From Helicobacter monodelphidis (lineage in GTDB: Bacteria; Campylobacterota; Campylobacteria; Campylobacterales; Helicobacteraceae): a DNA stretch of 61,403 nucleotides. The translations under genes were made by a program, and so were the position numbers. Numbering within the stretch: position 1 is the first letter of the stretch; the number at the start of each line of letters is the position of its first letter. Positions 1-61,403 of the stretch are shown here, in pieces. The notes under the pieces were generated by a model. It did no database searches, was not told the origin of the DNA, and was given only the letters and a program-made list of their open reading frames with translations. Location of the stretch: assembly GCF_003288845.1 (NCBI RefSeq), contig NZ_NHYN01000010.1, positions 1 to 61,403 on the forward strand. Reading direction: 5' to 3'.

Positions 1-99
1 TAATGTTGAAGAACCAGAATCTGCTGAAACTACCGCATTGAAGGTATCATCGCGTTCTGTTCCTGTATAAGCAGTAGTACCTGCAGTAAGACTGAAAGT
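1..99 (-). pseudogene. Fragment of a repeat-rich surface/secreted protein, cut by a stop
   Basis: On the minus strand 33 codons are open and read TFSLTAGTTAYTGTERDDTF followed by NAVVSADSGSSTL. This resembles the FTLTxGxDxxxGTxxNDTFNA-type units of large beta-strand repeat or RTX-like proteins known from Helicobacter and Campylobacter. Immediately upstream in the same frame is a TAG stop (100-102) and then a TGA, with no start codon between, so the piece cannot be a normal gene beginning. It could be a decayed copy, or a frame break in a gene that continues beyond the left edge. Family assignment rests on a short stretch only. Confidence 0.45.
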
Positions 100-152
100 C
101 TAGGTGATGAGATGGAATTTGAGGTAAGATGAATAGGTTAATCATATAAAGG

Positions 153-170
153 AGAATCTCTTTAGATTCT
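153..170. repeat. Short perfect inverted repeat in leader region
   Basis: AGAATCT, a 4-base loop and AGATTCT form a perfect 7-bp inverted repeat between the broken repeat-protein scrap and the ComEA-like gene. It may be part of a terminator or a regulatory hairpin. No long T-run follows. Confidence 0.4.
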
Positions 171-290
171 TTATTAGATATTATCAATATCTTAATCAAT
201 ATCTTAAAAGGGTATTGTAGCATTGTATGGGAAATGGTGTTACATTTTTTCCTATTCTTTTGATGATAGTGATATTTTTTGGAATCTCTA

Positions 291-319
291 TTGATTCTTT
301 GGTGAAAAGGTTATACAAT
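291..319 (+). promoter_or_regulatory. Putative promoter of the ComEA-like gene
   Basis: TTGATT at 291-296 is followed after a 17-base spacer by TACAAT at 314-319. The start codon is 30 bases further, preceded by AAGGA at 338-342. Spacing and sequence fit a vegetative promoter, but Helicobacter promoters often have poor -35 boxes, so only the -10 element should be relied on. Confidence 0.45.
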
Positions 320-348
320 ATTGGGTATTTTATTGCAAAGGATTTACG

Positions 349-606
349 ATGAGAAAGATTTTATTGTTTTTGTTTTGTCTCTCTTCTTTTATTTTTGCAG
401 CAATTAATATTAATACTGCAACTAAGGAAGAGTTGGTTAAACTTAAGGGCATTGGAGAAAAAAAGGCGGAGGCAATTATTGAGTATCGTACGCAACAGGG
501 TGCTTTCAAAAGTATTGAGGAAATTCAAAAGGTCAGAGGTATTGGTCCTAAGCAGTTTGAATCAATAAAGAATGAAATTACTGTTGATGAAAAACTACAA
601 AAATAA
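349..606 (+). CDS. ComEA-like helix-hairpin-helix DNA-binding protein
   Basis: This 85-residue protein begins with a signal peptide (about residues 1-17, ending SFIFA). A ComEA-type double helix-hairpin-helix follows: KLKGIGEKKAEAIIEYR near residue 30 and KVRGIGPKQFESIKN near residue 62. Exported proteins of this kind bind DNA non-specifically in the periplasm. In Campylobacter and Gram-positive bacteria they help pull transforming DNA across the outer layers, so a role in natural transformation is inferred. The gene stands alone, with its own promoter and an AAGGA ribosome site, and ends 4 bases before the convergent JAMM peptidase. The family is clear; the competence role is not shown by context. 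Confidence 0.85.
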   Translation: MRKILLFLFCLSSFIFAAININTATKEELVKLKGIGEKKAEAIIEYRTQQGAFKSIEEIQKVRGIGPKQFESIKNEITVDEKLQK

Positions 607-610
607 GGCA

Positions 611-1021
611 TTAAAAGGCAATCCATTCTTGTTCTTTGACTTTGCCTTTTTGAATCCAGTATGACTTCATTATAGGCTTTTTTCTATTTTTTAATGAGAT
701 GATCATATAATTTAGGTTTTCATCGAAAGCAAGACGTATATCTTCTTCTGATGGATAGGCTGATGTCTTAGGGTGTGAGTGATAGCATACTAAGAGTCGC
801 AGTCTAAGATGTTGTGCTTCTTTGAAAGCTTGAAATTGCTCGTGAGAATCCATCATAAATTTTGTTTCATTTTTATAAATATTACTGATAGGAAAATGTT
901 TCAAGATTTGTATTTCTTTATCGAAAGCGATGCCACCTAGATAGCCACAAATTTCTAGCGGATATTCTTTTATGGCGTCTTTAATCATAGTATCGTAAAT
1001 GTCTTTTGGTATTTTTATCAT
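611..1021 (-). CDS. M67/JAMM metallopeptidase (Mov34/MPN/PAD-1 family)
   Basis: A 136-residue single-domain protein. The zinc site of JAMM proteases is complete: a glutamate in the segment EICGYLGG near residue 23, and HSHPKTSAYPSEED near residue 81, which is exactly HxHx7SxxD. Bacterial stand-alone JAMM proteins usually clip C-terminal tails from ThiS/MoaD-like sulfur carriers, making them ready for cysteine, thiamin or molybdopterin synthesis. No sulfur-carrier or E1-like gene is next to it here, so the substrate is unknown. Its ATG directly abuts the stop of the TetR-type regulator, implying co-transcription. Confidence 0.85.
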   Translation of the reverse strand: MIKIPKDIYDTMIKDAIKEYPLEICGYLGGIAFDKEIQILKHFPISNIYKNETKFMMDSHEQFQAFKEAQHLRLRLLVCYHSHPKTSAYPSEEDIRLAFDENLNYMIISLKNRKKPIMKSYWIQKGKVKEQEWIAF

Positions 1022-1627
1022 TTATGGCTTCTTGGAAATTCCAAATAAAAAAAGGTAGACAATTTTTTCAACTTTCTTGTGTACTTCTGCTTTTGTTGGT
1101 TTTTGTTGATTTGTTAGAATGTAAAATAAATCTTTACGCAATAGAGCTAAAAAAGCGTTAGTGTAAAACTGGATATCTTCTTCTGTAAAATGTGGATAAT
1201 TTTGTTTTAAGATATCCATAACAAAGCGATTGGTGTTTTGGGAATTGATAACTTTCATTAAAATATCACTCACTGCTTCTCTCTCTTGGATTAAAAGCTT
1301 AAATATTTTATAGGAAAATTCACTATTATAGAAATAATAAAATTGAATCCCGTATTGAATTAAGGCATCTTCTAAGTCATCACCTTGAATATCTGGTAAG
1401 GAGGAAAGTTGTTTGCAAAATTTTTCTCCTTGTTGTCTTAAAATTGTTTCAAATAATTCTTCCTTGCTATGAAAAATTTTATAAAGTGTTGTTAAAGAAC
1501 CGCCTGTTTTTTGCACAATATCAACAAGATTTGTTTTAGCAAATCCTTTTTCAAAAAACATCTCTGATGCGATATCTAAGATTTTATAATATTTTTCTTT
1601 TAACTTAGGGTTTAAATGGTGTTTCAT
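1022..1627 (-). CDS. TetR/AcrR family transcriptional regulator
   Basis: This 201-residue protein has a TetR-type helix-turn-helix at about residues 25-55 (TNLVDIVQKTGGSLTTLYKI, then FHSKEELF), where GxSxxTLYxxFxSKEEL is the family signature. The C-terminal two-thirds is the variable ligand and dimer domain. TetR proteins repress nearby efflux or metabolic genes until a small molecule binds. Here it lies 12 bases downstream of an NSS transporter and directly upstream of the JAMM peptidase, so it may control this operon or a distant efflux system. The ligand cannot be told from sequence. Confidence 0.88.
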   Translation of the reverse strand: MKHHLNPKLKEKYYKILDIASEMFFEKGFAKTNLVDIVQKTGGSLTTLYKIFHSKEELFETILRQQGEKFCKQLSSLPDIQGDDLEDALIQYGIQFYYFYNSEFSYKIFKLLIQEREAVSDILMKVINSQNTNRFVMDILKQNYPHFTEEDIQFYTNAFLALLRKDLFYILTNQQKPTKAEVHKKVEKIVYLFLFGISKKP

Positions 1628-1639
1628 TATAAACCTTTA

Positions 1640-3016
1640 TTATAGCCAAGAGAAAATAATTTGAATTAAATTAATTTCAAAAAATTTGTTTAAGAAATTT
1701 TGTAGCATAATTACAACAATAACAATGGGTGCAATATAGCGAATAAGGATGAGCCAAACGCGAAAAAACCAATAAGGAATTGTGCCACTAAACATTCCAT
1801 AAAGTTCATTTTGAGAAATAACAAAGCCTACAAAAAGACAAATAATGACGCCAGATAATGGCATAAATACGGTAGATGTGAGTAAATCAATCCATTGAAA
1901 AACCGTAAATCCACCCAAATATTCTGCGGAATGAAAATAGTCAGTCTGCCCTAAAATAGTTATTCCCCCCACGAGAAAACAGAATGTTATGACTAAAAAA
2001 GTAGCTTTTGGACGTTTGAGATGATGTCGTTCGATTAAGTAGGCGATAGCAGGTTCTGCCATTGAAATTGCTGAAGTTACTCCAGCAAACAATAAAGCGA
2101 GAAAAAAGATAAAAGCAACAATATGCCCAACCCAACCCATCTGATAAAAAACAATAGGTAAAGAGACAAAAATCAGATTGGGTCCTGCATCAGGGCTTAA
2201 TCCCTCCTTGAATAGCAAAGAGAAAACAACAAGCCCAGCAATTAGTGCAAGAATCGTGTTTAAAGTAGCAATGTAAAAAGATGAACTAACAAAATTAATA
2301 TGTCTAGGCATTGCGGCAGAATATGCCATAATTGTTCCAACGCCTAATGACATTGAGAAAAAAGCCTGCCCGAGAGCTTCTAAAATGCTACCTGAATTCA
2401 CTTGTTCCCACTTAAAATCAAACATAAAATCGACAGCTTTAGGAAAACTATCAAGCGTAATAACATAGAAAAAGAGCATAATAAAGATAATAAACAAAGC
2501 AGGCATAAGTATAAGATTGATTTGTTCTATTCCTTTTTTTATTCCACGTACAAGAATAAAGCCACAAATAGCAATAATAGCAAGATGGCAAACAATTTGC
2601 CAAAATAATTCATATCGTCCAAAATTATCAAATAACGCTTGTGCTGTTGCTCCATTTTCAGGAATATAAAACAAAAGATAGAACATATAGTAGGTAATCC
2701 AACCTAAAATCATCGAATAAAACGCAAGGATAAGCAATCCGCTAATGAACATATACCCGCTATATTTCCACAAGTTTTTGTGTCGAGGAGCAAGCATTTC
2801 AAAGGTGCTTACAGGATTCTTGCTACTTTCACGTCCAAGTATCATTTCTGCTAAAAAAACACTACAAAGCACAAAAATAACAGACAAGATAAATATAATA
2901 ACAAAAATCCCCCCCCCATTTTGTCCTGCAACATAGGGGAATTTCCAAATATTACCTAGCCCAATTGCACTTCCTGCAAGTGAAAGAATAAAACCAATTT
3001 TTGAAAAATGAACCAT
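1640..3016 (-). CDS. Sodium:neurotransmitter symporter (NSS/SNF) family transporter
   Basis: A multi-span inner-membrane protein of 458 residues. TM1 carries the NSS sodium-site sequence GSAIGLGNIWKFPYVAGQNG with the following GGG. Bacterial members (LeuT, TnaT, MhsT) import amino acids with sodium. The ATG at 3016 is preferred over a TTG one codon earlier because AAAGG lies 6 bases upstream. The three glycines are encoded by an uninterrupted run of nine G (2909-2917 on the plus strand as C). Slippage there would destroy the protein early, making on/off switching possible. Eleven to twelve hydrophobic segments are visible. The substrate is unknown; in the window the frame is open (ON). Confidence 0.9.
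   Translation of the reverse strand: MVHFSKIGFILSLAGSAIGLGNIWKFPYVAGQNGGGIFVIIFILSVIFVLCSVFLAEMILGRESSKNPVSTFEMLAPRHKNLWKYSGYMFISGLLILAFYSMILGWITYYMFYLLFYIPENGATAQALFDNFGRYELFWQIVCHLAIIAICGFILVRGIKKGIEQINLILMPALFIIFIMLFFYVITLDSFPKAVDFMFDFKWEQVNSGSILEALGQAFFSMSLGVGTIMAYSAAMPRHINFVSSSFYIATLNTILALIAGLVVFSLLFKEGLSPDAGPNLIFVSLPIVFYQMGWVGHIVAFIFFLALLFAGVTSAISMAEPAIAYLIERHHLKRPKATFLVITFCFLVGGITILGQTDYFHSAEYLGGFTVFQWIDLLTSTVFMPLSGVIICLFVGFVISQNELYGMFSGTIPYWFFRVWLILIRYIAPIVIVVIMLQNFLNKFFEINLIQIIFSWL
2909..2917. repeat. Poly-C/poly-G tract of nine inside the NSS transporter gene
   Basis: Nine consecutive C on the plus strand read GGG GGG GGG in the gene and encode the conserved Gly-Gly-Gly of TM1, about 35 codons after the start. 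Homopolymeric G:C tracts of this length are the usual contingency loci of Helicobacter and Campylobacter. It is the longest G:C tract I noticed in the window. Confidence 0.8.
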
Positions 3017-3172
3017 CAAAAACCTTTCTCTAAGAAAAAAAGAGCCTTAAAACAGGCTTATTATTAAATAAATATAGTGATTTCAGCACGAAAACTTCTT
3101 TTTAATTGTAAAATACACTCCATATTTTACAAGTATTTACAAAGAATTGCAAATTTTACCAGAAGGGGAGCA

Positions 3173-3265
3173 ATGGCAGATTTAGAGATGTTAGGAATTG
3201 AGGTGCTATTTTTTACCCTCATTATTATCGCGTTATTACTGTATAGACGCCGTTTAAAGCATTGA
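3173..3265 (+). CDS. Small single-span membrane protein, 30 residues
   Basis: ATG at 3173 follows a strong AGGGGAG ribosome site by 3-4 bases. The product starts MADLEMLGIEV and continues with a hydrophobic stretch (LFFTLIIIALLL) and a basic tail (YRRRLKH). This is a typical inner-membrane microprotein with a positive cytoplasmic end. It ends 12 bases before the EamA transporter gene and reads the same way, so the two are probably co-transcribed. The frame stays open upstream to 3077, but that part lacks a ribosome site. No function can be assigned; it may be a leader or accessory peptide for the transporter. Confidence 0.5.
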   Translation: MADLEMLGIEVLFFTLIIIALLLYRRRLKH

Positions 3266-3277
3266 GAAAGCACTAGA

Positions 3278-4186
3278 ATGAGAAAAATCACAAAACAAGA
3301 GGCTTTGTTGGTTGCATTGTTTGTTGCAATGCTTTTTTGGGGTGGTTCTTGGGCAACCTCCAAAATGATTGTACATTACGCAAATATTGAAATTATTGCT
3401 TTTTGGAGATTTTTACTTGCTGCAATCACTTTTACCCCGATTATCTTTTTTTTTCGACCTTCATTGTTAATTTCTATTAAAAGTTTATCGTTTCTTATTT
3501 TGGTATCTATTTTTAATTGCCTCTATGCTTTTTTATTTTTTCAAGGGATTACGCTTGGAATGGCTGGGGCTGGAGGCGTTCTTGTTACAACACTGATTCC
3601 TATATTTACTTATATCTTAACTTTTTTTATTTATCATAACCGTATTGCCCCTTATGAATTTTTTGGACTTGTGTTGGGTATTTGTTCTGGTTTTTTACTT
3701 TTAAATTTAGATTTTTCATCTGAATTATTTGTTGGTGGAAACTTATATTTTCTTATTTCTGCACTTATTTGGGCTTTACTAACATTGACAATGCAGAAAA
3801 TTCGAACAGAGGTTCACCCGATTACGGCTAACCTTTACATCAATATTTTTAGTTCTCTTATGTGTTGTGTTTTTATTATGCTATTTGATAAAGGTAATAT
3901 TATGCAAGTTTTTGCATTTGACCATATTTTTTGGTTGGGATTAATTTTTATTTCTTGTTTATCTATTGCATTTGGGAATACACTTTACTATCAAGCTATA
4001 GCGATTCTTGGTAGCAATAAGGCGAGTGCATTTAATCTTCTTGTACCCATTAATGCGATGCTTATTAGTTGGTGGTTGCTGAATGAAGTGCCTACAATCA
4101 ATACTATTGTTGGCGGATCATTGGCAATTATTGGTATTTATTTTATCAATATATATAAACCAAAAAAGGGAAAGAATGTTACTTGA
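3278..4186 (+). CDS. EamA/DMT-superfamily transporter (first of three)
   Basis: A 302-residue protein with ten hydrophobic segments in two EamA repeats. Typical sequence signs are FWGGSWATSKM near residue 20, FWRFLLAA, and the second-repeat segment with PINAMLISWWLLNE near residue 263 (the Pxxxxxxxxxxx.NE pattern of DMT carriers). Members export amino acids or other metabolites, or take up nucleotide sugars; the substrate is not predictable. The gene contains a run of nine T at 3446-3454. It is downstream of a small membrane-protein ORF and upstream of the DnaQ-like gene. Confidence 0.88.
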   Translation: MRKITKQEALLVALFVAMLFWGGSWATSKMIVHYANIEIIAFWRFLLAAITFTPIIFFFRPSLLISIKSLSFLILVSIFNCLYAFLFFQGITLGMAGAGGVLVTTLIPIFTYILTFFIYHNRIAPYEFFGLVLGICSGFLLLNLDFSSELFVGGNLYFLISALIWALLTLTMQKIRTEVHPITANLYINIFSSLMCCVFIMLFDKGNIMQVFAFDHIFWLGLIFISCLSIAFGNTLYYQAIAILGSNKASAFNLLVPINAMLISWWLLNEVPTINTIVGGSLAIIGIYFINIYKPKKGKNVT

Positions 4187-4349
4187 GGAATATGAAAAAT
4201 ATTTTAAATTTATTTTTTTTCTGCAACAGATAGTATATACCTGCTGTCAAATGTTATTTAAAGTATCTGTGCTAATTAGCCTGATTGTACAATATCTTCA
4301 GTATTTTAGAAGTATTAAATATACAGAAAAAATAAAAAGGTTTATATAA
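4176..4349 (+). CDS. Possible small hydrophobic protein, 57 residues
   Basis: An ATG overlapping the last codons of the EamA gene has a good upstream AAAGGGAAAG and opens 57 codons (MLLEEYEKYFKFIFFLQQIV and on). It ends 1 base before the DnaQ-like start. The product has one hydrophobic region (about residues 11-42) and a basic end. The spacing fits a translationally coupled operon gene, but the composition is simply AT-rich and I recognise no family. It may be non-coding spacer. Confidence 0.25.
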   Translation: MLLEEYEKYFKFIFFLQQIVYTCCQMLFKVSVLISLIVQYLQYFRSIKYTEKIKRFI

Positions 4350-4350
4350 A

Positions 4351-5160
4351 ATGTCTAAATTCTATCCTTTTAGAAATCCTTATGAATCATTAATTGATTT
4401 GTTGATTCAATCCCCACAAAACAAGAAAAAATTTATGAATAAACTTGCTTCCTGTGGTGGGCTTTTATATGAAGATGAGAAGGAAGAATTAGAGTTAATA
4501 CGTTTAATGGGTGTGCCTTTGGTGGAAAATGAAGATTATTTTTTGCTTTCAACCCTGCAAACACCATTTAAGAATCAGAGGTTTTGTTTTGTGGATATTG
4601 AAAGCAATGGTGGTGACCCAACAAAGCATCAAGTCATTGAAATCGGGGCAATTCTTTATGAGAGTGGTAAAATTATTGATCATTTCGAAAGTTTTGTTTT
4701 TTGTCAATATATTCCAGAATCAATCACGGAAATTACAGGAATTCATCTGGACGATGTTGTAGATGCACCCAATCTTTCTACGGTAATGCAGAGTTTTAGA
4801 AAGTTTTTAGGAGATGCTGTTTTTGTCGCACATAATGTTTCGTTTGATTATCGTTTTTTGAATGCTATGTTTTATCAAAGTTCGCTAGGTTGGCTTTGTA
4901 ACCGCTATTTATGCACGATTAACCTTGCCAGAAAGACGATTCCAAGCGTCCGTTACAGCCTATCACATTTGAATGAATTTTTGGAAATTAATACACCGGT
5001 TATCCATCGTGCATATGCAGATGCTCTGACATCTTTAAGGATTTTTGAATATGCTCTCAAAAATATCCCAGAACATATTATTACGACAGAAAATCTCATC
5101 GCTTTTACAACGATGAACGATCCTGTATTTCCAACCTTAGAAATTTTACAAAATTTATAA
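4351..5160 (+). CDS. dnaQ: DnaQ-like 3'-5' exonuclease (DNA polymerase III epsilon type)
   Basis: A 269-residue protein. Its DEDDh exonuclease domain begins near residue 75. Motif I is FVDIESNGGD with the catalytic D and E, followed by HQVIEIGAI. Motif II is AHNVSFDYRFL, and motif III is HRAYADALTS with catalytic H and D. Such enzymes proofread as the epsilon subunit of the replicase. The N-terminal 70 residues are an extra piece not found in E. coli epsilon, and the C-terminal alpha-binding tail is short. It is followed 14 bases later by an HU-like gene. It could be a repair exonuclease rather than the true replicase subunit. Confidence 0.82.
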   Translation: MSKFYPFRNPYESLIDLLIQSPQNKKKFMNKLASCGGLLYEDEKEELELIRLMGVPLVENEDYFLLSTLQTPFKNQRFCFVDIESNGGDPTKHQVIEIGAILYESGKIIDHFESFVFCQYIPESITEITGIHLDDVVDAPNLSTVMQSFRKFLGDAVFVAHNVSFDYRFLNAMFYQSSLGWLCNRYLCTINLARKTIPSVRYSLSHLNEFLEINTPVIHRAYADALTSLRIFEYALKNIPEHIITTENLIAFTTMNDPVFPTLEILQNL

Positions 5161-5174
5161 ATAAAGGAATCAAT

Positions 5175-5486
5175 ATGAATGAAATTACGCAACGTATTGC
5201 AAAACGGCTACAACTCTCTGATGAAGAGGTGCAAAATGTCGTGAGTATTATTTTTGAAGAGATCGAGTCTCTCTTAGTGCAGAAAGAAAAATCTCATCAA
5301 AAACAGACTTTATCTCCGAAAGAAAGGGAAGTTTTGATTAAAAACTTTGGTAGTTTTTTTATTGTTTCTCGTCCGGCACGTCAAATTTATATTCCAGGCA
5401 CACATGAACAAGTGAGTACCGAACCTATTAAAGAAATACACTTTCGTCCTTTTCTTGCCTTAAAAGAGCGAATGGGGCTTACATAA
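5175..5486 (+). CDS. HU/IHF-like DNA-binding protein
   Basis: A 103-residue protein resembling the histone-like HU fold: two N-terminal helices (TQRIAKRLQLSDEEVQNVVS), a short insertion of about 15 residues, then LIKNFGSFFIVSRPARQIYI and a C-terminal HFRPFLALKERM. This matches the V-x-L-x-x-F-G-x-F and F-x-P-x-x-x-L-K patterns of HU. The Pro-containing intercalation arm is shortened and atypical. HU-type proteins bend DNA and aid replication and recombination. AAGGA precedes the start, and the gene is in line with the DnaQ-like gene. It is unlikely to be the main HU of the cell. Confidence 0.75.
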   Translation: MNEITQRIAKRLQLSDEEVQNVVSIIFEEIESLLVQKEKSHQKQTLSPKEREVLIKNFGSFFIVSRPARQIYIPGTHEQVSTEPIKEIHFRPFLALKERMGLT

Positions 5487-5551
5487 ATTCAAGGCATATA
5501 CTATCTACAATTAATAATTAGAATCAGCAGATGTGTCGAAATAAAAATTTA

Positions 5552-6406
5552 TTATTTAGTGTTTAAATTTTTTAAAAAAATTACAATACTAAAAGTCATA
5601 ATAGATAATAACGCCCAAGAGTTCCATTTACCGATATGGACAAGTTCCCATTCTTCAGCTTGATTGGGGTAATGCCAAACATGAAAGAATGTGCCAAAAT
5701 TTTCAGCAATATAAATTAAAAATCCAATAAATAAAAAAAATATTAATAAATGACAAGAATATTGCTTATCAAAAGGGTAGAAATAAATTTTTGTTTTACG
5801 ATAAAGCATTAACGCAATAAGAGCCAAAAATATTCTATAGTCTCCAATAAAATGATGAGTGAAAAAATTAATATATATCAATAAGCTTAGTATTAAGCCA
5901 AAATATAATGAAGGAGGGTGATGTATTTCAAAACGCATTGAACGCCATAATTGTAACATAAAACTACCGATAGCTGCATACATAAATCCAGCAAATAGGG
6001 GGACACCAAAGAATTTTGTATAGCCAAAGTCTTGATAGTTCCATGAGGCAATTTCAGCAGAAACTTTAAAAACCTCCATCGCAAAACCTAAAAAATGAAA
6101 AATCAAAATACCAAAAAATTCTTGTTTGCTTTCTAGTTTATTTATAATTAACCAAACTTGAACGCTAAGCATAACGATTAGTAGGATGTCGTAGCGAGGC
6201 ATACCAAGAATTCCATCACGTGGAATAATTAATACAGACACAAAAAATAAAAGGGCAAAAAAAGCTGCCCGTAAACTTTTTAAAAAACCAAAAGAAATTT
6301 CAAGAAAGAAGCGCTTAAATCCCCTAATTTCTGGATTAAATATGATAGAATCTGTATATTTATCAAATTTTAATAAATATGTGGAGAGTGATATTTTCCC
6401 ATTCAA
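5552..6406 (-). CDS. DUF817 family integral membrane protein
   Basis: The protein is 284 residues with about eight membrane segments. The core region with EVFKVSAEIASWNYQD and FGVPLFAGFMYAAIGSFM, and the C-terminal FHVWHYPNQAEEWELVHIGK, are characteristic of DUF817, whose function is unknown. Conserved polar and aromatic residues in the membrane suggest an enzyme or carrier. The frame starts with TTG at 6406, with AAGGGG lying rather far upstream; an ATG at 6402 is out of frame, so the exact start is uncertain. The gene stands alone. Confidence 0.78.
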   Translation of the reverse strand: MNGKISLSTYLLKFDKYTDSIIFNPEIRGFKRFFLEISFGFLKSLRAAFFALLFFVSVLIIPRDGILGMPRYDILLIVMLSVQVWLIINKLESKQEFFGILIFHFLGFAMEVFKVSAEIASWNYQDFGYTKFFGVPLFAGFMYAAIGSFMLQLWRSMRFEIHHPPSLYFGLILSLLIYINFFTHHFIGDYRIFLALIALMLYRKTKIYFYPFDKQYSCHLLIFFLFIGFLIYIAENFGTFFHVWHYPNQAEEWELVHIGKWNSWALLSIMTFSIVIFLKNLNTK

Positions 6407-6828
6407 GAAGCTAAAACCCCTTATTTTTTAGTTTTATTGACAAATTATAGCCATTCTAAGCAAAAGCTCCTCTTATAAACCTTGTATTTATTTAACATTG
6501 TTTTTATGAATCTATAAAAATCCTACTTATTAGGATTTTGTTGCATTCTCCTTTTAGCTATATTCTAAATTTATCACTTATATATTCTTTAAGTTAAATT
6601 ATTTTTTTGAAATCCTAAATTTTAAAAAATATTGAATAGTTATTATAGTGCATATTTTTAATATTTTATGTATTTATTAATTCCTAAGCTATAAAGGCTA
6701 ATATTGTGTAGTATCTTTGCTAATTATCCTTTTCTTGGTTTGAAAAATAATATATATTATTATGAATTTATGATACTCTTGATTACAATTAATATTTTCC
6801 GTATAATGCTTTCCAAAAAAGGTAAATA
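6407..6828. other. AT-rich intergenic region with EamA promoter
   Basis: About 420 bases, strongly AT-rich, with no convincing ORF or RNA gene on either strand. The only clear element is TATAAT at 6802-6807, placed to start transcription about 15 bases before the EamA gene at 6829, with AAAAGG as ribosome site. Confidence 0.6.
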
Positions 6829-7722
6829 ATGGTGCAAAAACAGACTAAAGGATTGATTTTAACGATTGCTGGTGCTGTAAGCTGGGGTGCTTGTGGTGTT
6901 ATTAGCGAGTTTTTATTTAAGCGAGGTTTTAATCCAGATATGATGAGTGTTTTGCGTATGCTCCTCGCTGGAAGTACCTTTCTTGTCCTTGCATATTTTT
7001 TTCCGCGCAAACATTCTAAATCCATTGTGCAACTTTTTACGCACAAAAAAAACTTGATTGAATTGATGTTGTTTGCATTTTTTGGCATATTGATTTGCCA
7101 GTATGGTTACTTTCTCTCAATTGCTTATAGTAATGCAGGGATTGCAACGATGATTTGCTACATTGGACCCGCTTTGGTGATGCTAACGACTTGTGTTCTT
7201 GCAAGAAAACTTCCAAAAAGAAATGAAGTTATTGCTTTATTTCTGGCTCTGTTAGGTATATTTTTACTTGCAACAAAAGGAGATTTTGAAAGTTTAAAAA
7301 TAAATGGATACGCCTTGTTTTGGGGGATTGCTTCCGCTGTAGGTATGATTTTTTACACGCTCACTCCGCGTCGAATTGTTATGTATTTTGGTAGTACCCG
7401 CATTATGGGTTTTGCACTTTTGATTGCTGGAGTATTGTTGGGTATAAAAGTGCAGATTTGGGCATTAGAGATTCCAACTGATGGCATTTTTTGGTTATGT
7501 TTATTGATAATTATTGCGGTAGGGACAATGGGTGCAACTTGGATGTTTATTAATGGAATGATAGTGATTGGTGCTGTCAAGGCAAGTATGATTGCTTGCC
7601 TTGAACCTTTGTGTGCAGCTCTTTTTTCCTTTGCATTTTTGGGTGCACACTTTATTTTTGTTGATATTATAGCTTTTGTATGTATTGTTAGCACCGTCTT
7701 TTTAATGAATAGAATTCGTTAA
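6829..7722 (+). CDS. EamA/DMT-superfamily transporter (second of three)
   Basis: This 297-residue protein has ten hydrophobic segments and two EamA repeats: GAVSWGACGVISEFLFKRG near residue 17, SVLRMLLAG, then SAVGMIFYTLTP near residue 170 and CLEPLCAALFSFAFLG near residue 258. It belongs to the carboxylate/amino-acid exporter type of DMT carriers; the substrate is unknown. It is monocistronic, with TATAAT at 6802-6807. Its stop overlaps the stop of the convergent apbC gene by 4 bases. Confidence 0.88.
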   Translation: MVQKQTKGLILTIAGAVSWGACGVISEFLFKRGFNPDMMSVLRMLLAGSTFLVLAYFFPRKHSKSIVQLFTHKKNLIELMLFAFFGILICQYGYFLSIAYSNAGIATMICYIGPALVMLTTCVLARKLPKRNEVIALFLALLGIFLLATKGDFESLKINGYALFWGIASAVGMIFYTLTPRRIVMYFGSTRIMGFALLIAGVLLGIKVQIWALEIPTDGIFWLCLLIIIAVGTMGATWMFINGMIVIGAVKASMIACLEPLCAALFSFAFLGAHFIFVDIIAFVCIVSTVFLMNRIR

Positions 7723-8834
7723 CTGCTACAGGCAGAAGTTTGGCTAGGAACAGGCTGAATTGTGCTATTATCTGCTTTTTTGTATTTGAGCGCTTCCTCA
7801 ATAAATTCCCACAATTTTGATGCTGCACTTAAGTATTCCTTTGCACTTTTACTTTCTGGGTGAAAAAAGACAACGGGTTTACCCTCATCACCGCCTTCCC
7901 GCACAATAAGTTCTATCGGAATTTGTGCAAGGAGTTCTGTTTGGAAATCATCAGCGATTGCCTTTGTTGTCCCCTTGCCAAAAATATCATATTCTTTACC
8001 ATTATCAGGACAAATAAAGCCACTCATATTCTCAATAATTCCTGCAATGGGAATTTTTAGTTTGCGAAACATATCAAGACTGCGAGTAGAATCATCAAGC
8101 GAGACTTTTTGTGGTGTTGAAACGGTAATGCCTGCTGTTACTGGAACACTCTGTGCAAGCGTTAATTGTGCATCGCCTGTTCCAGGAGGCATATCAATGA
8201 CTAATACATCAAGTTCACTCCACGCAACATCTCTTAGCATTTGATCAATCGCACGCATAATCATAGGGCCACGCCAAATTAGACTTTGATTTTCTTCATA
8301 TAGAACACCCATACTCATCATTTCTATACCATAAGCAACAAGTGGTTGTAATCTTTTTCCGCTTGAATCCACCTCCGGACGCTGTTTGTTTAGCTTTAGC
8401 ATTCGCGGAATATTTGGTCCATAGATATCTGCATCGAGTAAGCCTACTCTTTTTCCTTGTTGTGCAAGTGCAATTGCAAGGTTCACGCTTGTTGTGGATT
8501 TACCTACACCACCTTTGCCACTACTTACCATTACAAAACTTTTGATATGTGGTGCGAGATTTTTTGCTTGTGTTTTAGCAGGTTCTTGTTTTTGAATTTC
8601 TGGTTGTTCAATACTTAAATGGTATTCTTTTGCATTAAGTGGGCTTAAAGCTTCCTTAATTTCTGATTCTAGTTTCTGCGCAACTTCCGGTACAGAGGAA
8701 GGAATTCGCACAACAACGCTAACTTTGCCATTTTCATCTTTTGCTTCTTTTACAAAACCAAAACTGACAATATCTTTTTGAAAATTTGGGTAGATGACCT
8801 TTTTTAATAAAGAAAGAATTTTTTCATCTAGCAT
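7719..8834 (-). CDS. apbC: Mrp/ApbC iron-sulfur cluster carrier ATPase
   Basis: A 371-residue protein. The N-terminal 85 residues form a MIP18/DUF59-type domain. The ATPase domain starts at about residue 100 with the deviant Walker A SSGKGGVGKSTTSVNLA and continues with DADIYGPNIPRML and VIDMPPGTGDAQLT. The carrier CxxC is reduced to a single cysteine near MSGFICPDNG, as in several Mrp proteins of this group. Mrp/NBP35 proteins bind and pass on Fe-S clusters to apo-enzymes in the cytoplasm. It has a good AAAAGGAG ribosome site and no operon partner. Confidence 0.92.
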   Translation of the reverse strand: MLDEKILSLLKKVIYPNFQKDIVSFGFVKEAKDENGKVSVVVRIPSSVPEVAQKLESEIKEALSPLNAKEYHLSIEQPEIQKQEPAKTQAKNLAPHIKSFVMVSSGKGGVGKSTTSVNLAIALAQQGKRVGLLDADIYGPNIPRMLKLNKQRPEVDSSGKRLQPLVAYGIEMMSMGVLYEENQSLIWRGPMIMRAIDQMLRDVAWSELDVLVIDMPPGTGDAQLTLAQSVPVTAGITVSTPQKVSLDDSTRSLDMFRKLKIPIAGIIENMSGFICPDNGKEYDIFGKGTTKAIADDFQTELLAQIPIELIVREGGDEGKPVVFFHPESKSAKEYLSAASKLWEFIEEALKYKKADNSTIQPVPSQTSACSS

Positions 8835-9225
8835 TAATGCTCCTTTTAAAATGATATTTGAGACTTTTTCAAGCTATGAAACAAAGTATTTATAATAATA
8901 ATCCTTAAAAAACTATAAAAGTTTTTAATAATGTAATGTTATCCCCATTCTATTGCTTAAGAATGACAAAACTTGTCCATATATTGCTCTGTATAGTTTT
9001 ACTTTGTCAAAATTAAGCTAGATTGGGTTTTTGTATATTTGTTGAGTGAGTCAAATATATTGGGCGGTTTGGTGATGGATTTAAGTGAATGCTTTTGGGC
9101 GATGTTAAGGTGTGCTAAAAGGCTAAAAATATTGTTGGTAGGGAATTCGAGTTGAATTGATAAATATATTCCTAAGCATAGATTTCCTATAATGCGAACG
9201 AACTCAAATATTTTAAGGAGCTAAG
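8835..9225. other. Intergenic region between apbC and binding-protein gene
   Basis: About 390 bases between divergent genes. I see no ORF with a ribosome site and no RNA gene. Near the right end TATAAT (9188-9193) and AAGGAG (9216-9221) serve the downstream binding-protein gene. The stretch at 9050-9150 is locally richer in G (words such as TTGGGCGG), which may reflect a decayed gene or untranslated RNA. Confidence 0.5.
9188..9193 (+). promoter_or_regulatory. -10 element of the binding-protein gene
   Basis: TATAAT followed by GCG, about 32 bases before the ATG at 9226. No clear -35, as is usual in Helicobacter. Confidence 0.55.
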
Positions 9226-10341
9226 ATGAAAAAATGGAGCTTGGGTATTGCATTGAGTGCTTTGAGCCTGTGTGCTTGTTTGCAAGCTGATGAAATTAAG
9301 GCAGGGGTTGTGATGCCTCTTAGTGGTGCAGTTGCAGGATATGGGCAGGCTGGGTATAGGGGGCTTGAATTGATGCAAGAATTAATGCCTCAAAATGAAA
9401 AGGGTGATTCTTTAAAGTTTATTATTGTAGATAATAAAAGCGAAAAAATTGAATCTGCAAATGCGATACGTAAGCTTGTTTCAAGTGATAAAGTTGATAT
9501 TGTTTTTGGTCCAATGATTACAACAAATGCTCTTGCTATGGCAAAAACAGCTGAAGATTCTAAAACACCACTTGTCCCAGCTGTGGCGACTGGTGATCGC
9601 GTAACAAAAGGCAAAAAATTTGTTACACGTATTGCCTTTGCGGATAGTTTTCAAGGCACAATTAATGCTAATTTTGCTTATAATGATTTGAAAGCAAAGA
9701 CGGCGGCAATTTTATTTGATAGTAGCAGTGATTATTCAATTGGCTTGACAATGGCGTTTAAGGAACAATTCCAAAAATTGGGTGGAAAAATTGTTGCAGA
9801 GTCTGAATTTAAGGCTGGTGGTAAGGATTTTAAGGCTCAGCTATCTAATGTAAAAGCAAAAAATCCTGATGTCTTATTTATTCCTGTTTACTACAATGAG
9901 GCAGCGTTGATTATGGTGCAGTATCAGCAGTTAGGTTTAAAAATGCCTGTAGTTGGTGGAGATGGGGTTGCTAGTAATAAGATTTTCTTTGATGTAGGCA
10001 AAGAAGCAACAGAAGGTGTTATGGTTACAGATTATTATTCAACAAATAGCCAACAAACAGAATTAGGAAAAAAATTTATTCAAGCATATGAAAATAAATA
10101 TAAAGAGAGTGTTTCTAGCTTTAGTATGATGTTTGCAGATGCGTATGTGTTAGCACTAAAAGCAGTTGCAGAATGCCCTAAAAATGATAAAGTTTGCTTG
10201 AATGATAAGATTCGAAATGTAGAAAATTTTGAGGGCGTAAGCGGTGTTTTTAGCTTAAAGAATGGTGAGGCGATTCGTAGTGCCGTTATTAATGAGGTTA
10301 AAAATGGACAACTTGTTTATAAAACAACAGTTAATCCTTAA
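9226..10341 (+). CDS. ABC-type periplasmic binding protein, branched-chain amino acid (LivJ) type
   Basis: A 371-residue secreted protein. The signal peptide is MKKWSLGIALSALSLCACLQA; cleavage after A21 is likely, though LCAC could also serve as a weak lipobox. The mature part is a Peripla_BP_6 fold: AGVVMPLSGAVAGYGQAGYR at the start, VFGPMITTNALAMA, VPAVATGDRV near residue 120, and DVLFIPVYYNEAALIM near residue 222. Family members bind leucine/isoleucine/valine, amides or other small ligands and deliver them to an ABC permease. No permease or ATPase gene is adjacent, so its partner must be elsewhere. It is monocistronic, with the promoter at 9188. Confidence 0.88.
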   Translation: MKKWSLGIALSALSLCACLQADEIKAGVVMPLSGAVAGYGQAGYRGLELMQELMPQNEKGDSLKFIIVDNKSEKIESANAIRKLVSSDKVDIVFGPMITTNALAMAKTAEDSKTPLVPAVATGDRVTKGKKFVTRIAFADSFQGTINANFAYNDLKAKTAAILFDSSSDYSIGLTMAFKEQFQKLGGKIVAESEFKAGGKDFKAQLSNVKAKNPDVLFIPVYYNEAALIMVQYQQLGLKMPVVGGDGVASNKIFFDVGKEATEGVMVTDYYSTNSQQTELGKKFIQAYENKYKESVSSFSMMFADAYVLALKAVAECPKNDKVCLNDKIRNVENFEGVSGVFSLKNGEAIRSAVINEVKNGQLVYKTTVNP

Positions 10342-10349
10342 TTTACTCT

Positions 10350-10398
10350 AATGTATCCGATAGAGGTAAGTATTATTCTGTTACCTGTCGGATGCATT
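10350..10398. terminator. Bidirectional hairpin between convergent genes
   Basis: AATGTATCCGA-tag-AGGTAA (10350-10369) pairs with TTACCT-g-TCGGATGCATT (10381-10398) around an 11-base loop. The stem lies just after the binding-protein stop and runs into the last codons of the converging aminotransferase gene, so it probably ends transcription in one or both directions. A T-run is absent. Confidence 0.55.
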
Positions 10399-11473
10399 GT
10401 GCAATGTATTGAATCTCTTCATCAGTTAGGTATGGATTCATAGGAATGGAAAGCACTTCTTCACTTGCCAGTTCGGTGCAAGGAAAATCCCCTTTTTTGT
10501 AGCCTAAATTTTGGAAACATTCTTGCAAATGGAAGCCTAAGGGGTAGTGGATGGCTGTTGGAATATGGCATTTTTTTAGTTTTTCTTGCACAAGGGAGCG
10601 ATTTTTTACTCTTAAGGTATATTGTGCAAATACAGAGGTTCTATCCTTTGCAATTTTGGGTAGAATCACATTGCTCCCTTGCAGTAAGAGATGATATTTA
10701 TTTGCTACATCTTGTCGTTTTTTAATATCTGATGTAAAAACTTTGAGTTTAATGCGTAAAATAGCGGCTTGTATAGAATCTAGGCGCCCGCCAATCCCAA
10801 TGTATCGATGAAAATAACGTTTTGTTTGTCCATGAATGCGTAAGCTTTTGATGATTTGTGCAAGATTAGCATCCTTTGTAAAAACAGCTCCACCATCGCC
10901 ATAGCACCCCAAAGGCTTTGATGGAAAAAAGCTTGTTGTTGTGATATTACAAAGCATTGAATCCTTTTGCCCTTGAAATGTTGCTCCAAAGCTTTGTGCA
11001 CCATCAAGAATGAGGGCAAGAGAATTTTGCGTTGCAATTTCTTGCAACTTTGCAATATTAGGTGGTTGCCCATAGAGGCTAACGGCTAGAATTGCCTTTG
11101 TTTTGGGAGTAATTACTGCTTGAATCAGGTTAACATCAAGATTGTAATCTTCTAAAGAAATATCAACAAAAACCGGTTTTGCACCTAAAAGTGTTATGAT
11201 TTCAGCAGTCGCAATAAAGGAAAAAGATGTTGTAATGACTTCGTCGCCATTCTTTATGCCTAAAGCCATCAATGCCAAAAGCAGTGCATCAGTGCCACTA
11301 GAACAGCTAATAGCGTGAATATTGCCGATAAATGCTTCTAGCTCTTTTTCTAAATATTCTACTTCCTCGCCCATAATGTAGTTTGCATTTCTGCAAATGT
11401 GCAAAACCGCCTCTTCAATCTCTGTTTGTTGTCGTAAGTGAGCTTTTTGTAAGTTTGCAAAATCAATTTTCAC
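10373..11473 (-). CDS. DegT/DnrJ/EryC1/StrS sugar aminotransferase, WbpE-like
   Basis: A 366-residue PLP enzyme of the nucleotide-sugar aminotransferase family. It shows [18 protein letters not shown] near residue 60, [29 protein letters not shown] with the PLP-contacting Asp, and the Schiff-base lysine in [15 protein letters not shown] near residue 185. With the adjacent WbpD-like acetyltransferase it would make the 3-amino, then 3-acetamido, group of a UDP-2,3-diacetamido sugar for surface glycan. GTG at 11473 is chosen because AAGGA lies 6 bases upstream; it overlaps the end of the acetyltransferase by 11 bases. The dehydrogenase steps (WbpA/WbpB) are not in the window. Confidence 0.85.
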
Positions 11474-12047
11474 CAAGAATCCTTATTGTTTGATTGGAAA
11501 GTATATATTGTGTACCATCATAACTATCAATGGCAATGTTATCGGCATTAAAAGACATACGATTACCTCCCTTATCTACCCAGCCGATTTGTCTAGCAGG
11601 GTTACCAACCATTAAAGCATAAGCTGGAACATCGTGTATAATGACGCTACCTGCACCTACAAAGGCGTATTCACCAATGCATACACCACAGACAATTGTT
11701 GCGTTTGCACCAATTGAGCAACCCTTTTTGAGTAATGTTTTTTTAAATTCATTGCGACGAATAATGAATGCACGTGGATTGATAACATTTGTAAATACCA
11801 TTGAAGGTCCCAAAAATACATTTTCTTCGCATTCCACACCTTCATAAATGCTGATATTATTCTGAATTTTGCAACCATCAGCAATATTAACACGTGGTCC
11901 TACGACACAATTTTGTCCAAAAGAGCAGTTTTTTCCAATCTCACTTCCTTCTAAAATATGACTAAAATGCCATATTTTTGTCCCCTCACCAATCTTAACC
12001 CCATCATCAATTAAAGCGGTAGAATGAGCAAAATAATGTTTTTCCAT
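11463..12047 (-). CDS. Hexapeptide-repeat N-acetyltransferase, WbpD/WlbB-like
   Basis: The product is 194 residues of left-handed beta-helix built of hexapeptide repeats ([20 protein letters not shown], then [19 protein letters not shown]). It carries the WbpD/WlbB hallmarks [12 protein letters not shown] and [20 protein letters not shown], ending with [14 protein letters not shown]. These enzymes acetylate the 3-amino group of UDP-GlcNAc3N-uronic acid on the way to di-N-acetylated mannuronic or glucuronic acids in O-antigen or glycoprotein glycan. It is translated just before the aminotransferase and overlaps it, so the pair forms a two-gene operon. An AAGGAAAG ribosome site is present. Confidence 0.88.
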
Positions 12048-12125
12048 TTCTTTCCTTAATGTCTATGCGGAATGATTATAGCATATTATGGTAGTCTATG
12101 TAGGGTGAAAATTCCCTTTAGAAAA

Positions 12126-13103
12126 TTAGCTGGGGCTTTGTATCTCCTGTAGAGTTTCATTATTTTCTAGTTCTTTTTCTTTGAATTCTCCATACGCCAT
12201 AATACGTTCATAACGTTGCAAGAGGTAGTTATCTGTGGAACGAATCTGTTGTAGTGAGGTCTCAAAATAGGTAGCAATACTTCGTGCTGCCCCCTCTTTG
12301 TCGCGATGTGCACCGATGTCTGGTTCATCAAGAATGGCATCAATTAGGTTTGCTTTTTTTAGAGCATCGGGCGTAATTTTAAGTGCTTTTGTTGCATTTT
12401 CAATTTTGCTTGGGTCACTCCACAAGATTGCAGCACAACCTTCAGGTGAGATAACACTAAAAACAGAATATTTCATCATTGCCAATCGGTCGGCGACACC
12501 TAAAGCTAAAGCACCGCCACTCCCGCCTTCACCAATTACAACAGCAATAACAGGAATTCTTAAAGTGCTAAATTCTTGCAAATTTCTAGCGATTGCCTCA
12601 CTTTGTCCTCTTTCTTCTGCACCAATTCCGCAATAAGCACCGGGTGTATCAATCAGCATTAATAAAGGAATATCAAATTTTTCCGCCATTTTTGCTACTC
12701 TAAGAGCTTTGCGGTAACCTTCTGGATTAGGCATCCCAAAATTTCTTGCAATTTTATTTTTTGTCCCTCTACCTTTTTCTTCACCAATAATTATTACTTT
12801 TTCATTATTTAGATACCCAATAAATGCTACAATTGCACCATCATCGGCAAAATGGCGGTCGCCGTGAATTTCAATATAATCTTTTAATAACATATGAATA
12901 TAATCGATAGCATAGGGGCGGTCTGGGTGACGCGCCAACTGTAATTTCTGATAATCACTTAAATTGCCATAAACCTGCTGAATTTCTTTCTTCAGGTCAT
13001 CTTGAAGAATCTCGCACGCACGCGTATCATTGCGAATTGTCGCAATTTTAATTTCTTCTTGAATACTTTTAATTGTCTGTTCGAAGTCTAAATAAGTTGC
13101 CAC
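12126..13103 (-). CDS. accA: Acetyl-CoA carboxylase carboxyltransferase subunit alpha
   Basis: A 325-residue protein of the usual length for AccA. It has an N-terminal helical part and a crotonase-type core with [40 protein letters not shown] and [14 protein letters not shown] (oxyanion loop). With AccD it transfers carboxyl from biotin-BCCP to acetyl-CoA, forming malonyl-CoA in the cytoplasm. The start is GTG, with AAGG about 8 bases upstream. It lies 10 bases after fabF in the same direction, so carboxylase and elongation genes are expressed together. AccD and AccBC are not in the window. Confidence 0.96.
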
Positions 13104-13113
13104 TATACTGCCT

Positions 13114-14358
13114 TTATACCGCTTTAAAGATGATTACCCCATTTGTTCCACCAAAACCAAAAGAATTGCTCATTGTCGCGTTAACGTTCGCCTTCCTTGC
13201 TTCATTTGGAATATAATCTAGGTCACATTCTGGGTCATTTGTCTCTTGGTTGATTGTTGGAGGTAATATACCTTCCTTTATCGCAAGAATGGAGATAATG
13301 GCCTCAAGCCCTCCGGCAGCACCTAAGCAATGTCCAATCTGCCCTTTTGTGGAGCTAACGGGAGGGACTTTATCTTTACCGCCAAAAGCGTGTTTAAGGG
13401 CGATAGTTTCGTAAAGGTCATTATATTTTGTGCTTGTGCCATGTGCGTTAACATAATCAATTGGACAATTCGCCATTTTGAGGGCAGCCTGCATTGCACG
13501 AAATGCACCCTCTCCCTCTGGAGCAGGAGTTGTAATATGGTTTGCGTCTCCGCTTTCTCCAAAACCGATAATTTCAGCATAGATGGTTGCACCACGTTTT
13601 TTGGCAAGATCATAGTCTTCTAGCACCAAAGCTGCCGCACCTTCACCCATAACAAATCCACTACGTTCTGCATCGAATGGGCGGGAAGCCTTAAGGGGTT
13701 CGTCATTTCTGTCGCACAGTGCTTTCATTGCTGCAAAACCACCAATCCCAACACCACAAATCGCTGATTCAGCAGCAACAACAAGCATTCTTTCAGCACC
13801 ACTAAGCATAATTGTCTTAGATGCCTCAATGATAGCATGCGTACCTGCCGCACAAGCTGTTACAGAAGCTAGATTTGGTCCTTTAATGCCAAAGAGGATA
13901 GAAGTAAAACCCCCCAACATATTGACAAGGGCAGACGGAATAAAAAACGGAGTGATTCTCCGCGGTCCTCGTTGTGCATTGACAACAGAATTCGCTTCAA
14001 TATTAGGAAGTCCACCAATACCTGAACCAGAACTTACACCAAATAACTCCGGTAAAACTCCATCAATTAGACGATTTTGGCTATCCACTAAGCCTGAATC
14101 TTGCATTGCCTCAATGGAAGCCTTAATTCCTAGTTGGATAAAGCGGTCAGCTTTTTTTACCTCTTTTGCATCCATTATGGAGGTAGGGTCGAAGTCTGTA
14201 ATTTCTGCAGCAATTTTTACTGGAAATTCGCTGACATCGAAACTAGAGATTCGTTTAACTCCACAATGCCCTTCAGTAATGGCTTTAAAAGAATCCCTAC
14301 AGTTTTGCCCAACAGCATTAATCATTCCTATTCCTGTAACTACTACTCTACGCAACAT
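13114..14358 (-). CDS. fabF: 3-oxoacyl-ACP synthase II (KASII)
   Basis: A 414-residue thiolase-fold condensing enzyme. The catalytic cysteine is in [13 protein letters not shown] near residue 165. The two active-site histidines are in [11 protein letters not shown] near residue 304 and [12 protein letters not shown] near residue 340. The C-terminal [14 protein letters not shown] is the family's glycine-rich gate. It elongates acyl-ACP with malonyl-ACP. The ribosome site AAGGAGGAT is near-consensus. A 20-base palindrome separates it from acpP upstream. Confidence 0.97.
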
Positions 14359-14378
14359 ATCCTCCTTAGGGTAACTTT

Positions 14379-14402
14379 AAGGGGAGAATTCTCCCCTTTT
14401 TT
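14379..14402. terminator. Perfect 20-bp palindrome with T-run between acpP and fabF
   Basis: AAGGGGAGAATTCTCCCCTT (14379-14398) is fully self-complementary and is followed on the plus strand by a run of T. Read on the minus strand, the coding direction, the run precedes the hairpin. It is therefore a good intrinsic terminator only for antisense transcription, while in the acpP-fabF mRNA it is a stable stem that could protect the abundant acpP message or partly stop the polymerase. Confidence 0.65.
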
Positions 14403-14408
14403 CTGCCA

Positions 14409-14645
14409 TTATTTTTTGTGGGATTCGATGTAATCAACAACATCTTTTACGGTTTTAATCTTTTCCGCGTCTGCATCTGGAATTTCAATTCCAAACTTTT
14501 CCTCAATTGCCATAACAAGCTCGACAACATCAAGAGAATCCGCATTCAAATCCTCTGTAAAAGTTGCATTCTCTTTAACGATATTCTCATCAACATTAAG
14601 CTGCTCTGTAACGATTGCTTTGACTTGTTCAAAAACTGCTGACAT
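14409..14645 (-). CDS. acpP: Acyl carrier protein
   Basis: The product has 78 acidic residues. The phosphopantetheine serine is in the motif [18 protein letters not shown] (Ser37). It carries growing acyl chains through fatty-acid and lipid A synthesis. The ATG at 14645 follows AGGAGC by 6 bases; an earlier in-frame ATG about 15 codons upstream lacks a ribosome site and would add a non-ACP N-terminus. It sits between fabG and fabF, the standard arrangement. Confidence 0.97.
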
Positions 14646-14719
14646 CTGATTGCTCCTATTTTGTAAAATATTTGAGTTGTATTTTATCAAAGATTTCTTA
14701 ACTAAAATCTTTTACAAGA

Positions 14720-15463
14720 CTACATATATAGCCCACCATTGACTCTTAGTACCTCGCCTGTGATGTATGAAGCATAATCGCTTAATAGATACGCCACAGC
14801 ATAAGCAACATCAGTCGTTGTCCCAAACCGCCCCAAAGGGATATTTTTAGTGTATTCAGCTTTAATTTCGTCTTTGAGTGTGTCTGTCATTTCTGTGCTG
14901 ATAAATCCCGGTGCAATAGCATTAAAGCGAACATTCCTGCTTGCACCTTCAAGAGCAAGAGATTTTGTTAAAGATATTATCCCGCCTTTACTTGCAGCAT
15001 AATTGCATTGCCCCATATTTCCGCGTTCTCCAACAATAGAAGAGAGGTTTACCACACTGCCAAAACGTTGCTTACTCATTACCTTGAGTGCTTCTCTTGA
15101 ACCAATAAAAGCCGATGTTAGGTTTGCTGTGAGGATTTGATTGAAGTCTTGTACTTTCATGCGTAAGGCAAGTTTATCGTTGGTGATTCCGGCGTTATTG
15201 ACAAGATATCCACATTCACCATCGCTGTCGCAAATTACCTTGAATGCAGCAACAAACTCTTCCTCGTTTGTAGCGTCAAAGAGGAGTATAGCTGCTTGTC
15301 CTCCATCTTTCTCAATCTCATCTTTCAAATCCTCTGCCATCTGTTTGTTTGAACGATAATTAATCCAAACCTTTAACCCCATTTTGGCTAACACCTTACA
15401 GATTTCCGCTCCAATTCCACGACTTCCGCCTGTTACAAGTACATTCTTTTTGCTAAACTTCAT
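14720..15463 (-). CDS. fabG: 3-oxoacyl-ACP reductase
   Basis: A 247-residue short-chain dehydrogenase. It has the NADP-binding TGGSRGIGAEI near residue 11, NNAG near residue 90, and the catalytic Ser-Tyr-Lys in LSSIVGERGNMGQCNYAASK near residues 142-159. The C-terminus ends in ITGEVLRVNGGLYM, typical of FabG. It reduces 3-ketoacyl-ACP in each elongation cycle. It is first of the fatty-acid block fabG-acpP-fabF-accA and follows rpsU by about 30 bases. Confidence 0.96.
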   Translation of the reverse strand: MKFSKKNVLVTGGSRGIGAEICKVLAKMGLKVWINYRSNKQMAEDLKDEIEKDGGQAAILLFDATNEEEFVAAFKVICDSDGECGYLVNNAGITNDKLALRMKVQDFNQILTANLTSAFIGSREALKVMSKQRFGSVVNLSSIVGERGNMGQCNYAASKGGIISLTKSLALEGASRNVRFNAIAPGFISTEMTDTLKDEIKAEYTKNIPLGRFGTTTDVAYAVAYLLSDYASYITGEVLRVNGGLYM

Positions 15464-15495
15464 TACATTCCTTAAAAAACCGTGATAGACACTAG

Positions 15496-15708
15496 TTATA
15501 GCCGTGATTCATAACGACGTAACATATAAAGTCTTTTGAGCATTTTTTTTCTCGCACTAATTTTTTGTTTTTTTCGTTTTTCTGTTTTTGGTTCAAAAAA
15601 ACGTCTTGCACGACATTCTGTAACAACCAAGTTGCGATCAGTCTGCTTTTTGAATCGCCGATAAGCTTCTTCAAAAGATTCCTGTTCTCTTACTTTGATG
15701 CCCGGCAT
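15496..15708 (-). CDS. rpsU: 30S ribosomal protein S21
   Basis: A very basic 70-residue protein starting [20 protein letters not shown], with the S21 signature [20 protein letters not shown] and a lysine-rich tail. S21 helps the 30S subunit pair with the Shine-Dalgarno of mRNAs. The ATG at 15708, preceded by GGTGGTGAGAG, gives the normal length; the frame is open further upstream, but this is not S21-like. It leads into fabG. Confidence 0.96.
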
Positions 15709-15797
15709 ACTCTCACCACCTTTTCTATAATATAAATCTCCAAAAGGAGCAGTACATTTTAAGCATTTTTTACTTAAAAATACCTCTTTTTGTTTTT

Positions 15798-16637
15798 TTA
15801 TGATGCTACTTGTGTTAGAATTGTTGCAAATTTTCTCATATTTTGTTCCCATTCTCCACCAAGTGGGTCTAATTCTACGACGCCAATTTTTAAATCTTGA
15901 GCAATTTGACGTGCAACTCTATCTGAATAGCCTTTTTGGGTAACAATAAGGGTTATTTTTTCTTGCCTTGCTATTTTGAGTATGCGATTTAATTCTTTTC
16001 CACGAGGTTCTCGTCCATCTATCTCAATGGGAAGTTGAGTAAAACCAAATTCAGCTGCAAAATAGCCCCAAGAAGGGTGAAGAACCATAAAAGTTCTTCG
16101 TTTAACAGGTGTAAGTTGGGCTTGTAATTGTGTATAAAGCATATCCAATTCTTTTTCTAAAATTTTGTAATTATTTAGATAAAAATCTTTATTTTGTGGG
16201 TCAATTTGTATAATCGCCATTAAAGAATTTTGTGCAATCATTTTTACATTCTGTACATTTAGCCAAATATGTGGGTCATAGGTGGAATGCCCATGCCCAT
16301 GCTGATGATTTCCGATTTTACGCACTCCAGATTGTGTTTTAACGATCTTCATTTGCGGATTATTGCTACTAAAACGTTTCAGCCAAATTCGTTCAAATTC
16401 TACTCCAATTGCTAAAAATAGTGGCGAGTCTGCCATTTCTTGCATAATGATGGGCTTTGGTTCATAGGTGTGTGCATCATAGCCACTTTGAATGAGGCTT
16501 GTTAGTTTCACTTTGTCTTGCACAATTTTCTTTGTCCAAAATTCCTGTGCTTGTATGCTCATAAAAACGTGAGGTCTAGAATCCGTATAGCCAAATTGAA
16601 AAAGACACAAGAAAACAAATAAAATATATTTTGTCAA
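15798..16637 (-). CDS. Metal ABC transporter substrate-binding protein, ZnuA-like
   Basis: This 279-residue secreted protein is of the cluster A-I metal-binding type. After a signal peptide ([19 protein letters not shown]) come [12 protein letters not shown], the first metal histidine in [11 protein letters not shown], a short His-rich loop [15 protein letters not shown], the third histidine in [10 protein letters not shown] near residue 185, and an Asp near the C-terminal [11 protein letters not shown]. These residues bind zinc or manganese. TTG at 16637 is chosen because AAGGAG lies 6 bases upstream; an ATG further upstream would run into cutA. No membrane or ATPase subunit is nearby, so it is an orphan here. 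Confidence 0.83.
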
Positions 16638-16648
16638 AACAGTCTCCT

Positions 16649-16972
16649 TTATTTTTTTGTTTCTAAGATGGATTGCTTTATCCACTCTAAATAAGCATTT
16701 GTGCCATCTATAATGGGTGTGACTATGATTTGTGGTAAATCATAAGAAGAATGCTTGCAGATTAAGTCTTGCAAAGATTCTTGGATATTCCGCATAGTCT
16801 TGCAAGAAAGTTTAACTTCTTGACTAATGCAAACTTCATTCTCCCAAATATAATAACTTTCAATAGGACATAATTGAACGCAAGCGGCATAGCGATGTTC
16901 AATTATGATTTTTGCAAGTTTAGATGCGATGGTATGATTCTCACAAGTAGTGGTGAGTTCAATATATTCCAT
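16649..16972 (-). CDS. cutA: CutA1 divalent-cation tolerance family protein
   Basis: A 107-residue ferredoxin-like trimeric protein. It has CutA features: TTTCENHTIASKLAKIIIEH at the start, RYAACVQLCPIESYYIWENE near residue 30, and EVKLSCKT with SYDLPQIIVTPIIDG further on. Originally linked to copper tolerance in E. coli, its exact role remains unclear. The ATG overlaps the previous stop as TGATG, so it is translationally coupled to the upstream membrane protein, and it precedes the ZnuA-like gene. The context suggests metal handling. Confidence 0.9.
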   Translation of the reverse strand: MEYIELTTTCENHTIASKLAKIIIEHRYAACVQLCPIESYYIWENEVCISQEVKLSCKTMRNIQESLQDLICKHSSYDLPQIIVTPIIDGTNAYLEWIKQSILETKK

Positions 16973-17286
16973 CAAACCTCACCCATACGTTTTTTGAGAT
17001 TCTTAAAATCCTGTCTTTGTTTTTCTTCTCTATCGCCGTCGCTACGCAATTTTTTCTTTTCTTCTAAACGTTCACTTTCTAAAAATGCTTGTCTCTCCCT
17101 TGCTTCCTTCATTTTCTGAATAAACTCCTCACGTTGTTTTGGATTTTGAAAAGTGATAGGCTTAAGCCATAGAATCGCCAACACAAATAAGAAAAAAAAT
17201 ATCGCAATTTGCATATTGCCCGTAAGATAATGCCAAGCAATTGCAACCATTCCTGCAATTAAGAATTTTAAAATAAATTGAAGCAT
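16972..17286 (-). CDS. Membrane-anchored coiled-coil protein, unknown
   Basis: A 104-residue protein. Two hydrophobic segments (about residues 3-20 and 26-43) form a hairpin. Then follows a highly charged helix from about residue 50 (EEFIQKMKEARERQAF through KKLRSDGDREEKQRQDFKNL) likely to form a coiled coil in the cytoplasm. I recognise no family. It sits between the cysteine-depleted HdrB-like gene (its ATG overlaps that gene's stop) and cutA. It may anchor a complex formed by its neighbours, but this is only inferred from operon structure. Confidence 0.75.
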   Translation of the reverse strand: MLQFILKFLIAGMVAIAWHYLTGNMQIAIFFFLFVLAILWLKPITFQNPKQREEFIQKMKEARERQAFLESERLEEKKKLRSDGDREEKQRQDFKNLKKRMGEV

Positions 17287-18098
17287 TATATCATTCCTAG
17301 CGGGATTTTATGAGAATCAGGTTTTTCGCCCATCAGTATCAAAAGCAATTCCGCGATGTGAATAATAGGAATATCCATTAGTTCCCTCCCTGCGGCTGAT
17401 TTAATTTTAGACTGATAGTTCTCAAAAAATGAGAATGCACTGAACGACATTGTTATAATAAAATCAATTCCTAAATCAGCCATTTGGTAATAAACCCTTG
17501 CATTCTCTTTTAATGCTCCTTCCAAATTGAAAGAAGAAAGATGAGCTACAGATTCAAAGTAACTCCGTGGTTGAATAATGTCTAGTTGTATTAACTTCCA
17601 AATCGTTTCTTGCAAGAATCGGTAGCGGTCGCCTTCGATGACTTTACGCAAAAGCGTGAAGGAAGAATGGCAAACTGTAGCCCTAAAACCACGCCAATTT
17701 TTTTGAAATTGCTTAGATAAAATATCTTGATGGAGATTTAAGAGTCCTGTAAAAATTTCTACTTCTTTGAGTGAATCTAACTCTTTAAGAATTGCTTGTG
17801 TTTGTAATGTGGGATCTTCTCGAATGGCTTTAATCGCAAGTAGAGCACTAATATAGCTACCTTCTTCAATAAATATCGGGGTAGAACCTTGATTTTTGAT
17901 GTGCAAGAGAGTTTCAAACCAGCTCATCGCCCATGCTTTTTTGGTGTGTAATGCAGGAAACAAGCCCTCCATTAAGTAATCTGGAGCGATAGAAATATGT
18001 TCATCTAAGGGTAGATTTAGTTTTTTAAGTAATCTTTGGCTACTCGTTTCAAATAGTCCATTTCTTTGTGTCCCGATAAGTGTGTAATGCTCTTTCAT
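17286..18098 (-). CDS. HdrB/SdhE-like (CCG-domain) protein without cluster cysteines
   Basis: A 270-residue protein. Its layout follows heterodisulfide reductase subunit B and the SdhE subunit of epsilonproteobacterial fumarate reductases. The start YTLIGTQRNGLFETSSQRLL corresponds to YxxxPGCS...S. ATVCHSSFTLLRKV near residue 140 replaces a CxxC region. GIDFIITMSFSAFSFFENYQ near residue 215 stands where GADxIVTxCPxCxxNLxxxQ is expected, and DIPIIHIAELLLILMGEKP is the normal family end. Almost all ligands of the two unusual 4Fe-4S clusters are missing, so redox catalysis is unlikely. It is directly coupled to the FrdB-like gene. The homology is judged by eye. Confidence 0.65.
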   Translation of the reverse strand: MKEHYTLIGTQRNGLFETSSQRLLKKLNLPLDEHISIAPDYLMEGLFPALHTKKAWAMSWFETLLHIKNQGSTPIFIEEGSYISALLAIKAIREDPTLQTQAILKELDSLKEVEIFTGLLNLHQDILSKQFQKNWRGFRATVCHSSFTLLRKVIEGDRYRFLQETIWKLIQLDIIQPRSYFESVAHLSSFNLEGALKENARVYYQMADLGIDFIITMSFSAFSFFENYQSKIKSAAGRELMDIPIIHIAELLLILMGEKPDSHKIPLGMI

Positions 18099-18784
18099 TA
18101 TTGTACCTCCGTAGCAATATTTTTCGCATAATCAATCCAAAAGGAGTTGTTGAGTGGATAACCTTGAAGAAGTGATTTTTGTAATGCAAGCAATGTAAAA
18201 TCAAATTCTTTTTTCTCGGGAAAAATACGTCCTTTAAGTAACATTGCATTCATTACGCCATTTGTAGGAGAATCAATCAGTTCATATAATTTATGTGCTT
18301 TTTTGGGGTGGTTTTTTGCCAGATTAGCGATAAAAATAAAAAATCCTTCACCCAAATAATCCTCAAGTGATTTTGAAATAGGTGTAAGAGAGAAAAATGG
18401 CATCAAGGAATCGTACATATCATATTCTTCTTGTGTTAATGTGCAGATTTTTTCCACTTGCTTTAAGCCTGTTTTTAGAAATTCACGATTAACGATAAGG
18501 TCATGTTGTGTAGCCTTAGGAGCGAAAGATTCTACTCTCCATTGATAACCAAACCTCTCACATAAAACACCAATCTCTACATCTTCATAGACTAGAATCC
18601 CATTAATAATAACACAGACAGATTTTTTATCATATCCAAAATCATCTAATTCGCTATCAAGTTGTTTGTAGAGGTCAGAAAGAAGCATTGTTTCTTGAAC
18701 GATTGTCGTATGACAACATTCATAAGCTAGATAGTGGAGTTTTATATTAAATCGCTGAAGTGTCAAATCAAGTTTAACTTTCAT
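18098..18784 (-). CDS. DUF5644-like protein resembling a cysteine-depleted FrdB/SdhB
   Basis: A 228-residue protein. Residues 1-100 look like the beta-grasp ferredoxin domain of fumarate reductase/succinate dehydrogenase iron-sulfur subunits: an opening beta strand KVKLDLTLQRFNIKLHYLAYE, VCVIINGILVYEDV (compare the usual VNGKPxLAC), and RVESFAPKATQHDLIVNREF (compare EPLxxFPVIxDLVVD). The CxxxxCxxC ligands are absent. The rest is helical and lacks the second and third cluster motifs. The stop of this gene overlaps the start of the HdrB-like gene by 1 base. The pair mirrors subunits B and E of Mfr-type complexes. I recall the name DUF5644 for such Helicobacter proteins but could not check it. 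Confidence 0.6.
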   Translation of the reverse strand: MKVKLDLTLQRFNIKLHYLAYECCHTTIVQETMLLSDLYKQLDSELDDFGYDKKSVCVIINGILVYEDVEIGVLCERFGYQWRVESFAPKATQHDLIVNREFLKTGLKQVEKICTLTQEEYDMYDSLMPFFSLTPISKSLEDYLGEGFFIFIANLAKNHPKKAHKLYELIDSPTNGVMNAMLLKGRIFPEKKEFDFTLLALQKSLLQGYPLNNSFWIDYAKNIATEVQ

Positions 18785-18787
18785 TTG

Positions 18788-19246
18788 CTATCCTTTATTT
18801 GTTAAATATTGGTTGAGTGGGTTTTGCAAGAATGCACGCATAGAATCTTGAACGCCCTTATTTTGCTTTTCCTCTTCAAGGTGTCCAAATGGATTCATAA
18901 ACAATATACGTTCTGGAAAATCTTTTTCTAGTTGTGCATTTTCACAAATTTGTACGATGGAATTAAGAGGCACGGTTACAAAACTTCCTTCGCTATTTTC
19001 ACCAAACCCTGCTTCAAACACTAAAGAGTCTTCAAGCATTTCTACACTTTCAAGTGTATACCCCTGCAAGACAAAGAGACTTAAATCAGGTAAACCCTTA
19101 ACCACAGGTAAAAGAGGATTAAAGGTAACCTTTGATACTTTACATACAATCGCAAAAGTAACTTTTTGCGTTAAGAGATATTTAATAATTTCTTTTGCGT
19201 AATTTTCAATGATTTGTTTCAGCCCTTTTTCTGTTGCTGTTAACAT
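18788..19246 (-). CDS. Unknown protein, possible SspB-like ClpXP adaptor fold
   Basis: A 152-residue soluble protein. The middle part (ESVEMLEDSLVFEAGFGENS followed by EGSFVTVPLNSIVQIC, residues about 72-108) resembles SspB, whose core reads as a beta strand, FxARFGG, then xVPxxAVxxIYA. SspB delivers ssrA-tagged proteins to ClpXP and ends in a short ClpX-binding tail. This protein ends in QNPLNQYLTNKG after a flexible charged segment, which could play that role. The likeness is limited and unproven. The gene is first in the run SspB-like, FrdB-like, HdrB-like, membrane protein, cutA, and follows pepF by 10 bases. Confidence 0.5.
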   Translation of the reverse strand: MLTATEKGLKQIIENYAKEIIKYLLTQKVTFAIVCKVSKVTFNPLLPVVKGLPDLSLFVLQGYTLESVEMLEDSLVFEAGFGENSEGSFVTVPLNSIVQICENAQLEKDFPERILFMNPFGHLEEEKQNKGVQDSMRAFLQNPLNQYLTNKG

Positions 19247-19256
19247 AATCGCCCCT

Positions 19257-20987
19257 TTATTTATTTGTAATAATTTTTTTAAATTCTTCTAAGAGAATGT
19301 GGATCTCTTGAATACCTATCTTCCAAAATTCTTCACTTTCAATATCAAACCCAAATAACGCAACCAATTCTCGTGGCGAACGACTGCCACCAGCAGAAAG
19401 GAATTCAACATATTTTTGTGTAAATTCTGCTCTATTGTTCTGATTGCGACGATACAAGCCAAATAAAGCCAAAACTAAAAGTTGTCCATAGCTATATGCA
19501 TAGCAATAAAAAGGGCTATGGATAAAATGTGGAATATAGCTCCACCAAAGGGCATAATGTGATGTGAGGGTTAGGCTATCACCGAACATTTTTTGGTTTT
19601 CTTCTTGCCAAATATGATTAAATTGTTCTGCACTCAATTCTCCTTGTTCTGCATGAATTCTGCGTTCAAAATTCGTAAACACAGTTTGTCTAAATAATGT
19701 TGCAAAAATATCTTCAAGTTTTGCTGCATATAAAGCAGCCTTTTCCTTGCCTTTTAGCTGATTTTTTATTTTATCGAAGAGTAACATTTCTGCAAAAACA
19801 GAGGCAGTTTCGGAAGTTGTCAGCGGTGTGTGTGCGTTCAGACAACCTACCTTTTTAGATAATTCTTGATGGATAGCATGCCCTAACTCATGTGCCATTG
19901 TGAAAACATCTTTACGATTATTGGTATGGTTTAGTAAAATAAATGGATGGGCTTTAGGTACGGTAGAATGCGAAAATGCTCCACTTTGCTTATTTTCGCG
20001 TGGGTGAGAATCTATCCATTGTTCATTAAATGCTTTTGTTGCAATTTCTGCAAAAAGTGGTGAGAATTCTTGAAATGACTCCAAGACAATTTTTTTAGAA
20101 TACTCAAAATCAAATCGTATTTTATTGTTGAATAAGGGGGCGTATCGATCATAGTCATAAAGTGTGTCATAACCCATTAATTCTTTTTTAATTGTGTAAA
20201 ATTCAGCAACAATGCCCATATTTTGATTCACGACTTGAATCATTGTATCAACGCTATGTTGTGTTGTTTGGTTATCGATATGACGCGGTTCTTCTGGCGT
20301 TGTGTATTGTCTAATTTCACCGATAATACTCCATTCTTTTCGCACAATATTAAGAATATAGGCAAATAAATCTTTTTCTTTTTTTAGGACTTGAGTAAAA
20401 GCCCTTGCTGCTTTTTTGCGTTTATGCCTTTTTGTGTGATGGAGTTGGCTTAGGATTTCTTCTTCACTATATTCTTGATTTTCCAAAGGAACTTTTAGGC
20501 GACTAAAATGTTCACTAAAGAGACGCGAAAAAGCATTTGCACCGACAGGTGAGAGTTTGAGTATGATCCGTTCTTCAGCATCGCTCCTTTGGTGTTTATG
20601 ATTTTCAACAATGAGTGAGAGGTAGTAAGCGTAACGGGGAGCGTGTTTAATGAAATATTGCGATTGTGTCGGTGTAAGATTCCCAAATTCAAGCTCAAAA
20701 AATAAGAGATGTTCCATTGTTGCATTTACATGAAGTTCGCATTCAGAAAGCATTGCCCCTTCAGTTGTTTGTGATGCAAAACGCAAGTAAGCATAACTCA
20801 TTATTCTTTCTAGGGATTCTATAATATCTTCATATTTATTAAGTGCGGTTTCAAATTCTTCGGCTTTGAGTTTCGCTAATTTGCCTTTGTACTGTTCTTC
20901 AAAAGAAATTGCACTTTGCCTAGCGATATTTTTTGTCTCTTGTAGTTGTTTTTGATTTTTAAAAAGAATATCTAAATCCCACTCCAT
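19257..20987 (-). CDS. pepF: Oligoendopeptidase F family (M3) metallopeptidase
   Basis: A cytoplasmic zinc peptidase of 576 residues. The HExxH motif is MAHELGHAIHQELSKK near residue 367, with the third ligand glutamate in TSETASVFAEMLLF about 28 residues on, as in clan MA/M3. The N-terminal half is the helical lid. Family enzymes cut peptides of about 7-20 residues, recycling peptides or removing signal peptides. The gene heads the downstream run that includes the SspB-like protein, so a link to protein turnover is conceivable. The upstream region contains a terminator-like hairpin at 21140. Confidence 0.92.
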   Translation of the reverse strand: MEWDLDILFKNQKQLQETKNIARQSAISFEEQYKGKLAKLKAEEFETALNKYEDIIESLERIMSYAYLRFASQTTEGAMLSECELHVNATMEHLLFFELEFGNLTPTQSQYFIKHAPRYAYYLSLIVENHKHQRSDAEERIILKLSPVGANAFSRLFSEHFSRLKVPLENQEYSEEEILSQLHHTKRHKRKKAARAFTQVLKKEKDLFAYILNIVRKEWSIIGEIRQYTTPEEPRHIDNQTTQHSVDTMIQVVNQNMGIVAEFYTIKKELMGYDTLYDYDRYAPLFNNKIRFDFEYSKKIVLESFQEFSPLFAEIATKAFNEQWIDSHPRENKQSGAFSHSTVPKAHPFILLNHTNNRKDVFTMAHELGHAIHQELSKKVGCLNAHTPLTTSETASVFAEMLLFDKIKNQLKGKEKAALYAAKLEDIFATLFRQTVFTNFERRIHAEQGELSAEQFNHIWQEENQKMFGDSLTLTSHYALWWSYIPHFIHSPFYCYAYSYGQLLVLALFGLYRRNQNNRAEFTQKYVEFLSAGGSRSPRELVALFGFDIESEEFWKIGIQEIHILLEEFKKIITNK

Positions 20988-21139
20988 CGCCCTTTTCTCT
21001 CCTTATTAATTTAAAAATATACCAAATTCTAACATAAACTATCCAAAAACTTCCAAAAATAATCTATATTTTTTCCATCTTAATGGCTTATGTTGCTAAT
21101 TGACTCATTGAAAATATATTGAAGTAGGTAAAAATGGGC

Positions 21140-21160
21140 GATGGTAATTGAATTACCATC
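21140..21160. terminator. 10-bp perfect inverted repeat downstream of the PepSY-like gene
   Basis: GATGGTAATT and AATTACCATC surround a single base. On the minus strand the stem is followed by GCCC and a run of five T, fitting a weak intrinsic terminator for the PepSY-like gene ending at 21177. Confidence 0.5.
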
Positions 21161-21176
21161 AAGAATGCAATATGGG

Positions 21177-21602
21177 TTATCTATCTTCTTTGAATACAGT
21201 ACCATCATTGCCAACAGAAATTTCAAGCCCATTGTTTAACTTAATTTCAAAACTACTAATTTTTCTTTCAATCTCATGAACACTATTTTGTGCATATTTG
21301 CTTTGTAGGAGATTTACGACAGGTTTTGGCAGAAAATCGAGATTTTTGATAGGTGCATAAGATTTTACAGAATGCCATTCACCATCTATCGCAAAATCAA
21401 ATTCAACACCATTGTTTGTTTTTGCACCAAAATCATCAGAACCCTTTTCAGCAAAACTAACGCTTTCAGCAGCAAAATAGGTTTTAATAAACTGCTGTGC
21501 TTTTTGTGGTAATGCAGATGGTTGAATAGCAATATCAGAGGCAAGTAAAGAACCGCTTAAGAGCATAACACCCAATGTAGAAGACAGAAAAATTTTTTTC
21601 AC
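21177..21602 (-). CDS. Secreted PepSY-like protein
   Basis: The product is 141 residues. A signal peptide (KKIFLSSTLGVMLLSGSLLA) is followed by two similar modules: LPQKAQQFIKTYFAAESVSF ... GVEFDFAIDGEWHSV and LPKPVVNLLQSKYAQNSVHE ... GLEISVGNDGTVFKED. Each has the helix-strand pattern of PepSY-like (DUF2874) domains, periplasmic proteins that may bind or inhibit other proteins. GTG at 21602 is favoured because AAGGAG lies 6 bases upstream; a longer ATG frame has no ribosome site and a poor signal peptide. It is followed by a terminator-like hairpin and is probably monocistronic. Confidence 0.78.
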   Translation of the reverse strand: MKKIFLSSTLGVMLLSGSLLASDIAIQPSALPQKAQQFIKTYFAAESVSFAEKGSDDFGAKTNNGVEFDFAIDGEWHSVKSYAPIKNLDFLPKPVVNLLQSKYAQNSVHEIERKISSFEIKLNNGLEISVGNDGTVFKEDR

Positions 21603-21677
21603 TACGAACTCCTTGAATTGAAATATGTCGACTATTTTACATAAAAATACTAATTTTTTAAAGAAAATCAAAAAAAT

Positions 21678-23207
21678 CTAGCAAATTTCTAAAGCTTGCA
21701 ATAAAGTTAATCTCTCTTCTATGAATTCTTTGAATGCGTCTTGTAGAATTTGAAAACTTTTTGCATAGTCAATTTGTTCGTTACCATTAGCAAGAAGCCT
21801 ATTTTGCGAGGTTAGAATTTCTAAGACAAATGTAATGATTTGGTGAGTATCTGAAAAAAGTTTCTGTCCTTGAATGAAAAGTTGTTCGACTTCTGAAACG
21901 ACGATACCTCCACCTGTAATGGGAGAGGCAGCATAGATGCTTGACTTTTCGTGCATTTGACGCTCAAATAAATGGGTATTGAATTTTTTTGTTTGCTGTT
22001 GAAGTTGTTGATTTGGTTTTTGTGCGGGCATAACTAAACCTTGATGGATAATTACGCATAAAGAAGCAAGAAATTCTCTAAAGGGAAGTTTGCAATGTTC
22101 CATTATTTCAAATCCACTTTTTGGACGATAAGAATCTGTTGTGAGGAAATCTAGTATAACCAAAATAAAGCGATAAAAAATATTCGTTCCCTCTTGAGAA
22201 GTGCCTTTGAAGGTTTTGGGAAGCTTAATGAGCGTAAAAAATGTGTTAGAAATTTTTGCAATTCCTTCTTGTATGCCTAATGTTTGCTTCCCTCGCATAA
22301 AAATATCTAATCTAAATTGTCTATTGATACAATAATCCTTTATTTGTTCTTTAAAGATATCATCTTGTATCTGTTTTAAGGAGGTGAGTTCTAAAGAGTC
22401 TATATCCATATCAATGTGGTCAAGAATCTTTCCGCTAGCAGCAAAAGAACACTTGTTTGATTCTAATTTTTTAACCATTTCTGTAAAGTAGCAACAATTC
22501 CAATCTTGATTTAGATATTCGTGGGCAATGTATGCAACATTATGTTGTTTGAGTTCTGCTAAGAATTGTGGGTAATCAGGGAATGCTTTTGTGAAAGAGG
22601 TTTGTTTATTTAAGAACTCCTCAACAAAAGCGATACTTTGGGTAATACGTTGTTCCGCACTTCCACTTGTATTTTGAAAATACCCCATTAGTAGTTCTCT
22701 GATTGGATGTTTTTTTGCCCAGCCAGGAAAGGTATTGTAGCTAATATAAACAATACCTCCAACTTTAAGGAATTTTCTGATTATTTTTAAAATAACTTCT
22801 TGGTTTTGAATGCTTACCCAACTCCATACACCATGTAAAACAATAATGTCAAAAAAGGTATTTTCTGAATGGAGTCGTTCATATAGTTCTTCAAAGCTAT
22901 CATCAAAAATTCTTGCTTTTGCACCACTTGCCTGTGCAAATTCTATAGCATTTTTAACATGGTTTGGGTTGAAATCTATTCCCATAAAATCTCCATCATT
23001 GCCCGCTGCATGGATATTGAAGCTACTCCCCTTACCAAATCCAAGTTCAAGATAACTGAGGTTTTTGATAGGTAAGATGGAATCCGCATGATTTATTTTT
23101 ACTCCCGCGAGCGTAAGGTTTAATTGTAGCAATAAGGGACTCATTTCTGCTAAATAACCATCAACATATTCTAACTCCGTAAAATAGCCCTCATGCCATT
23201 CTTTCAT
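21678..23207 (-). CDS. SAM-dependent methyltransferase with regulatory domain (PKMT-like)
   Basis: A 509-residue protein. The N-terminal class I methyltransferase has motif I LELGFGKGSS near residue 50, an acidic FMGIDFNPNH and IIVLHGVWSWVS. The region from about residue 210 matches the layout of proteins with a methyltransferase regulatory domain, and the C-terminus is helical. The same architecture is known from rickettsial lysine methyltransferases that modify outer-membrane protein B, so protein methylation is one possibility; other substrates cannot be excluded. The ATG at 23207 with TAAGGAG is clear, and a longer frame upstream is not supported. It lies just after an LptF/G permease. 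Confidence 0.78.
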   Translation of the reverse strand: MKEWHEGYFTELEYVDGYLAEMSPLLLQLNLTLAGVKINHADSILPIKNLSYLELGFGKGSSFNIHAAGNDGDFMGIDFNPNHVKNAIEFAQASGAKARIFDDSFEELYERLHSENTFFDIIVLHGVWSWVSIQNQEVILKIIRKFLKVGGIVYISYNTFPGWAKKHPIRELLMGYFQNTSGSAEQRITQSIAFVEEFLNKQTSFTKAFPDYPQFLAELKQHNVAYIAHEYLNQDWNCCYFTEMVKKLESNKCSFAASGKILDHIDMDIDSLELTSLKQIQDDIFKEQIKDYCINRQFRLDIFMRGKQTLGIQEGIAKISNTFFTLIKLPKTFKGTSQEGTNIFYRFILVILDFLTTDSYRPKSGFEIMEHCKLPFREFLASLCVIIHQGLVMPAQKPNQQLQQQTKKFNTHLFERQMHEKSSIYAASPITGGGIVVSEVEQLFIQGQKLFSDTHQIITFVLEILTSQNRLLANGNEQIDYAKSFQILQDAFKEFIEERLTLLQALEIC

Positions 23208-23224
23208 TAAAAACTCCTTAATTC

Positions 23225-24286
23225 TTAGTTTATCTTTGTTGTAAAATAAATTCCAACTAACCACCATAAGCACATTGGCAATAAAAGACTCCACTCGGGG
23301 TGGATGAAACCGCTTTGTGCAAAACGAGAGAGTGCAAAGAAAATTCCCCATGAAACAAGAGCAATAAGAATGGAGCGAAAAATATAAAATGTCAATTCTC
23401 CATAACGCGTTGTGAGTGGCATTTTAGTAAAGACTAAAACTAAAACAGGGAAAACAAAGAGTGGAAAGATTGTTAGGGAATAAAGGATTCCACGAATTTT
23501 AGGAGATTGGATTTGTTCATTATTGAGCAGTATTAATGATGAAATTGCATCAATAATACTTACAGAACCGCTTTTTTCATAAATAATATCTAAAATTTTT
23601 GGACGAAATCCCTCTAAGATACCCATTGTTTCATCTTGCTGAATTTGCATAATTTTTTCTTTTGCATCAATATCTGGATTTAATGTAAAGATAGTTACAT
23701 TTTTCAAGTTCCATCGGTTATTTTCAAAAAATGCTTCTTTTGCTTGAATGAGCTGGGTAAGATTCTTACCTTGTAGCGTATAGACGCGTATATCATTTGC
23801 TTTTTGTAATAAAGGAAAAATTTTATCAAAATAAATATAATTATTTTGATGCTTAACGAGTAATTCACCTTTATTTCTTGAGCTTGCATTTTGGTCGATA
23901 ATGAGGTCAACATTCTCCTTCGCGTATGCAAAGGGTGTTGCGTTTAGGGCAATAAAACCAAGAATACAAATAAAGGCTGTACAAAAAATGGGTATTGCAA
24001 TCCTTTTCTTACTGTATCCAAGAGATAAAAAAGCCGTAAATTCATTGTTCTTAAGGAGGGCGGAAAGCAAGACAACTTCTGCCAAAAGTAAGGAAATAGG
24101 AAAAATAAAGCCACAAGCATACATAAAGTCATAGAGAACAAAAAGGACAATCAGGTTTGCAGAATCTGGTAAATCGTTAGAATATTTCAAGGTATCAATA
24201 CAGACAAAAAAAATCCCTAAACCAAAAGTAATAATAATAAGGTATTTTAAATAAACACGAATGAGAAAGAGGTAACTAAGTGGCAT
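23225..24286 (-). CDS. LptF/LptG (YjgP/YjgQ) family permease
   Basis: The product is 353 residues with three membrane segments near the N-terminus (about residues 10-30, 48-75 and 98-118), a periplasmic beta-rich middle, and three more near the C-terminus. The part LLSALLKNNEFTAFLSLGYS with KKRIAIP is the conserved cytoplasmic helix that meets the ATPase LptB. LptFG with LptB2 extracts lipopolysaccharide from the inner membrane and passes it to LptC. One gene only is present here; the partner permease is elsewhere. The start at 24286 overlaps the pth stop by one base (TAATG). Confidence 0.88.
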   Translation of the reverse strand: MPLSYLFLIRVYLKYLIIITFGLGIFFVCIDTLKYSNDLPDSANLIVLFVLYDFMYACGFIFPISLLLAEVVLLSALLKNNEFTAFLSLGYSKKRIAIPIFCTAFICILGFIALNATPFAYAKENVDLIIDQNASSRNKGELLVKHQNNYIYFDKIFPLLQKANDIRVYTLQGKNLTQLIQAKEAFFENNRWNLKNVTIFTLNPDIDAKEKIMQIQQDETMGILEGFRPKILDIIYEKSGSVSIIDAISSLILLNNEQIQSPKIRGILYSLTIFPLFVFPVLVLVFTKMPLTTRYGELTFYIFRSILIALVSWGIFFALSRFAQSGFIHPEWSLLLPMCLWWLVGIYFTTKIN

Positions 24287-24846
24287 TAAGATGCCTTTAA
24301 AGTGTAAAGTGAGGCAATTTTCTCCCAATTTTCTCCTTGTATAAGCTGTAACACTGCTTCTGTGGCTTGCTTAAAAACACTTTGTAAAATTTCTAATTCT
24401 TCTTGACGGAAAGAAGAAAGTACATAATCTGCTCCACGTATCCCTTGAGAGCCAATCCCAATACGTAGCTTAAGATAGGGTGGAAGAAAAGAATCTATGG
24501 AACGCAATCCATTATGTCCTCCATGCCCACCTCCTTGCTTAAAACGCAAAGAACCTAAAGGTAAATCTAAATCATCATAAATGACGATAAGGCACTCACA
24601 TCGGTAAAAATTCCAAACAGCATTCACAGAATGTCCTGAAAGATTCATATAGGTCGTGGGTTTCAAAAAAAGATTTGTGGAATATTTATAAAGTTCGCCT
24701 TGAAAAGCTGCCTTATGGATAGGGTTAGCTTCTCTGCCCTCTTGCAGGAGGGCGTGAAGAATTGCGTCAATACACAAAAAACCTGCATTGTGACGTGTTA
24801 ATCGATATCGTTCTGTGGGATTTCCTAATCCTACAAAGAGATTCAT
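24286..24846 (-). CDS. pth: Peptidyl-tRNA hydrolase
   Basis: A 186-residue enzyme of normal length. It has GLGNPTERYRLTRHNAGF with the catalytic histidine near residue 20, PTTYMNLSGHSV near residue 65, IVIYDDLDLPLGSLRFKQGG near residue 90 and GHNGLRSI. It frees tRNA from peptides dropped by stalled ribosomes. It is arranged rplY-pth-LptF/G, a common order in this group, with a 12-base gap from rplY. Confidence 0.96.
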   Translation of the reverse strand: MNLFVGLGNPTERYRLTRHNAGFLCIDAILHALLQEGREANPIHKAAFQGELYKYSTNLFLKPTTYMNLSGHSVNAVWNFYRCECLIVIYDDLDLPLGSLRFKQGGGHGGHNGLRSIDSFLPPYLKLRIGIGSQGIRGADYVLSSFRQEELEILQSVFKQATEAVLQLIQGENWEKIASLYTLKAS

Positions 24847-24858
24847 TCAGCATCCTAG

Positions 24859-25395
24859 TTAACGTGATTTAACGACACCCACAACAGCAACAGAATCCCT
24901 ATCGATGATTCTAACTCCTTCAACAGGGGCAATATCGCGTATAAGTAAAGAATCACCCACGCCCAAAGGAGCAATATCAAGCGGAAAATTCGCAGGAATT
25001 TTTTCTGGTGTGCAACGCACTTTGATTCTTTTTTTAGAAATTGTCAATGCACCCTTATCTTTCAAGCCTTTAGGTGTGCCGTGTAGTGCAATAGGAATGA
25101 AAAATTGTGCTTCAACACCGGGTTGCACAAGCATTAAATCAACATGTAAGAGATGGCTTGTTACGGGGTCTCTCTGATATTCTTGAATGACAACGCGATA
25201 CTCTTTACCGCTGACTTTCACAGGGAAGACAAGCGTATCTTTGTGCTTCACAGCACGGATAAAGTCATTGACTTTGAATGCACAATGGGTGTTAGGTTGC
25301 CCCTTGCCATAAATATTTGCAATTAGATAACCATCCTTTCTAAGGGCTTTTGTTCCTGCCCTAGAAACACTCTCTCTAATTATTCCTTCTAACAT
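24859..25395 (-). CDS. rplY: 50S ribosomal protein L25/Ctc
   Basis: The 178-residue long form (CTC/TL5 type) has an N-terminal 5S rRNA-binding domain starting MLEGIIRESVSRAGTKALRK and ending DPVTSHLLHVDLMLVQPG near residue 90. A C-terminal beta domain follows, with VRCTPEKIPANFPLDIAPLG. It binds 5S rRNA in the large subunit. An AAGGAG ribosome site is present. It forms an operon with pth. Confidence 0.95.
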   Translation of the reverse strand: MLEGIIRESVSRAGTKALRKDGYLIANIYGKGQPNTHCAFKVNDFIRAVKHKDTLVFPVKVSGKEYRVVIQEYQRDPVTSHLLHVDLMLVQPGVEAQFFIPIALHGTPKGLKDKGALTISKKRIKVRCTPEKIPANFPLDIAPLGVGDSLLIRDIAPVEGVRIIDRDSVAVVGVVKSR

Positions 25396-25456
25396 TAGTA
25401 GAATCTCCTTTTCTAAGATAAAAGGCTGATTCTAGCATAAGATTCTTGAATCTTGC

Positions 25457-26215
25457 CTAAGATTTTGTTTTTTGTTGCAATTCGTATAGGATAATATATT
25501 TCCAAAAAACAGATTGTGCATTGTAGGAGGAGATGACAAAGCCGACATAGCCATGTAAGAATCCACGTTGTAAAAAATAGTTTTTAAAAAAACACCATAC
25601 GCTACGTGTGACTGCTTTGATGGGTGAAGAATATTTGTGGTGAATGTGTTGTTTTGCAAAAAGTTCCCCATATCGTTTGATTTTCACCAAAAATTCTGTT
25701 GCATTCTCGAAGGGGTAATGCTCGATAAAGCCTTGTAGGGGTTTTGTTTGTAATTTTCCTTGCAGGGAAATAATTTTTTCATGTACCTCGCTATCATCAA
25801 ATCGTGCATATTTGCGGTGATAAATGCCAACACAGCGGTCTTTATCCCAACCGCAGCATCGCACCCACTGCCCTTGATAAAAATTCTTTACCTCATAAGA
25901 ATATGCAATGTGGGGTTCTAGGTGGGTATGCCGTAATTCAGCAATTAATGCATTTGAAGCAATCTCATCACTGTCTATGGATAAAATCCAATCATTTTTT
26001 GCAAGCGATGCTCCAAGTTGCTTCATTTTTCCAAAGCCAATAAATGGGTGCTGATGAATATTGACATTCTGGAATTGTGTAGCAATTGAGAGAGTAGAAT
26101 CTTCTGAACCATTATCTAACACTACAACTTCGTCTAATTCTTGTAGAGATTCTAAAACCTTTTGTAGGTAATGTTCTGAATTTTTAGTAAGAATGACAGC
26201 TGATATTTGTATCAT
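25457..26215 (-). CDS. Glycosyltransferase family 2, LPS-core type (WaaE/KdtX-like)
   Basis: A 252-residue enzyme. The GT-A fold opens with ISAVILTKNSEHYLQKVLES. VVVLDNGSEDSTLSIATQF and WILSIDSDEIASNALIAEL hold the acidic metal-binding residues. The later EVHEKIISLQGKLQ and LQGFIEHYPFENATEFLVKI are typical of the WaaE/KdtX/LgtF group, which adds a glucose or similar sugar to the heptose of the LPS inner core. It lies directly after an MsbA-like exporter (8-base gap) and close to a GT9 glycosyltransferase, supporting an LPS role. The donor sugar is unknown. Confidence 0.88.
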   Translation of the reverse strand: MIQISAVILTKNSEHYLQKVLESLQELDEVVVLDNGSEDSTLSIATQFQNVNIHQHPFIGFGKMKQLGASLAKNDWILSIDSDEIASNALIAELRHTHLEPHIAYSYEVKNFYQGQWVRCCGWDKDRCVGIYHRKYARFDDSEVHEKIISLQGKLQTKPLQGFIEHYPFENATEFLVKIKRYGELFAKQHIHHKYSSPIKAVTRSVWCFFKNYFLQRGFLHGYVGFVISSYNAQSVFWKYIILYELQQKTKS

Positions 26216-26223
26216 AATGTGCC

Positions 26224-27939
26224 TTATTGAATAATTTCATTAAATTCGGGACAAATATGTAGTAACTCTTCCTTATTATTTGCAATACCCTTAATAATTC
26301 CATTCTTGATAAATGCGATGCGATCGGCAAGCTCAACGGTAGAAAAACGATGAGTAATGATTAATGTGATTTTATCTTTCATTATTTCTCTGAGTGTTTC
26401 TTTAAAATTAGCTTCCGTTTTGTTGTCTAATGCACTTGTCGCTTCATCAAGAATCAAAACATCGGGATTTTGATAAAGAACTCTTGCAATGGCGATGCGT
26501 TGACGTTGACCGCCGGAGAGAGTTGCTCCATTTTCATCAAGAATTGTGTTGATGCCCTCCTGAAATTGCGAAACAAATTCCCATGCTTTAGCAGCTTTGA
26601 GTGCTTCAATCACGCGTTCATTGTCAATCTCTTCACCAAAACCAAGTGTTCCATAAGCGACATTATAGGCGATACTTTCGTTAAATATTGATACCCTTTG
26701 TGTAACAATGGCAACTTTGCGTCTCAAACTTTTTTGTGTAAATTCTCTGATGTTACAGTGATTAATTAATACTTGCCCACAACTTGCATCATAGAATCTC
26801 AAAATCAGTCCAACAAGGGAGCTTTTTCCACCACCACTATTCCCTACCAGCGCTAAAGAATCCCCTTTGTTGAGATGTAAATTAATGTTTTGTAATGCGT
26901 TTTCCTTGCCTTCATAGTGTAAATAAACATCGCGGAAGGTAATATCTTGAATATGAGTGAGGTTGTTGTGCCCATCTTGAACGATTATCGCTCGATTTTT
27001 TAACTCAAAAATACGTTCTCCAGCTGCAATAGCAATTTGGAATTTGTTGTGCATATTACTAAGGCGTTTTAAGGGTGTGTAAAGCATAAACAATGCGGTA
27101 ACAAATGAGAAAAATTGAGGCATTTCTAATTTACCTTCAATGACTTGTGAGCCTCCAAGAAAAATGACCAATGCAAGGGCGATAGAACCCATTGATTCCA
27201 TTGTATAAGGGGAAAGCTCACTGATACGAACGGCTTTAAGATTTAGCTTAAAGAGCCTCTCATTTTCTTCAGAAAAACGTTGTACCTCCAATTTTTCTGA
27301 AGCACTTGCTTTCAATACTTCTATGTTGTTAAAGATTTCTGTGAGTCTTGAGGTGATGTCTGAATTCTTCTCCTGTGTTCGCTTAGAGACTTTTTTCATA
27401 CTTCTTGCAAGGAGAGAGAGCGGATATAGTGCTAAAGGAATAATTACTAAACCATAAAAAGCAAGTTCAGGGCTTTTGTAAATTACAACACCAACGAGGG
27501 CAATAATGGTGAATGCTTCACGGATAAATTCAGCACAATAATTTGAAATGGCGGATTGTACTTGTGCAATATCATTTAATAGTCGGCTAATTAATTCACC
27601 CGAACGTTTTTTGTTAAAAAAAGCCATCTCGAAAGACAACATTTTTTCAAGCAATTCATTCCGCAAAGTTTTTGTAATATTTTGCCCAATGTATGAGATG
27701 TAATAAGATTGTATAAATGCCCCTAAACCTTTGGTAAGGAATACTGCGACAATTACAAAGGGTAGAACAACTAATTGCACTTTGTCTTTATTGATAAAAA
27801 TATCTTTTAAAACAACTTCAATTAAGTGTGCAGTTGCTGCTGTAGCACCAGCAACAAGGAGTGAGCCAAAAATGGCTATGACAAAATGAATTCGAAAACG
27901 CCTCATGTAGGGCAGAAAATTCTTAAAAAATCGTTTCAT
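26224..27939 (-). CDS. MsbA-like ABC transporter (permease fused to ATPase)
   Basis: A 571-residue half transporter. Six membrane spans occupy residues 1-310. The ATPase has Walker A NSGGGKSS, Q-loop IVTQRVSIF, signature LSGGQRQRIAIA and Walker B DVLILDEATSALD. MsbA flips lipid A-core to the outer leaflet, and the related WlaB/PglK flips lipid-linked oligosaccharides. The neighbouring LPS glycosyltransferases support a lipid A or glycan flippase. It is divergent from the GT9 gene with a 61-base intergenic region that must hold both promoters. Confidence 0.88.
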   Translation of the reverse strand: MKRFFKNFLPYMRRFRIHFVIAIFGSLLVAGATAATAHLIEVVLKDIFINKDKVQLVVLPFVIVAVFLTKGLGAFIQSYYISYIGQNITKTLRNELLEKMLSFEMAFFNKKRSGELISRLLNDIAQVQSAISNYCAEFIREAFTIIALVGVVIYKSPELAFYGLVIIPLALYPLSLLARSMKKVSKRTQEKNSDITSRLTEIFNNIEVLKASASEKLEVQRFSEENERLFKLNLKAVRISELSPYTMESMGSIALALVIFLGGSQVIEGKLEMPQFFSFVTALFMLYTPLKRLSNMHNKFQIAIAAGERIFELKNRAIIVQDGHNNLTHIQDITFRDVYLHYEGKENALQNINLHLNKGDSLALVGNSGGGKSSLVGLILRFYDASCGQVLINHCNIREFTQKSLRRKVAIVTQRVSIFNESIAYNVAYGTLGFGEEIDNERVIEALKAAKAWEFVSQFQEGINTILDENGATLSGGQRQRIAIARVLYQNPDVLILDEATSALDNKTEANFKETLREIMKDKITLIITHRFSTVELADRIAFIKNGIIKGIANNKEELLHICPEFNEIIQ

Positions 27940-28000
27940 TGTGCGATTATATCAAAATTGCTACAATAGTGAAAGTGAATGATGTACAGAAAGGAATTTT

Positions 28001-29071
28001 GTGAAGATTTTAGTGGTTAAATTTCGCCATATTGGTGATGTTTTGCTTCTCACGCCTTTGATTGAGAATTTAGCTATCATATTTCCAAATGCACAAATTG
28101 ATGTAGCGATTAATCAAGAGTCTGAAATGGTATTGCAAGGAAATCCCCATATTCATCAATTAATAGTCTATGATAGAGCAAAAATTAAAAAATCAAAGGG
28201 CTTAAATCGCTTGAAGTTAGAATTGCAATTTTTTTACTTTTTCGTCCAGAATCGCTATGATTATGTGCTGAATACAACAGAGGGTGATAGGGGTGCATTT
28301 ATCGCTTTTTTAAGTCGTGCAAAACAGGTTGTTTCTCCAGTAAGCCACTCCTTTTTTGCTTACAAAATTACACATATTCTTCCACCCTACAAAGGACATA
28401 TTGTTGAATCGCATTTAGATATCTTGCGTGTGCTTAAAAAAGAGATTTATAGTAAAAAAGTTTGTGCCTATTATGAAGAGTCTAATTGGAAGCAAATTCA
28501 GAGATTGGGTATAGAAGGTGATTTTGTATTGATTCACCCATTAAGTCGTTGGAAGTTTAAATGTATTGATGTGTCGCTTGTTGCTAAAATTATTGATTTT
28601 TGCCAGGAGGAATTGGGTGTTAAGGTTGTGTTAAGTGCTGCTCCCGCACAAGAAGAATTGCAAGAAATTCAAGAAATTCTTTCTGTGTGTCATAGTCAAC
28701 CAATGAATCTAGCGGGGCAAATGACGCTGAAAGAATATATTGCACTTGCACATCACGCAAAACTTTTTATTGGTGTAGACACTGCAAATATGCATATCGC
28801 CGCTGCGATGAATACTCCAGTCATTGCATTTTTTGTTGCAAGTGCAGTTTTTCATTGGGGGGCTTGGGATAACGATTTAATGGAGTCAACATATTGCAAT
28901 CAAGATGGTTTGCAGAGAATGGGAAAGCATACTATTTTTGTGAAAAATAGTGCATCAAGAGATAGTGAAATTATGGAGAATTTTCGTCAAAATGGGACTT
29001 TTAACATAAATAATTTTGATTTGAATCTTCTCTTTCAAGAAATTAAAGAAAAATTAAGGAATAAAAAATGA
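28001..29071 (+). CDS. Glycosyltransferase family 9 (heptosyltransferase, WaaQ-like)
   Basis: A 356-residue GT-B enzyme starting with GTG after AAGGAATTTT. KILVVKFRHIGDVLLLTPLI is the typical GT9 beginning. The C-terminal half has DFVLIHPLSRWKFK near residue 175 and FIGVDTANMHIAAAMNTPVI near residue 258, the ADP-heptose site. Such enzymes add heptose to the LPS inner core; the length and sequence look most like the heptosyltransferase III group. Its stop overlaps the next gene as ATGA. Confidence 0.88.
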   Translation: MKILVVKFRHIGDVLLLTPLIENLAIIFPNAQIDVAINQESEMVLQGNPHIHQLIVYDRAKIKKSKGLNRLKLELQFFYFFVQNRYDYVLNTTEGDRGAFIAFLSRAKQVVSPVSHSFFAYKITHILPPYKGHIVESHLDILRVLKKEIYSKKVCAYYEESNWKQIQRLGIEGDFVLIHPLSRWKFKCIDVSLVAKIIDFCQEELGVKVVLSAAPAQEELQEIQEILSVCHSQPMNLAGQMTLKEYIALAHHAKLFIGVDTANMHIAAAMNTPVIAFFVASAVFHWGAWDNDLMESTYCNQDGLQRMGKHTIFVKNSASRDSEIMENFRQNGTFNINNFDLNLLFQEIKEKLRNKK

Positions 29072-30042
29072 AAAGGAATTTTTTATATGCTATTATTTTA
29101 GGATTATTGATGGTTTGCTTACTTATCCTTCCTGTAAAAATGGGGGAAGAGGGAGCGAATCGTCATATTCCCATTTTAGGATATGTTGAAGATATTTCGC
29201 ATAGTTACTATAATGAAACACTTTTAAAATTGAGTGCAACTTGGGCAAGTGTGAAATTTGCTAGTAAAATGGTTGCAGTTTTTCAACGTGGAGAAATTTC
29301 TTTTACCCCATTTGGAATGGGTGTTACAATTGCACCAGGTGAGCTGTTGGCTGCTGTGAGCGATAATTTAGAACGTGTCTCATCACTCCTTTTTTCCCTT
29401 ATTTTAGTTGTGCTAGGAGAAAGGTTGGCAGTGAGCGTAATGACTTTTTTGACATTTAAGGTTTTTTTACCTTTTTCTTTACTTTTAATTATTCTTTCAT
29501 TGCTTTTTAATACATTTAGAATAGTAACACAAAAATGGGGATTTTTGATATTAAAAACTACATTGCTTCTTTATTGTATTCTCCCTGCGAGTGCATTTTT
29601 AAGTGCTTTTGTACAATCTCATTATTTAGATGAAACCTATCAAAAAGAGATGGATTTTGTGCATTCTAAACAAGAGCAACTTGAATCTTTGGAAATTGTT
29701 TCCTATTCGCAAAAAATTTCTGAACAAGATGAGGTTCTATCACAGCAAAAGACGTCAACAGACTCTAGCTGGGTGGAACAAACTTTGCGGGAGGGTAAGA
29801 AAATTGCTGAATCGACTTTGGAGGGCATGAAGAAAACAATTAAACAGGTCAGTGATATGCATTTTGAGGAAATGCGAAAACAACTTTTGGAAGAATTTAA
29901 TAATGCTTTAAGTTTTTTGGATGCAATGGTGGATCGTTTTATGAGTATTATCACGATTTTTTTACTAACAAATATTGCTATTCCACTTGTTTTATTTGTT
30001 GTTATGATGAGAATGGTAAATTATTTTTGGCAGAAAATCTAA
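29068..30042 (+). CDS. Integral membrane protein with coiled-coil middle, unknown
   Basis: The protein is 324 residues. Hydrophobic segments lie near residues 4-24, 105-150, 158-180 and 290-318. A long polar, helix-rich part (about residues 185-285, for example MKKTIKQVSDMHFEEMRKQL) lies between the last spans. FTPFGMGVTIAPGELLAAVS sits on the non-cytoplasmic side. I do not recognise a family. It is translationally coupled (ATGA) to the GT9 heptosyltransferase, so an envelope function is likely, but that is inferred from position only. It ends 4 bases inside the end of truD. Confidence 0.7.
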   Translation: MKRNFLYAIILGLLMVCLLILPVKMGEEGANRHIPILGYVEDISHSYYNETLLKLSATWASVKFASKMVAVFQRGEISFTPFGMGVTIAPGELLAAVSDNLERVSSLLFSLILVVLGERLAVSVMTFLTFKVFLPFSLLLIILSLLFNTFRIVTQKWGFLILKTTLLLYCILPASAFLSAFVQSHYLDETYQKEMDFVHSKQEQLESLEIVSYSQKISEQDEVLSQQKTSTDSSWVEQTLREGKKIAESTLEGMKKTIKQVSDMHFEEMRKQLLEEFNNALSFLDAMVDRFMSIITIFLLTNIAIPLVLFVVMMRMVNYFWQKI

Positions 30043-31127
30043 TCATCACATTTTGGAAATTCTTGTTGGTTGGAGAGTTGCTCCAAAAAAGTAGTAGCAT
30101 AAGCACCTTTTGGTAAGCTAAAATGCAGTTCACCCTGTGCTTCCTGCGGAAAATAAATAAATTCTATATCACTTAAAAATACCCATGCCTGGCGACGAGT
30201 GCCTTCCTCTTGTAGGAGTGGTTCAAGAAATTGTTCTTCAAAAAATGCTGCTTCTTGGGTAGAATATTTTGTTTTTTTGCCACATATTAATCCTGTTGGC
30301 GTGATGTCTTGTTTTAAAAATCGTAAAGATTCTTGCATTAAATCAACAGCTTCAAAAAACTGCCCAAATGGGTAATGTGTTAAAATGTCCCCTTGTAAAA
30401 TCTTAAAAAAATGGGGTTGTTTGTAAAGTGACTCAAGGTGAATTTGTGGGTATAAATGTGCAATATCCTTGGGTTTGAATTCTTGCAATAATAAAGAAAG
30501 CTGAATACGTTTGTTGAGCCATTGATTAAAAAGATGGCTCTGAAGGGCAGAGAATAGAAATTCACGCTTTTTTTTGTCTCGCATTTTTGCTTCCCCTTGT
30601 AGAATCTTCTTAGCAAGAATGTAGTTGTCTTGATTCTTGCCAAAACGTTGATAACCAAAATAATTAGGTATACCTGAATGTTTCAATTTTTGTAAAACAG
30701 ATTCTAGGCGATTTGCTTCCCCTGGTAGAATTTTTTTAAGTCGCATACAAAAGCGATTACCTTTTAAATGTCCAATGCGAATTTTGTTGTGATGGTATTG
30801 GATAGAAAGAAGTTTGATTTGTGGGTGTTCAAATTTTTCTAGCAAAGGAAGAATTTTTTTTGGAAGTGTGATAGCTTGAGTGGTAAGTGCATTTTTATCC
30901 TTTAGTCCAGCATAGCCGATTTCAAAGCTTTTAACACCAAGTGTATTAGAAAGAATTTTAATGAGTTCAAAAGTGCTTAGATTCTTCTTGCGTATGAGAA
31001 TATAGAGATGTTCACCGCTCTGAGATGCTTCATAGAGTGGAATTTCATTGACAATAAAATCGCGTGGACATGGGTTAAAGTAAAATTGTAAGGGTGCATG
31101 TTGCATTATTCTTAATCGTTCATTCAT
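30039..31127 (-). CDS. truD: tRNA pseudouridine(13) synthase
   Basis: A 362-residue enzyme. The TruD signature with the catalytic aspartate is GYAGLKDKNALTTQ near residue 76. NYFGYQRFGKNQDNY near residue 155 and FLFSALQSHLFNQWLNKR near residue 190 are the other family blocks. It makes pseudouridine at position 13 of tRNA-Glu. It lies at the head end of the block of membrane protein, pgpA, Sat-like and regulator genes, all reading left, and starts 1 base into the preceding gene's end. Confidence 0.94.
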   Translation of the reverse strand: MNERLRIMQHAPLQFYFNPCPRDFIVNEIPLYEASQSGEHLYILIRKKNLSTFELIKILSNTLGVKSFEIGYAGLKDKNALTTQAITLPKKILPLLEKFEHPQIKLLSIQYHHNKIRIGHLKGNRFCMRLKKILPGEANRLESVLQKLKHSGIPNYFGYQRFGKNQDNYILAKKILQGEAKMRDKKKREFLFSALQSHLFNQWLNKRIQLSLLLQEFKPKDIAHLYPQIHLESLYKQPHFFKILQGDILTHYPFGQFFEAVDLMQESLRFLKQDITPTGLICGKKTKYSTQEAAFFEEQFLEPLLQEEGTRRQAWVFLSDIEFIYFPQEAQGELHFSLPKGAYATTFLEQLSNQQEFPKCDD

Positions 31128-31723
31128 TATCTATTCCTTTGAAAGCTCCGAATAAGGGAGTGGATTACAAGAATTTGATTTATAAGAAGCACGAGATGGA
31201 TATAGAAAATTTGTTCTTGCTTATCGTAGTTTGTTGGTGTCCTAAAGCTTTGTTGCCATTCTATAAAAGCATAGAGGATGAAAGCAAGAATGAGTCCAAT
31301 AAAAGAACCCTGTTGTTTAGAAATATCCAATGCCATAATGGCTTGTTTGTGGTGAAATATCATTGTTTCAGCACGTAATAGGTAATTTCCAAAAATAAAA
31401 ATAATTTGATAAAATGAATAAATAAGTATTGCAATATACAAAGGTGTACTCCTTGATATAAAAATATAAGAAAATATAAATATTAAAATAATAAAAAAAG
31501 GTAGTAATTCTATAAATAATAAAATTTTGTAGTAGGAATGCCGATTTAGAATCTTAGGATAGAGATAAGCAACAGCCCACATCGCAATAGCGAGAAAAAT
31601 ACCACCAATAGAGTAGGTTATAGGTGGTAGAGGTGTATATATTACAAAAACGCTCCCAATAGATAGTCCACTAAATAAAGAATTATAAAGTTTATAATTT
31701 CTATAATGATAAAAGGTTGTCAT
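31127..31723 (-). CDS. Multi-span membrane protein, unknown
   Basis: The protein has 198 residues. Five or six hydrophobic segments cover almost its whole length (about residues 13-30, 35-55, 65-85, 92-113, 138-152 and 172-188). No charged motif or known signature is visible. The ATG overlaps the pgpA stop (ATGA) and its end abuts truD, so it is part of the same operon. Role unknown. The length and even hydrophobicity exclude a shadow frame. Confidence 0.7.
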   Translation of the reverse strand: MTTFYHYRNYKLYNSLFSGLSIGSVFVIYTPLPPITYSIGGIFLAIAMWAVAYLYPKILNRHSYYKILLFIELLPFFIILIFIFSYIFISRSTPLYIAILIYSFYQIIFIFGNYLLRAETMIFHHKQAIMALDISKQQGSFIGLILAFILYAFIEWQQSFRTPTNYDKQEQIFYIHLVLLINQILVIHSLIRSFQRNR

Positions 31724-32460
31724 TGTGCATTAAAGTCAAAAAGTACGGGGATATCAATTCCGGCTTGCTCTAACGCACCAAAAAGTATTGCCCCCAAGAG
31801 TCCTGCGAAAAAACCTGCTAATGCATCATCACCAACAACACCTAACCCACCTTTAACTTTTTTATCGATTCTTCCAATAATGGAAGGTTTCCAGATGTCA
31901 AAGAGACGAAATAGAATAAATGCAAGAATGGATTGATAAATTCCAAAGCCAATCATTGCCATCGCAATCCATACGCCAACAAGTTCATCAATTACAATAC
32001 ATTTATTATCGTGAATGCCACCTTCTTTTTCGTATCCATCAATTATTTTAACGGCGATAACACCAATGAGTGCAGCGGCTAGAAATAAATTTGAAGCCGC
32101 AAAGTAATAAAGAATAGGTAAGCCTAACAATATGGCGATTAAGCTTCCCATTGTGCCGGGTGCTTTAGGAAACATTCCACTATAAAAAAGTGTGAGAAAA
32201 ATCCAACGCATCTCTGCCTTAAAACCCACTCTGTGCATATATTCTTGTGTAATTTTGAATTCATTTTGTGCATATTCTTGTTTTTTTTGTTCATTTTTTA
32301 AGTCTTTATCCGCCTCTTGCTCCAGTTCAAGATTGCGCTGTTTTTCTTTTTGTTTTGCTTTTATTACTTCTTCTTTATTTGGCGGTGCAGAGAGAGAAAA
32401 GTTTTGTTTGTGGTGCATAGCTTGTTCCAGGTTTTGTGAAAAATCTTTTTTTTGCTCCAT
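31720..32460 (-). CDS. pgpA: Phosphatidylglycerophosphatase A with charged N-terminal extension
   Basis: A 246-residue protein. From about residue 82 it is PgpA: YSGMFPKAPGTMGSLIAILL, then KCIVIDELVGVWIAMAM with conserved DE, and GGLGVVGDDALAGFFAG near residue 205. It dephosphorylates phosphatidylglycerol phosphate in the inner membrane. Ordinary PgpA proteins are about 160 residues. The first 80 residues here are highly charged (for example VIKAKQKEKQRNLELEQEAD) and probably helical; this extension has no assigned role. It is coupled to the membrane protein downstream and follows the Sat-like gene by 8 bases. Confidence 0.88.
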   Translation of the reverse strand: MEQKKDFSQNLEQAMHHKQNFSLSAPPNKEEVIKAKQKEKQRNLELEQEADKDLKNEQKKQEYAQNEFKITQEYMHRVGFKAEMRWIFLTLFYSGMFPKAPGTMGSLIAILLGLPILYYFAASNLFLAAALIGVIAVKIIDGYEKEGGIHDNKCIVIDELVGVWIAMAMIGFGIYQSILAFILFRLFDIWKPSIIGRIDKKVKGGLGVVGDDALAGFFAGLLGAILFGALEQAGIDIPVLFDFNAQ

Positions 32461-32468
32461 TATTTTTC

Positions 32469-33665
32469 CTAAGTAACTAAATTTGTTTGGTATAAATCCA
32501 AAAGGTTTAAATAAAATTCTTGGTCACTATAGTTGTTTAGCATACCTTGTGCATTAGGGATGATATCGTTATAAAGTTTTTCAAGTCGTTTGAATCTGTC
32601 AGGAAAAAGTTGATTTAATATCATCGCTGAAATTTCTTTACGCACTAAAATAGGGGGTGGTGGAATGCCTAAACGATAAAGTTCCATAATTGTTCCTGCA
32701 CGATAATGCACATAGTGATGATGCCCATGTGGGCAAGACTTTACGCATACAATGGTGTTACAGATTGTACAATAGACATATTCGTTGATGATTTTAATGT
32801 CCATATTAAAGCCCTTTAGGGAATTAAAAATGTTATTAATTTCATTATTGTCGTAATAAAGGGATAATCCCATATAATTAGAGCCTGCTACCATACGATT
32901 ACAACCAAAATTTTGTGCGATGAGCGCGTCCATAATGATACGATTTGCTCCACTTGATAGATAAGTATCATCTAAGGGAACAATAATTAGTTTATCATGA
33001 GAAAAGTAATTGTTAATGGTGTGTTGGAGCATTTTAAAACGTAATTGATAGGGAATTAATGGTGTAAAACCATAAGGTCTGAATAAGAATATAACAAGTA
33101 AATCACTGTCTTCTAAATTTAAACGTATAATTCTTTCATGCACTCTATGTAGTGGATTTGCTTGCAAAGTAAGGGCGGTAATACGTTTTGCTCCTAGTTC
33201 TTTTACTTTATCTTGAATCTTTTGTTGAATGTTGACCAGGTTTTGTTGCAATTCAATCTCATATTCACCACAAACTGCATAATTACCTAAATGTGAGTAG
33301 GCATATTTCGCACGTTGAGAGACAAGATCTCCTGCCATAATTTTTTGGAATCTTTTTTCTTTGTTAATTAAAAAGACTTCATTGACAAAAATTTGCCCAT
33401 ATTTTTTGCCCTCACAGACAATATCTAAAACTTCACCCTCATGTGTATTTTTGAGTATTTTTTCATTATGTTCACCACTTGGTGTTAATAGAAAGGGGAA
33501 AGGAAAACTCCGTCCTTGATATATACCACATTGATCAACCTCTGTAGCCTCTTGCTGATTCATTAATTTATGCACAGGGTTTAAAAGCCCAAGTTTACAT
33601 AAACAGAGAATATAAATTGTTTCCCTGTCAATAAATAGGGTCTTGTTTTTTCTTGATAATTCCAT
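32469..33665 (-). CDS. Sulfate adenylyltransferase-like protein (Sat fold)
   Basis: The product is 398 residues. The nucleotidyltransferase motif is QANPLHRVHERII near residue 198 (Sat: RNPxHRAHE). MVAGSNYMGLSLYYD near residue 295 corresponds to the GRDHAG region but is changed. YCTICNTIVCVKSCPHGHHH and RAGTIMELYRLGIPPPPIL match the Sat C-terminus. Sat makes APS from sulfate and ATP. No PAPS/APS reductase or sulfate transporter is near, and the changed motif makes classic Sat activity uncertain. ATG 33665 lies 38 bases inside the end of the regulator gene. The same neighbourhood is known in Campylobacter (Cj1607-1610). Confidence 0.78.
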   Translation of the reverse strand: MELSRKNKTLFIDRETIYILCLCKLGLLNPVHKLMNQQEATEVDQCGIYQGRSFPFPFLLTPSGEHNEKILKNTHEGEVLDIVCEGKKYGQIFVNEVFLINKEKRFQKIMAGDLVSQRAKYAYSHLGNYAVCGEYEIELQQNLVNIQQKIQDKVKELGAKRITALTLQANPLHRVHERIIRLNLEDSDLLVIFLFRPYGFTPLIPYQLRFKMLQHTINNYFSHDKLIIVPLDDTYLSSGANRIIMDALIAQNFGCNRMVAGSNYMGLSLYYDNNEINNIFNSLKGFNMDIKIINEYVYCTICNTIVCVKSCPHGHHHYVHYRAGTIMELYRLGIPPPPILVRKEISAMILNQLFPDRFKRLEKLYNDIIPNAQGMLNNYSDQEFYLNLLDLYQTNLVT

Positions 33666-34536
33666 ATTTTTTTCGCTTCTCCCATAGACTTTTTCGAGAC
33701 ATTCCCAAACGACGTGAAAGTTCTGTGTCTGGGTATTTATGTTCATAACGTAAGATGATATTCCTAATGTAATCGTCGACGCATAAAATTTTCCCACAAA
33801 AGTCGATATTATCGACACCTTCTACATCTAAAACATTCTTGAATTCTATCTCTTCTAAGGCAATAAAAGAACTAATGATACGTTTATTCTCGATAATTTC
33901 AAAAAATTCCTTTCTTTCTGGTTTTTTTAAATCTTCAAGCCCAATCACATACATTAGGTCTGTATTTTTCTGTCGTAAATGGCCTAAATATTCACGCCAA
34001 CCTTGATGGCTCTTTAGTGAAAAGAAGCTAAGAGAAATTTTTTCTTGCCTAGCATAAGAGATAATGAAAGCATCTGCACTTTTCTGATTCTGACTTCTTA
34101 TGATAATTGGTAAAGTGACCTTGCTGTCATTAGGTGTTCTAAAATCACTAAGTACCATATCAACATAGTTGCGATAAAAAGTAACAAGTTGCTTAAGATG
34201 TTGAAAGGTGTGGTAATGTTCAATTTTTCTCACCAATTCATCAAACATAAATGGTTTCAAAATATAGTCTTTAGCACCCGCTTTTAAGGGTTTTGTAACC
34301 GTATCATCACTGACATAAGGAATCATTAAAATAATAATATTATCTTTATGTTGCTCAATAATAGGGTAGATGTTTTGTCCCATTAAGCTTGTTGAAAGTA
34401 AAATCACATCATATTCATCTTTGCATAAAGCATCGTTGACAAGTGAAACAGTATCACACTCAAATCCAAAATCACAGAGCTTTGCGGCAATGCTCTGTGC
34501 TAAATAAATCTCATTCTCTACAATTAAAACCCTCAT
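33628..34536 (-). CDS. Atypical orphan response regulator, HP1021/Cj1608 type
   Basis: A 302-residue regulator. The N-terminal receiver reads MRVLIVENEIYLAQSIA, but the phosphorylation site LLD is replaced by serine (DVILLSTSLMG, near residue 52), while the later lysine is kept in AKDYILKPFMFDELV. The C-terminus has a Fis-like helix-turn-helix (DTELSRRLGMSRKSLWEKRK). HP1021 of H. pylori and Cj1608 of Campylobacter are phosphorylation-independent regulators of redox, metabolic and replication functions, and the position next to ispDF is the same. The ATG at 34536 overlaps the ispDF stop as ATGA and has GGAGGG upstream. Confidence 0.88.
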   Translation of the reverse strand: MRVLIVENEIYLAQSIAAKLCDFGFECDTVSLVNDALCKDEYDVILLSTSLMGQNIYPIIEQHKDNIIILMIPYVSDDTVTKPLKAGAKDYILKPFMFDELVRKIEHYHTFQHLKQLVTFYRNYVDMVLSDFRTPNDSKVTLPIIIRSQNQKSADAFIISYARQEKISLSFFSLKSHQGWREYLGHLRQKNTDLMYVIGLEDLKKPERKEFFEIIENKRIISSFIALEEIEFKNVLDVEGVDNIDFCGKILCVDDYIRNIILRYEHKYPDTELSRRLGMSRKSLWEKRKKYGIIKKKQDPIY

Positions 34537-35684
34537 TTTAAAACCCTCCAATCTAAGAATTTTAAGGTTGCAGTGCTTAAGACAGCAATACCCTCATTGC
34601 GTCCAAGAAATCCTAATTTTTCTGTTGTTGTTGCTTTAATGTTGATTTTGTATTGAGGAATATGTAGTAAAGAAGCTAATTTATGTTTCATTTCCTCCTT
34701 AAAAGGTGTGATTTTTGGAGCTTGTGCAATAATTGTTATATCAATATTCACAATATCAAAACCAACATTTTTAATAAACTCAACAACAATACGCGTTAAA
34801 TCGCTTGAATCTGCTCCCTTAAAGCACTCATCAGAATCACTAAACCATTCTCCAATATCTCCAGCCCCAGCAGCCCCCAATAAAGCATCAATGAGGCTAT
34901 GCAATGCAACATCGCCATCGCTATGGGCTTCAAAGGATTGAGAAAAAGGAATTTTTATGCCACAAAGCAAGATAAAATCCCCCTCTTTAAAACGATGCAC
35001 ATCAAAGCCATTGCCAATAAAGTAATCAGAGCAGGGTACACAAAGTGTTTCTAATAAATTGATATTTTCCCTATTTGTTAGTTTTTCAAGTTTTTTACTC
35101 CCTTGAACAAAGTGAATCTTCCCTCCATTTGCATAAATTGCACTACTTTCGTCATTGAATTCGCCCTTTTTTAGTGCATCCACAAGGGCATCTTTACGAC
35201 TCAGTTGAGGAGTTTGAATTAACTTAATAGCCTGGCGATTGAGGTAGCCTAATTCTTCGCTATAAATTGTGTCTACCACCTTTAAGAATGGCACAATACA
35301 ATCAGCCTGTATTTGTTTTGAGGCAACAAAAATACGTTCCAATACAGATAAATCAATCTGAAATCTCGCTACATCATTGACTAATACAAATGGTGTATCT
35401 ACAAGGTTAAGAGCATTTAGCAAGGATTGTTGACGTGTTTCTCCCCCTGCAACAAATTCTAAGCCCTCGCCCCATTTTTGTGCGTAATCAATCTCCTGAG
35501 AATGTAATACAACGACGATTTTTGAAAAAGGGTGGAATGATTGGAATTGTTCAGCAACATATCGCCACAAAGGAATATCACCAATTCGTAACCATTGTTT
35601 TTTAATGCAGACTCTTCCATTAAAATCTTTTTTAAAGCGACTCCCTTCGCCAGCACCTAATAGTACTAAAGCAACTCTATCCAT
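34533..35684 (-). CDS. ispDF: Bifunctional MEP-pathway enzyme IspD/IspF
   Basis: The protein is 383 residues. The N-terminal IspD half starts VALVLLGAGEGSRFKKDF, with FVLVNDVARFQIDLSVLERI near residue 112. The C-terminal IspF half begins near residue 222 with GNGFDVHRFKEGDFILLCGI (zinc ligands D and H) and continues AHSDGDVALHSLIDALLGAA and GDIGEWFSDSD. It attaches CMP to MEP and later cyclises the CDP-ME-2-phosphate, making isoprenoid precursors. The fusion is normal for epsilonproteobacteria. It is the first gene of the leftward operon ispDF, regulator, Sat-like, pgpA, membrane protein, truD. Confidence 0.95.
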   Translation of the reverse strand: MDRVALVLLGAGEGSRFKKDFNGRVCIKKQWLRIGDIPLWRYVAEQFQSFHPFSKIVVVLHSQEIDYAQKWGEGLEFVAGGETRQQSLLNALNLVDTPFVLVNDVARFQIDLSVLERIFVASKQIQADCIVPFLKVVDTIYSEELGYLNRQAIKLIQTPQLSRKDALVDALKKGEFNDESSAIYANGGKIHFVQGSKKLEKLTNRENINLLETLCVPCSDYFIGNGFDVHRFKEGDFILLCGIKIPFSQSFEAHSDGDVALHSLIDALLGAAGAGDIGEWFSDSDECFKGADSSDLTRIVVEFIKNVGFDIVNIDITIIAQAPKITPFKEEMKHKLASLLHIPQYKINIKATTTEKLGFLGRNEGIAVLSTATLKFLDWRVLK

Positions 35685-36252
35685 CTCCTATCCTTTATCT
35701 TAGCCTTAATGAGAATTTTTTACTCAACTAAATTTGGCACGAGTAGATTATACACAAAAAAAGCTTTTGTTATCTTTTTTATTGTCTATAATGGAGCATA
35801 TTTTAGTTAATGATGTTATTTTTGGATAGTGCAGTGTGTAATTTTTGGAATAATTGGAGATAATTGATGTAAAGGGATGTTGTAATTTTCTGTTGCAGGA
35901 GAGATGAGGTGAATTCTGATTTGTAGTTTTTGGTGGGGCGGACAAAGTTTATTGCCATTTTATCCAGTAGCAAATTTTTGATATTTTTGTTGCTGATGAT
36001 AAAGTGAGTATATTACCAACAAGTGATAGATAATTTATTATTTCAGAGGAGACAATTTAGCATCTTTTAAATTTTGCATTTGTTATTATCGATATAGAGG
36101 AATTCCTGTAAAAATTTATCTAATTTCAAAGTTGTTAAGGATTCAAGAATAGGTTTTCATAAACTGAGGTATAGATTCTTTTAAATACAAGAGATAATGA
36201 AATTTGTACTAAATTTGTTTTGGGTATAATCCGAAAAAAATGAGGATTTGAT
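35685..36252. other. Long intergenic region with two promoter-like elements
   Basis: About 570 bases between divergent genes, unusually long for this window. TATAAT at 35787-35792 (plus) has no gene downstream for 460 bases, so a small RNA could start near 35800. TATAAT at 36225-36230 belongs to the EamA gene at 36253. The ORFs inside have no ribosome sites and no family likeness. The stretch is otherwise featureless and AT-rich. Confidence 0.5.
36225..36230 (+). promoter_or_regulatory. -10 element of the third EamA gene
   Basis: GGGTATAAT lies 23 bases before the ATG at 36253, with GAGG as ribosome site in between. This gives a short leader. Confidence 0.6.
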
Positions 36253-37173
36253 ATGGCACACTATCGTCTAACAAGTGGAATTTTATATATGCTAACTTCA
36301 TCATTTTGCTTTGCCTTAATGAATGCGTTTGCAAAAGCTTTATCTCAACACCACATTCCATCTATGCAAAATGTATTTTTGCGTTCTTTGGTAATGGTTT
36401 TTATTATGGTGTTGATTTATCTTTATCAATTCTCTTCCCATAAACCTAAAAAACAAATGAAAAAAGGTGGAGTCAAAAAGCTGATTATTCGCTTGAGTAT
36501 GGGGGGGTTTGCCATGCTGTGTATCTTTTATAATATCGCAACAATGCCTTTAGGGATTGCGATTGCTTTTGCACAAAGTATGCCTTTGTATGCTGTTTTA
36601 ATGGGTGTTTTATTTTTAGGCGAAAAGCTGAATTTGATGAGTTTTGTTGCCACATTGGTTGGTTTTGTAGGATTATTGCTGATGAGTAACCCTAATGTGA
36701 ATGAATTAAGTTTTGTCGGTATTATCGTAGGAATTTTGAGTGGAGTGTGTATGGCAGCTGCATTTGTTACATTAAGGAGTTTAAGAGAATATTTCAGTAA
36801 TGAATTTTTGGTTTTTGCATTTGGTTTATCTACAACATTCTTAGGATTTTTGGGTTTGTGGATTCCAATAGCAGGCGTAGGGGGATTTACTATGCCAAAT
36901 ATGTTTGAGTGGGTTTTGATTTTGGCTATGGGGTTGAGTGGTACGGTGGCACAATTTTTTTTAAATAAAGCTTATATGAATGCACCTGTTGGAGTTGTTG
37001 CTCCTATTGATTATTTCAGAATAATTTTTAGTGTTTTGCTGGGGATTGCTTTAGGTGATGCTTTACCGAATTTATCAACTATACTGGGAATGGGCTTGAT
37101 TATTGTGGGCGGGTTGATCATTGCAGCTCCTGCACTGATGAGCGATATTAAAAAAATCAATCCTGTTGCATAA
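36253..37173 (+). CDS. EamA/DMT-superfamily transporter (third of three)
   Basis: This 306-residue protein has ten hydrophobic segments and two EamA repeats: SSFCFALMNAFAKALSQHHI near residue 15, IPSMQNVFLRSLVMV, FYNIATMPLGIAIAFAQSMP near residue 95 and PVGVVAPIDYFRIIFSVLLG near residue 250. This resembles the RhaT/YdcZ-YedA-type carriers of pyrimidine-precursor or S-adenosylmethionine import, but the substrate is not predictable. It precedes carB by about 70 bases. The gene contains a run of seven G at 36501-36507. Confidence 0.88.
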   Translation: MAHYRLTSGILYMLTSSFCFALMNAFAKALSQHHIPSMQNVFLRSLVMVFIMVLIYLYQFSSHKPKKQMKKGGVKKLIIRLSMGGFAMLCIFYNIATMPLGIAIAFAQSMPLYAVLMGVLFLGEKLNLMSFVATLVGFVGLLLMSNPNVNELSFVGIIVGILSGVCMAAAFVTLRSLREYFSNEFLVFAFGLSTTFLGFLGLWIPIAGVGGFTMPNMFEWVLILAMGLSGTVAQFFLNKAYMNAPVGVVAPIDYFRIIFSVLLGIALGDALPNLSTILGMGLIIVGGLIIAAPALMSDIKKINPVA

Positions 37174-37246
37174 AATATTTGCTTTTAAGCACCCTAATGT
37201 TAGAATATATAACTAACCAAATGATTGAATAATGTAAGGAATTTTA

Positions 37247-40200
37247 ATGCCAAAGCGAGAAGATATCAGTAATATTTTGCTGATTGGTTCAGGGCCAATT
37301 GTGATTGGGCAAGCATGCGAATTTGACTATTCAGGGACACAAGCAGCAAAAACTCTTAAGAAACTTGGCTATCGCGTTGTGCTGATTAACTCTAATCCTG
37401 CAACCATTATGACAGACCCAGAATTTGCCGATAGAACCTATATTGAACCGATTGCAGAAGAAGTGATTGCAGATATTATCAAAAAAGAGAAAATTGATGC
37501 AATTTTACCCACAATGGGCGGACAAACAGCTTTGAATGTCGCTATGAGTATGTATGAACGAGGTATGTTAGAGGGTATTGAGTTTTTAGGGGCGAAGCCA
37601 GAAGCGATAAAAAAAGGCGAGGATAGGCAAGCATTCAAAGAAGCAATGCTTAAAATCGGTATGGATTTGCCTAAGTCAAGCTATGCTTATACGCTTGATG
37701 AAGCAATGAATGCGGCAAAGGAGATAGGCTTCCCGCTTATTATCCGTGCAAGTTACACGCTTGCAGGTGGTGGCAGTGGTGTGGCTTATAATATCGATGA
37801 ATTCAAAGCAATAGCACAAAATGGCTTAGAAGTGAGTCCTATTAATGAGATTCTTATTGAAGAATCTTTGCTTGGGTGGAAAGAGTTTGAAATGGAGGTT
37901 ATTCGCGACAAAAACGATAATTGTATCATTGTGTGCAGTATCGAGAATCTCGACCCTATGGGCGTGCATACGGGAGATTCTATCACCATCGCTCCAGCTC
38001 TCACACTTACAGATAAAGAATATCAGCGAATGCGTGATGCAAGTTTTAAAATCCTGCGAGAAATCGGCGTAGATACCGGCGGGAGCAATGTGCAATTTGC
38101 CATTAATCCGCAAAATGGGCGAATGACCGTGATTGAGATGAATCCACGCGTTTCGCGTTCTTCCGCACTTGCCTCAAAAGCAACAGGCTATCCTATCGCA
38201 AAAGTCGCCACAATGCTTGCAGTGGGGTATAGCCTCGATGAAATCACCAACGACATTACAGGCACACCGGCGAGTTTTGAGCCAAGTATTGATTATATTG
38301 TTACAAAGATTCCGCGATTTACTTTTGAGAAATTCCCACAAGCTGATTCTACACTGACCACTTCGATGAAGTCTATCGGCGAGGTTATGGCGATTGGCGG
38401 GACATTCAAAGAGTCGTTGCAAAAGGCGTTATGTAGCTTAGAGACAGGTATCTTTGGATTCAATTCCTTAACTAATGATAAACTTGAAATTCAGAGGGAA
38501 ATCCGTCGTGCGAATGCTAATCGTTTGCTTTATATTGCTGATGCATTTAGGATAGGATTTAATGTTGATGAGGTGTATGAATTTTGTAAGATAGATTATT
38601 GGTTTTTAAATGAAATTCATGAAATCGTTGTCTTAGAAAAGGAAATTTCATTTGAAAATATTAAGCAAGAGTCGTTTTTGCGTTCTTTAAAGAGTAGCGG
38701 TTTTAGTGATAAAATGATTGCGTATTGGGTAAATGAACATGATGGTTTAGATGTTCAAGAAAGAGAAATTTATGAGCTAAGAAAGGAATTGGGCGTAGTG
38801 CTTGAATATCGTGAAGTCGATACTTGTGCAGCTGAATTTGACACAAAAACTGCTTATCTGTATGGCGTTATACCTTTGATGCAACCTTTAAAACCAAGTC
38901 AAAAACAAAAATCAGACCAGAAGGTAATGATTATCGGCGGAGGACCTAATCGCATAGGGCAGGGTATTGAGTTTGATTATTGTTGCGTTCATGCAAGTTT
39001 TGCATTGGCGGATATGGATGTTAAGAGTATTATGTATAATTGCAATCCTGAAACGGTAAGCACAGATTATGATACAAGCGATACACTTTATTTTGAGCCT
39101 ATCGATTTAGAACGCGTACAATCAGTTATTCAGAAGGAGAATCCGGAAGGGATTATTGTGCATTTTGGCGGACAAACGCCTTTGAAGCTTGCAAAATCCT
39201 TAACTAAAATGGGTGCAAATATTATCGGTACGAGTGCAAAGGTGATTGACATTGCAGAAGATCGTAAAAAATTTGCTAAATTTGTTGAGGAAAATCAATT
39301 ACTTCAACCTCAAAATGGTACAGCTTTTACCAAAGAAGATGCATTAAGCGTTGCACAAAAAATCGGATTTCCAGTTTTAATGCGTCCAAGTTATGTGCTT
39401 GGCGGACGTGCGATGCGTATTGTGTATAACAGTGATGAATTATTGCAGTATATGAGTGAGGCGGTCAGTGTAAGTGAGGACTCTCCTGTATTGATTGATA
39501 AGTTCTTAGAAAATGCGATAGAACTTGATGTGGATTGTATTTGTGATGGGCAGAATGTGTATATCGGTGGAATTATGCAACATATCGAAGAGGCAGGGAT
39601 TCATAGTGGGGATTCAGCCTGCTCACTTCCTGCACAAGCATTAAGTGAAAAGCAGCTTTTAGAAGTACAGAATGTTACTGCTAAAATTGCAAAAAATTTG
39701 GGTGTTGTTGGGCTTATGAATACACAATATGCTATTTATCATGGACAGCTTTATTTGATTGAAGTCAATCCGCGTGCAAGTCGCACCGTACCATTTGTGA
39801 GTAAGGCAACAGGTATTCCTCTAGCAAAAGTGGCAACACGTGTAATGTGGAATGTAACTACTCAAAAATTGCAAAATCCCCTCAAAGAGGCTTTGCAATT
39901 TTATGATAATTTTAAGCGCATTGACTATAGCGATGAGATTTTTAAGCCGAAGAAAATCACACATATCGCCATCAAGGAATCTGTATTCCCATTTAGCAAA
40001 TTAAGTGGAGCCGATGTTTCTTTAGGTCCGGAAATGAAAAGCACAGGTGAGGTGATGGGGATTTCTAAAAGTTTTGGATTAAGTTTTGCAAAAAGCCAAC
40101 TTGCTTCTAAGAATCCCTTACCTCTTTTTGGAAAAGTTTTTATTTCTCTTGCGGATTCAGATAAACCAAGTGGAATTCCAATTATTCAAGAATTATATGC

Positions 40201-40528
40201 TTTAGGATTTTCATTTTGTGCGACAACAGGGACGCAAAAGATTTTTGAGCAAACTTCCATACCTGTGGAGGTGGCATTAAAAATTTCTGAAGGGCGTCCA
40301 AATGTGTGTGATATGATAGCAAATAATGAAATTGCTTTAGTGATTAATACAAGTAATATACAATCTAATCAAGAAGATACTTGCAAGATTCGTACGCAGG
40401 TGCTTAAAAGTTCTGTTCCCTATTTTACGACAATTGCGGCAGCACAGGCAGCATTGAAGGCGATTAAAGAAAATAAGAATGGGGAAGTTTCTATTGTACG
40501 TGCAATTCAAGATTATCTTAAAGACTAA
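37247..40528 (+). CDS. carB: Carbamoyl-phosphate synthase large subunit
   Basis: At 1093 residues it has the usual length. The two halves each have a biotin-carboxylase-like N-domain and ATP-grasp: first half [20 protein letters not shown] and [16 protein letters not shown]; second half [19 protein letters not shown] near residue 563 and [17 protein letters not shown] near residue 710. The allosteric MGS-like domain follows from about residue 955. It makes carbamoyl phosphate for arginine and pyrimidines with CarA, which is not in the window. Weak local GC enrichment from 37,700 to 38,450, with a distinct codon style, is noted as a finding. Confidence 0.98.
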
Positions 40529-40530
40529 GA

Positions 40531-40974
40531 ATGCAAATGGTTTATTTAACCCAAACAGATACGACAATTGGCTTTTTAAGTCAGAATATGGAGAATATTA
40601 TGACTTTAAAGAAAAGAAAAAATAAACCTATTTTGATGGAAGTGTACTCTTTACGCGATTTGCAATATTATGTTCGTGTTCCGCATTTATTCAAAAATCG
40701 GATTAGACGCGGAGAAAAAACATCTTATCTTTATCCTAATAAAAAATGCTTGAGGGTTTCAAAAAATCAACGACATAATGAATTCTTGAGATGTTTTTCA
40801 AGATTACCGGGATTGTATAGTAGTTCTGCAAATAAAAGCGGACAAAGTTTTGATATAGAATTTGCTACAGAAAAAGCAGATGTAATCGTATATGAAAGGA
40901 ATGTAGATTTTAGTCAGAATTTACCTTCCCGTATTTTTAAAATCAACACTATAAAAATTCAAAGAATTCGATAA
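40531..40974 (+). CDS. Short Sua5/YciO/YrdC-family protein
   Basis: The product has 147 residues. It has the start VYLTQTDTTIGFLSQN, a central KTSYLYPNKKCLRVSKNQRH and the nucleotide-binding segment GLYSSSANKSGQSFDIEFA, which follow the YrdC fold. YrdC/TsaC makes threonylcarbamoyl-AMP for the t6A tRNA modification. Typical TsaC is about 190 residues and has a fuller KRxxxxP motif; here the KRKNKPILMEV region is shortened. It starts 2 bases after carB, as in other Helicobacter, and carbamoyl chemistry makes that pairing interesting. It may be the only TsaC of the cell or a divergent paralogue. Confidence 0.75.
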   Translation: MQMVYLTQTDTTIGFLSQNMENIMTLKKRKNKPILMEVYSLRDLQYYVRVPHLFKNRIRRGEKTSYLYPNKKCLRVSKNQRHNEFLRCFSRLPGLYSSSANKSGQSFDIEFATEKADVIVYERNVDFSQNLPSRIFKINTIKIQRIR

Positions 40975-40983
40975 GGAGGAAGT

Positions 40984-41625
40984 ATGGTTTGGCGACTGAT
41001 AACAATTTTATTTTTTGGGTGTTTATTTACGCTGATTCCTGTTGCTGGAATATTAGGTGCGGTGATGAATGGCTATATTCGTTATTATGAACTGCGTGAT
41101 TGTGGACGTCCAGTTTTTTTTAACCCCTTTTTTTATGATACAATTTTTCATGCGGGTTATGGTTGGATTTTCTTGGGCGTTAGTTTTGTCGTAGGTATTT
41201 TTATGATCTTTCCTCCTTTTTTTGGAAATTTTTTTCGTTTAATGTATGTGATGAGTATTTTGGTTGTTTCATTGGGCTTTATTCCGTCTGTAGGCTTAAA
41301 GGTGGGTGAAAAAATGTTTTATCGTCCAGATACTCCCATTGCTTTAACAAATGGTGAAATTCATCGTGTTGATGTATTGTATAAGGGGCGCGAGGGTATA
41401 CATTTTAAGGATGCAACAAAGGGTTATCCCTCTACTTTTATATGGGCAATTGTACAAAATGGAGAACAACAGAGATGTTATCGTGAAGTTGAATCACAAC
41501 CCAAGAAATCACAACCCAAGCAACCGCAAATAACAAAGGAAGAAGCAGAGGCGTTAGGTATACAGCCACCTAAGGAAAAAAAGGGCTTTTTAGAGGTTTT
41601 ACAACAAAAACTCTTTGGCGAGTAA
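40984..41625 (+). CDS. Membrane protein with Pro/Lys-rich tail, unknown
   Basis: The protein is 213 residues. Hydrophobic segments lie near residues 5-28, 58-78 and 82-103. A short soluble domain (REGIHFKDATKGYPSTFIWA) follows, then a flexible, lysine- and proline-rich tail with a 5-residue repeat (KSQPK twice, from a 15-base tandem repeat at 41492-41520). No family recognised. A near-consensus AAGGAGGAAG precedes the ATG. It is third in line after carB and the YrdC-like gene, and ends at a strong hairpin. Confidence 0.75.
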   Translation: MVWRLITILFFGCLFTLIPVAGILGAVMNGYIRYYELRDCGRPVFFNPFFYDTIFHAGYGWIFLGVSFVVGIFMIFPPFFGNFFRLMYVMSILVVSLGFIPSVGLKVGEKMFYRPDTPIALTNGEIHRVDVLYKGREGIHFKDATKGYPSTFIWAIVQNGEQQRCYREVESQPKKSQPKQPQITKEEAEALGIQPPKEKKGFLEVLQQKLFGE

Positions 41626-41631
41626 AAGGAT

Positions 41632-41669
41632 ACTATTAGCAAGGGATTCTTTGAATCCATGCTGATAGT
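41632..41669. terminator. Strong hairpin between convergent genes
   Basis: ACTATTAGCA pairs with TGCTGATAGT (one G-T pair), and inside it GGATTC pairs with GAATCC around a TTT loop. It lies in the 58-base gap between the converging membrane-protein and OPT genes, so it can end transcription from both sides. Confidence 0.65.
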
Positions 41670-41683
41670 TTGATTAGGGTGAA

Positions 41684-45120
<3,437 letters not shown>

Positions 45121-45128
45121 TTAATCCT

Positions 45129-46466
45129 CTATTTTAGAGCATTTTCAAGACTTAAAGCTCCGTCAAGAACACTTTGTTCATCGAAAGCTTTACCGATAAG
45201 TTGCATGCCTACAGGTATACCCTCTTTTTGAGAGGTAGGTAGACTAATTGCAGGAAGTCCAGCAAGATTTACAGAAATAGTGTAAATATCACCCAAATAC
45301 ATTTCAAGTGGACTTGAAGTTGCACCAAACATAGGCGGCAGAGTTGGAGAAATAGGACTTAAAATTAAATCTGTATCGCTAAAAATGCTATTAAATTGTT
45401 GCTTGATTAATGAGCGAACTTGCTGAGCTTTTAGGTAATATGCGTCATAATAGCCACTGCTTAAAACGAAACTACCTAACAGAATGCGTCTTTTCACTTC
45501 TTCGCCAAAACCCTGTGTTCTTGTTTGAATATATAATTCTTTTAGGTCATCTGAATCGATACGATTGCCATAGCGAATCCCATCAAAACGTGAAAGATTT
45601 GCACTGGCTTCAGCAGTGCAGATAATATAATATGCAGAAATATGATAAGCAGTATCTAGCATCGTTTTTTCAATAATGCGATGTCCTTGCTTTTCTAATA
45701 TAGAAATTGTTTCTGTATAGGCTTGTTGAATTTCTTGGCTTGCGTCTTTAAGAAAATCTGGAAGAACCGCAATTGTTTGTTTTCTGTTTGGATTAATATT
45801 TTTAAAACATTCTGTTGGAGGGAGGTTTGCGGAGGTGCTATCTTTAGTGTCGTAACCACTTAGCATATCTAGTAAAATAGCCGCATCACTTACATTTTGT
45901 GTGATAGGTCCAATTTGGTCAAGACTTGAGGCATAAGCAACAAGTCCATAGCGACTAATGCGTCCATAAGTAGGTTTTAAGCCTACGCAACCACAAAAAC
46001 TAGCCGGCTGTCTGATAGAACCGCCTGTATCACTCCCTAATGCTGCAATTGCAATTCCTCCAGCGACTGCTGCTGCACTTCCACCGCTTGAGCCACCCGG
46101 AACACGATTCTTTGCTACGGGATTCAATGTTTTTCCATAGCAGCTCGATTCTGTTGTGCTACCCATCGCAAATTCGTCCATATTTGCACGTCCAAAAGGA
46201 ATACATCCATGTTTGCGTAAATTGATAATAGCAGTTGCGTCGTAAGGTGCAATATAGCCTTTTAGAATACGACTTGCACAAGTGAGTGGCTCATCTTTAA
46301 TGTTGATATTGTCTTTGACTAAAATGGGAATGCCTTGTTCTTCTTTTTGGGTTAATTCGCCCACATAAGCATTCAAATCACTCGCCGCTACCTTTTTGCG
46401 TATATCGGCACAAATTTCTTGTAACTCATTTTTATCTTTTTTTAAAGCCTCTTGCAAGGTTATCAT
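45129..46466 (-). CDS. gatA: Asp-tRNA(Asn)/Glu-tRNA(Gln) amidotransferase subunit A
   Basis: A 445-residue amidase-signature protein. The catalytic Lys is in [15 protein letters not shown] near residue 52. The cis-Ser and Ser nucleophile are in [16 protein letters not shown] near residue 127 and [17 protein letters not shown] near residue 150. With GatB and GatC it amidates Glu-tRNA-Gln and Asp-tRNA-Asn, needed in Helicobacter, which lacks some of the direct synthetases. It overlaps aroC by ATGA. Confidence 0.96.
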
Positions 46467-47569
46467 ATTTTTCCTCCTGAAAATGGATTATGTATTGAAT
46501 TGTAAAATTGCTTAAAAGCTGATAGTTGTGAATGTAGATTCAAAATCGCCATATCTGCAAGAACAAGAGCAACTAAGGATTCTGCCACAACAACACCTCG
46601 AATACCAATGCATGGGTCATGCCTACCTTTGAGGGAGAATTCCACAGGTTCTAATTTAGAATTCAGTGTTTGTTGGGGCAGGAAAATGGAGGGTGTGGGC
46701 TTAAAATATATGCGTACAACCAGCGTATCACCATTGCTAATTCCACCAAGAATTCCGCCACTATGATTGCTTGAGAATCCATGCGGTAAAATGGAATCAT
46801 TATGTACACTTCCTCGCATTTTAGCTACATTTGTTCCTGTGCCAATTTCTACAGCCTTCACTCCATTTAATCCCATTAAAGCTGCTGCTAATTGGGCATC
46901 TAATTTATGGTAAAGGGGTTCACCTAAGCCTAATGGAACTTTTAATGCTCTAATTTCAGCACCTGCACCTATACTATCGTGATTATTCTTTGCTTGAAGA
47001 ATCTCTTTTTTAAAAGATTCTTCAATCTTTGAATCCAACGCGTAAATTTCACTTGTTTTTGCAAAAGTGAAATCCCGTTCCTCCGTACAAGTCTCACCAA
47101 TACTGAAAATTCCACTTTGAAATTCAATGCCAATTTCTTGCAGGAGAAGTTTTGCAATTGCCCCTGCAGCCACTCTTGCGGCACTTTCCCTTGCACTTGC
47201 ACGTCCACCGCCACGATAATCACGAATATTATATTTGTGTTGGTATGTCCAATCCGCATGAGATGGGCGAAAAATATTTTGTATTTCTTTATAATCACTA
47301 CTTTTTTGGTTTTGGTTTGCAATCCATAAAGCAATGGGAGCACCTGTGCTATGAGATTCAAAAACACCACTTAAAATCTCAACTCGATCACTTTCTTTGC
47401 GTTGTGTTGAGAAAATATTACGACCGGGTGTACGACGTTGCATTTCAGAGTAAATAAATTCTTCATCAATTTTTAAACCAGCAGGTAGCCCATCGATAAC
47501 ACAACCAATGCCTGCACCATGAGATTCTCCAAAAGTGCTAATACGTAGGGCTAAACCTAGTGTATTCAT
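46463..47569 (-). CDS. aroC: Chorismate synthase
   Basis: A 368-residue FMN-dependent enzyme: [20 protein letters not shown] at the start, [20 protein letters not shown] near residue 45, [20 protein letters not shown] near residue 115 and [20 protein letters not shown] near residue 315. It makes chorismate, the precursor of aromatic amino acids and folate. It is flanked by rnc and gatA with 4-base overlaps, as in H. pylori (HP0661-HP0663 order). Confidence 0.97.
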
Positions 47570-48261
47570 TGTTGTGCCTTTCTTCTTGATAAATCTGCCA
47601 ATGCGATTCTTGCTGCCTCTTGTTGTGCCTCTTTCTTACTTCCACCATATGCCTTAGCAGCTTGTGTGCCTAAGATGAAAACGGCAACCTCAAATTCCTT
47701 TTTATGGTCAGGACCACTTGTATTTAAAATCACATATTCAGGAATTTCTCCAAACATGGCTTGTGTAAGTTCTTGGAGCATAGTTTTATGATCTCTTAAT
47801 AAAGATTTGAGATTCATATTTTTATAAGTTTCATGAAGGATTCTAAAAATGATTTCCTGTGCCGTGCTGATGCCCGCTTCTAGATAAATTGCTCCAAAAA
47901 TAGCTTCAAAAGCGTCTGAAAGAAGAGATTTCTTCTCCCTCCCTTGATTATTTTCCTCAGCAATGGAGAGATAAATAAATTTTCCCAAATCCAAATTGCG
48001 TGCTAGCTGACTAAAACCATTTTCATTCACCATTGCTGCACGCATTTTTGAAAGTTCGCCCTCTTGTGCTTTTGGGAATTTTAAAAATAAAAATTGACCA
48101 ACTAGTAAATCCAATACGGCATCGCCTAAAAATTCAAGTCTTTCATTGCTGATAGCATGTTTATAGCTTTTATGTGTGAGGGCCTCAACAAGAAGGTTTT
48201 TATCCTTAAAGACATAGCCCAATCGCTCTTCTAAAATATTTAGATGTGCAGTATTATTCAT
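47566..48261 (-). CDS. rnc: Ribonuclease III
   Basis: The product is 231 residues. The catalytic domain starts near residue 1, with the RNase III signature [20 protein letters not shown] near residue 43, then ALFEAIFGA-like ([18 protein letters not shown]) near residue 107. The double-stranded RNA-binding domain ends the protein with [20 protein letters not shown]. It processes rRNA and double-stranded RNA. ATG 48261 is chosen because AAGAG lies upstream and the length matches the family; the longer ATG at 48282 overlaps rnhA without a ribosome site. Confidence 0.95.
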
Positions 48262-48271
48262 AATTTTCTCT

Positions 48272-48712
48272 TCATTTTTCATTTTGACTACTTTGTTTTG
48301 CCAGAAAAGCCTCATTACGTGCGATAGAATCACAACGTTCATTTTCGGTGTGTCCATCGTGTCCTTTTACCCAACGAGCTTGAATCTGATGCATAGAGGA
48401 GACCTTAAGATACTCTTGCCATAAGTCTTTATTTTTTACTTTTTCAAAGTCCCGCTTCACCCAATTGGACAACCATTCATTGATTCCACGTACAACATAA
48501 GAAGAATCACTAAAGAGTTCTACAGAGCAAGATTCTTTTAAAGAATTCAAACCCTCAATGACTGCTTTGAGTTCCATTTGGTTGTTGGTGACATTCTTTG
48601 CAGAACCGCTGATACATTTTTCTTTGTCTTTATAACGCAAAATTGCACAATATCCGCCGAAACCAGGATTCCCTAAGCTAGAACCATCACAGAAAAGAGA
48701 GACCATTTTCAT
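48272..48712 (-). CDS. rnhA: Ribonuclease HI
   Basis: A 146-residue enzyme. The active-site acidic residues are in SLFCDGSSLGNPGFGG (D near residue 8), NNQMELKAVIEGLNSL (E near 46) and ELFSDSSYVVRGINEW (D near 68), with the later GHDGHTENERCD (H and D near 118-128). It removes RNA from RNA-DNA hybrids. ATG 48712 follows AAAGG by 6 bases; this start lies 26 bases inside the end of the TPR gene. Confidence 0.95.
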   Translation of the reverse strand: MKMVSLFCDGSSLGNPGFGGYCAILRYKDKEKCISGSAKNVTNNQMELKAVIEGLNSLKESCSVELFSDSSYVVRGINEWLSNWVKRDFEKVKNKDLWQEYLKVSSMHQIQARWVKGHDGHTENERCDSIARNEAFLAKQSSQNEK

Positions 48713-49733
48713 CACGTACCTTTCTAATTTTATAAGTGAGTTCACCACTTAATAAAGCCCCACAGCTTAGACAGCGCTCAAAACGCAAAGGGTAACTTCC
48801 TTTGCATTCTTCGCAACGATAGGAGAATTCCAAATCCCCCTTTACTCCCCCTAAAATTTGCAGAGAACGTAATACTTCTAGCTCAAAAATGTAGCAGTGA
48901 TTTTGTATTTGCATAAAACCCTTTGCAGCACAAACATCTTTAAGAATAAGATTATTTGTTTGCTCGGCTCGGCTTAATAGTTCATCTTTGGGGAGATTCC
49001 ATAGTAAATCCAATAATTCTTCACTCCTTTTTTGCGTTAAATACGCTTCCCAAAACCAATCTCTTTGTAAGGCTTGAAGTTTTTCTAAAACGAATGTCCA
49101 CAGACGCGAATCTGATTCTAGCCAGTAAAAAATTTCTTTTTTTTGTGGCTGATTTTGCTGAAAAATTTTTTTCAAATTCAAGTACCCTCGATTTAATCGT
49201 TCGCTTTTTTCAGGAAGTCCTAACTCTTGCAAACATGAAAGGGCGTCCAAAGCTTCATCATAAAGCCCCAATGCTTCATAAGAACGCATTAACAAGGAAA
49301 GAGCCTCCGGATTTCTAGGATTATTTTTCAAAACTTCAAGCAAAATTTTTTTGGAACGTTCTAAAAAACCAGCATAATAATAAACCTCACCTAAAGAATA
49401 AAGAAAATTTAAGCGACTAGAGGATTCTAAATCACATTCTAAAATTGCCATATAAAGTTTGATAGATCGTTCATAATCACCAATACGAAAATAAGTTTCT
49501 GCTAAGAATCGTAACGCAGGGAGTGATTCTCCGAGTTTCAGTAAAGTTTCTCTAGCAATTTCATCAACGCTAACGCTTTCAAAAAGTCTTGAAAAATCTT
49601 TTAAAGAATCTTCTTGTTTTTTGCGTGTGTGTAAATTCCAGAAATAGGTTGCAAGAACAATAAAGGCAATAATTGCAATTAAAATGGCAACACCAAACAA
49701 AGGATCTCTGAAAAATTTAAAGAGCTCGCCCAT
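48687..49733 (-). CDS. TPR protein with N-terminal anchor and C-terminal zinc ribbon (LapB-like)
   Basis: This 348-residue protein has one membrane helix near residues 9-30 (FGVAILIAIIAFIVLATYFW), then TPR-like helical pairs (ALRFLAETYFRIGDYERSIK, EALSLLMRSYEALGLYDEAL) and near the end a rubredoxin-like CEECKGSYPLRFERCLSCGA. This layout is that of LapB/YciM, which in gamma-proteobacteria connects FtsH to LpxC breakdown to balance lipopolysaccharide. Whether it does so here is inference. ATG 49733 follows GGAGGAAAAC; a TTG 6 codons earlier is possible. Confidence 0.75.
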   Translation of the reverse strand: MGELFKFFRDPLFGVAILIAIIAFIVLATYFWNLHTRKKQEDSLKDFSRLFESVSVDEIARETLLKLGESLPALRFLAETYFRIGDYERSIKLYMAILECDLESSSRLNFLYSLGEVYYYAGFLERSKKILLEVLKNNPRNPEALSLLMRSYEALGLYDEALDALSCLQELGLPEKSERLNRGYLNLKKIFQQNQPQKKEIFYWLESDSRLWTFVLEKLQALQRDWFWEAYLTQKRSEELLDLLWNLPKDELLSRAEQTNNLILKDVCAAKGFMQIQNHCYIFELEVLRSLQILGGVKGDLEFSYRCEECKGSYPLRFERCLSCGALLSGELTYKIRKVRDENGLSFL

Positions 49734-49821
49734 TCCTTTGTTTTCCTCCAAGTCTTTAGTTTTTTCATTCTGAAATTGTATTTTATCTCAAAAATCAATA
49801 AAAAGCCCTTAATTAATTTGT

Positions 49822-49827
49822 TATAAT
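49822..49827 (+). promoter_or_regulatory. -10 element suggesting leaderless dnaG mRNA
   Basis: TATAAT lies 7 bases before the ATG of dnaG at 49835, and no ribosome site precedes that ATG. A start of transcription 6-8 bases below the -10 would begin at or next to the ATG itself. Confidence 0.5.
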
Positions 49828-49834
49828 GTGATTT

Positions 49835-51487
49835 ATGATTAAACTAGAATCCATAGAAGAGCTTAATAGAATTGTTGATATTACTGATATTATCGGTCTG
49901 CATTTGGAATTGATAAAAAGCGGTTCACATTATAAGGCTATTTGCCCTTTTCATGATGAAAAAACACCTAGCTTAGTAATTACACCGATAAAAAATTTAT
50001 ATTATTGTTTCGGTTGTGGTGCACATGGAAATGTTTTTCATTTTTTAATGGAGTATGAGAAGTTAACTTTTCAAGAAGCTGTTGAAAAAGTGGCTAGATT
50101 CTACCATTTTTCCTTGCAATATACACAACAGAGAAATCCAGTTTTAAAGAGCGACTATTTAGAGAGAATGACATTTTTTTTTATGCAATGTTTACAAAAT
50201 AGTCCAAAAGTTTTGGAGTATGTTGAAAATCGTTATATTGCGCAGAGTTCTCAAGAGCGATTTATGTTGGGGTATGCTCCGTCAGCTTCCGAAATTATGC
50301 AATTTATCTATAAAGAAAATATACCTGTAGCTGAATTGTTTAAGTTGGGTTTTTTAGGGGAAGATAAGGGTCGATTTTATCCGCGTTTTGTGCAACGTTT
50401 AATATTTCCTATCACCTCTTCAAGGGGTGAAATTGTTGGTTTTGGTGGGCGCCGTTTGCAGGAGGAGGGGCAAATTGCAAAATATATCAATTCTCCCCAA
50501 ACTCCTTTATTTAATAAATCCAAACTTTTATATGCTTACTCTGTTGCCAGGGAGGCAATTTTACAAAAAAAACGCGTGATTGTTACTGAAGGCTATATTG
50601 ATGTAATTTTACTTCACCAAGCAGGATTTAATAATGCAGTAGCTACTTTAGGAACATCTTTAACAAAGGAGCATTTGCCTTTACTTTCTCGCGGAGAGCC
50701 ACGTATTCTTCTTGCGTATGATGGAGATAAAGCAGGAAGGGCAGCGGCATTTAGAGCTGCAAAATTATTAACCCATAAAGATGGTGGCGTAGTTTTGTTT
50801 AAAGATGGTGTTGATCCTGCAGATATGGTTGCACAAAAACGTATAGAGGAGATAAAAAGTATCTTAGAAAATTTTACGCCATTTATTTTGTTTTTAATGC
50901 AAGAGATTCTTGCTTCTCATAACTTGAAAAATCCCATAGAAAAGCGAAAAGCACTTGAAGAATGTGAAGAAATTTTAAGGGATCTTCCGCCTATTTTACA
51001 AGAAGAATATAGCCTTTTCTTAAGTCATACTTTACAGATTCCACAACGAGCGATTCGTCTAAAGAATAATAAAAAACGGGTGAAAGCTATCCATTTAAGT
51101 GAACCTAAAGATCCTGTATTAGCCAACATTTTAAAGATGATTATCCAAGACATTGCTTTGCTTGATAGTTTGCTAGAATATGTTGATACGCCTGTATTTC
51201 AAGGCTATGAAGAGGAATTTGAACTTCTTAAGCAAAATAATTTAGAGGCAGCACCGATTCTTAAAATTATGCTTGATGAACAAATTGTGGGTATGGATAA
51301 AGCTAATCTTAAAAAACAAGTTTGTATGATTTTAGATAGGTATTATCGTAAGCAATTAGTAGAGGTTGCACATCAAAAAACACTTTCTTCTGAGCGACGA
51401 TCATTTTTGCTTGACAAGATACGATTAAAATTACAAGAATTACAGAAAGGAGAACTCCCCCAATATGAAAGCTTTAGCACTTTTTAG
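49835..51487 (+). CDS. dnaG: DNA primase
   Basis: A 550-residue primase. The zinc-binding domain holds CPFHDEKTPSLVI and YYCFGCGAHGNVFHF (residues about 37-70). The TOPRIM core has RVIVTEGYIDVILLHQAG near residue 247 and RILLAYDGDKAGRAAA near residue 290. The helical C-terminal part binds the helicase. It makes RNA primers for the replication fork. The -10 box sits so close that the mRNA may be leaderless. Its end overlaps the PP-loop gene by 23 bases. Confidence 0.96.
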   Translation: MIKLESIEELNRIVDITDIIGLHLELIKSGSHYKAICPFHDEKTPSLVITPIKNLYYCFGCGAHGNVFHFLMEYEKLTFQEAVEKVARFYHFSLQYTQQRNPVLKSDYLERMTFFFMQCLQNSPKVLEYVENRYIAQSSQERFMLGYAPSASEIMQFIYKENIPVAELFKLGFLGEDKGRFYPRFVQRLIFPITSSRGEIVGFGGRRLQEEGQIAKYINSPQTPLFNKSKLLYAYSVAREAILQKKRVIVTEGYIDVILLHQAGFNNAVATLGTSLTKEHLPLLSRGEPRILLAYDGDKAGRAAAFRAAKLLTHKDGGVVLFKDGVDPADMVAQKRIEEIKSILENFTPFILFLMQEILASHNLKNPIEKRKALEECEEILRDLPPILQEEYSLFLSHTLQIPQRAIRLKNNKKRVKAIHLSEPKDPVLANILKMIIQDIALLDSLLEYVDTPVFQGYEEEFELLKQNNLEAAPILKIMLDEQIVGMDKANLKKQVCMILDRYYRKQLVEVAHQKTLSSERRSFLLDKIRLKLQELQKGELPQYESFSTF

Positions 51488-52454
51488 CGGTGGTTTGGAT
51501 AGTTTATTGGCAATGAAACTCATCAAAGATCAAGGGATTAAGGTTGTTGCATTAAATTTTAATATTGGTTTTGGGGCAAAAAAAGATAAGCGAGAATTTT
51601 TAGAGAATGCTACAAAGCAGATTGATGTTGAATTGCGTTTAATAGACATTCGTGAGCAATTTTTCGATGAAATACTTTTTAATCCGAAATATGGTTACGG
51701 AAAATATTTTAACCCCTGCATTGATTGCCATGCAAATATGTTTCGTCAAGCTTTTTCTTTACTTGAAGAAGAGGGTGCAAGTTTTGTGATTAGCGGTGAA
51801 GTTTTGGGACAACGTCCTAAAAGCCAACGCAAGGAGGCACTATTTCAAGTTAATCATCTTGTAGGCGATAAAATAGGTATTGATGAAGGCTTGATTTTAC
51901 GCCCAATGTGTGCGAAACTTTTGCCAATGAGTACACCTGAAAAAATGGGTTGGGTAGATAGAGAAAAATTACTTGATATTAGTGGAAGAGGACGCGAAAG
52001 ACAACTTAAAATGGTGCAAGATTTGGGATTAAAGTATTATGAGAAACCCGGTGGTGGGTGTTTGCTGACTGATATTAGTGTTGCTAAAAGATTAAAGGAC
52101 ATTACTGCAAGGCGAAAAGCTGTTAGAGGCGATCGTGAGATTTCTTTATATGGGCGTTATTTTATTTTGCCTGATGGTGGTCGTTGTGTGATTTCACGCA
52201 ATGAAGAAGAGAATCAAAAATTAAATATTGAGCATGAGAAAATGCAACAAATCAGAATTAAAGAAGAATCTTGGCTTGGTCCTGTTGGGCTTGTTGATTC
52301 TGAATCTTCAATGAGGGATAAGGGGTTGGCTGCTTCTTTAATGCTACTTTATGGTAAAAGTCAATTGCGTGAATATCCTCTCCAGATTGGAGAGGCAAAT
52401 TTTTTTGTCGTTCCTTTTGACTCTAAACAAAAAGCACAAGAAATGATGATTTAA
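51465..52454 (+). CDS. PP-loop ATPase (argininosuccinate synthase/tRNA thiolation type)
   Basis: The protein is 329 residues. The PP-loop is ALFSGGLDSLLAM near residue 4. YFNPCIDCHANMF near residue 80 gives a CxxC, and PGGGCLLTD near residue 195 another cysteine, a layout found in tRNA-thiolating enzymes related to ThiI/MnmA. I cannot say which base is modified. It overlaps dnaG and is probably translated from the same message, as in H. pylori where a related gene follows dnaG. It could be a sulfur-insertion enzyme for another substrate. Confidence 0.8.
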   Translation: MKALALFSGGLDSLLAMKLIKDQGIKVVALNFNIGFGAKKDKREFLENATKQIDVELRLIDIREQFFDEILFNPKYGYGKYFNPCIDCHANMFRQAFSLLEEEGASFVISGEVLGQRPKSQRKEALFQVNHLVGDKIGIDEGLILRPMCAKLLPMSTPEKMGWVDREKLLDISGRGRERQLKMVQDLGLKYYEKPGGGCLLTDISVAKRLKDITARRKAVRGDREISLYGRYFILPDGGRCVISRNEEENQKLNIEHEKMQQIRIKEESWLGPVGLVDSESSMRDKGLAASLMLLYGKSQLREYPLQIGEANFFVVPFDSKQKAQEMMI

Positions 52455-52475
52455 GTTTTTTTGTGAGAATTATGC

Positions 52476-52481
52476 TATAAT
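52476..52481 (+). promoter_or_regulatory. -10 element of the RNase P RNA gene
   Basis: TATAAT after ATGC, 7 bases before the first paired base of the RNA at 52489. The position fits the expected start of the mature transcript. Confidence 0.65.
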
Positions 52482-52488
52482 CATTAAG

Positions 52489-52805
52489 GAGGTGTAGCAG
52501 AGGGTTGCTTGCTAAAACAAGAGGAAAGTCCGAGCTGCATTGAGATAAGGTTCTATTTAACGAATAGCTATCGTAAGATAAGGGAAAGTGCCACAGAAAA
52601 TAAACCGCTTGAAAAAGTAAGGGTGAAACGGCGGTGTAAGAGACCACCGGATTCTTAGCAATAAGAATCGCTAGGTAAACCCAACCTGCAGCAAGAAGGA
52701 ATTGGTAAAAATCTCAAGTAAAATGCCTTCGCGTGAGCGTTATTGTGAAATAATCGCCAAGATAAATGACCCTTTAATACAGAACTCGGCTTATAGCTAC
52801 ACCTC
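52489..52805 (+). ncRNA. rnpB: RNase P RNA
   Basis: The catalytic RNA of RNase P, which trims the 5' end of tRNA precursors. The 5' end GAGGTGTAGC pairs with the 3' end GCTACACCTC (52796-52805) as helix P1. Conserved blocks follow in order: GAGGAAAGTCC, GTGCCACAGAAA, GGGTGAAACGGCG, AAGAGACCACCGG, AAACCCAACCT and near the end ACAGAACTCGGCTTAT. The length of about 317 bases is usual for a bacterial type A RNA. Confidence 0.95.
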
Positions 52806-52849
52806 TTCTTTCAGGAATCCTATAGTAACCGAATTCAAGGATATACATT

Positions 52850-53887
52850 ATGAAAAAGATGCTTGTTTTGGCGTTAGTGATTTTGGGTGCAAATGTTCTA
52901 TTTGCGAAAACACCTACTCTTGTAATCACAACTCCCGTTGAAGATGGGAATCTAGCACAGGGAAGATATTTTGTTGGTTCATTGTATTTTGAAGAACGTT
53001 CTAATCTTGCTTCCGAAGTCTCTGGAGTGATAGAGACAATCTATGTAAAGGAAGGAGAACGCGTTAAGCAAGGGCAGAAATTAGCATTATTGAATAGTGA
53101 TTTATTAGATTTACAGATTCAATCTCAAGAGGCTTTATTAAGGCAATCTAAGGCATTATTAGATAAAACAGCTAAGGATTTTGAGAGATTTAATAAACTT
53201 TATAAAAGTAATTCTATTTCTTTTAAAGAATATGAAAATGCGTTATTCGATTTACGTGCTCAACGTGGGAGTGCTGATGCGATTGAAGCAGATTTAAAAA
53301 AATTAAAAAAAGAAAGAGATAAGAAAGAATTAAAATCGCCTTATGATGGTGTGATTCTTTCTCAATCATTAAAACGCGGTGAATGGGTAAATGTGGGTGC
53401 TTCATTATTTAGTATCGCCAAGTTAAGTCCTTTGGAAGCAACATTTGAAGTGCCTTTTGATGTTTTGCGTTCTTTGAAAGTTGGACAAAAAATTGAAGTC
53501 CTTATTGCTTCTAAACAATACAATGCTTCCATTGCAGCATTAATTCCACTAGGAGATGCAAAAGCTAGAACTTTTCCGATTAAATTAGCGATTGAAGATC
53601 CTTATGGGGAATTAATTGAGGGCTTAGAGGTGCGTGCAAAGCTCTTTAAAAAAGGTTTAGAAAGCGGACTTTTAGTGCCAAGAGATGCAATTCTTCCTAG
53701 TAACAATGGGAATATTATTTTTGTTGTACGAGAATCTAAAGCTGTTCAGGTGGATATTGAAGTGCAACAGTATAGCAGTAACCTTGCCCTTGTTCGTTCC
53801 AAAAAAGCAGGTTTTTTAAAGGTGGGCGAGAAGGTAATTACAAAAGGGCATGAACGTTTAAAAAATGGAGATGAAATAAAAGAATAG
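52850..53887 (+). CDS. Efflux-type periplasmic adaptor (membrane fusion protein)
   Basis: This 345-residue protein has a signal peptide (MKKMLVLALVILGANVLFA). The lipoyl half-motif SNLASEVSGVIETIYVKEGE is near residue 52. A coiled-coil hairpin follows (about residues 85-150), then the second lipoyl half-motif KSPYDGVILSQSLKRGEWV near residue 165 and a beta-barrel ending RAKLFKKGLESGLLVPRDAI. Adaptors of the RND type join an inner-membrane pump to an outer-membrane channel. No pump or TolC-like gene follows; the next gene is on the other strand and abuts. So it is an orphan, or its partner is elsewhere. Confidence 0.88.
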   Translation: MKKMLVLALVILGANVLFAKTPTLVITTPVEDGNLAQGRYFVGSLYFEERSNLASEVSGVIETIYVKEGERVKQGQKLALLNSDLLDLQIQSQEALLRQSKALLDKTAKDFERFNKLYKSNSISFKEYENALFDLRAQRGSADAIEADLKKLKKERDKKELKSPYDGVILSQSLKRGEWVNVGASLFSIAKLSPLEATFEVPFDVLRSLKVGQKIEVLIASKQYNASIAALIPLGDAKARTFPIKLAIEDPYGELIEGLEVRAKLFKKGLESGLLVPRDAILPSNNGNIIFVVRESKAVQVDIEVQQYSSNLALVRSKKAGFLKVGEKVITKGHERLKNGDEIKE

Positions 53888-54502
53888 TCAATAGCTCAGA
53901 GTGAGTGCATCAATTTGTTCCCAACTTAGATTCTGGGATTTTTGAATGCTTAAAATATGTGCGATAGAGCGCGTGAACATATCTGTTTCGATGTTTACGC
54001 GTCGATGAATGCGGTATGTATGAAAAATGCTTTCTTTGAAGGTGATTGGAATAATGCTTAGGCGAAAAATATCTCCTCTAACTTCGTTAATGGTAAGGCT
54101 AATGCCATCAATCCCAACACTTCCTTTAGGCACAAGTAGGTGTAGAATCTCCTTTGGTGCTTGAATGTAAAAATCAACACTAATTGTGTGTTCGACGATA
54201 TTTGCGATAATACCTGTAGAATCAATATGCCCTTGTAAAAAATGCCCATCAATTTTATCACCCAATCGCATAGCAGGTTCTAAGTGGACTTGTTTGCATA
54301 AATTTTCTGTTGCAATGCACTTTTGTGTCTCTTCGCTGACTTCTACAACAAATTCGTGGTGATGAATCTCTACAACGCTAAGACAAGCTCCATTAACGGC
54401 AATACTTTCACCAATTTCTGGAGTTAGTGAAGAGTGAATGCGTAAATAGGGTGGTGTATAGGAGACAACCTTTCCTATATTTTTAATCAATCCATTAAAC
54501 AT
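53888..54502 (-). CDS. ribE: Riboflavin synthase alpha chain
   Basis: A 204-residue protein. Two similar lumazine-binding barrels start MFNGLIKNIGKVVSYTPP and, near residue 95, HFLQGHIDSTGIIANIVEHT. GESIAVNGACLSVVEIHH and GSVGIDGISLTINEVRGD repeat the same pattern in each half. It turns two lumazines into riboflavin. It is last of the leftward block ydjM-like, cdsA, dxr, ribE. Confidence 0.94.
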   Translation of the reverse strand: MFNGLIKNIGKVVSYTPPYLRIHSSLTPEIGESIAVNGACLSVVEIHHHEFVVEVSEETQKCIATENLCKQVHLEPAMRLGDKIDGHFLQGHIDSTGIIANIVEHTISVDFYIQAPKEILHLLVPKGSVGIDGISLTINEVRGDIFRLSIIPITFKESIFHTYRIHRRVNIETDMFTRSIAHILSIQKSQNLSWEQIDALTLSY

Positions 54503-54513
54503 AATTGCACCTT

Positions 54514-55623
54514 TTAAGAAGAATAAGATAAAAAAGTACGCACTTCGGAATCAAGATATTCTATTTCATCAAATGTGAGTGCACCATCAGGGAAATGCTG
54601 GATAGCTCTTTGTATGTAGGATTCTATTTCACCAAAACAAATTTGGTGGTTTAAGAATTTTTCTACTGCCACCTCATTTGCAGCATTCACAACCACGCCC
54701 AAAGAAGGCTTTTTTAAAAGTGTATCTTTAAGTGACCATAATGGATAACGTTGGATGTCGATTTCTTCAAATTTAAAAGCATTTAGTGAACAGAGATTGA
54801 TTGGCTTAAATAATTCTTTGGCTTGATTGCAAGGGGTTTGTAAAGCTTTTTTTCCAAGCATTGCATAGGCGATGGGTAGACGCATATCGTTTTTTGCAAT
54901 ATGAGCAGTGAAACTCCCATCATAAAAACCAACAAGGGCATGAACAATAGAATTTCTTTCAATGAAAGCATGGATATGAGATGTTTTGAATAACCAAAAA
55001 GCTTCCAAAACTTCAAAAATTTTATTCATCATCGTGGCACTATCAATCGTAATTTTTTTACCCATTGCCCAATTTGGGTGTTTAAGAGCTTCCTTTGCAT
55101 TTTGTGAGTGGAGATATTCAATGGGCGTATCGCGCAACGCACCACCGCTTGCAGTGAGGATTAATTCTCGAAAGGGTTGGTTGTGTTGCAGATAGTAGAG
55201 ACTGAAATGTTCGCTATCTACGGGAATAATCCGACTCACATCTACCCATTGACCACCGATAACTAAAGATTCTTTATTTGCTAACGCTAAGGTTTTACCC
55301 ATTTCTAAAATTTTTAATGTGGGTTTAAGTCCAGCAAATCCGACAATTGCATTAAGTGCAAGTGGAGAGTGCGTATGTTCTAATGCACGCAAAAGCCCGG
55401 ATTCACCACTATCAAAATATTCAACATTTTTGTGTTGGGATTGGAGCGCAGGAATATGGGTAGAATCTTTAATGACGACAATGCGTGGCTGAAATTGTTT
55501 GATTTGTTGAGAAAGTAGGGTAATGTTACTACCTGCACTAAGCATTTCAATTTGAATGCCAAATTCTTGAGCGATATGAAGTGCATTAACGCCAATTGAG
55601 CCCGTAGAGCCTAGAATAATCAT
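54514..55623 (-). CDS. dxr: 1-deoxy-D-xylulose 5-phosphate reductoisomerase
   Basis: A 369-residue enzyme. The NADPH-binding start is MIILGSTGSIGVNALHIA, LALANKESLVIGG is near residue 115, and the metal-binding VDSEHFSLYYLQ is near residue 137. NAANEVAVEKFL near residue 318 is the C-terminal marker. It performs the first committed step of the MEP pathway, whose later enzyme IspDF is encoded at 34.5 kb. Its start overlaps the cdsA end by 4 bases. Confidence 0.96.
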   Translation of the reverse strand: MIILGSTGSIGVNALHIAQEFGIQIEMLSAGSNITLLSQQIKQFQPRIVVIKDSTHIPALQSQHKNVEYFDSGESGLLRALEHTHSPLALNAIVGFAGLKPTLKILEMGKTLALANKESLVIGGQWVDVSRIIPVDSEHFSLYYLQHNQPFRELILTASGGALRDTPIEYLHSQNAKEALKHPNWAMGKKITIDSATMMNKIFEVLEAFWLFKTSHIHAFIERNSIVHALVGFYDGSFTAHIAKNDMRLPIAYAMLGKKALQTPCNQAKELFKPINLCSLNAFKFEEIDIQRYPLWSLKDTLLKKPSLGVVVNAANEVAVEKFLNHQICFGEIESYIQRAIQHFPDGALTFDEIEYLDSEVRTFLSYSS

Positions 55624-56411
55624 AGAAAATTCCTAATTAGTAACATTGGATAAAGAATGATAACCGCAAATAAGTATCCATCAATACGATCTAAAATTCC
55701 ACCATGACCGGGCAGAATGCTACCGCTATCTTTTAGATCTGCACAACGTTTAAGATAGCTCTCATATAAATCTCCAAAGACAGATGCAATTGAACTTACA
55801 AATGCAACAAAAAAACTAAACATAGCAGGAAAAAATCCAAAAAGTATACCACAAATTCCGCCAATAATTGTCGCACAACTAACACCAATTAGAACGCCCT
55901 CTAATGTCTTTTTTGGGGATGTCGGGCAAAAGGGTCGAACACCAAACAATCTTCCGCCAAAATAGGCGAATGTATCCGTAATGGCAACAATGATGAGTAA
56001 TAAAATTAGGGCATTAATTCCAAAATCCACATAAAGCGTAAGGAATGCAATGCAAGGAATTGTTGGATAAACAAGAGGTAAGATGAAGGCTGATTCACCA
56101 AGTTTTGTATAAGCTTGAAAACTGCTAAGAATAAGCATCGCAATAAAGACAACCCATGTCGATAAGAGTGCAGAGTAAGGAACAAGCAAAGTACCAAACC
56201 AAATCACAATTCCTAAACTAAGAAGTAATGGGGTTGGGAGAGTAGGATAGAGATTGGACATTTCCTTTAATGCTAATAAATAAACAATCCCTAAAAATAA
56301 CCACATAATCCAAAAATGATGAAAAATTCCCACAATTGTAATGAGTGCTAAAAGAACACCCGCTGTATAAAGACGCGCGGGTTCAATTTGTTTAAGTTTC
56401 TGCCAAACCAT
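55620..56411 (-). CDS. cdsA: Phosphatidate cytidylyltransferase
   Basis: A 263-residue integral membrane protein with about eight spans. The CDP-alcohol signature closes the protein: SYLKRCADLKDSGSILPGHG followed by GILDRIDGYLFA, with the expected K-D...GHGG..DR.D. It makes CDP-diacylglycerol, the precursor of all phospholipids, and so feeds the step that PgpA performs later. It is between a YdjM-like gene and dxr, the usual order. Confidence 0.95.
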   Translation of the reverse strand: MVWQKLKQIEPARLYTAGVLLALITIVGIFHHFWIMWLFLGIVYLLALKEMSNLYPTLPTPLLLSLGIVIWFGTLLVPYSALLSTWVVFIAMLILSSFQAYTKLGESAFILPLVYPTIPCIAFLTLYVDFGINALILLLIIVAITDTFAYFGGRLFGVRPFCPTSPKKTLEGVLIGVSCATIIGGICGILFGFFPAMFSFFVAFVSSIASVFGDLYESYLKRCADLKDSGSILPGHGGILDRIDGYLFAVIILYPMLLIRNFL

Positions 56412-56413
56412 AA

Positions 56414-56998
56414 TTAACCTCCTACTATTTGCATAAATTTATTCAGATTGATATGTTGAATCCATGAAATATCAAATCCTGCAAAATCAGCACTACATAA
56501 TAAAAAAATTGCTAGACAAATCACACCAATCATTTTATCTGTTATACTTCCGGTTACAAAGCGAAGAGGTTTTGGGAGCAACCCTATATTTCTGCTGTGC
56601 AAGGGTAGATAGATAGGGCAACCACTTTTTGTAAGCATATCTCCAGCAATATGTAAGTAAGAACCTATAACGATGCCTAGCAAGGGCAACATATCAAAAT
56701 GCAATGCGAGGAATAGCGGGTAAAGAATAACGCCTATCACTAATGGAAATAAAAGCGTATGTGTTGCACCACGATGGCCAAAAATCTTGTGAATTAAGTG
56801 CGAGATAAAAAGGGTTTGTCGTCCAATTTTTGATTGTGGTTCATCAATATCGGGCAATAAAGATCCAATTGCAACGCCGCCAAGCAATAAAATGAGTTCC
56901 TTTGAATCAAAAAAGGTAATGTTGGCTATTTTTGTGGTGATAAAAATAGGAACGCTGACAACACAAAGTGCGAAAGAAATATGTGTTTTTGCAACCAA
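56414..56998 (-). CDS. YdjM/LexA-regulated membrane-bound hydrolase family protein (DUF457)
   Basis: The product has 194 residues and four or five membrane segments. The conserved metal-binding pattern is visible: THISFALCV, SLLPDIDEPQSKIGRQ near residue 45, FGHRGATHTLLFPLV near residue 73 and GSYLHIAGDMLTKSGCPIYL near residue 130. These proteins are annotated as metal-dependent hydrolases; the substrate is unknown. The start is TTG at 56998, with AAAGGA 6 bases upstream; no ATG is available. Confidence 0.8.
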   Translation of the reverse strand: MVAKTHISFALCVVSVPIFITTKIANITFFDSKELILLLGGVAIGSLLPDIDEPQSKIGRQTLFISHLIHKIFGHRGATHTLLFPLVIGVILYPLFLALHFDMLPLLGIVIGSYLHIAGDMLTKSGCPIYLPLHSRNIGLLPKPLRFVTGSITDKMIGVICLAIFLLCSADFAGFDISWIQHINLNKFMQIVGG

Positions 56999-57152
56999 TG
57001 ATAGTCCTTTCTTTCTGTAATGAAAATTTGTATATTATAGCCACTTGTTGCTATTATCTGTTTTAATATATAGATAAGTTATTGAATTTTTGATTGTTTG
57101 TGTTAAATATTTTGGAATTCACAGTGCTTGAATCTATCAAATATCTTTAAAT

Positions 57153-57171
57153 AATAATTGTTCTTATTATT
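57153..57171. promoter_or_regulatory. Fur-box-like palindrome upstream of DUF2325 gene
   Basis: AATAAT TGTTCTT ATTATT is a 19-base imperfect palindrome with the same size and end pattern as classic Fur boxes (12 of 19 positions agree with the E. coli consensus by hand count). It overlaps the upstream edge of the -35 box at 57170. Iron control of the DUF2325 gene is inferred. Confidence 0.45.
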
Positions 57172-57198
57172 GACATTTATTTAAAAATATCCTATAAT
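57170..57198 (+). promoter_or_regulatory. Full-consensus promoter of the DUF2325 gene
   Basis: TTGACA (57170-57175), a 17-base spacer and TATAAT (57193-57198) match the textbook sigma-70 consensus exactly. This is rare in Helicobacter, where -35 boxes are usually absent. AAGGAG precedes the ATG at 57232. Confidence 0.85.
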
Positions 57199-57220
57199 TC
57201 CTAATAGATATTTTTAAATA
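57178..57220. promoter_or_regulatory. 14-bp perfect inverted repeat (operator candidate) in the DUF2325 promoter
   Basis: TATTTAAAAATATC (57178-57191) lies between the -35 and -10 boxes. Its exact reverse complement GATATTTTTAAATA (57207-57220) lies just below the start of transcription. A third, 12-of-14 copy is at 57140-57153. The arms flank the -10, so binding would cover the promoter. The binding protein is unknown. Confidence 0.6.
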
Positions 57221-57231
57221 AGGAGAATGTA

Positions 57232-57558
57232 ATGTCTGTTTTGATTATCGGTGGTGATGAGATTATTCCTATTAAGGCTGTTTTGCACTCGTTGGGTTGT
57301 GAGGAAGTAACACATTGGGATGGACGCAGGGAAAGCGTGAATCATAAGAAAATTCCACAAAGCACTCGTTGTGTTATTTTGTTGACAAATTTCTTGAATC
57401 ATAACACAATGAAGAAATTTCGTAATGAAGCAAAAAAGCGCAACATTCCTACTATTTGTTCTAAGCGGAGTGTGAGTTGTGTTTACTGTGAATATTGCAA
57501 GATTTTTGGTGATGGTATGGTTTGTGATAAAGAATGCGTGGCTGAAGAGATCGCCTAA
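57232..57558 (+). CDS. DUF2325 domain protein
   Basis: A 108-residue soluble protein with an alpha/beta start MSVLIIGGDEIIPIKAVLHS, DGRRESVNHKKIPQSTRCVI and a cysteine-rich end VYCEYCKIFGDGMVCDKECV (five cysteines in about 18 residues). The family is small and of unknown role; the cysteines could bind metal or a cofactor. The promoter is unusually strong and has a Fur-like box and operators, and the next gene on the other strand is hugZ, so a link to iron or heme is suspected. A hairpin at 57544 follows. Confidence 0.85.
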   Translation: MSVLIIGGDEIIPIKAVLHSLGCEEVTHWDGRRESVNHKKIPQSTRCVILLTNFLNHNTMKKFRNEAKKRNIPTICSKRSVSCVYCEYCKIFGDGMVCDKECVAEEIA

Positions 57559-57575
57559 AAAAGGGCGACTTCTTC
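57544..57575. terminator. Hairpin between DUF2325 gene and hugZ
   Basis: GAAGAGATCGCC pairs with GGCGACTTCTTC (11 of 12 positions, one G-T) around TAAAAAAG. It overlaps the last codons of the DUF2325 gene and lies before the convergent hugZ end, so it may stop both transcripts. No T-run. Confidence 0.4.
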
Positions 57576-57588
57576 GGTCTCTTACATG

Positions 57589-58347
57589 CTATTGCTTGTG
57601 AGGCATTTTGTGAGGCATTTTTCCACCAACTTGCTCAATATTTCCTTTTGTGTCGATACTATAAGCTGCCCCAAATCCTTTAACATAACGTCCTTGTTGA
57701 TAGTGTAATTTGACAAGGTGAAAATCCCGCATTTCACGAATTGTTTTGATTCCACCTGCACCACCCATGCTTGTTTCAAGTGTATCTAATGCCTGATTAA
57801 ATTCATTGCTATCGCGTGCAATAAATTCTGCTGTGGTGCGATAACGCAAACGACGTCTTGCAATAATCGTTTTTGTTTTTGCTTCGTCTTCTAAATACAT
57901 CACCTCAATTTTTGTTGGATTTGTTTTAATGCTATCAAAATGTTCAGCAACTTCGCTGATATAAATGTAGTGTTGGTCGTTAACTTGGATGATGGGGGCA
58001 TAAGAGCTAATTGCTTCACCATTTGGAGCAATACTTGCGATGACAATAGAGGCAACCTCTGCCTTAAATTGTTGGATTTCAGTGGCAATGACTGATAAAT
58101 TATTGTTTTTTTCAAGATTCATACATAAGTCCATAATCGCTTTTTTAATCGTGCTATCATCACATTTTTCAGGAAATTCAACACGCAACTTCTGATTGTT
58201 GTTATAGACAATATCTAATCCTAGAAAATCTACACCAACTAATTTTGCTTCTGTTATGCTATCAGTACCAGAATACTTTTTGCATAAACCTATGACGCTT
58301 TCTTGATGGTGTCCATTCATATGCTCAATAATTGACTCAAAACTCAT
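57589..58347 (-). CDS. hugZ: HugZ-family heme oxygenase
   Basis: This 252-residue protein starts with a short DUF2470-like part (ESIIEHMNGHHQESVIGLCK), where heme oxygenases of this group keep the H-x-N-x-x-H pattern. The split-barrel part follows with AEVASIVIASIAPNGEAISS near residue 112 and HYIYISEVAEHFDSIKTNPT near residue 145. It opens heme to release iron in the cytoplasm. In H. pylori HugZ the heme is bound by a histidine close to the C-terminus; here the end GGKMPHKMPHKQ offers two such histidines (H246, H250) from a 12-base duplication. It has its own promoter region with palindromes. Confidence 0.9.
   Translation of the reverse strand: MSFESIIEHMNGHHQESVIGLCKKYSGTDSITEAKLVGVDFLGLDIVYNNNQKLRVEFPEKCDDSTIKKAIMDLCMNLEKNNNLSVIATEIQQFKAEVASIVIASIAPNGEAISSYAPIIQVNDQHYIYISEVAEHFDSIKTNPTKIEVMYLEDEAKTKTIIARRRLRYRTTAEFIARDSNEFNQALDTLETSMGGAGGIKTIREMRDFHLVKLHYQQGRYVKGFGAAYSIDTKGNIEQVGGKMPHKMPHKQ
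57597..57620. repeat. 12-bp tandem duplication at the end of hugZ
   Basis: TGTGAGGCATTT occurs twice without a gap and encodes the repeated M-P-H-K of the C-terminus. It remains in frame and adds one histidine. Confidence 0.85.
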
Positions 58348-58368
58348 TTTTACTCCTTTGAATATCTT

Positions 58369-58391
58369 AATATAATTGTTGCAATTATATT
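58369..58391. promoter_or_regulatory. Perfect inverted repeat in the hugZ promoter
   Basis: AATATAATTG, TTG, CAATTATATT: a perfect 10-bp inverted repeat 22 bases above the hugZ ATG. On the minus strand it includes TATAAT (58389-58384), so it probably covers the -10 element of hugZ. Confidence 0.55.
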
Positions 58392-58465
58392 ATTTTTAAA
58401 GATAACTAATCGCTAATACCTTAAAAATAGGGGAAATTTTAGCTCAAGCTCTCTTAAAATAAACT

Positions 58466-58485
58466 TTAATAATTGTTATTATTAA
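58466..58485. promoter_or_regulatory. Fur-box-like palindrome between hugZ and secG
   Basis: TTAATAAT TGTT ATTATTAA is a perfect 8-bp-arm palindrome resembling Fur boxes of epsilonproteobacteria. It is about 120 bases above the hugZ start and 113 above the secG start, so the target gene is uncertain, though heme oxygenase is the natural candidate. Confidence 0.5.
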
Positions 58486-58597
58486 TAAGATTGTATCTAA
58501 TGATGATGGCAAGGAATATTTTAAGGATTTTAGCTTATTCTTAATGAAAATTTGTTAGAATTCGCATTCTTAAACTTAAAAATGCAAAGAGGTATAG

Positions 58598-59002
58598 ATG
58601 GGTGAAATTTTATTAGTTTTGCAGTTTGTTCTTGCCATTACGATTACTATAGTTGTGTTATTACAAAAAAGTTCTAGTATTGGGCTTGGCGTGTATAGCG
58701 GTAGTAATGAATCTTTGTTTGGGGCAAAAGGTCCAGCAAGTTTTTTAGCAAAAATTACTTTTATTTTAGGATTCGTATTTGTTGCAAATACTCTTGCGTT
58801 GGGTTATATCTATTCTCAAAAATCTCAACAATCTGTTTTTGATAATATTAAGGAAGATTCGTTGGTTCCAGAGGTGCCAATAGGTGGGTCAATTCCTATA
58901 CAAAATAAGACTTTAGATGCAATATTAGGGACAGATTCTAATTCATCAACAACCATTCCAGAAGTACCAGTACAAACGCCAGATACAACACCACAACCTT
59001 AA
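58598..59002 (+). CDS. secG: Protein translocase subunit SecG
   Basis: A 134-residue protein with two membrane spans (about residues 2-21 and 50-72). The conserved loop is [17 protein letters not shown] followed by [17 protein letters not shown]. The last 55 residues form a polar Pro/Thr/Ser tail without structure, longer than in E. coli SecG (110 residues). It aids the SecYE channel. It is the first gene of the secG-frr-pyrE-RDD run. Confidence 0.94.
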
Positions 59003-59015
59003 AAAGGAGATTCAG

Positions 59016-59576
59016 ATGACATTAGCTGATATTTACAAGGAAGCCGATGAGTATATGCAAAAGAGCATTGAAGCAATGAAAAGAGATTTTAAGACTTTAA
59101 GGACAGGTAAAGTTTCTGCAGTCATTGTGGAGGGTGTCAAAGTAGATTATTATGGTTCTCTTACGCCATTGTCGCAAGTAAGTTCTATTACAGCATTAGA
59201 TGCCTCTACATTACAAATTTCTCCTTGGGAGAAGAATCTGCTTAAAGAAATTGAACGTGCTATTAACGAAGCTAATATTGGTGTGAACCCTAATAATGAT
59301 GGTGAGAATATAAAGCTTTGTTTTCCGCCAATGACAAGTGAGCAACGAAAAGAAATTGCTAAAGAAGCAAAAGTGATGGGGGAGAAAGCAAAAGTTGCTA
59401 TACGCAATAATCGTAAGGATGCAAATGATCAGATTAAAAAACTAGAAAAGGATAAAAGTGTTTCTTTAGATGAGGCAAAACGTGCATATGATGAGATTCA
59501 GAAAAAAACTGATGATTTTATAAAAAAAGTTGAAGAAACTTTAAAGAACAAAGAAAATGAGATACTAAAATTATGA
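59016..59576 (+). CDS. frr: Ribosome recycling factor
   Basis: A 186-residue tRNA-shaped protein of standard length. It has [20 protein letters not shown] near residue 12, [20 protein letters not shown] near residue 43, [15 protein letters not shown] near residue 69 and a helical end with [20 protein letters not shown]. It splits ribosomes after termination. AAAGGAG precedes the start, and it overlaps pyrE by ATGA. Confidence 0.97.
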
Positions 59577-60196
59577 GACAACGGCTTGATATTTCTACAA
59601 TTTACAAGAATGCAAATGCCCTTTTGGAGGGACATTTTTTATTGAGTAGTGGCAATCATTCTGCTTGCTATTTGCAATCAGCAAAGGTTTTAGAATCCCC
59701 TAAAACCGCTGCAATTTTGGCTGATGCACTTGCTGCTGAAATTATGCAATATTCTATTGAAGTGGATACAATTTGCTCTCCAGCTTTGGGTGGAATTTTG
59801 GCTGGTTATGAATTAGCAAGAGCTTTGGGTGTGCGGTTTATTTTTACAGAAAGAGTTGATGGAAAAATGACTTTAAGACGTGGCTTTGAGGTAAAAGAAG
59901 GGGAGAGGGTTTTGGTTTGTGAGGATATTATTACGACCGGCGGTTCAGCTCTAGAATCTTCAAAAATTATTGAATCTTTAGGAGGCAGGGTTATTGCCTT
60001 TGCGGCGTTGGCGAATCGTGGCTTTTGTAAACGTGTGAATTCTGAATTACCTGCAAAGCCGGAAGGAAAGCTTCCTGGTCATATTCCATTCTTTGCGTTG
60101 GAAGATTTTAATTTTGAAATTTATGCACCTGAAAATTGTCCAATGTGCAAGGAAGGAACACGGGCGATTAAGCCTGGAAGTAGAGGAAATGCGTGA
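59573..60196 (+). CDS. pyrE: Orotate phosphoribosyltransferase
   Basis: A 207-residue enzyme. [14 protein letters not shown] is the substrate loop. The PRPP motif [17 protein letters not shown] is near residue 112. The C-terminal [18 protein letters not shown] is typical for the long form of this group, perhaps metal-binding. It makes OMP in pyrimidine synthesis, to which the carB product at 37 kb also contributes. It is coupled to frr and to the RDD gene by 4-base overlaps. Confidence 0.96.
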
Positions 60197-60672
60197 AAAA
60201 GCCTCGTTGGAGGGAAGTTAAAAAAAAAGATACTTCACTTAAGCAACCTCTAAGGCAAGAGGTTACACCACTTTATTCAGAGGTTTCTTATTTTGAACGA
60301 TTCAAGGCACAAGTTATTGATAGTTTTATGATTTATACTCCCATTCTTTATATCACAACCTATTTTGCTTTGGGGAGTGCTGCTGAATTTAGGGAGAATC
60401 AAATTGCTGTTTTTGTTTCCGTTACTCTTTATGGTTTCATTCTTTCTTTATTTATTGCGGTCAGTGGGCAAACGCCCGGCTACAAGGCTTTGGGCGTCAA
60501 GCTTGTTTCTAGTGATAAAAAGAAGAGGATAAGTTTTGTTCGCTCATTTTTAAGATTTTTTGTTTACTTGCTTTCAATGGTTGTTTTTTCCGCAGTATTT
60601 TTACCGTTTTTTTATAGAAATCGTACAACTTTACATGATGCTATCTGTCGTACAAAATTAATAAAAAATTAG
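60193..60672 (+). CDS. RDD family membrane protein
   Basis: A 159-residue protein. A basic, soluble start is followed by RDD-type features: [20 protein letters not shown] with the R and D near residue 35, and [16 protein letters not shown] near residue 94. A last span region follows, then [16 protein letters not shown] at the end. Three membrane segments are visible. RDD proteins may act as small ion carriers; function unknown. The start is GTG, overlapping pyrE as GTGA. Confidence 0.88.
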
Positions 60673-60769
60673 TTTGATTAATCTTTGACTTGTTTCACTA
60701 TTTTTTTGTAATACTCTTTAGCTTCAAAGCGAATGGAGAGATTCTAGGTTTGTTTTAGGTAGTATTCAG

Positions 60770-61345
60770 GAGAAAGAATGATGGGTTTTACCAAAACTTA
60801 AGCAAGAAATTTTACTCCTCTTAAAGGGAAAAGAATAGAAGCTAAATCAGATTACAATTTCAAAAAGTAATGATAAGTATTATGTTTTATTTAGTATTAT
60901 CAAACAATCTGTTAAGTAAATGGATTTACAAGGCTTAGATTCTGTTAAGTGTGTAGGAATAGATTTAAATATAAATGATATAGTGCTAAGCAATGGAGAG
61001 CCAATTAAAATACTCTCTAAAAATATCAATGCTAAAAATATGTAAGCGACTGTAAAGAAAGCAATTTATAGAATCTTAAAACCTAAAAAGGAGCAAACAA
61101 AACTAAGTAAGAATTTTAAAAAGATACAAAACAAATACAATCAAATCTACCAAAAAAGATAGCTATCAAAAGATAACTTCAAAACCGAGTAATGAATTTG
61201 ACTTGATAGCAGTTGAAGTACTTAAAAATAAGAATATGACAAAAGAGCAAATCTAAAAAGTATCAAATAAAAAAGTGGATTAAATTGTTCTATTTAAAAC
61301 CCATAAAACAGAAACTTCAAAGGTCTTTAGCCTTTGGTATGAATG
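60770..61345 (+). pseudogene. Decayed TnpB-type (IS200/IS605 family) transposon gene
   Basis: Several reading frames keep pieces of a TnpB/OrfB protein in order. VLPKLKQEILLLLKGKRIEA is at about 60785. Then SVKCVGIDLNINDIVLSNGE (about 60945-61005) holds the first RuvC strand with its catalytic aspartate. EFDLIAVEVLKNKNMTKEQI (about 61190-61260) corresponds to the second RuvC motif (D-xx-xVEDLxVKNM). Finally a degenerate zinc-finger region with TSKVFSLWYEC (about 61310) remains. At least eight stops and frame changes divide it, so it cannot make a protein. No tnpA is seen; the right end of the window may cut the element. Confidence 0.75.
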
Positions 61346-61403
61346 CTTATCAACAGAATTCATTGTTTTTTTGATTATCCTTGATTTTCTGTATCATTCT
61401 TAT

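Follow-up and report, generated by a model that had tools for sequence, protein, structure and literature searches.

Paired SdhB- and SdhE-like proteins of Helicobacter monodelphidis and other Campylobacterota lack the cluster ligands of respiratory iron-sulfur subunits

What keeps a pair of genes intact when the proteins that they encode resemble two subunits of a respiratory enzyme and have none of the cysteines that hold iron-sulfur clusters? The question is raised by two genes in a 61,403-nucleotide stretch of the Helicobacter monodelphidis genome (contig NZ_NHYN01000010.1, positions 1 to 61,403; the whole stretch is referred to here as the window). We use the label "ghost" for a protein that is SdhB/FrdB-like or SdhE/HdrB-like but is without cluster cysteines, and ghost A and ghost B for the pair in the window. 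Ghost A (228 amino acids; positions 18098 to 18784, minus strand) is SdhB/FrdB-like, with the DUF5644 domain in its C-terminal half, and ghost B (270 amino acids; positions 17286 to 18098, minus strand) is HdrB/SdhE-like, lacks the CCG cysteines, and contains the Pfam domain HdrB-like_C. The gene order at the locus is pepF, c2, ghost A, ghost B, c3, and cutA. A preliminary description, made from the sequence alone, had proposed two coupled, intact genes, and both open reading frames are indeed present, with TAATG overlaps that couple ghost A to ghost B and ghost B to c3. No gene for a flavoprotein (SdhA/FrdA) was found among the neighbors of the pair within the window, and the window genome has its closest relatives among Helicobacteraceae metagenome-assembled genomes (MAGs). 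Our overall explanation, to which we assign a probability of roughly 0.55, is that the two proteins make up a cofactor-free SdhB/SdhE paralogue module with a non-redox accessory role.

Folds and former cluster sites of the two proteins

Pfam assigns ghost A to DUF5644 (PF18712; E value of 3.9e-14, 53.0 bits against a curated cut-off of 25) and ghost B to HdrB-like_C (PF22196; E value of 9.1e-19, 67.7 bits against a curated cut-off of 33.4). In single-sequence searches of the PDB, both proteins match one chain, 3kwl_A, a 514-residue uncharacterized protein of H. pylori; the pair therefore also occurs in nature as a single fused protein, whose structure has been solved. Profiles built from ghost relatives match FrdB in the case of A (1kf6_B; E value of 9.1e-6) and HdrB in the case of B (E value of 1.1e-17), and profile-profile comparison with intact subunits from the same phylum (hhalign) gives values of 1.6e-27 for A against SdhB and 2.9e-27 for B against SdhE.

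AlphaFold (AF2) models predicted from the family alignments are confident for both proteins (pLDDT of 92.5 for A and 90.2 for B). The best structural match to the model of ghost A is 3kwl (Z score of 17.8); iron-sulfur subunits of complex II come next (Z scores of at most 14.0 over about 200 residues), among them FrdB of W. succinogenes (1qlb_B; Z score of 14.0, 201 residues, 3.5 Å), followed by ubiquitin-like proteins that cover the beta-grasp part only (Z score of about 8). By fold comparison and hhalign, ghost A has both domains of SdhB/FrdB, that is, the beta-grasp ferredoxin domain and the helical dicluster domain. The model of ghost B superposes on HdrB of a methanogen (8rvy_B; Z score of 24.6, 263 residues, 3.2 Å), which gives it the two-lobed HdrB fold, and on 3KWL (Z score of 24.0); after HdrB, its next-best folds are Asp/Glu racemases, a middling match with a Z score of 8.6. 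The HdrB/SdhE-like and FrdB-like layouts that the preliminary description had read by eye are thus the folds that profiles and predicted structures return, with related folds found for both proteins. Chance resemblance to SdhB and SdhE is ruled out by the profile-profile values of about 1e-27, the profile matches to the PDB, and the fold Z scores.

To compare the cluster ligands, 41 ghosts were aligned with intact SdhB and intact SdhE proteins, four of each. Neither window protein has a cysteine in any ligand column, and all nine aligned ligand columns of ghost B in the window are occupied by other residues. Where intact SdhB has the loop SCRHGICGxC, ghost A has only a short turn (residues 52 to 56; positions 18617 to 18631, minus strand): the [2Fe-2S] loop, whose cysteines had been described as lost, is gone altogether, being deleted and not merely substituted in 41 of 41 ghosts (a gap at the first two ligand columns). 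The former first 4Fe-4S cysteine block (residues 124 to 134; positions 18383 to 18415, minus strand) now reads Y124, L127, F130, and T134, with no cysteine at any of the four columns in any of the 41 ghosts; the former second cluster block (residues 180 to 190; positions 18215 to 18247, minus strand) reads A180, L183, and F188, with cysteine in 0 to 3 of the 41 ghosts per column. Outside the deleted loop, no ligand column of A thus has cysteine in more than three ghosts, and the former 4Fe positions are mainly Tyr, Leu, Phe, Ile, or a small residue, residue 188 being aromatic in all 27 full-length ghosts.

The first ligand motif of intact SdhE, TGCT, is replaced in ghost B by GTQR (residues 9 to 12; positions 18063 to 18074, minus strand; hhalign), CNTC by EEGS (residues 78 to 81; positions 17856 to 17867, minus strand), and CPLC by SFSA (residues 218 to 221; positions 17436 to 17447, minus strand), the latter two in both hhalign and the ligand alignment. 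Earlier residue readings of all three sites (GTQR, E78-E-G-S81, and S218-F-S-A221) therefore hold. Directly after SFSA, F222 is conserved in 27 of 27 full-length ghosts. Other residues are common to the ghosts and intact SdhB/SdhE (e.g., F12, D95, and G176 of A and D208 and R238 of B), as expected for a fold kept without its cofactor. Judged from these alignments, ghost A and ghost B almost certainly carry no Fe-S clusters. Ligand loss confined to the lineage of the window is ruled out, the loss being common to all 41 ghosts compared across the phylum.

The residues that now occupy the old cluster sites could instead bind another metal or a small molecule, with the acidic and invariant polar residues of B forming a new site. 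Position 78 of B, formerly a cysteine ligand, is acidic (E or D) in all 27 full-length ghosts, D208, D212, R238, and H263 are invariant among the same 27, and the racemases that follow HdrB in the fold comparison, although only a middling match, would fit such a site. Three of these invariant residues (D208, D212, and R238), however, are also found in intact SdhE and are thus likely structural, most truncated ghosts lack the region of E/D78, and hydrophobic residues predominate at the ligand positions of A, all of which makes a new binding site improbable.

Origin and distribution of the ghost pair

A maximum-likelihood tree of 58 concatenated A and B rows, 41 of them ghosts, places all 41 ghosts in one clade (support of 100/100) that attaches to the Sdh1 type (class-E SdhBE) rather than to the Mfr type (100/99); several switches between fused and split ghosts are seen. 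The ghost clade sits on a long stem branch (1.5), so that long-branch effects are possible and the exact attachment of the clade among intact SdhB/E is less sure than its monophyly. Even so, full-length and truncated ghosts have independent derived features in common: the loop deletion, P160 and D/E146 of A, and F213, F222, and H263 of B. Intact SdhB-SdhE proteins of the Campylobacterota are of two well separated kinds, one Wolinella Mfr-like (L128 to L131, L134, and L135) and another class-E type (L095 to L099, L132, L133, and L138 to L142), with which the ghosts group.

A fused, truncated ghost stands beside an intact sdhA-sdhB-sdhE at four loci (L095, L096, L098, and L099) from four other families. 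It precedes sdhABE on the same strand at two of them, by 40 bp in L096, where it opens the operon, and by 230 bp in L098; in L099 it is divergent, with a gap of about 115 bp, and in L095 the distance is about 2.8 kb. This adjacency in four families points to tandem duplication. The ghost of L099 exceeds the curated Pfam cut-offs for Fer2_3, DUF5644, and HdrB-like_C simultaneously. Very probably, from gene order and phylogeny, the ghost pair arose as paralogues of SdhB and SdhE of class-E SdhABE through duplication at the sdhABE locus. A single duplication there would have been followed by loss of all cluster ligands in the common ancestor of the ghosts, in which the [2Fe-2S] loop would have been removed, the remaining cysteines of A replaced by mostly hydrophobic or small residues, and the cluster cysteines of B replaced by polar, acidic, or small residues. 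In family f10 (L090 to L093 and L100), the order is ghostA, ghostB, desulfoferrodoxin, which is that of L098 (ghost, sdhABE, desulfoferrodoxin) with sdhABE missing. Side by side, family f10 and L098 capture the loss of sdhABE from its place between the ghost and desulfoferrodoxin.

The window genome carries FrdC, plus an intact FrdB match on another contig; a search of the genome gave no match to SdhE at an E value of 0.001. Among the Helicobacteraceae of the phylum sample, intact SdhE is present only in the Wolinella-like genome G166, the weaker SdhE matches in this family being the ghosts themselves or other proteins at low score. Whether carriers also have a full Mfr/Sdh set, a question posed in the preliminary description, is thereby answered in the negative for the window genome and for nearly all Helicobacteraceae sampled. 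Since nearly all of these keep the ghost without intact SdhE, a tie between the ghost and possession of SdhABE/Mfr is ruled out.

Ghost A of the window matches 110 of 200 genomes in an even sample of the Campylobacterota, a count to which very distant intact SdhB could also contribute. At each of the 41 ghost loci that were read in detail, A is followed directly by B or the two are fused, and across 121 Helicobacteraceae genomes, both are present in 99, both are absent in 20, and only two are discordant (G257, a 58%-complete MAG in which the match is located at the end of a contig, and G087, with a remnant of B); the group therefore does keep the two genes together. Losses are spread over several Helicobacteraceae genera, such that the pair, having been lost several times, is dispensable. 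Within the Campylobacteraceae and families f5 to f8, the N-terminal half of B is missing from most ghosts, and the full B fold is thus not required everywhere.

Absence from 20 of 121 Helicobacteraceae genomes and the remnant in G087 might suggest that A and B are decaying and without function. The selection test refutes this: dN/dS is 0.07 to 0.21 in eight close pairs, denoting purifying selection and excluding pseudogene decay. Reading frames are also intact in nearly all carriers of A and B, and residues are invariant across families, so that decay is hardly credible. Being intact, under selection, retained and lost as a pair, and repeatedly fused and split, the two genes serve a purpose that is not Fe-S electron transfer, in agreement with the earlier view that they are kept for another purpose; it is highly probable, on the same comparative grounds, that ghost A and ghost B act as one unit.

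Proposed role and relation to known proteins

The repeated tolerance of fusion suggests that the two halves dock through the surface that joins SdhB and SdhE, which the ghosts would have retained along with the inherited fold. The pair would then form one metal-free, two-part body, probably located in the cytosol, in which the beta-grasp domain of A, now loop-less, and the two-lobed face of B may be the sites where other proteins bind, and the module would most likely assist or regulate respiratory metabolism. A non-redox accessory role is, on the sequence comparisons, the probable one; that the partner is the fumarate-reductase complex is doubtful.

A more specific reading has the pair act as a pseudo-subunit on fumarate respiration, with ghost A at the SdhB/FrdB site serving as an assembly chaperone, a placeholder, or an inhibitor of FrdA/SdhA. 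It would account for the ghost bordering sdhABE in four other families and opening the operon in L096, for the f10 order that equals that of L098 with sdhABE gone, for the FrdC and FrdB of the host genome, and for the hydrogen induction of HP0468 that is reported secondhand, from earlier work, in PMC6090961. Nevertheless, Helicobacteraceae that lost A and B still keep FrdC, and no flavoprotein gene lies beside the pair in the window. In established complex II structures, no part of SdhB comes closer to the flavin and its flavoprotein than the [2Fe-2S] loop. Lacking this loop, ghost A has probably lost the usual mode of docking to a flavoprotein, an argument against docking at that site, and we consider the pseudo-subunit reading possible but rather unlikely. 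Only tentatively do we suggest that a phylum-level pseudo-complex-II module tunes how the fumarate-respiring complex assembles or how active it is and was kept where the parent SdhABE was later lost.

The cofactor-free paralogue module can be set against four known systems. From its length and family, 3KWL is presumably HP0468, and it has the same DUF5644 and HdrB-like_C composition, ghosts A and B of the window matching its N- and C-terminal halves; it is one fused chain, whereas the window has two genes, and the papers covered by our search say nothing of its origin or meaning. The SdhB and SdhE subunits of class-E SdhABE, or 8-methylmenaquinol:fumarate reductase (Wolinella and Campylobacter; PMC2680327), have homologous folds, the same B-then-E order, and common ancestry with the ghosts, but intact class-E SdhB holds three clusters and ghost A none, intact SdhE has a 10-cysteine motif and ghost B is without CX(n)CCGX(n)CX2C motifs, and no flavoprotein gene adjoins the pair in the window. 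Ghost B also superposes on HdrB of methanogen heterodisulfide reductase (5ODC and 8RVY; Z scores of about 24 over 262 to 263 residues) but lacks the CCG cysteines and, hence, would have no noncubane clusters and no CoM-S-S-CoB chemistry. Finally, ghost A superposes on FrdB of fumarate reductase (1QLB and 1KF6; Z scores of 13.6 to 14.0 over 201 to 205 residues), differing in the absent [2Fe-2S] loop and the replacement of the other cluster cysteines.

Published mentions of the family are few and give no mechanism: 3KWL appears in a structure list (PMC3397514), HP0468 was flagged in a genome-wide study of association with gastric cancer (PMC6090961, which cites earlier work for its induction by molecular hydrogen in H. 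pylori), and HP0468, named as a DUF5644 protein, is listed among H. pylori proteins conserved or enriched in Helicobacter species with sheathed flagella (PMC9570263). The ghost pair is also carried by Wolinella-like and Campylobacter-like genomes. Bacteria of both these kinds are not known to have flagellar sheaths. In the literature covered, which lay mostly outside subscription journals, no title or abstract combining HdrB or SdhE with Helicobacter describes the ghosts, an absence that is weak evidence, and nothing was found on HP0467 or on the guessed C. jejuni tags Cj1459 and Cj1460. The HdrB likeness of the C-terminal domain is already known, being recorded in the Pfam name HdrB-like_C; in this literature, we found no description of the N-terminal half as an SdhB relative, of an origin that it shares with SdhE, or of ligand loss throughout the phylum. 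The present assignment supplies the evolutionary identity of a family, widespread, split or fused, in the Campylobacterota (Helicobacter, Campylobacter, and many relatives), for which a structure has been available, and the label "unknown function" in use, since 2010. The family is also a clear example of respiratory iron-sulfur subunits that have become a conserved pair free of metal, and in some genomes the ancestor type and the ghost are still side by side.

Neighboring genes

On either side of the pair, and on the same minus strand, lie c3 (positions 16972 to 17286), downstream of ghost B and encoding a 104-amino-acid membrane protein with a coiled coil, and c2 (positions 18788 to 19246), upstream of ghost A and encoding a 152-amino-acid protein that we call HP0469-like from what we take to be the H. 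pylori gene order (pepF, HP0469, HP0468). They are followed upstream by pepF (oligoendopeptidase F, Pfam Peptidase_M3; positions 19257 to 20987, minus strand), the first gene of a block, pepF-c2-A-B-c3, whose order is conserved in the Helicobacteraceae and of which c3 is one of the most stable members.

This conserved order and the tight coupling of the genes could mean that A and B belong to a four-gene system together with c3 and a ClpXP-adaptor-like c2, as the preliminary description had envisaged. The neighbors, however, stay where the pair is lost: c3 is present in 120 and c2 in 115 of 121 Helicobacteraceae genomes, including those without A and B, and at the empty sites, the two remain and abut, mostly 0 to 17 bp apart or overlapping. 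The reverse loss occurs in genus g8 (L159 and L160), in which c2 is gone and pepF, A, B, and c3 are still together, and outside the Helicobacteraceae, A and B are found without c2 or c3 nearby. The neighbors are thus not obligate partners of the ghost pair, and no conserved operon partner of the pair was found across the phylum. As for a ClpXP adaptor, c2 matched no Pfam model above threshold, its profile had no credible match in the PDB, and the SspB model (PF04386) found nothing in the host genome, leaving that idea without sequence support. We therefore regard the four-gene system as very unlikely. The notion that a redox pair was turned into a structural or regulatory one accordingly survives in part: retention for a use other than Fe-S chemistry is supported, and the joint system with the neighbors is not.

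Elsewhere in the phylum, in Campylobacter, the pair adjoins a gene for a protein, c19, that has no similarity to c2 or c3. The pair in the Campylobacter-like genus g22 (L081, L082, and L083) is flanked by a divergent thiL-truD and by a gene for an RsmD-like methylase, behind which come flgI, a gene for a rod-binding protein, and flgN. In the window itself, positions 21678 to 23351 (minus strand) encode a 557-amino-acid protein with a SAM methyltransferase domain and a predicted methyltransferase regulatory domain (MethyTransf_Reg).
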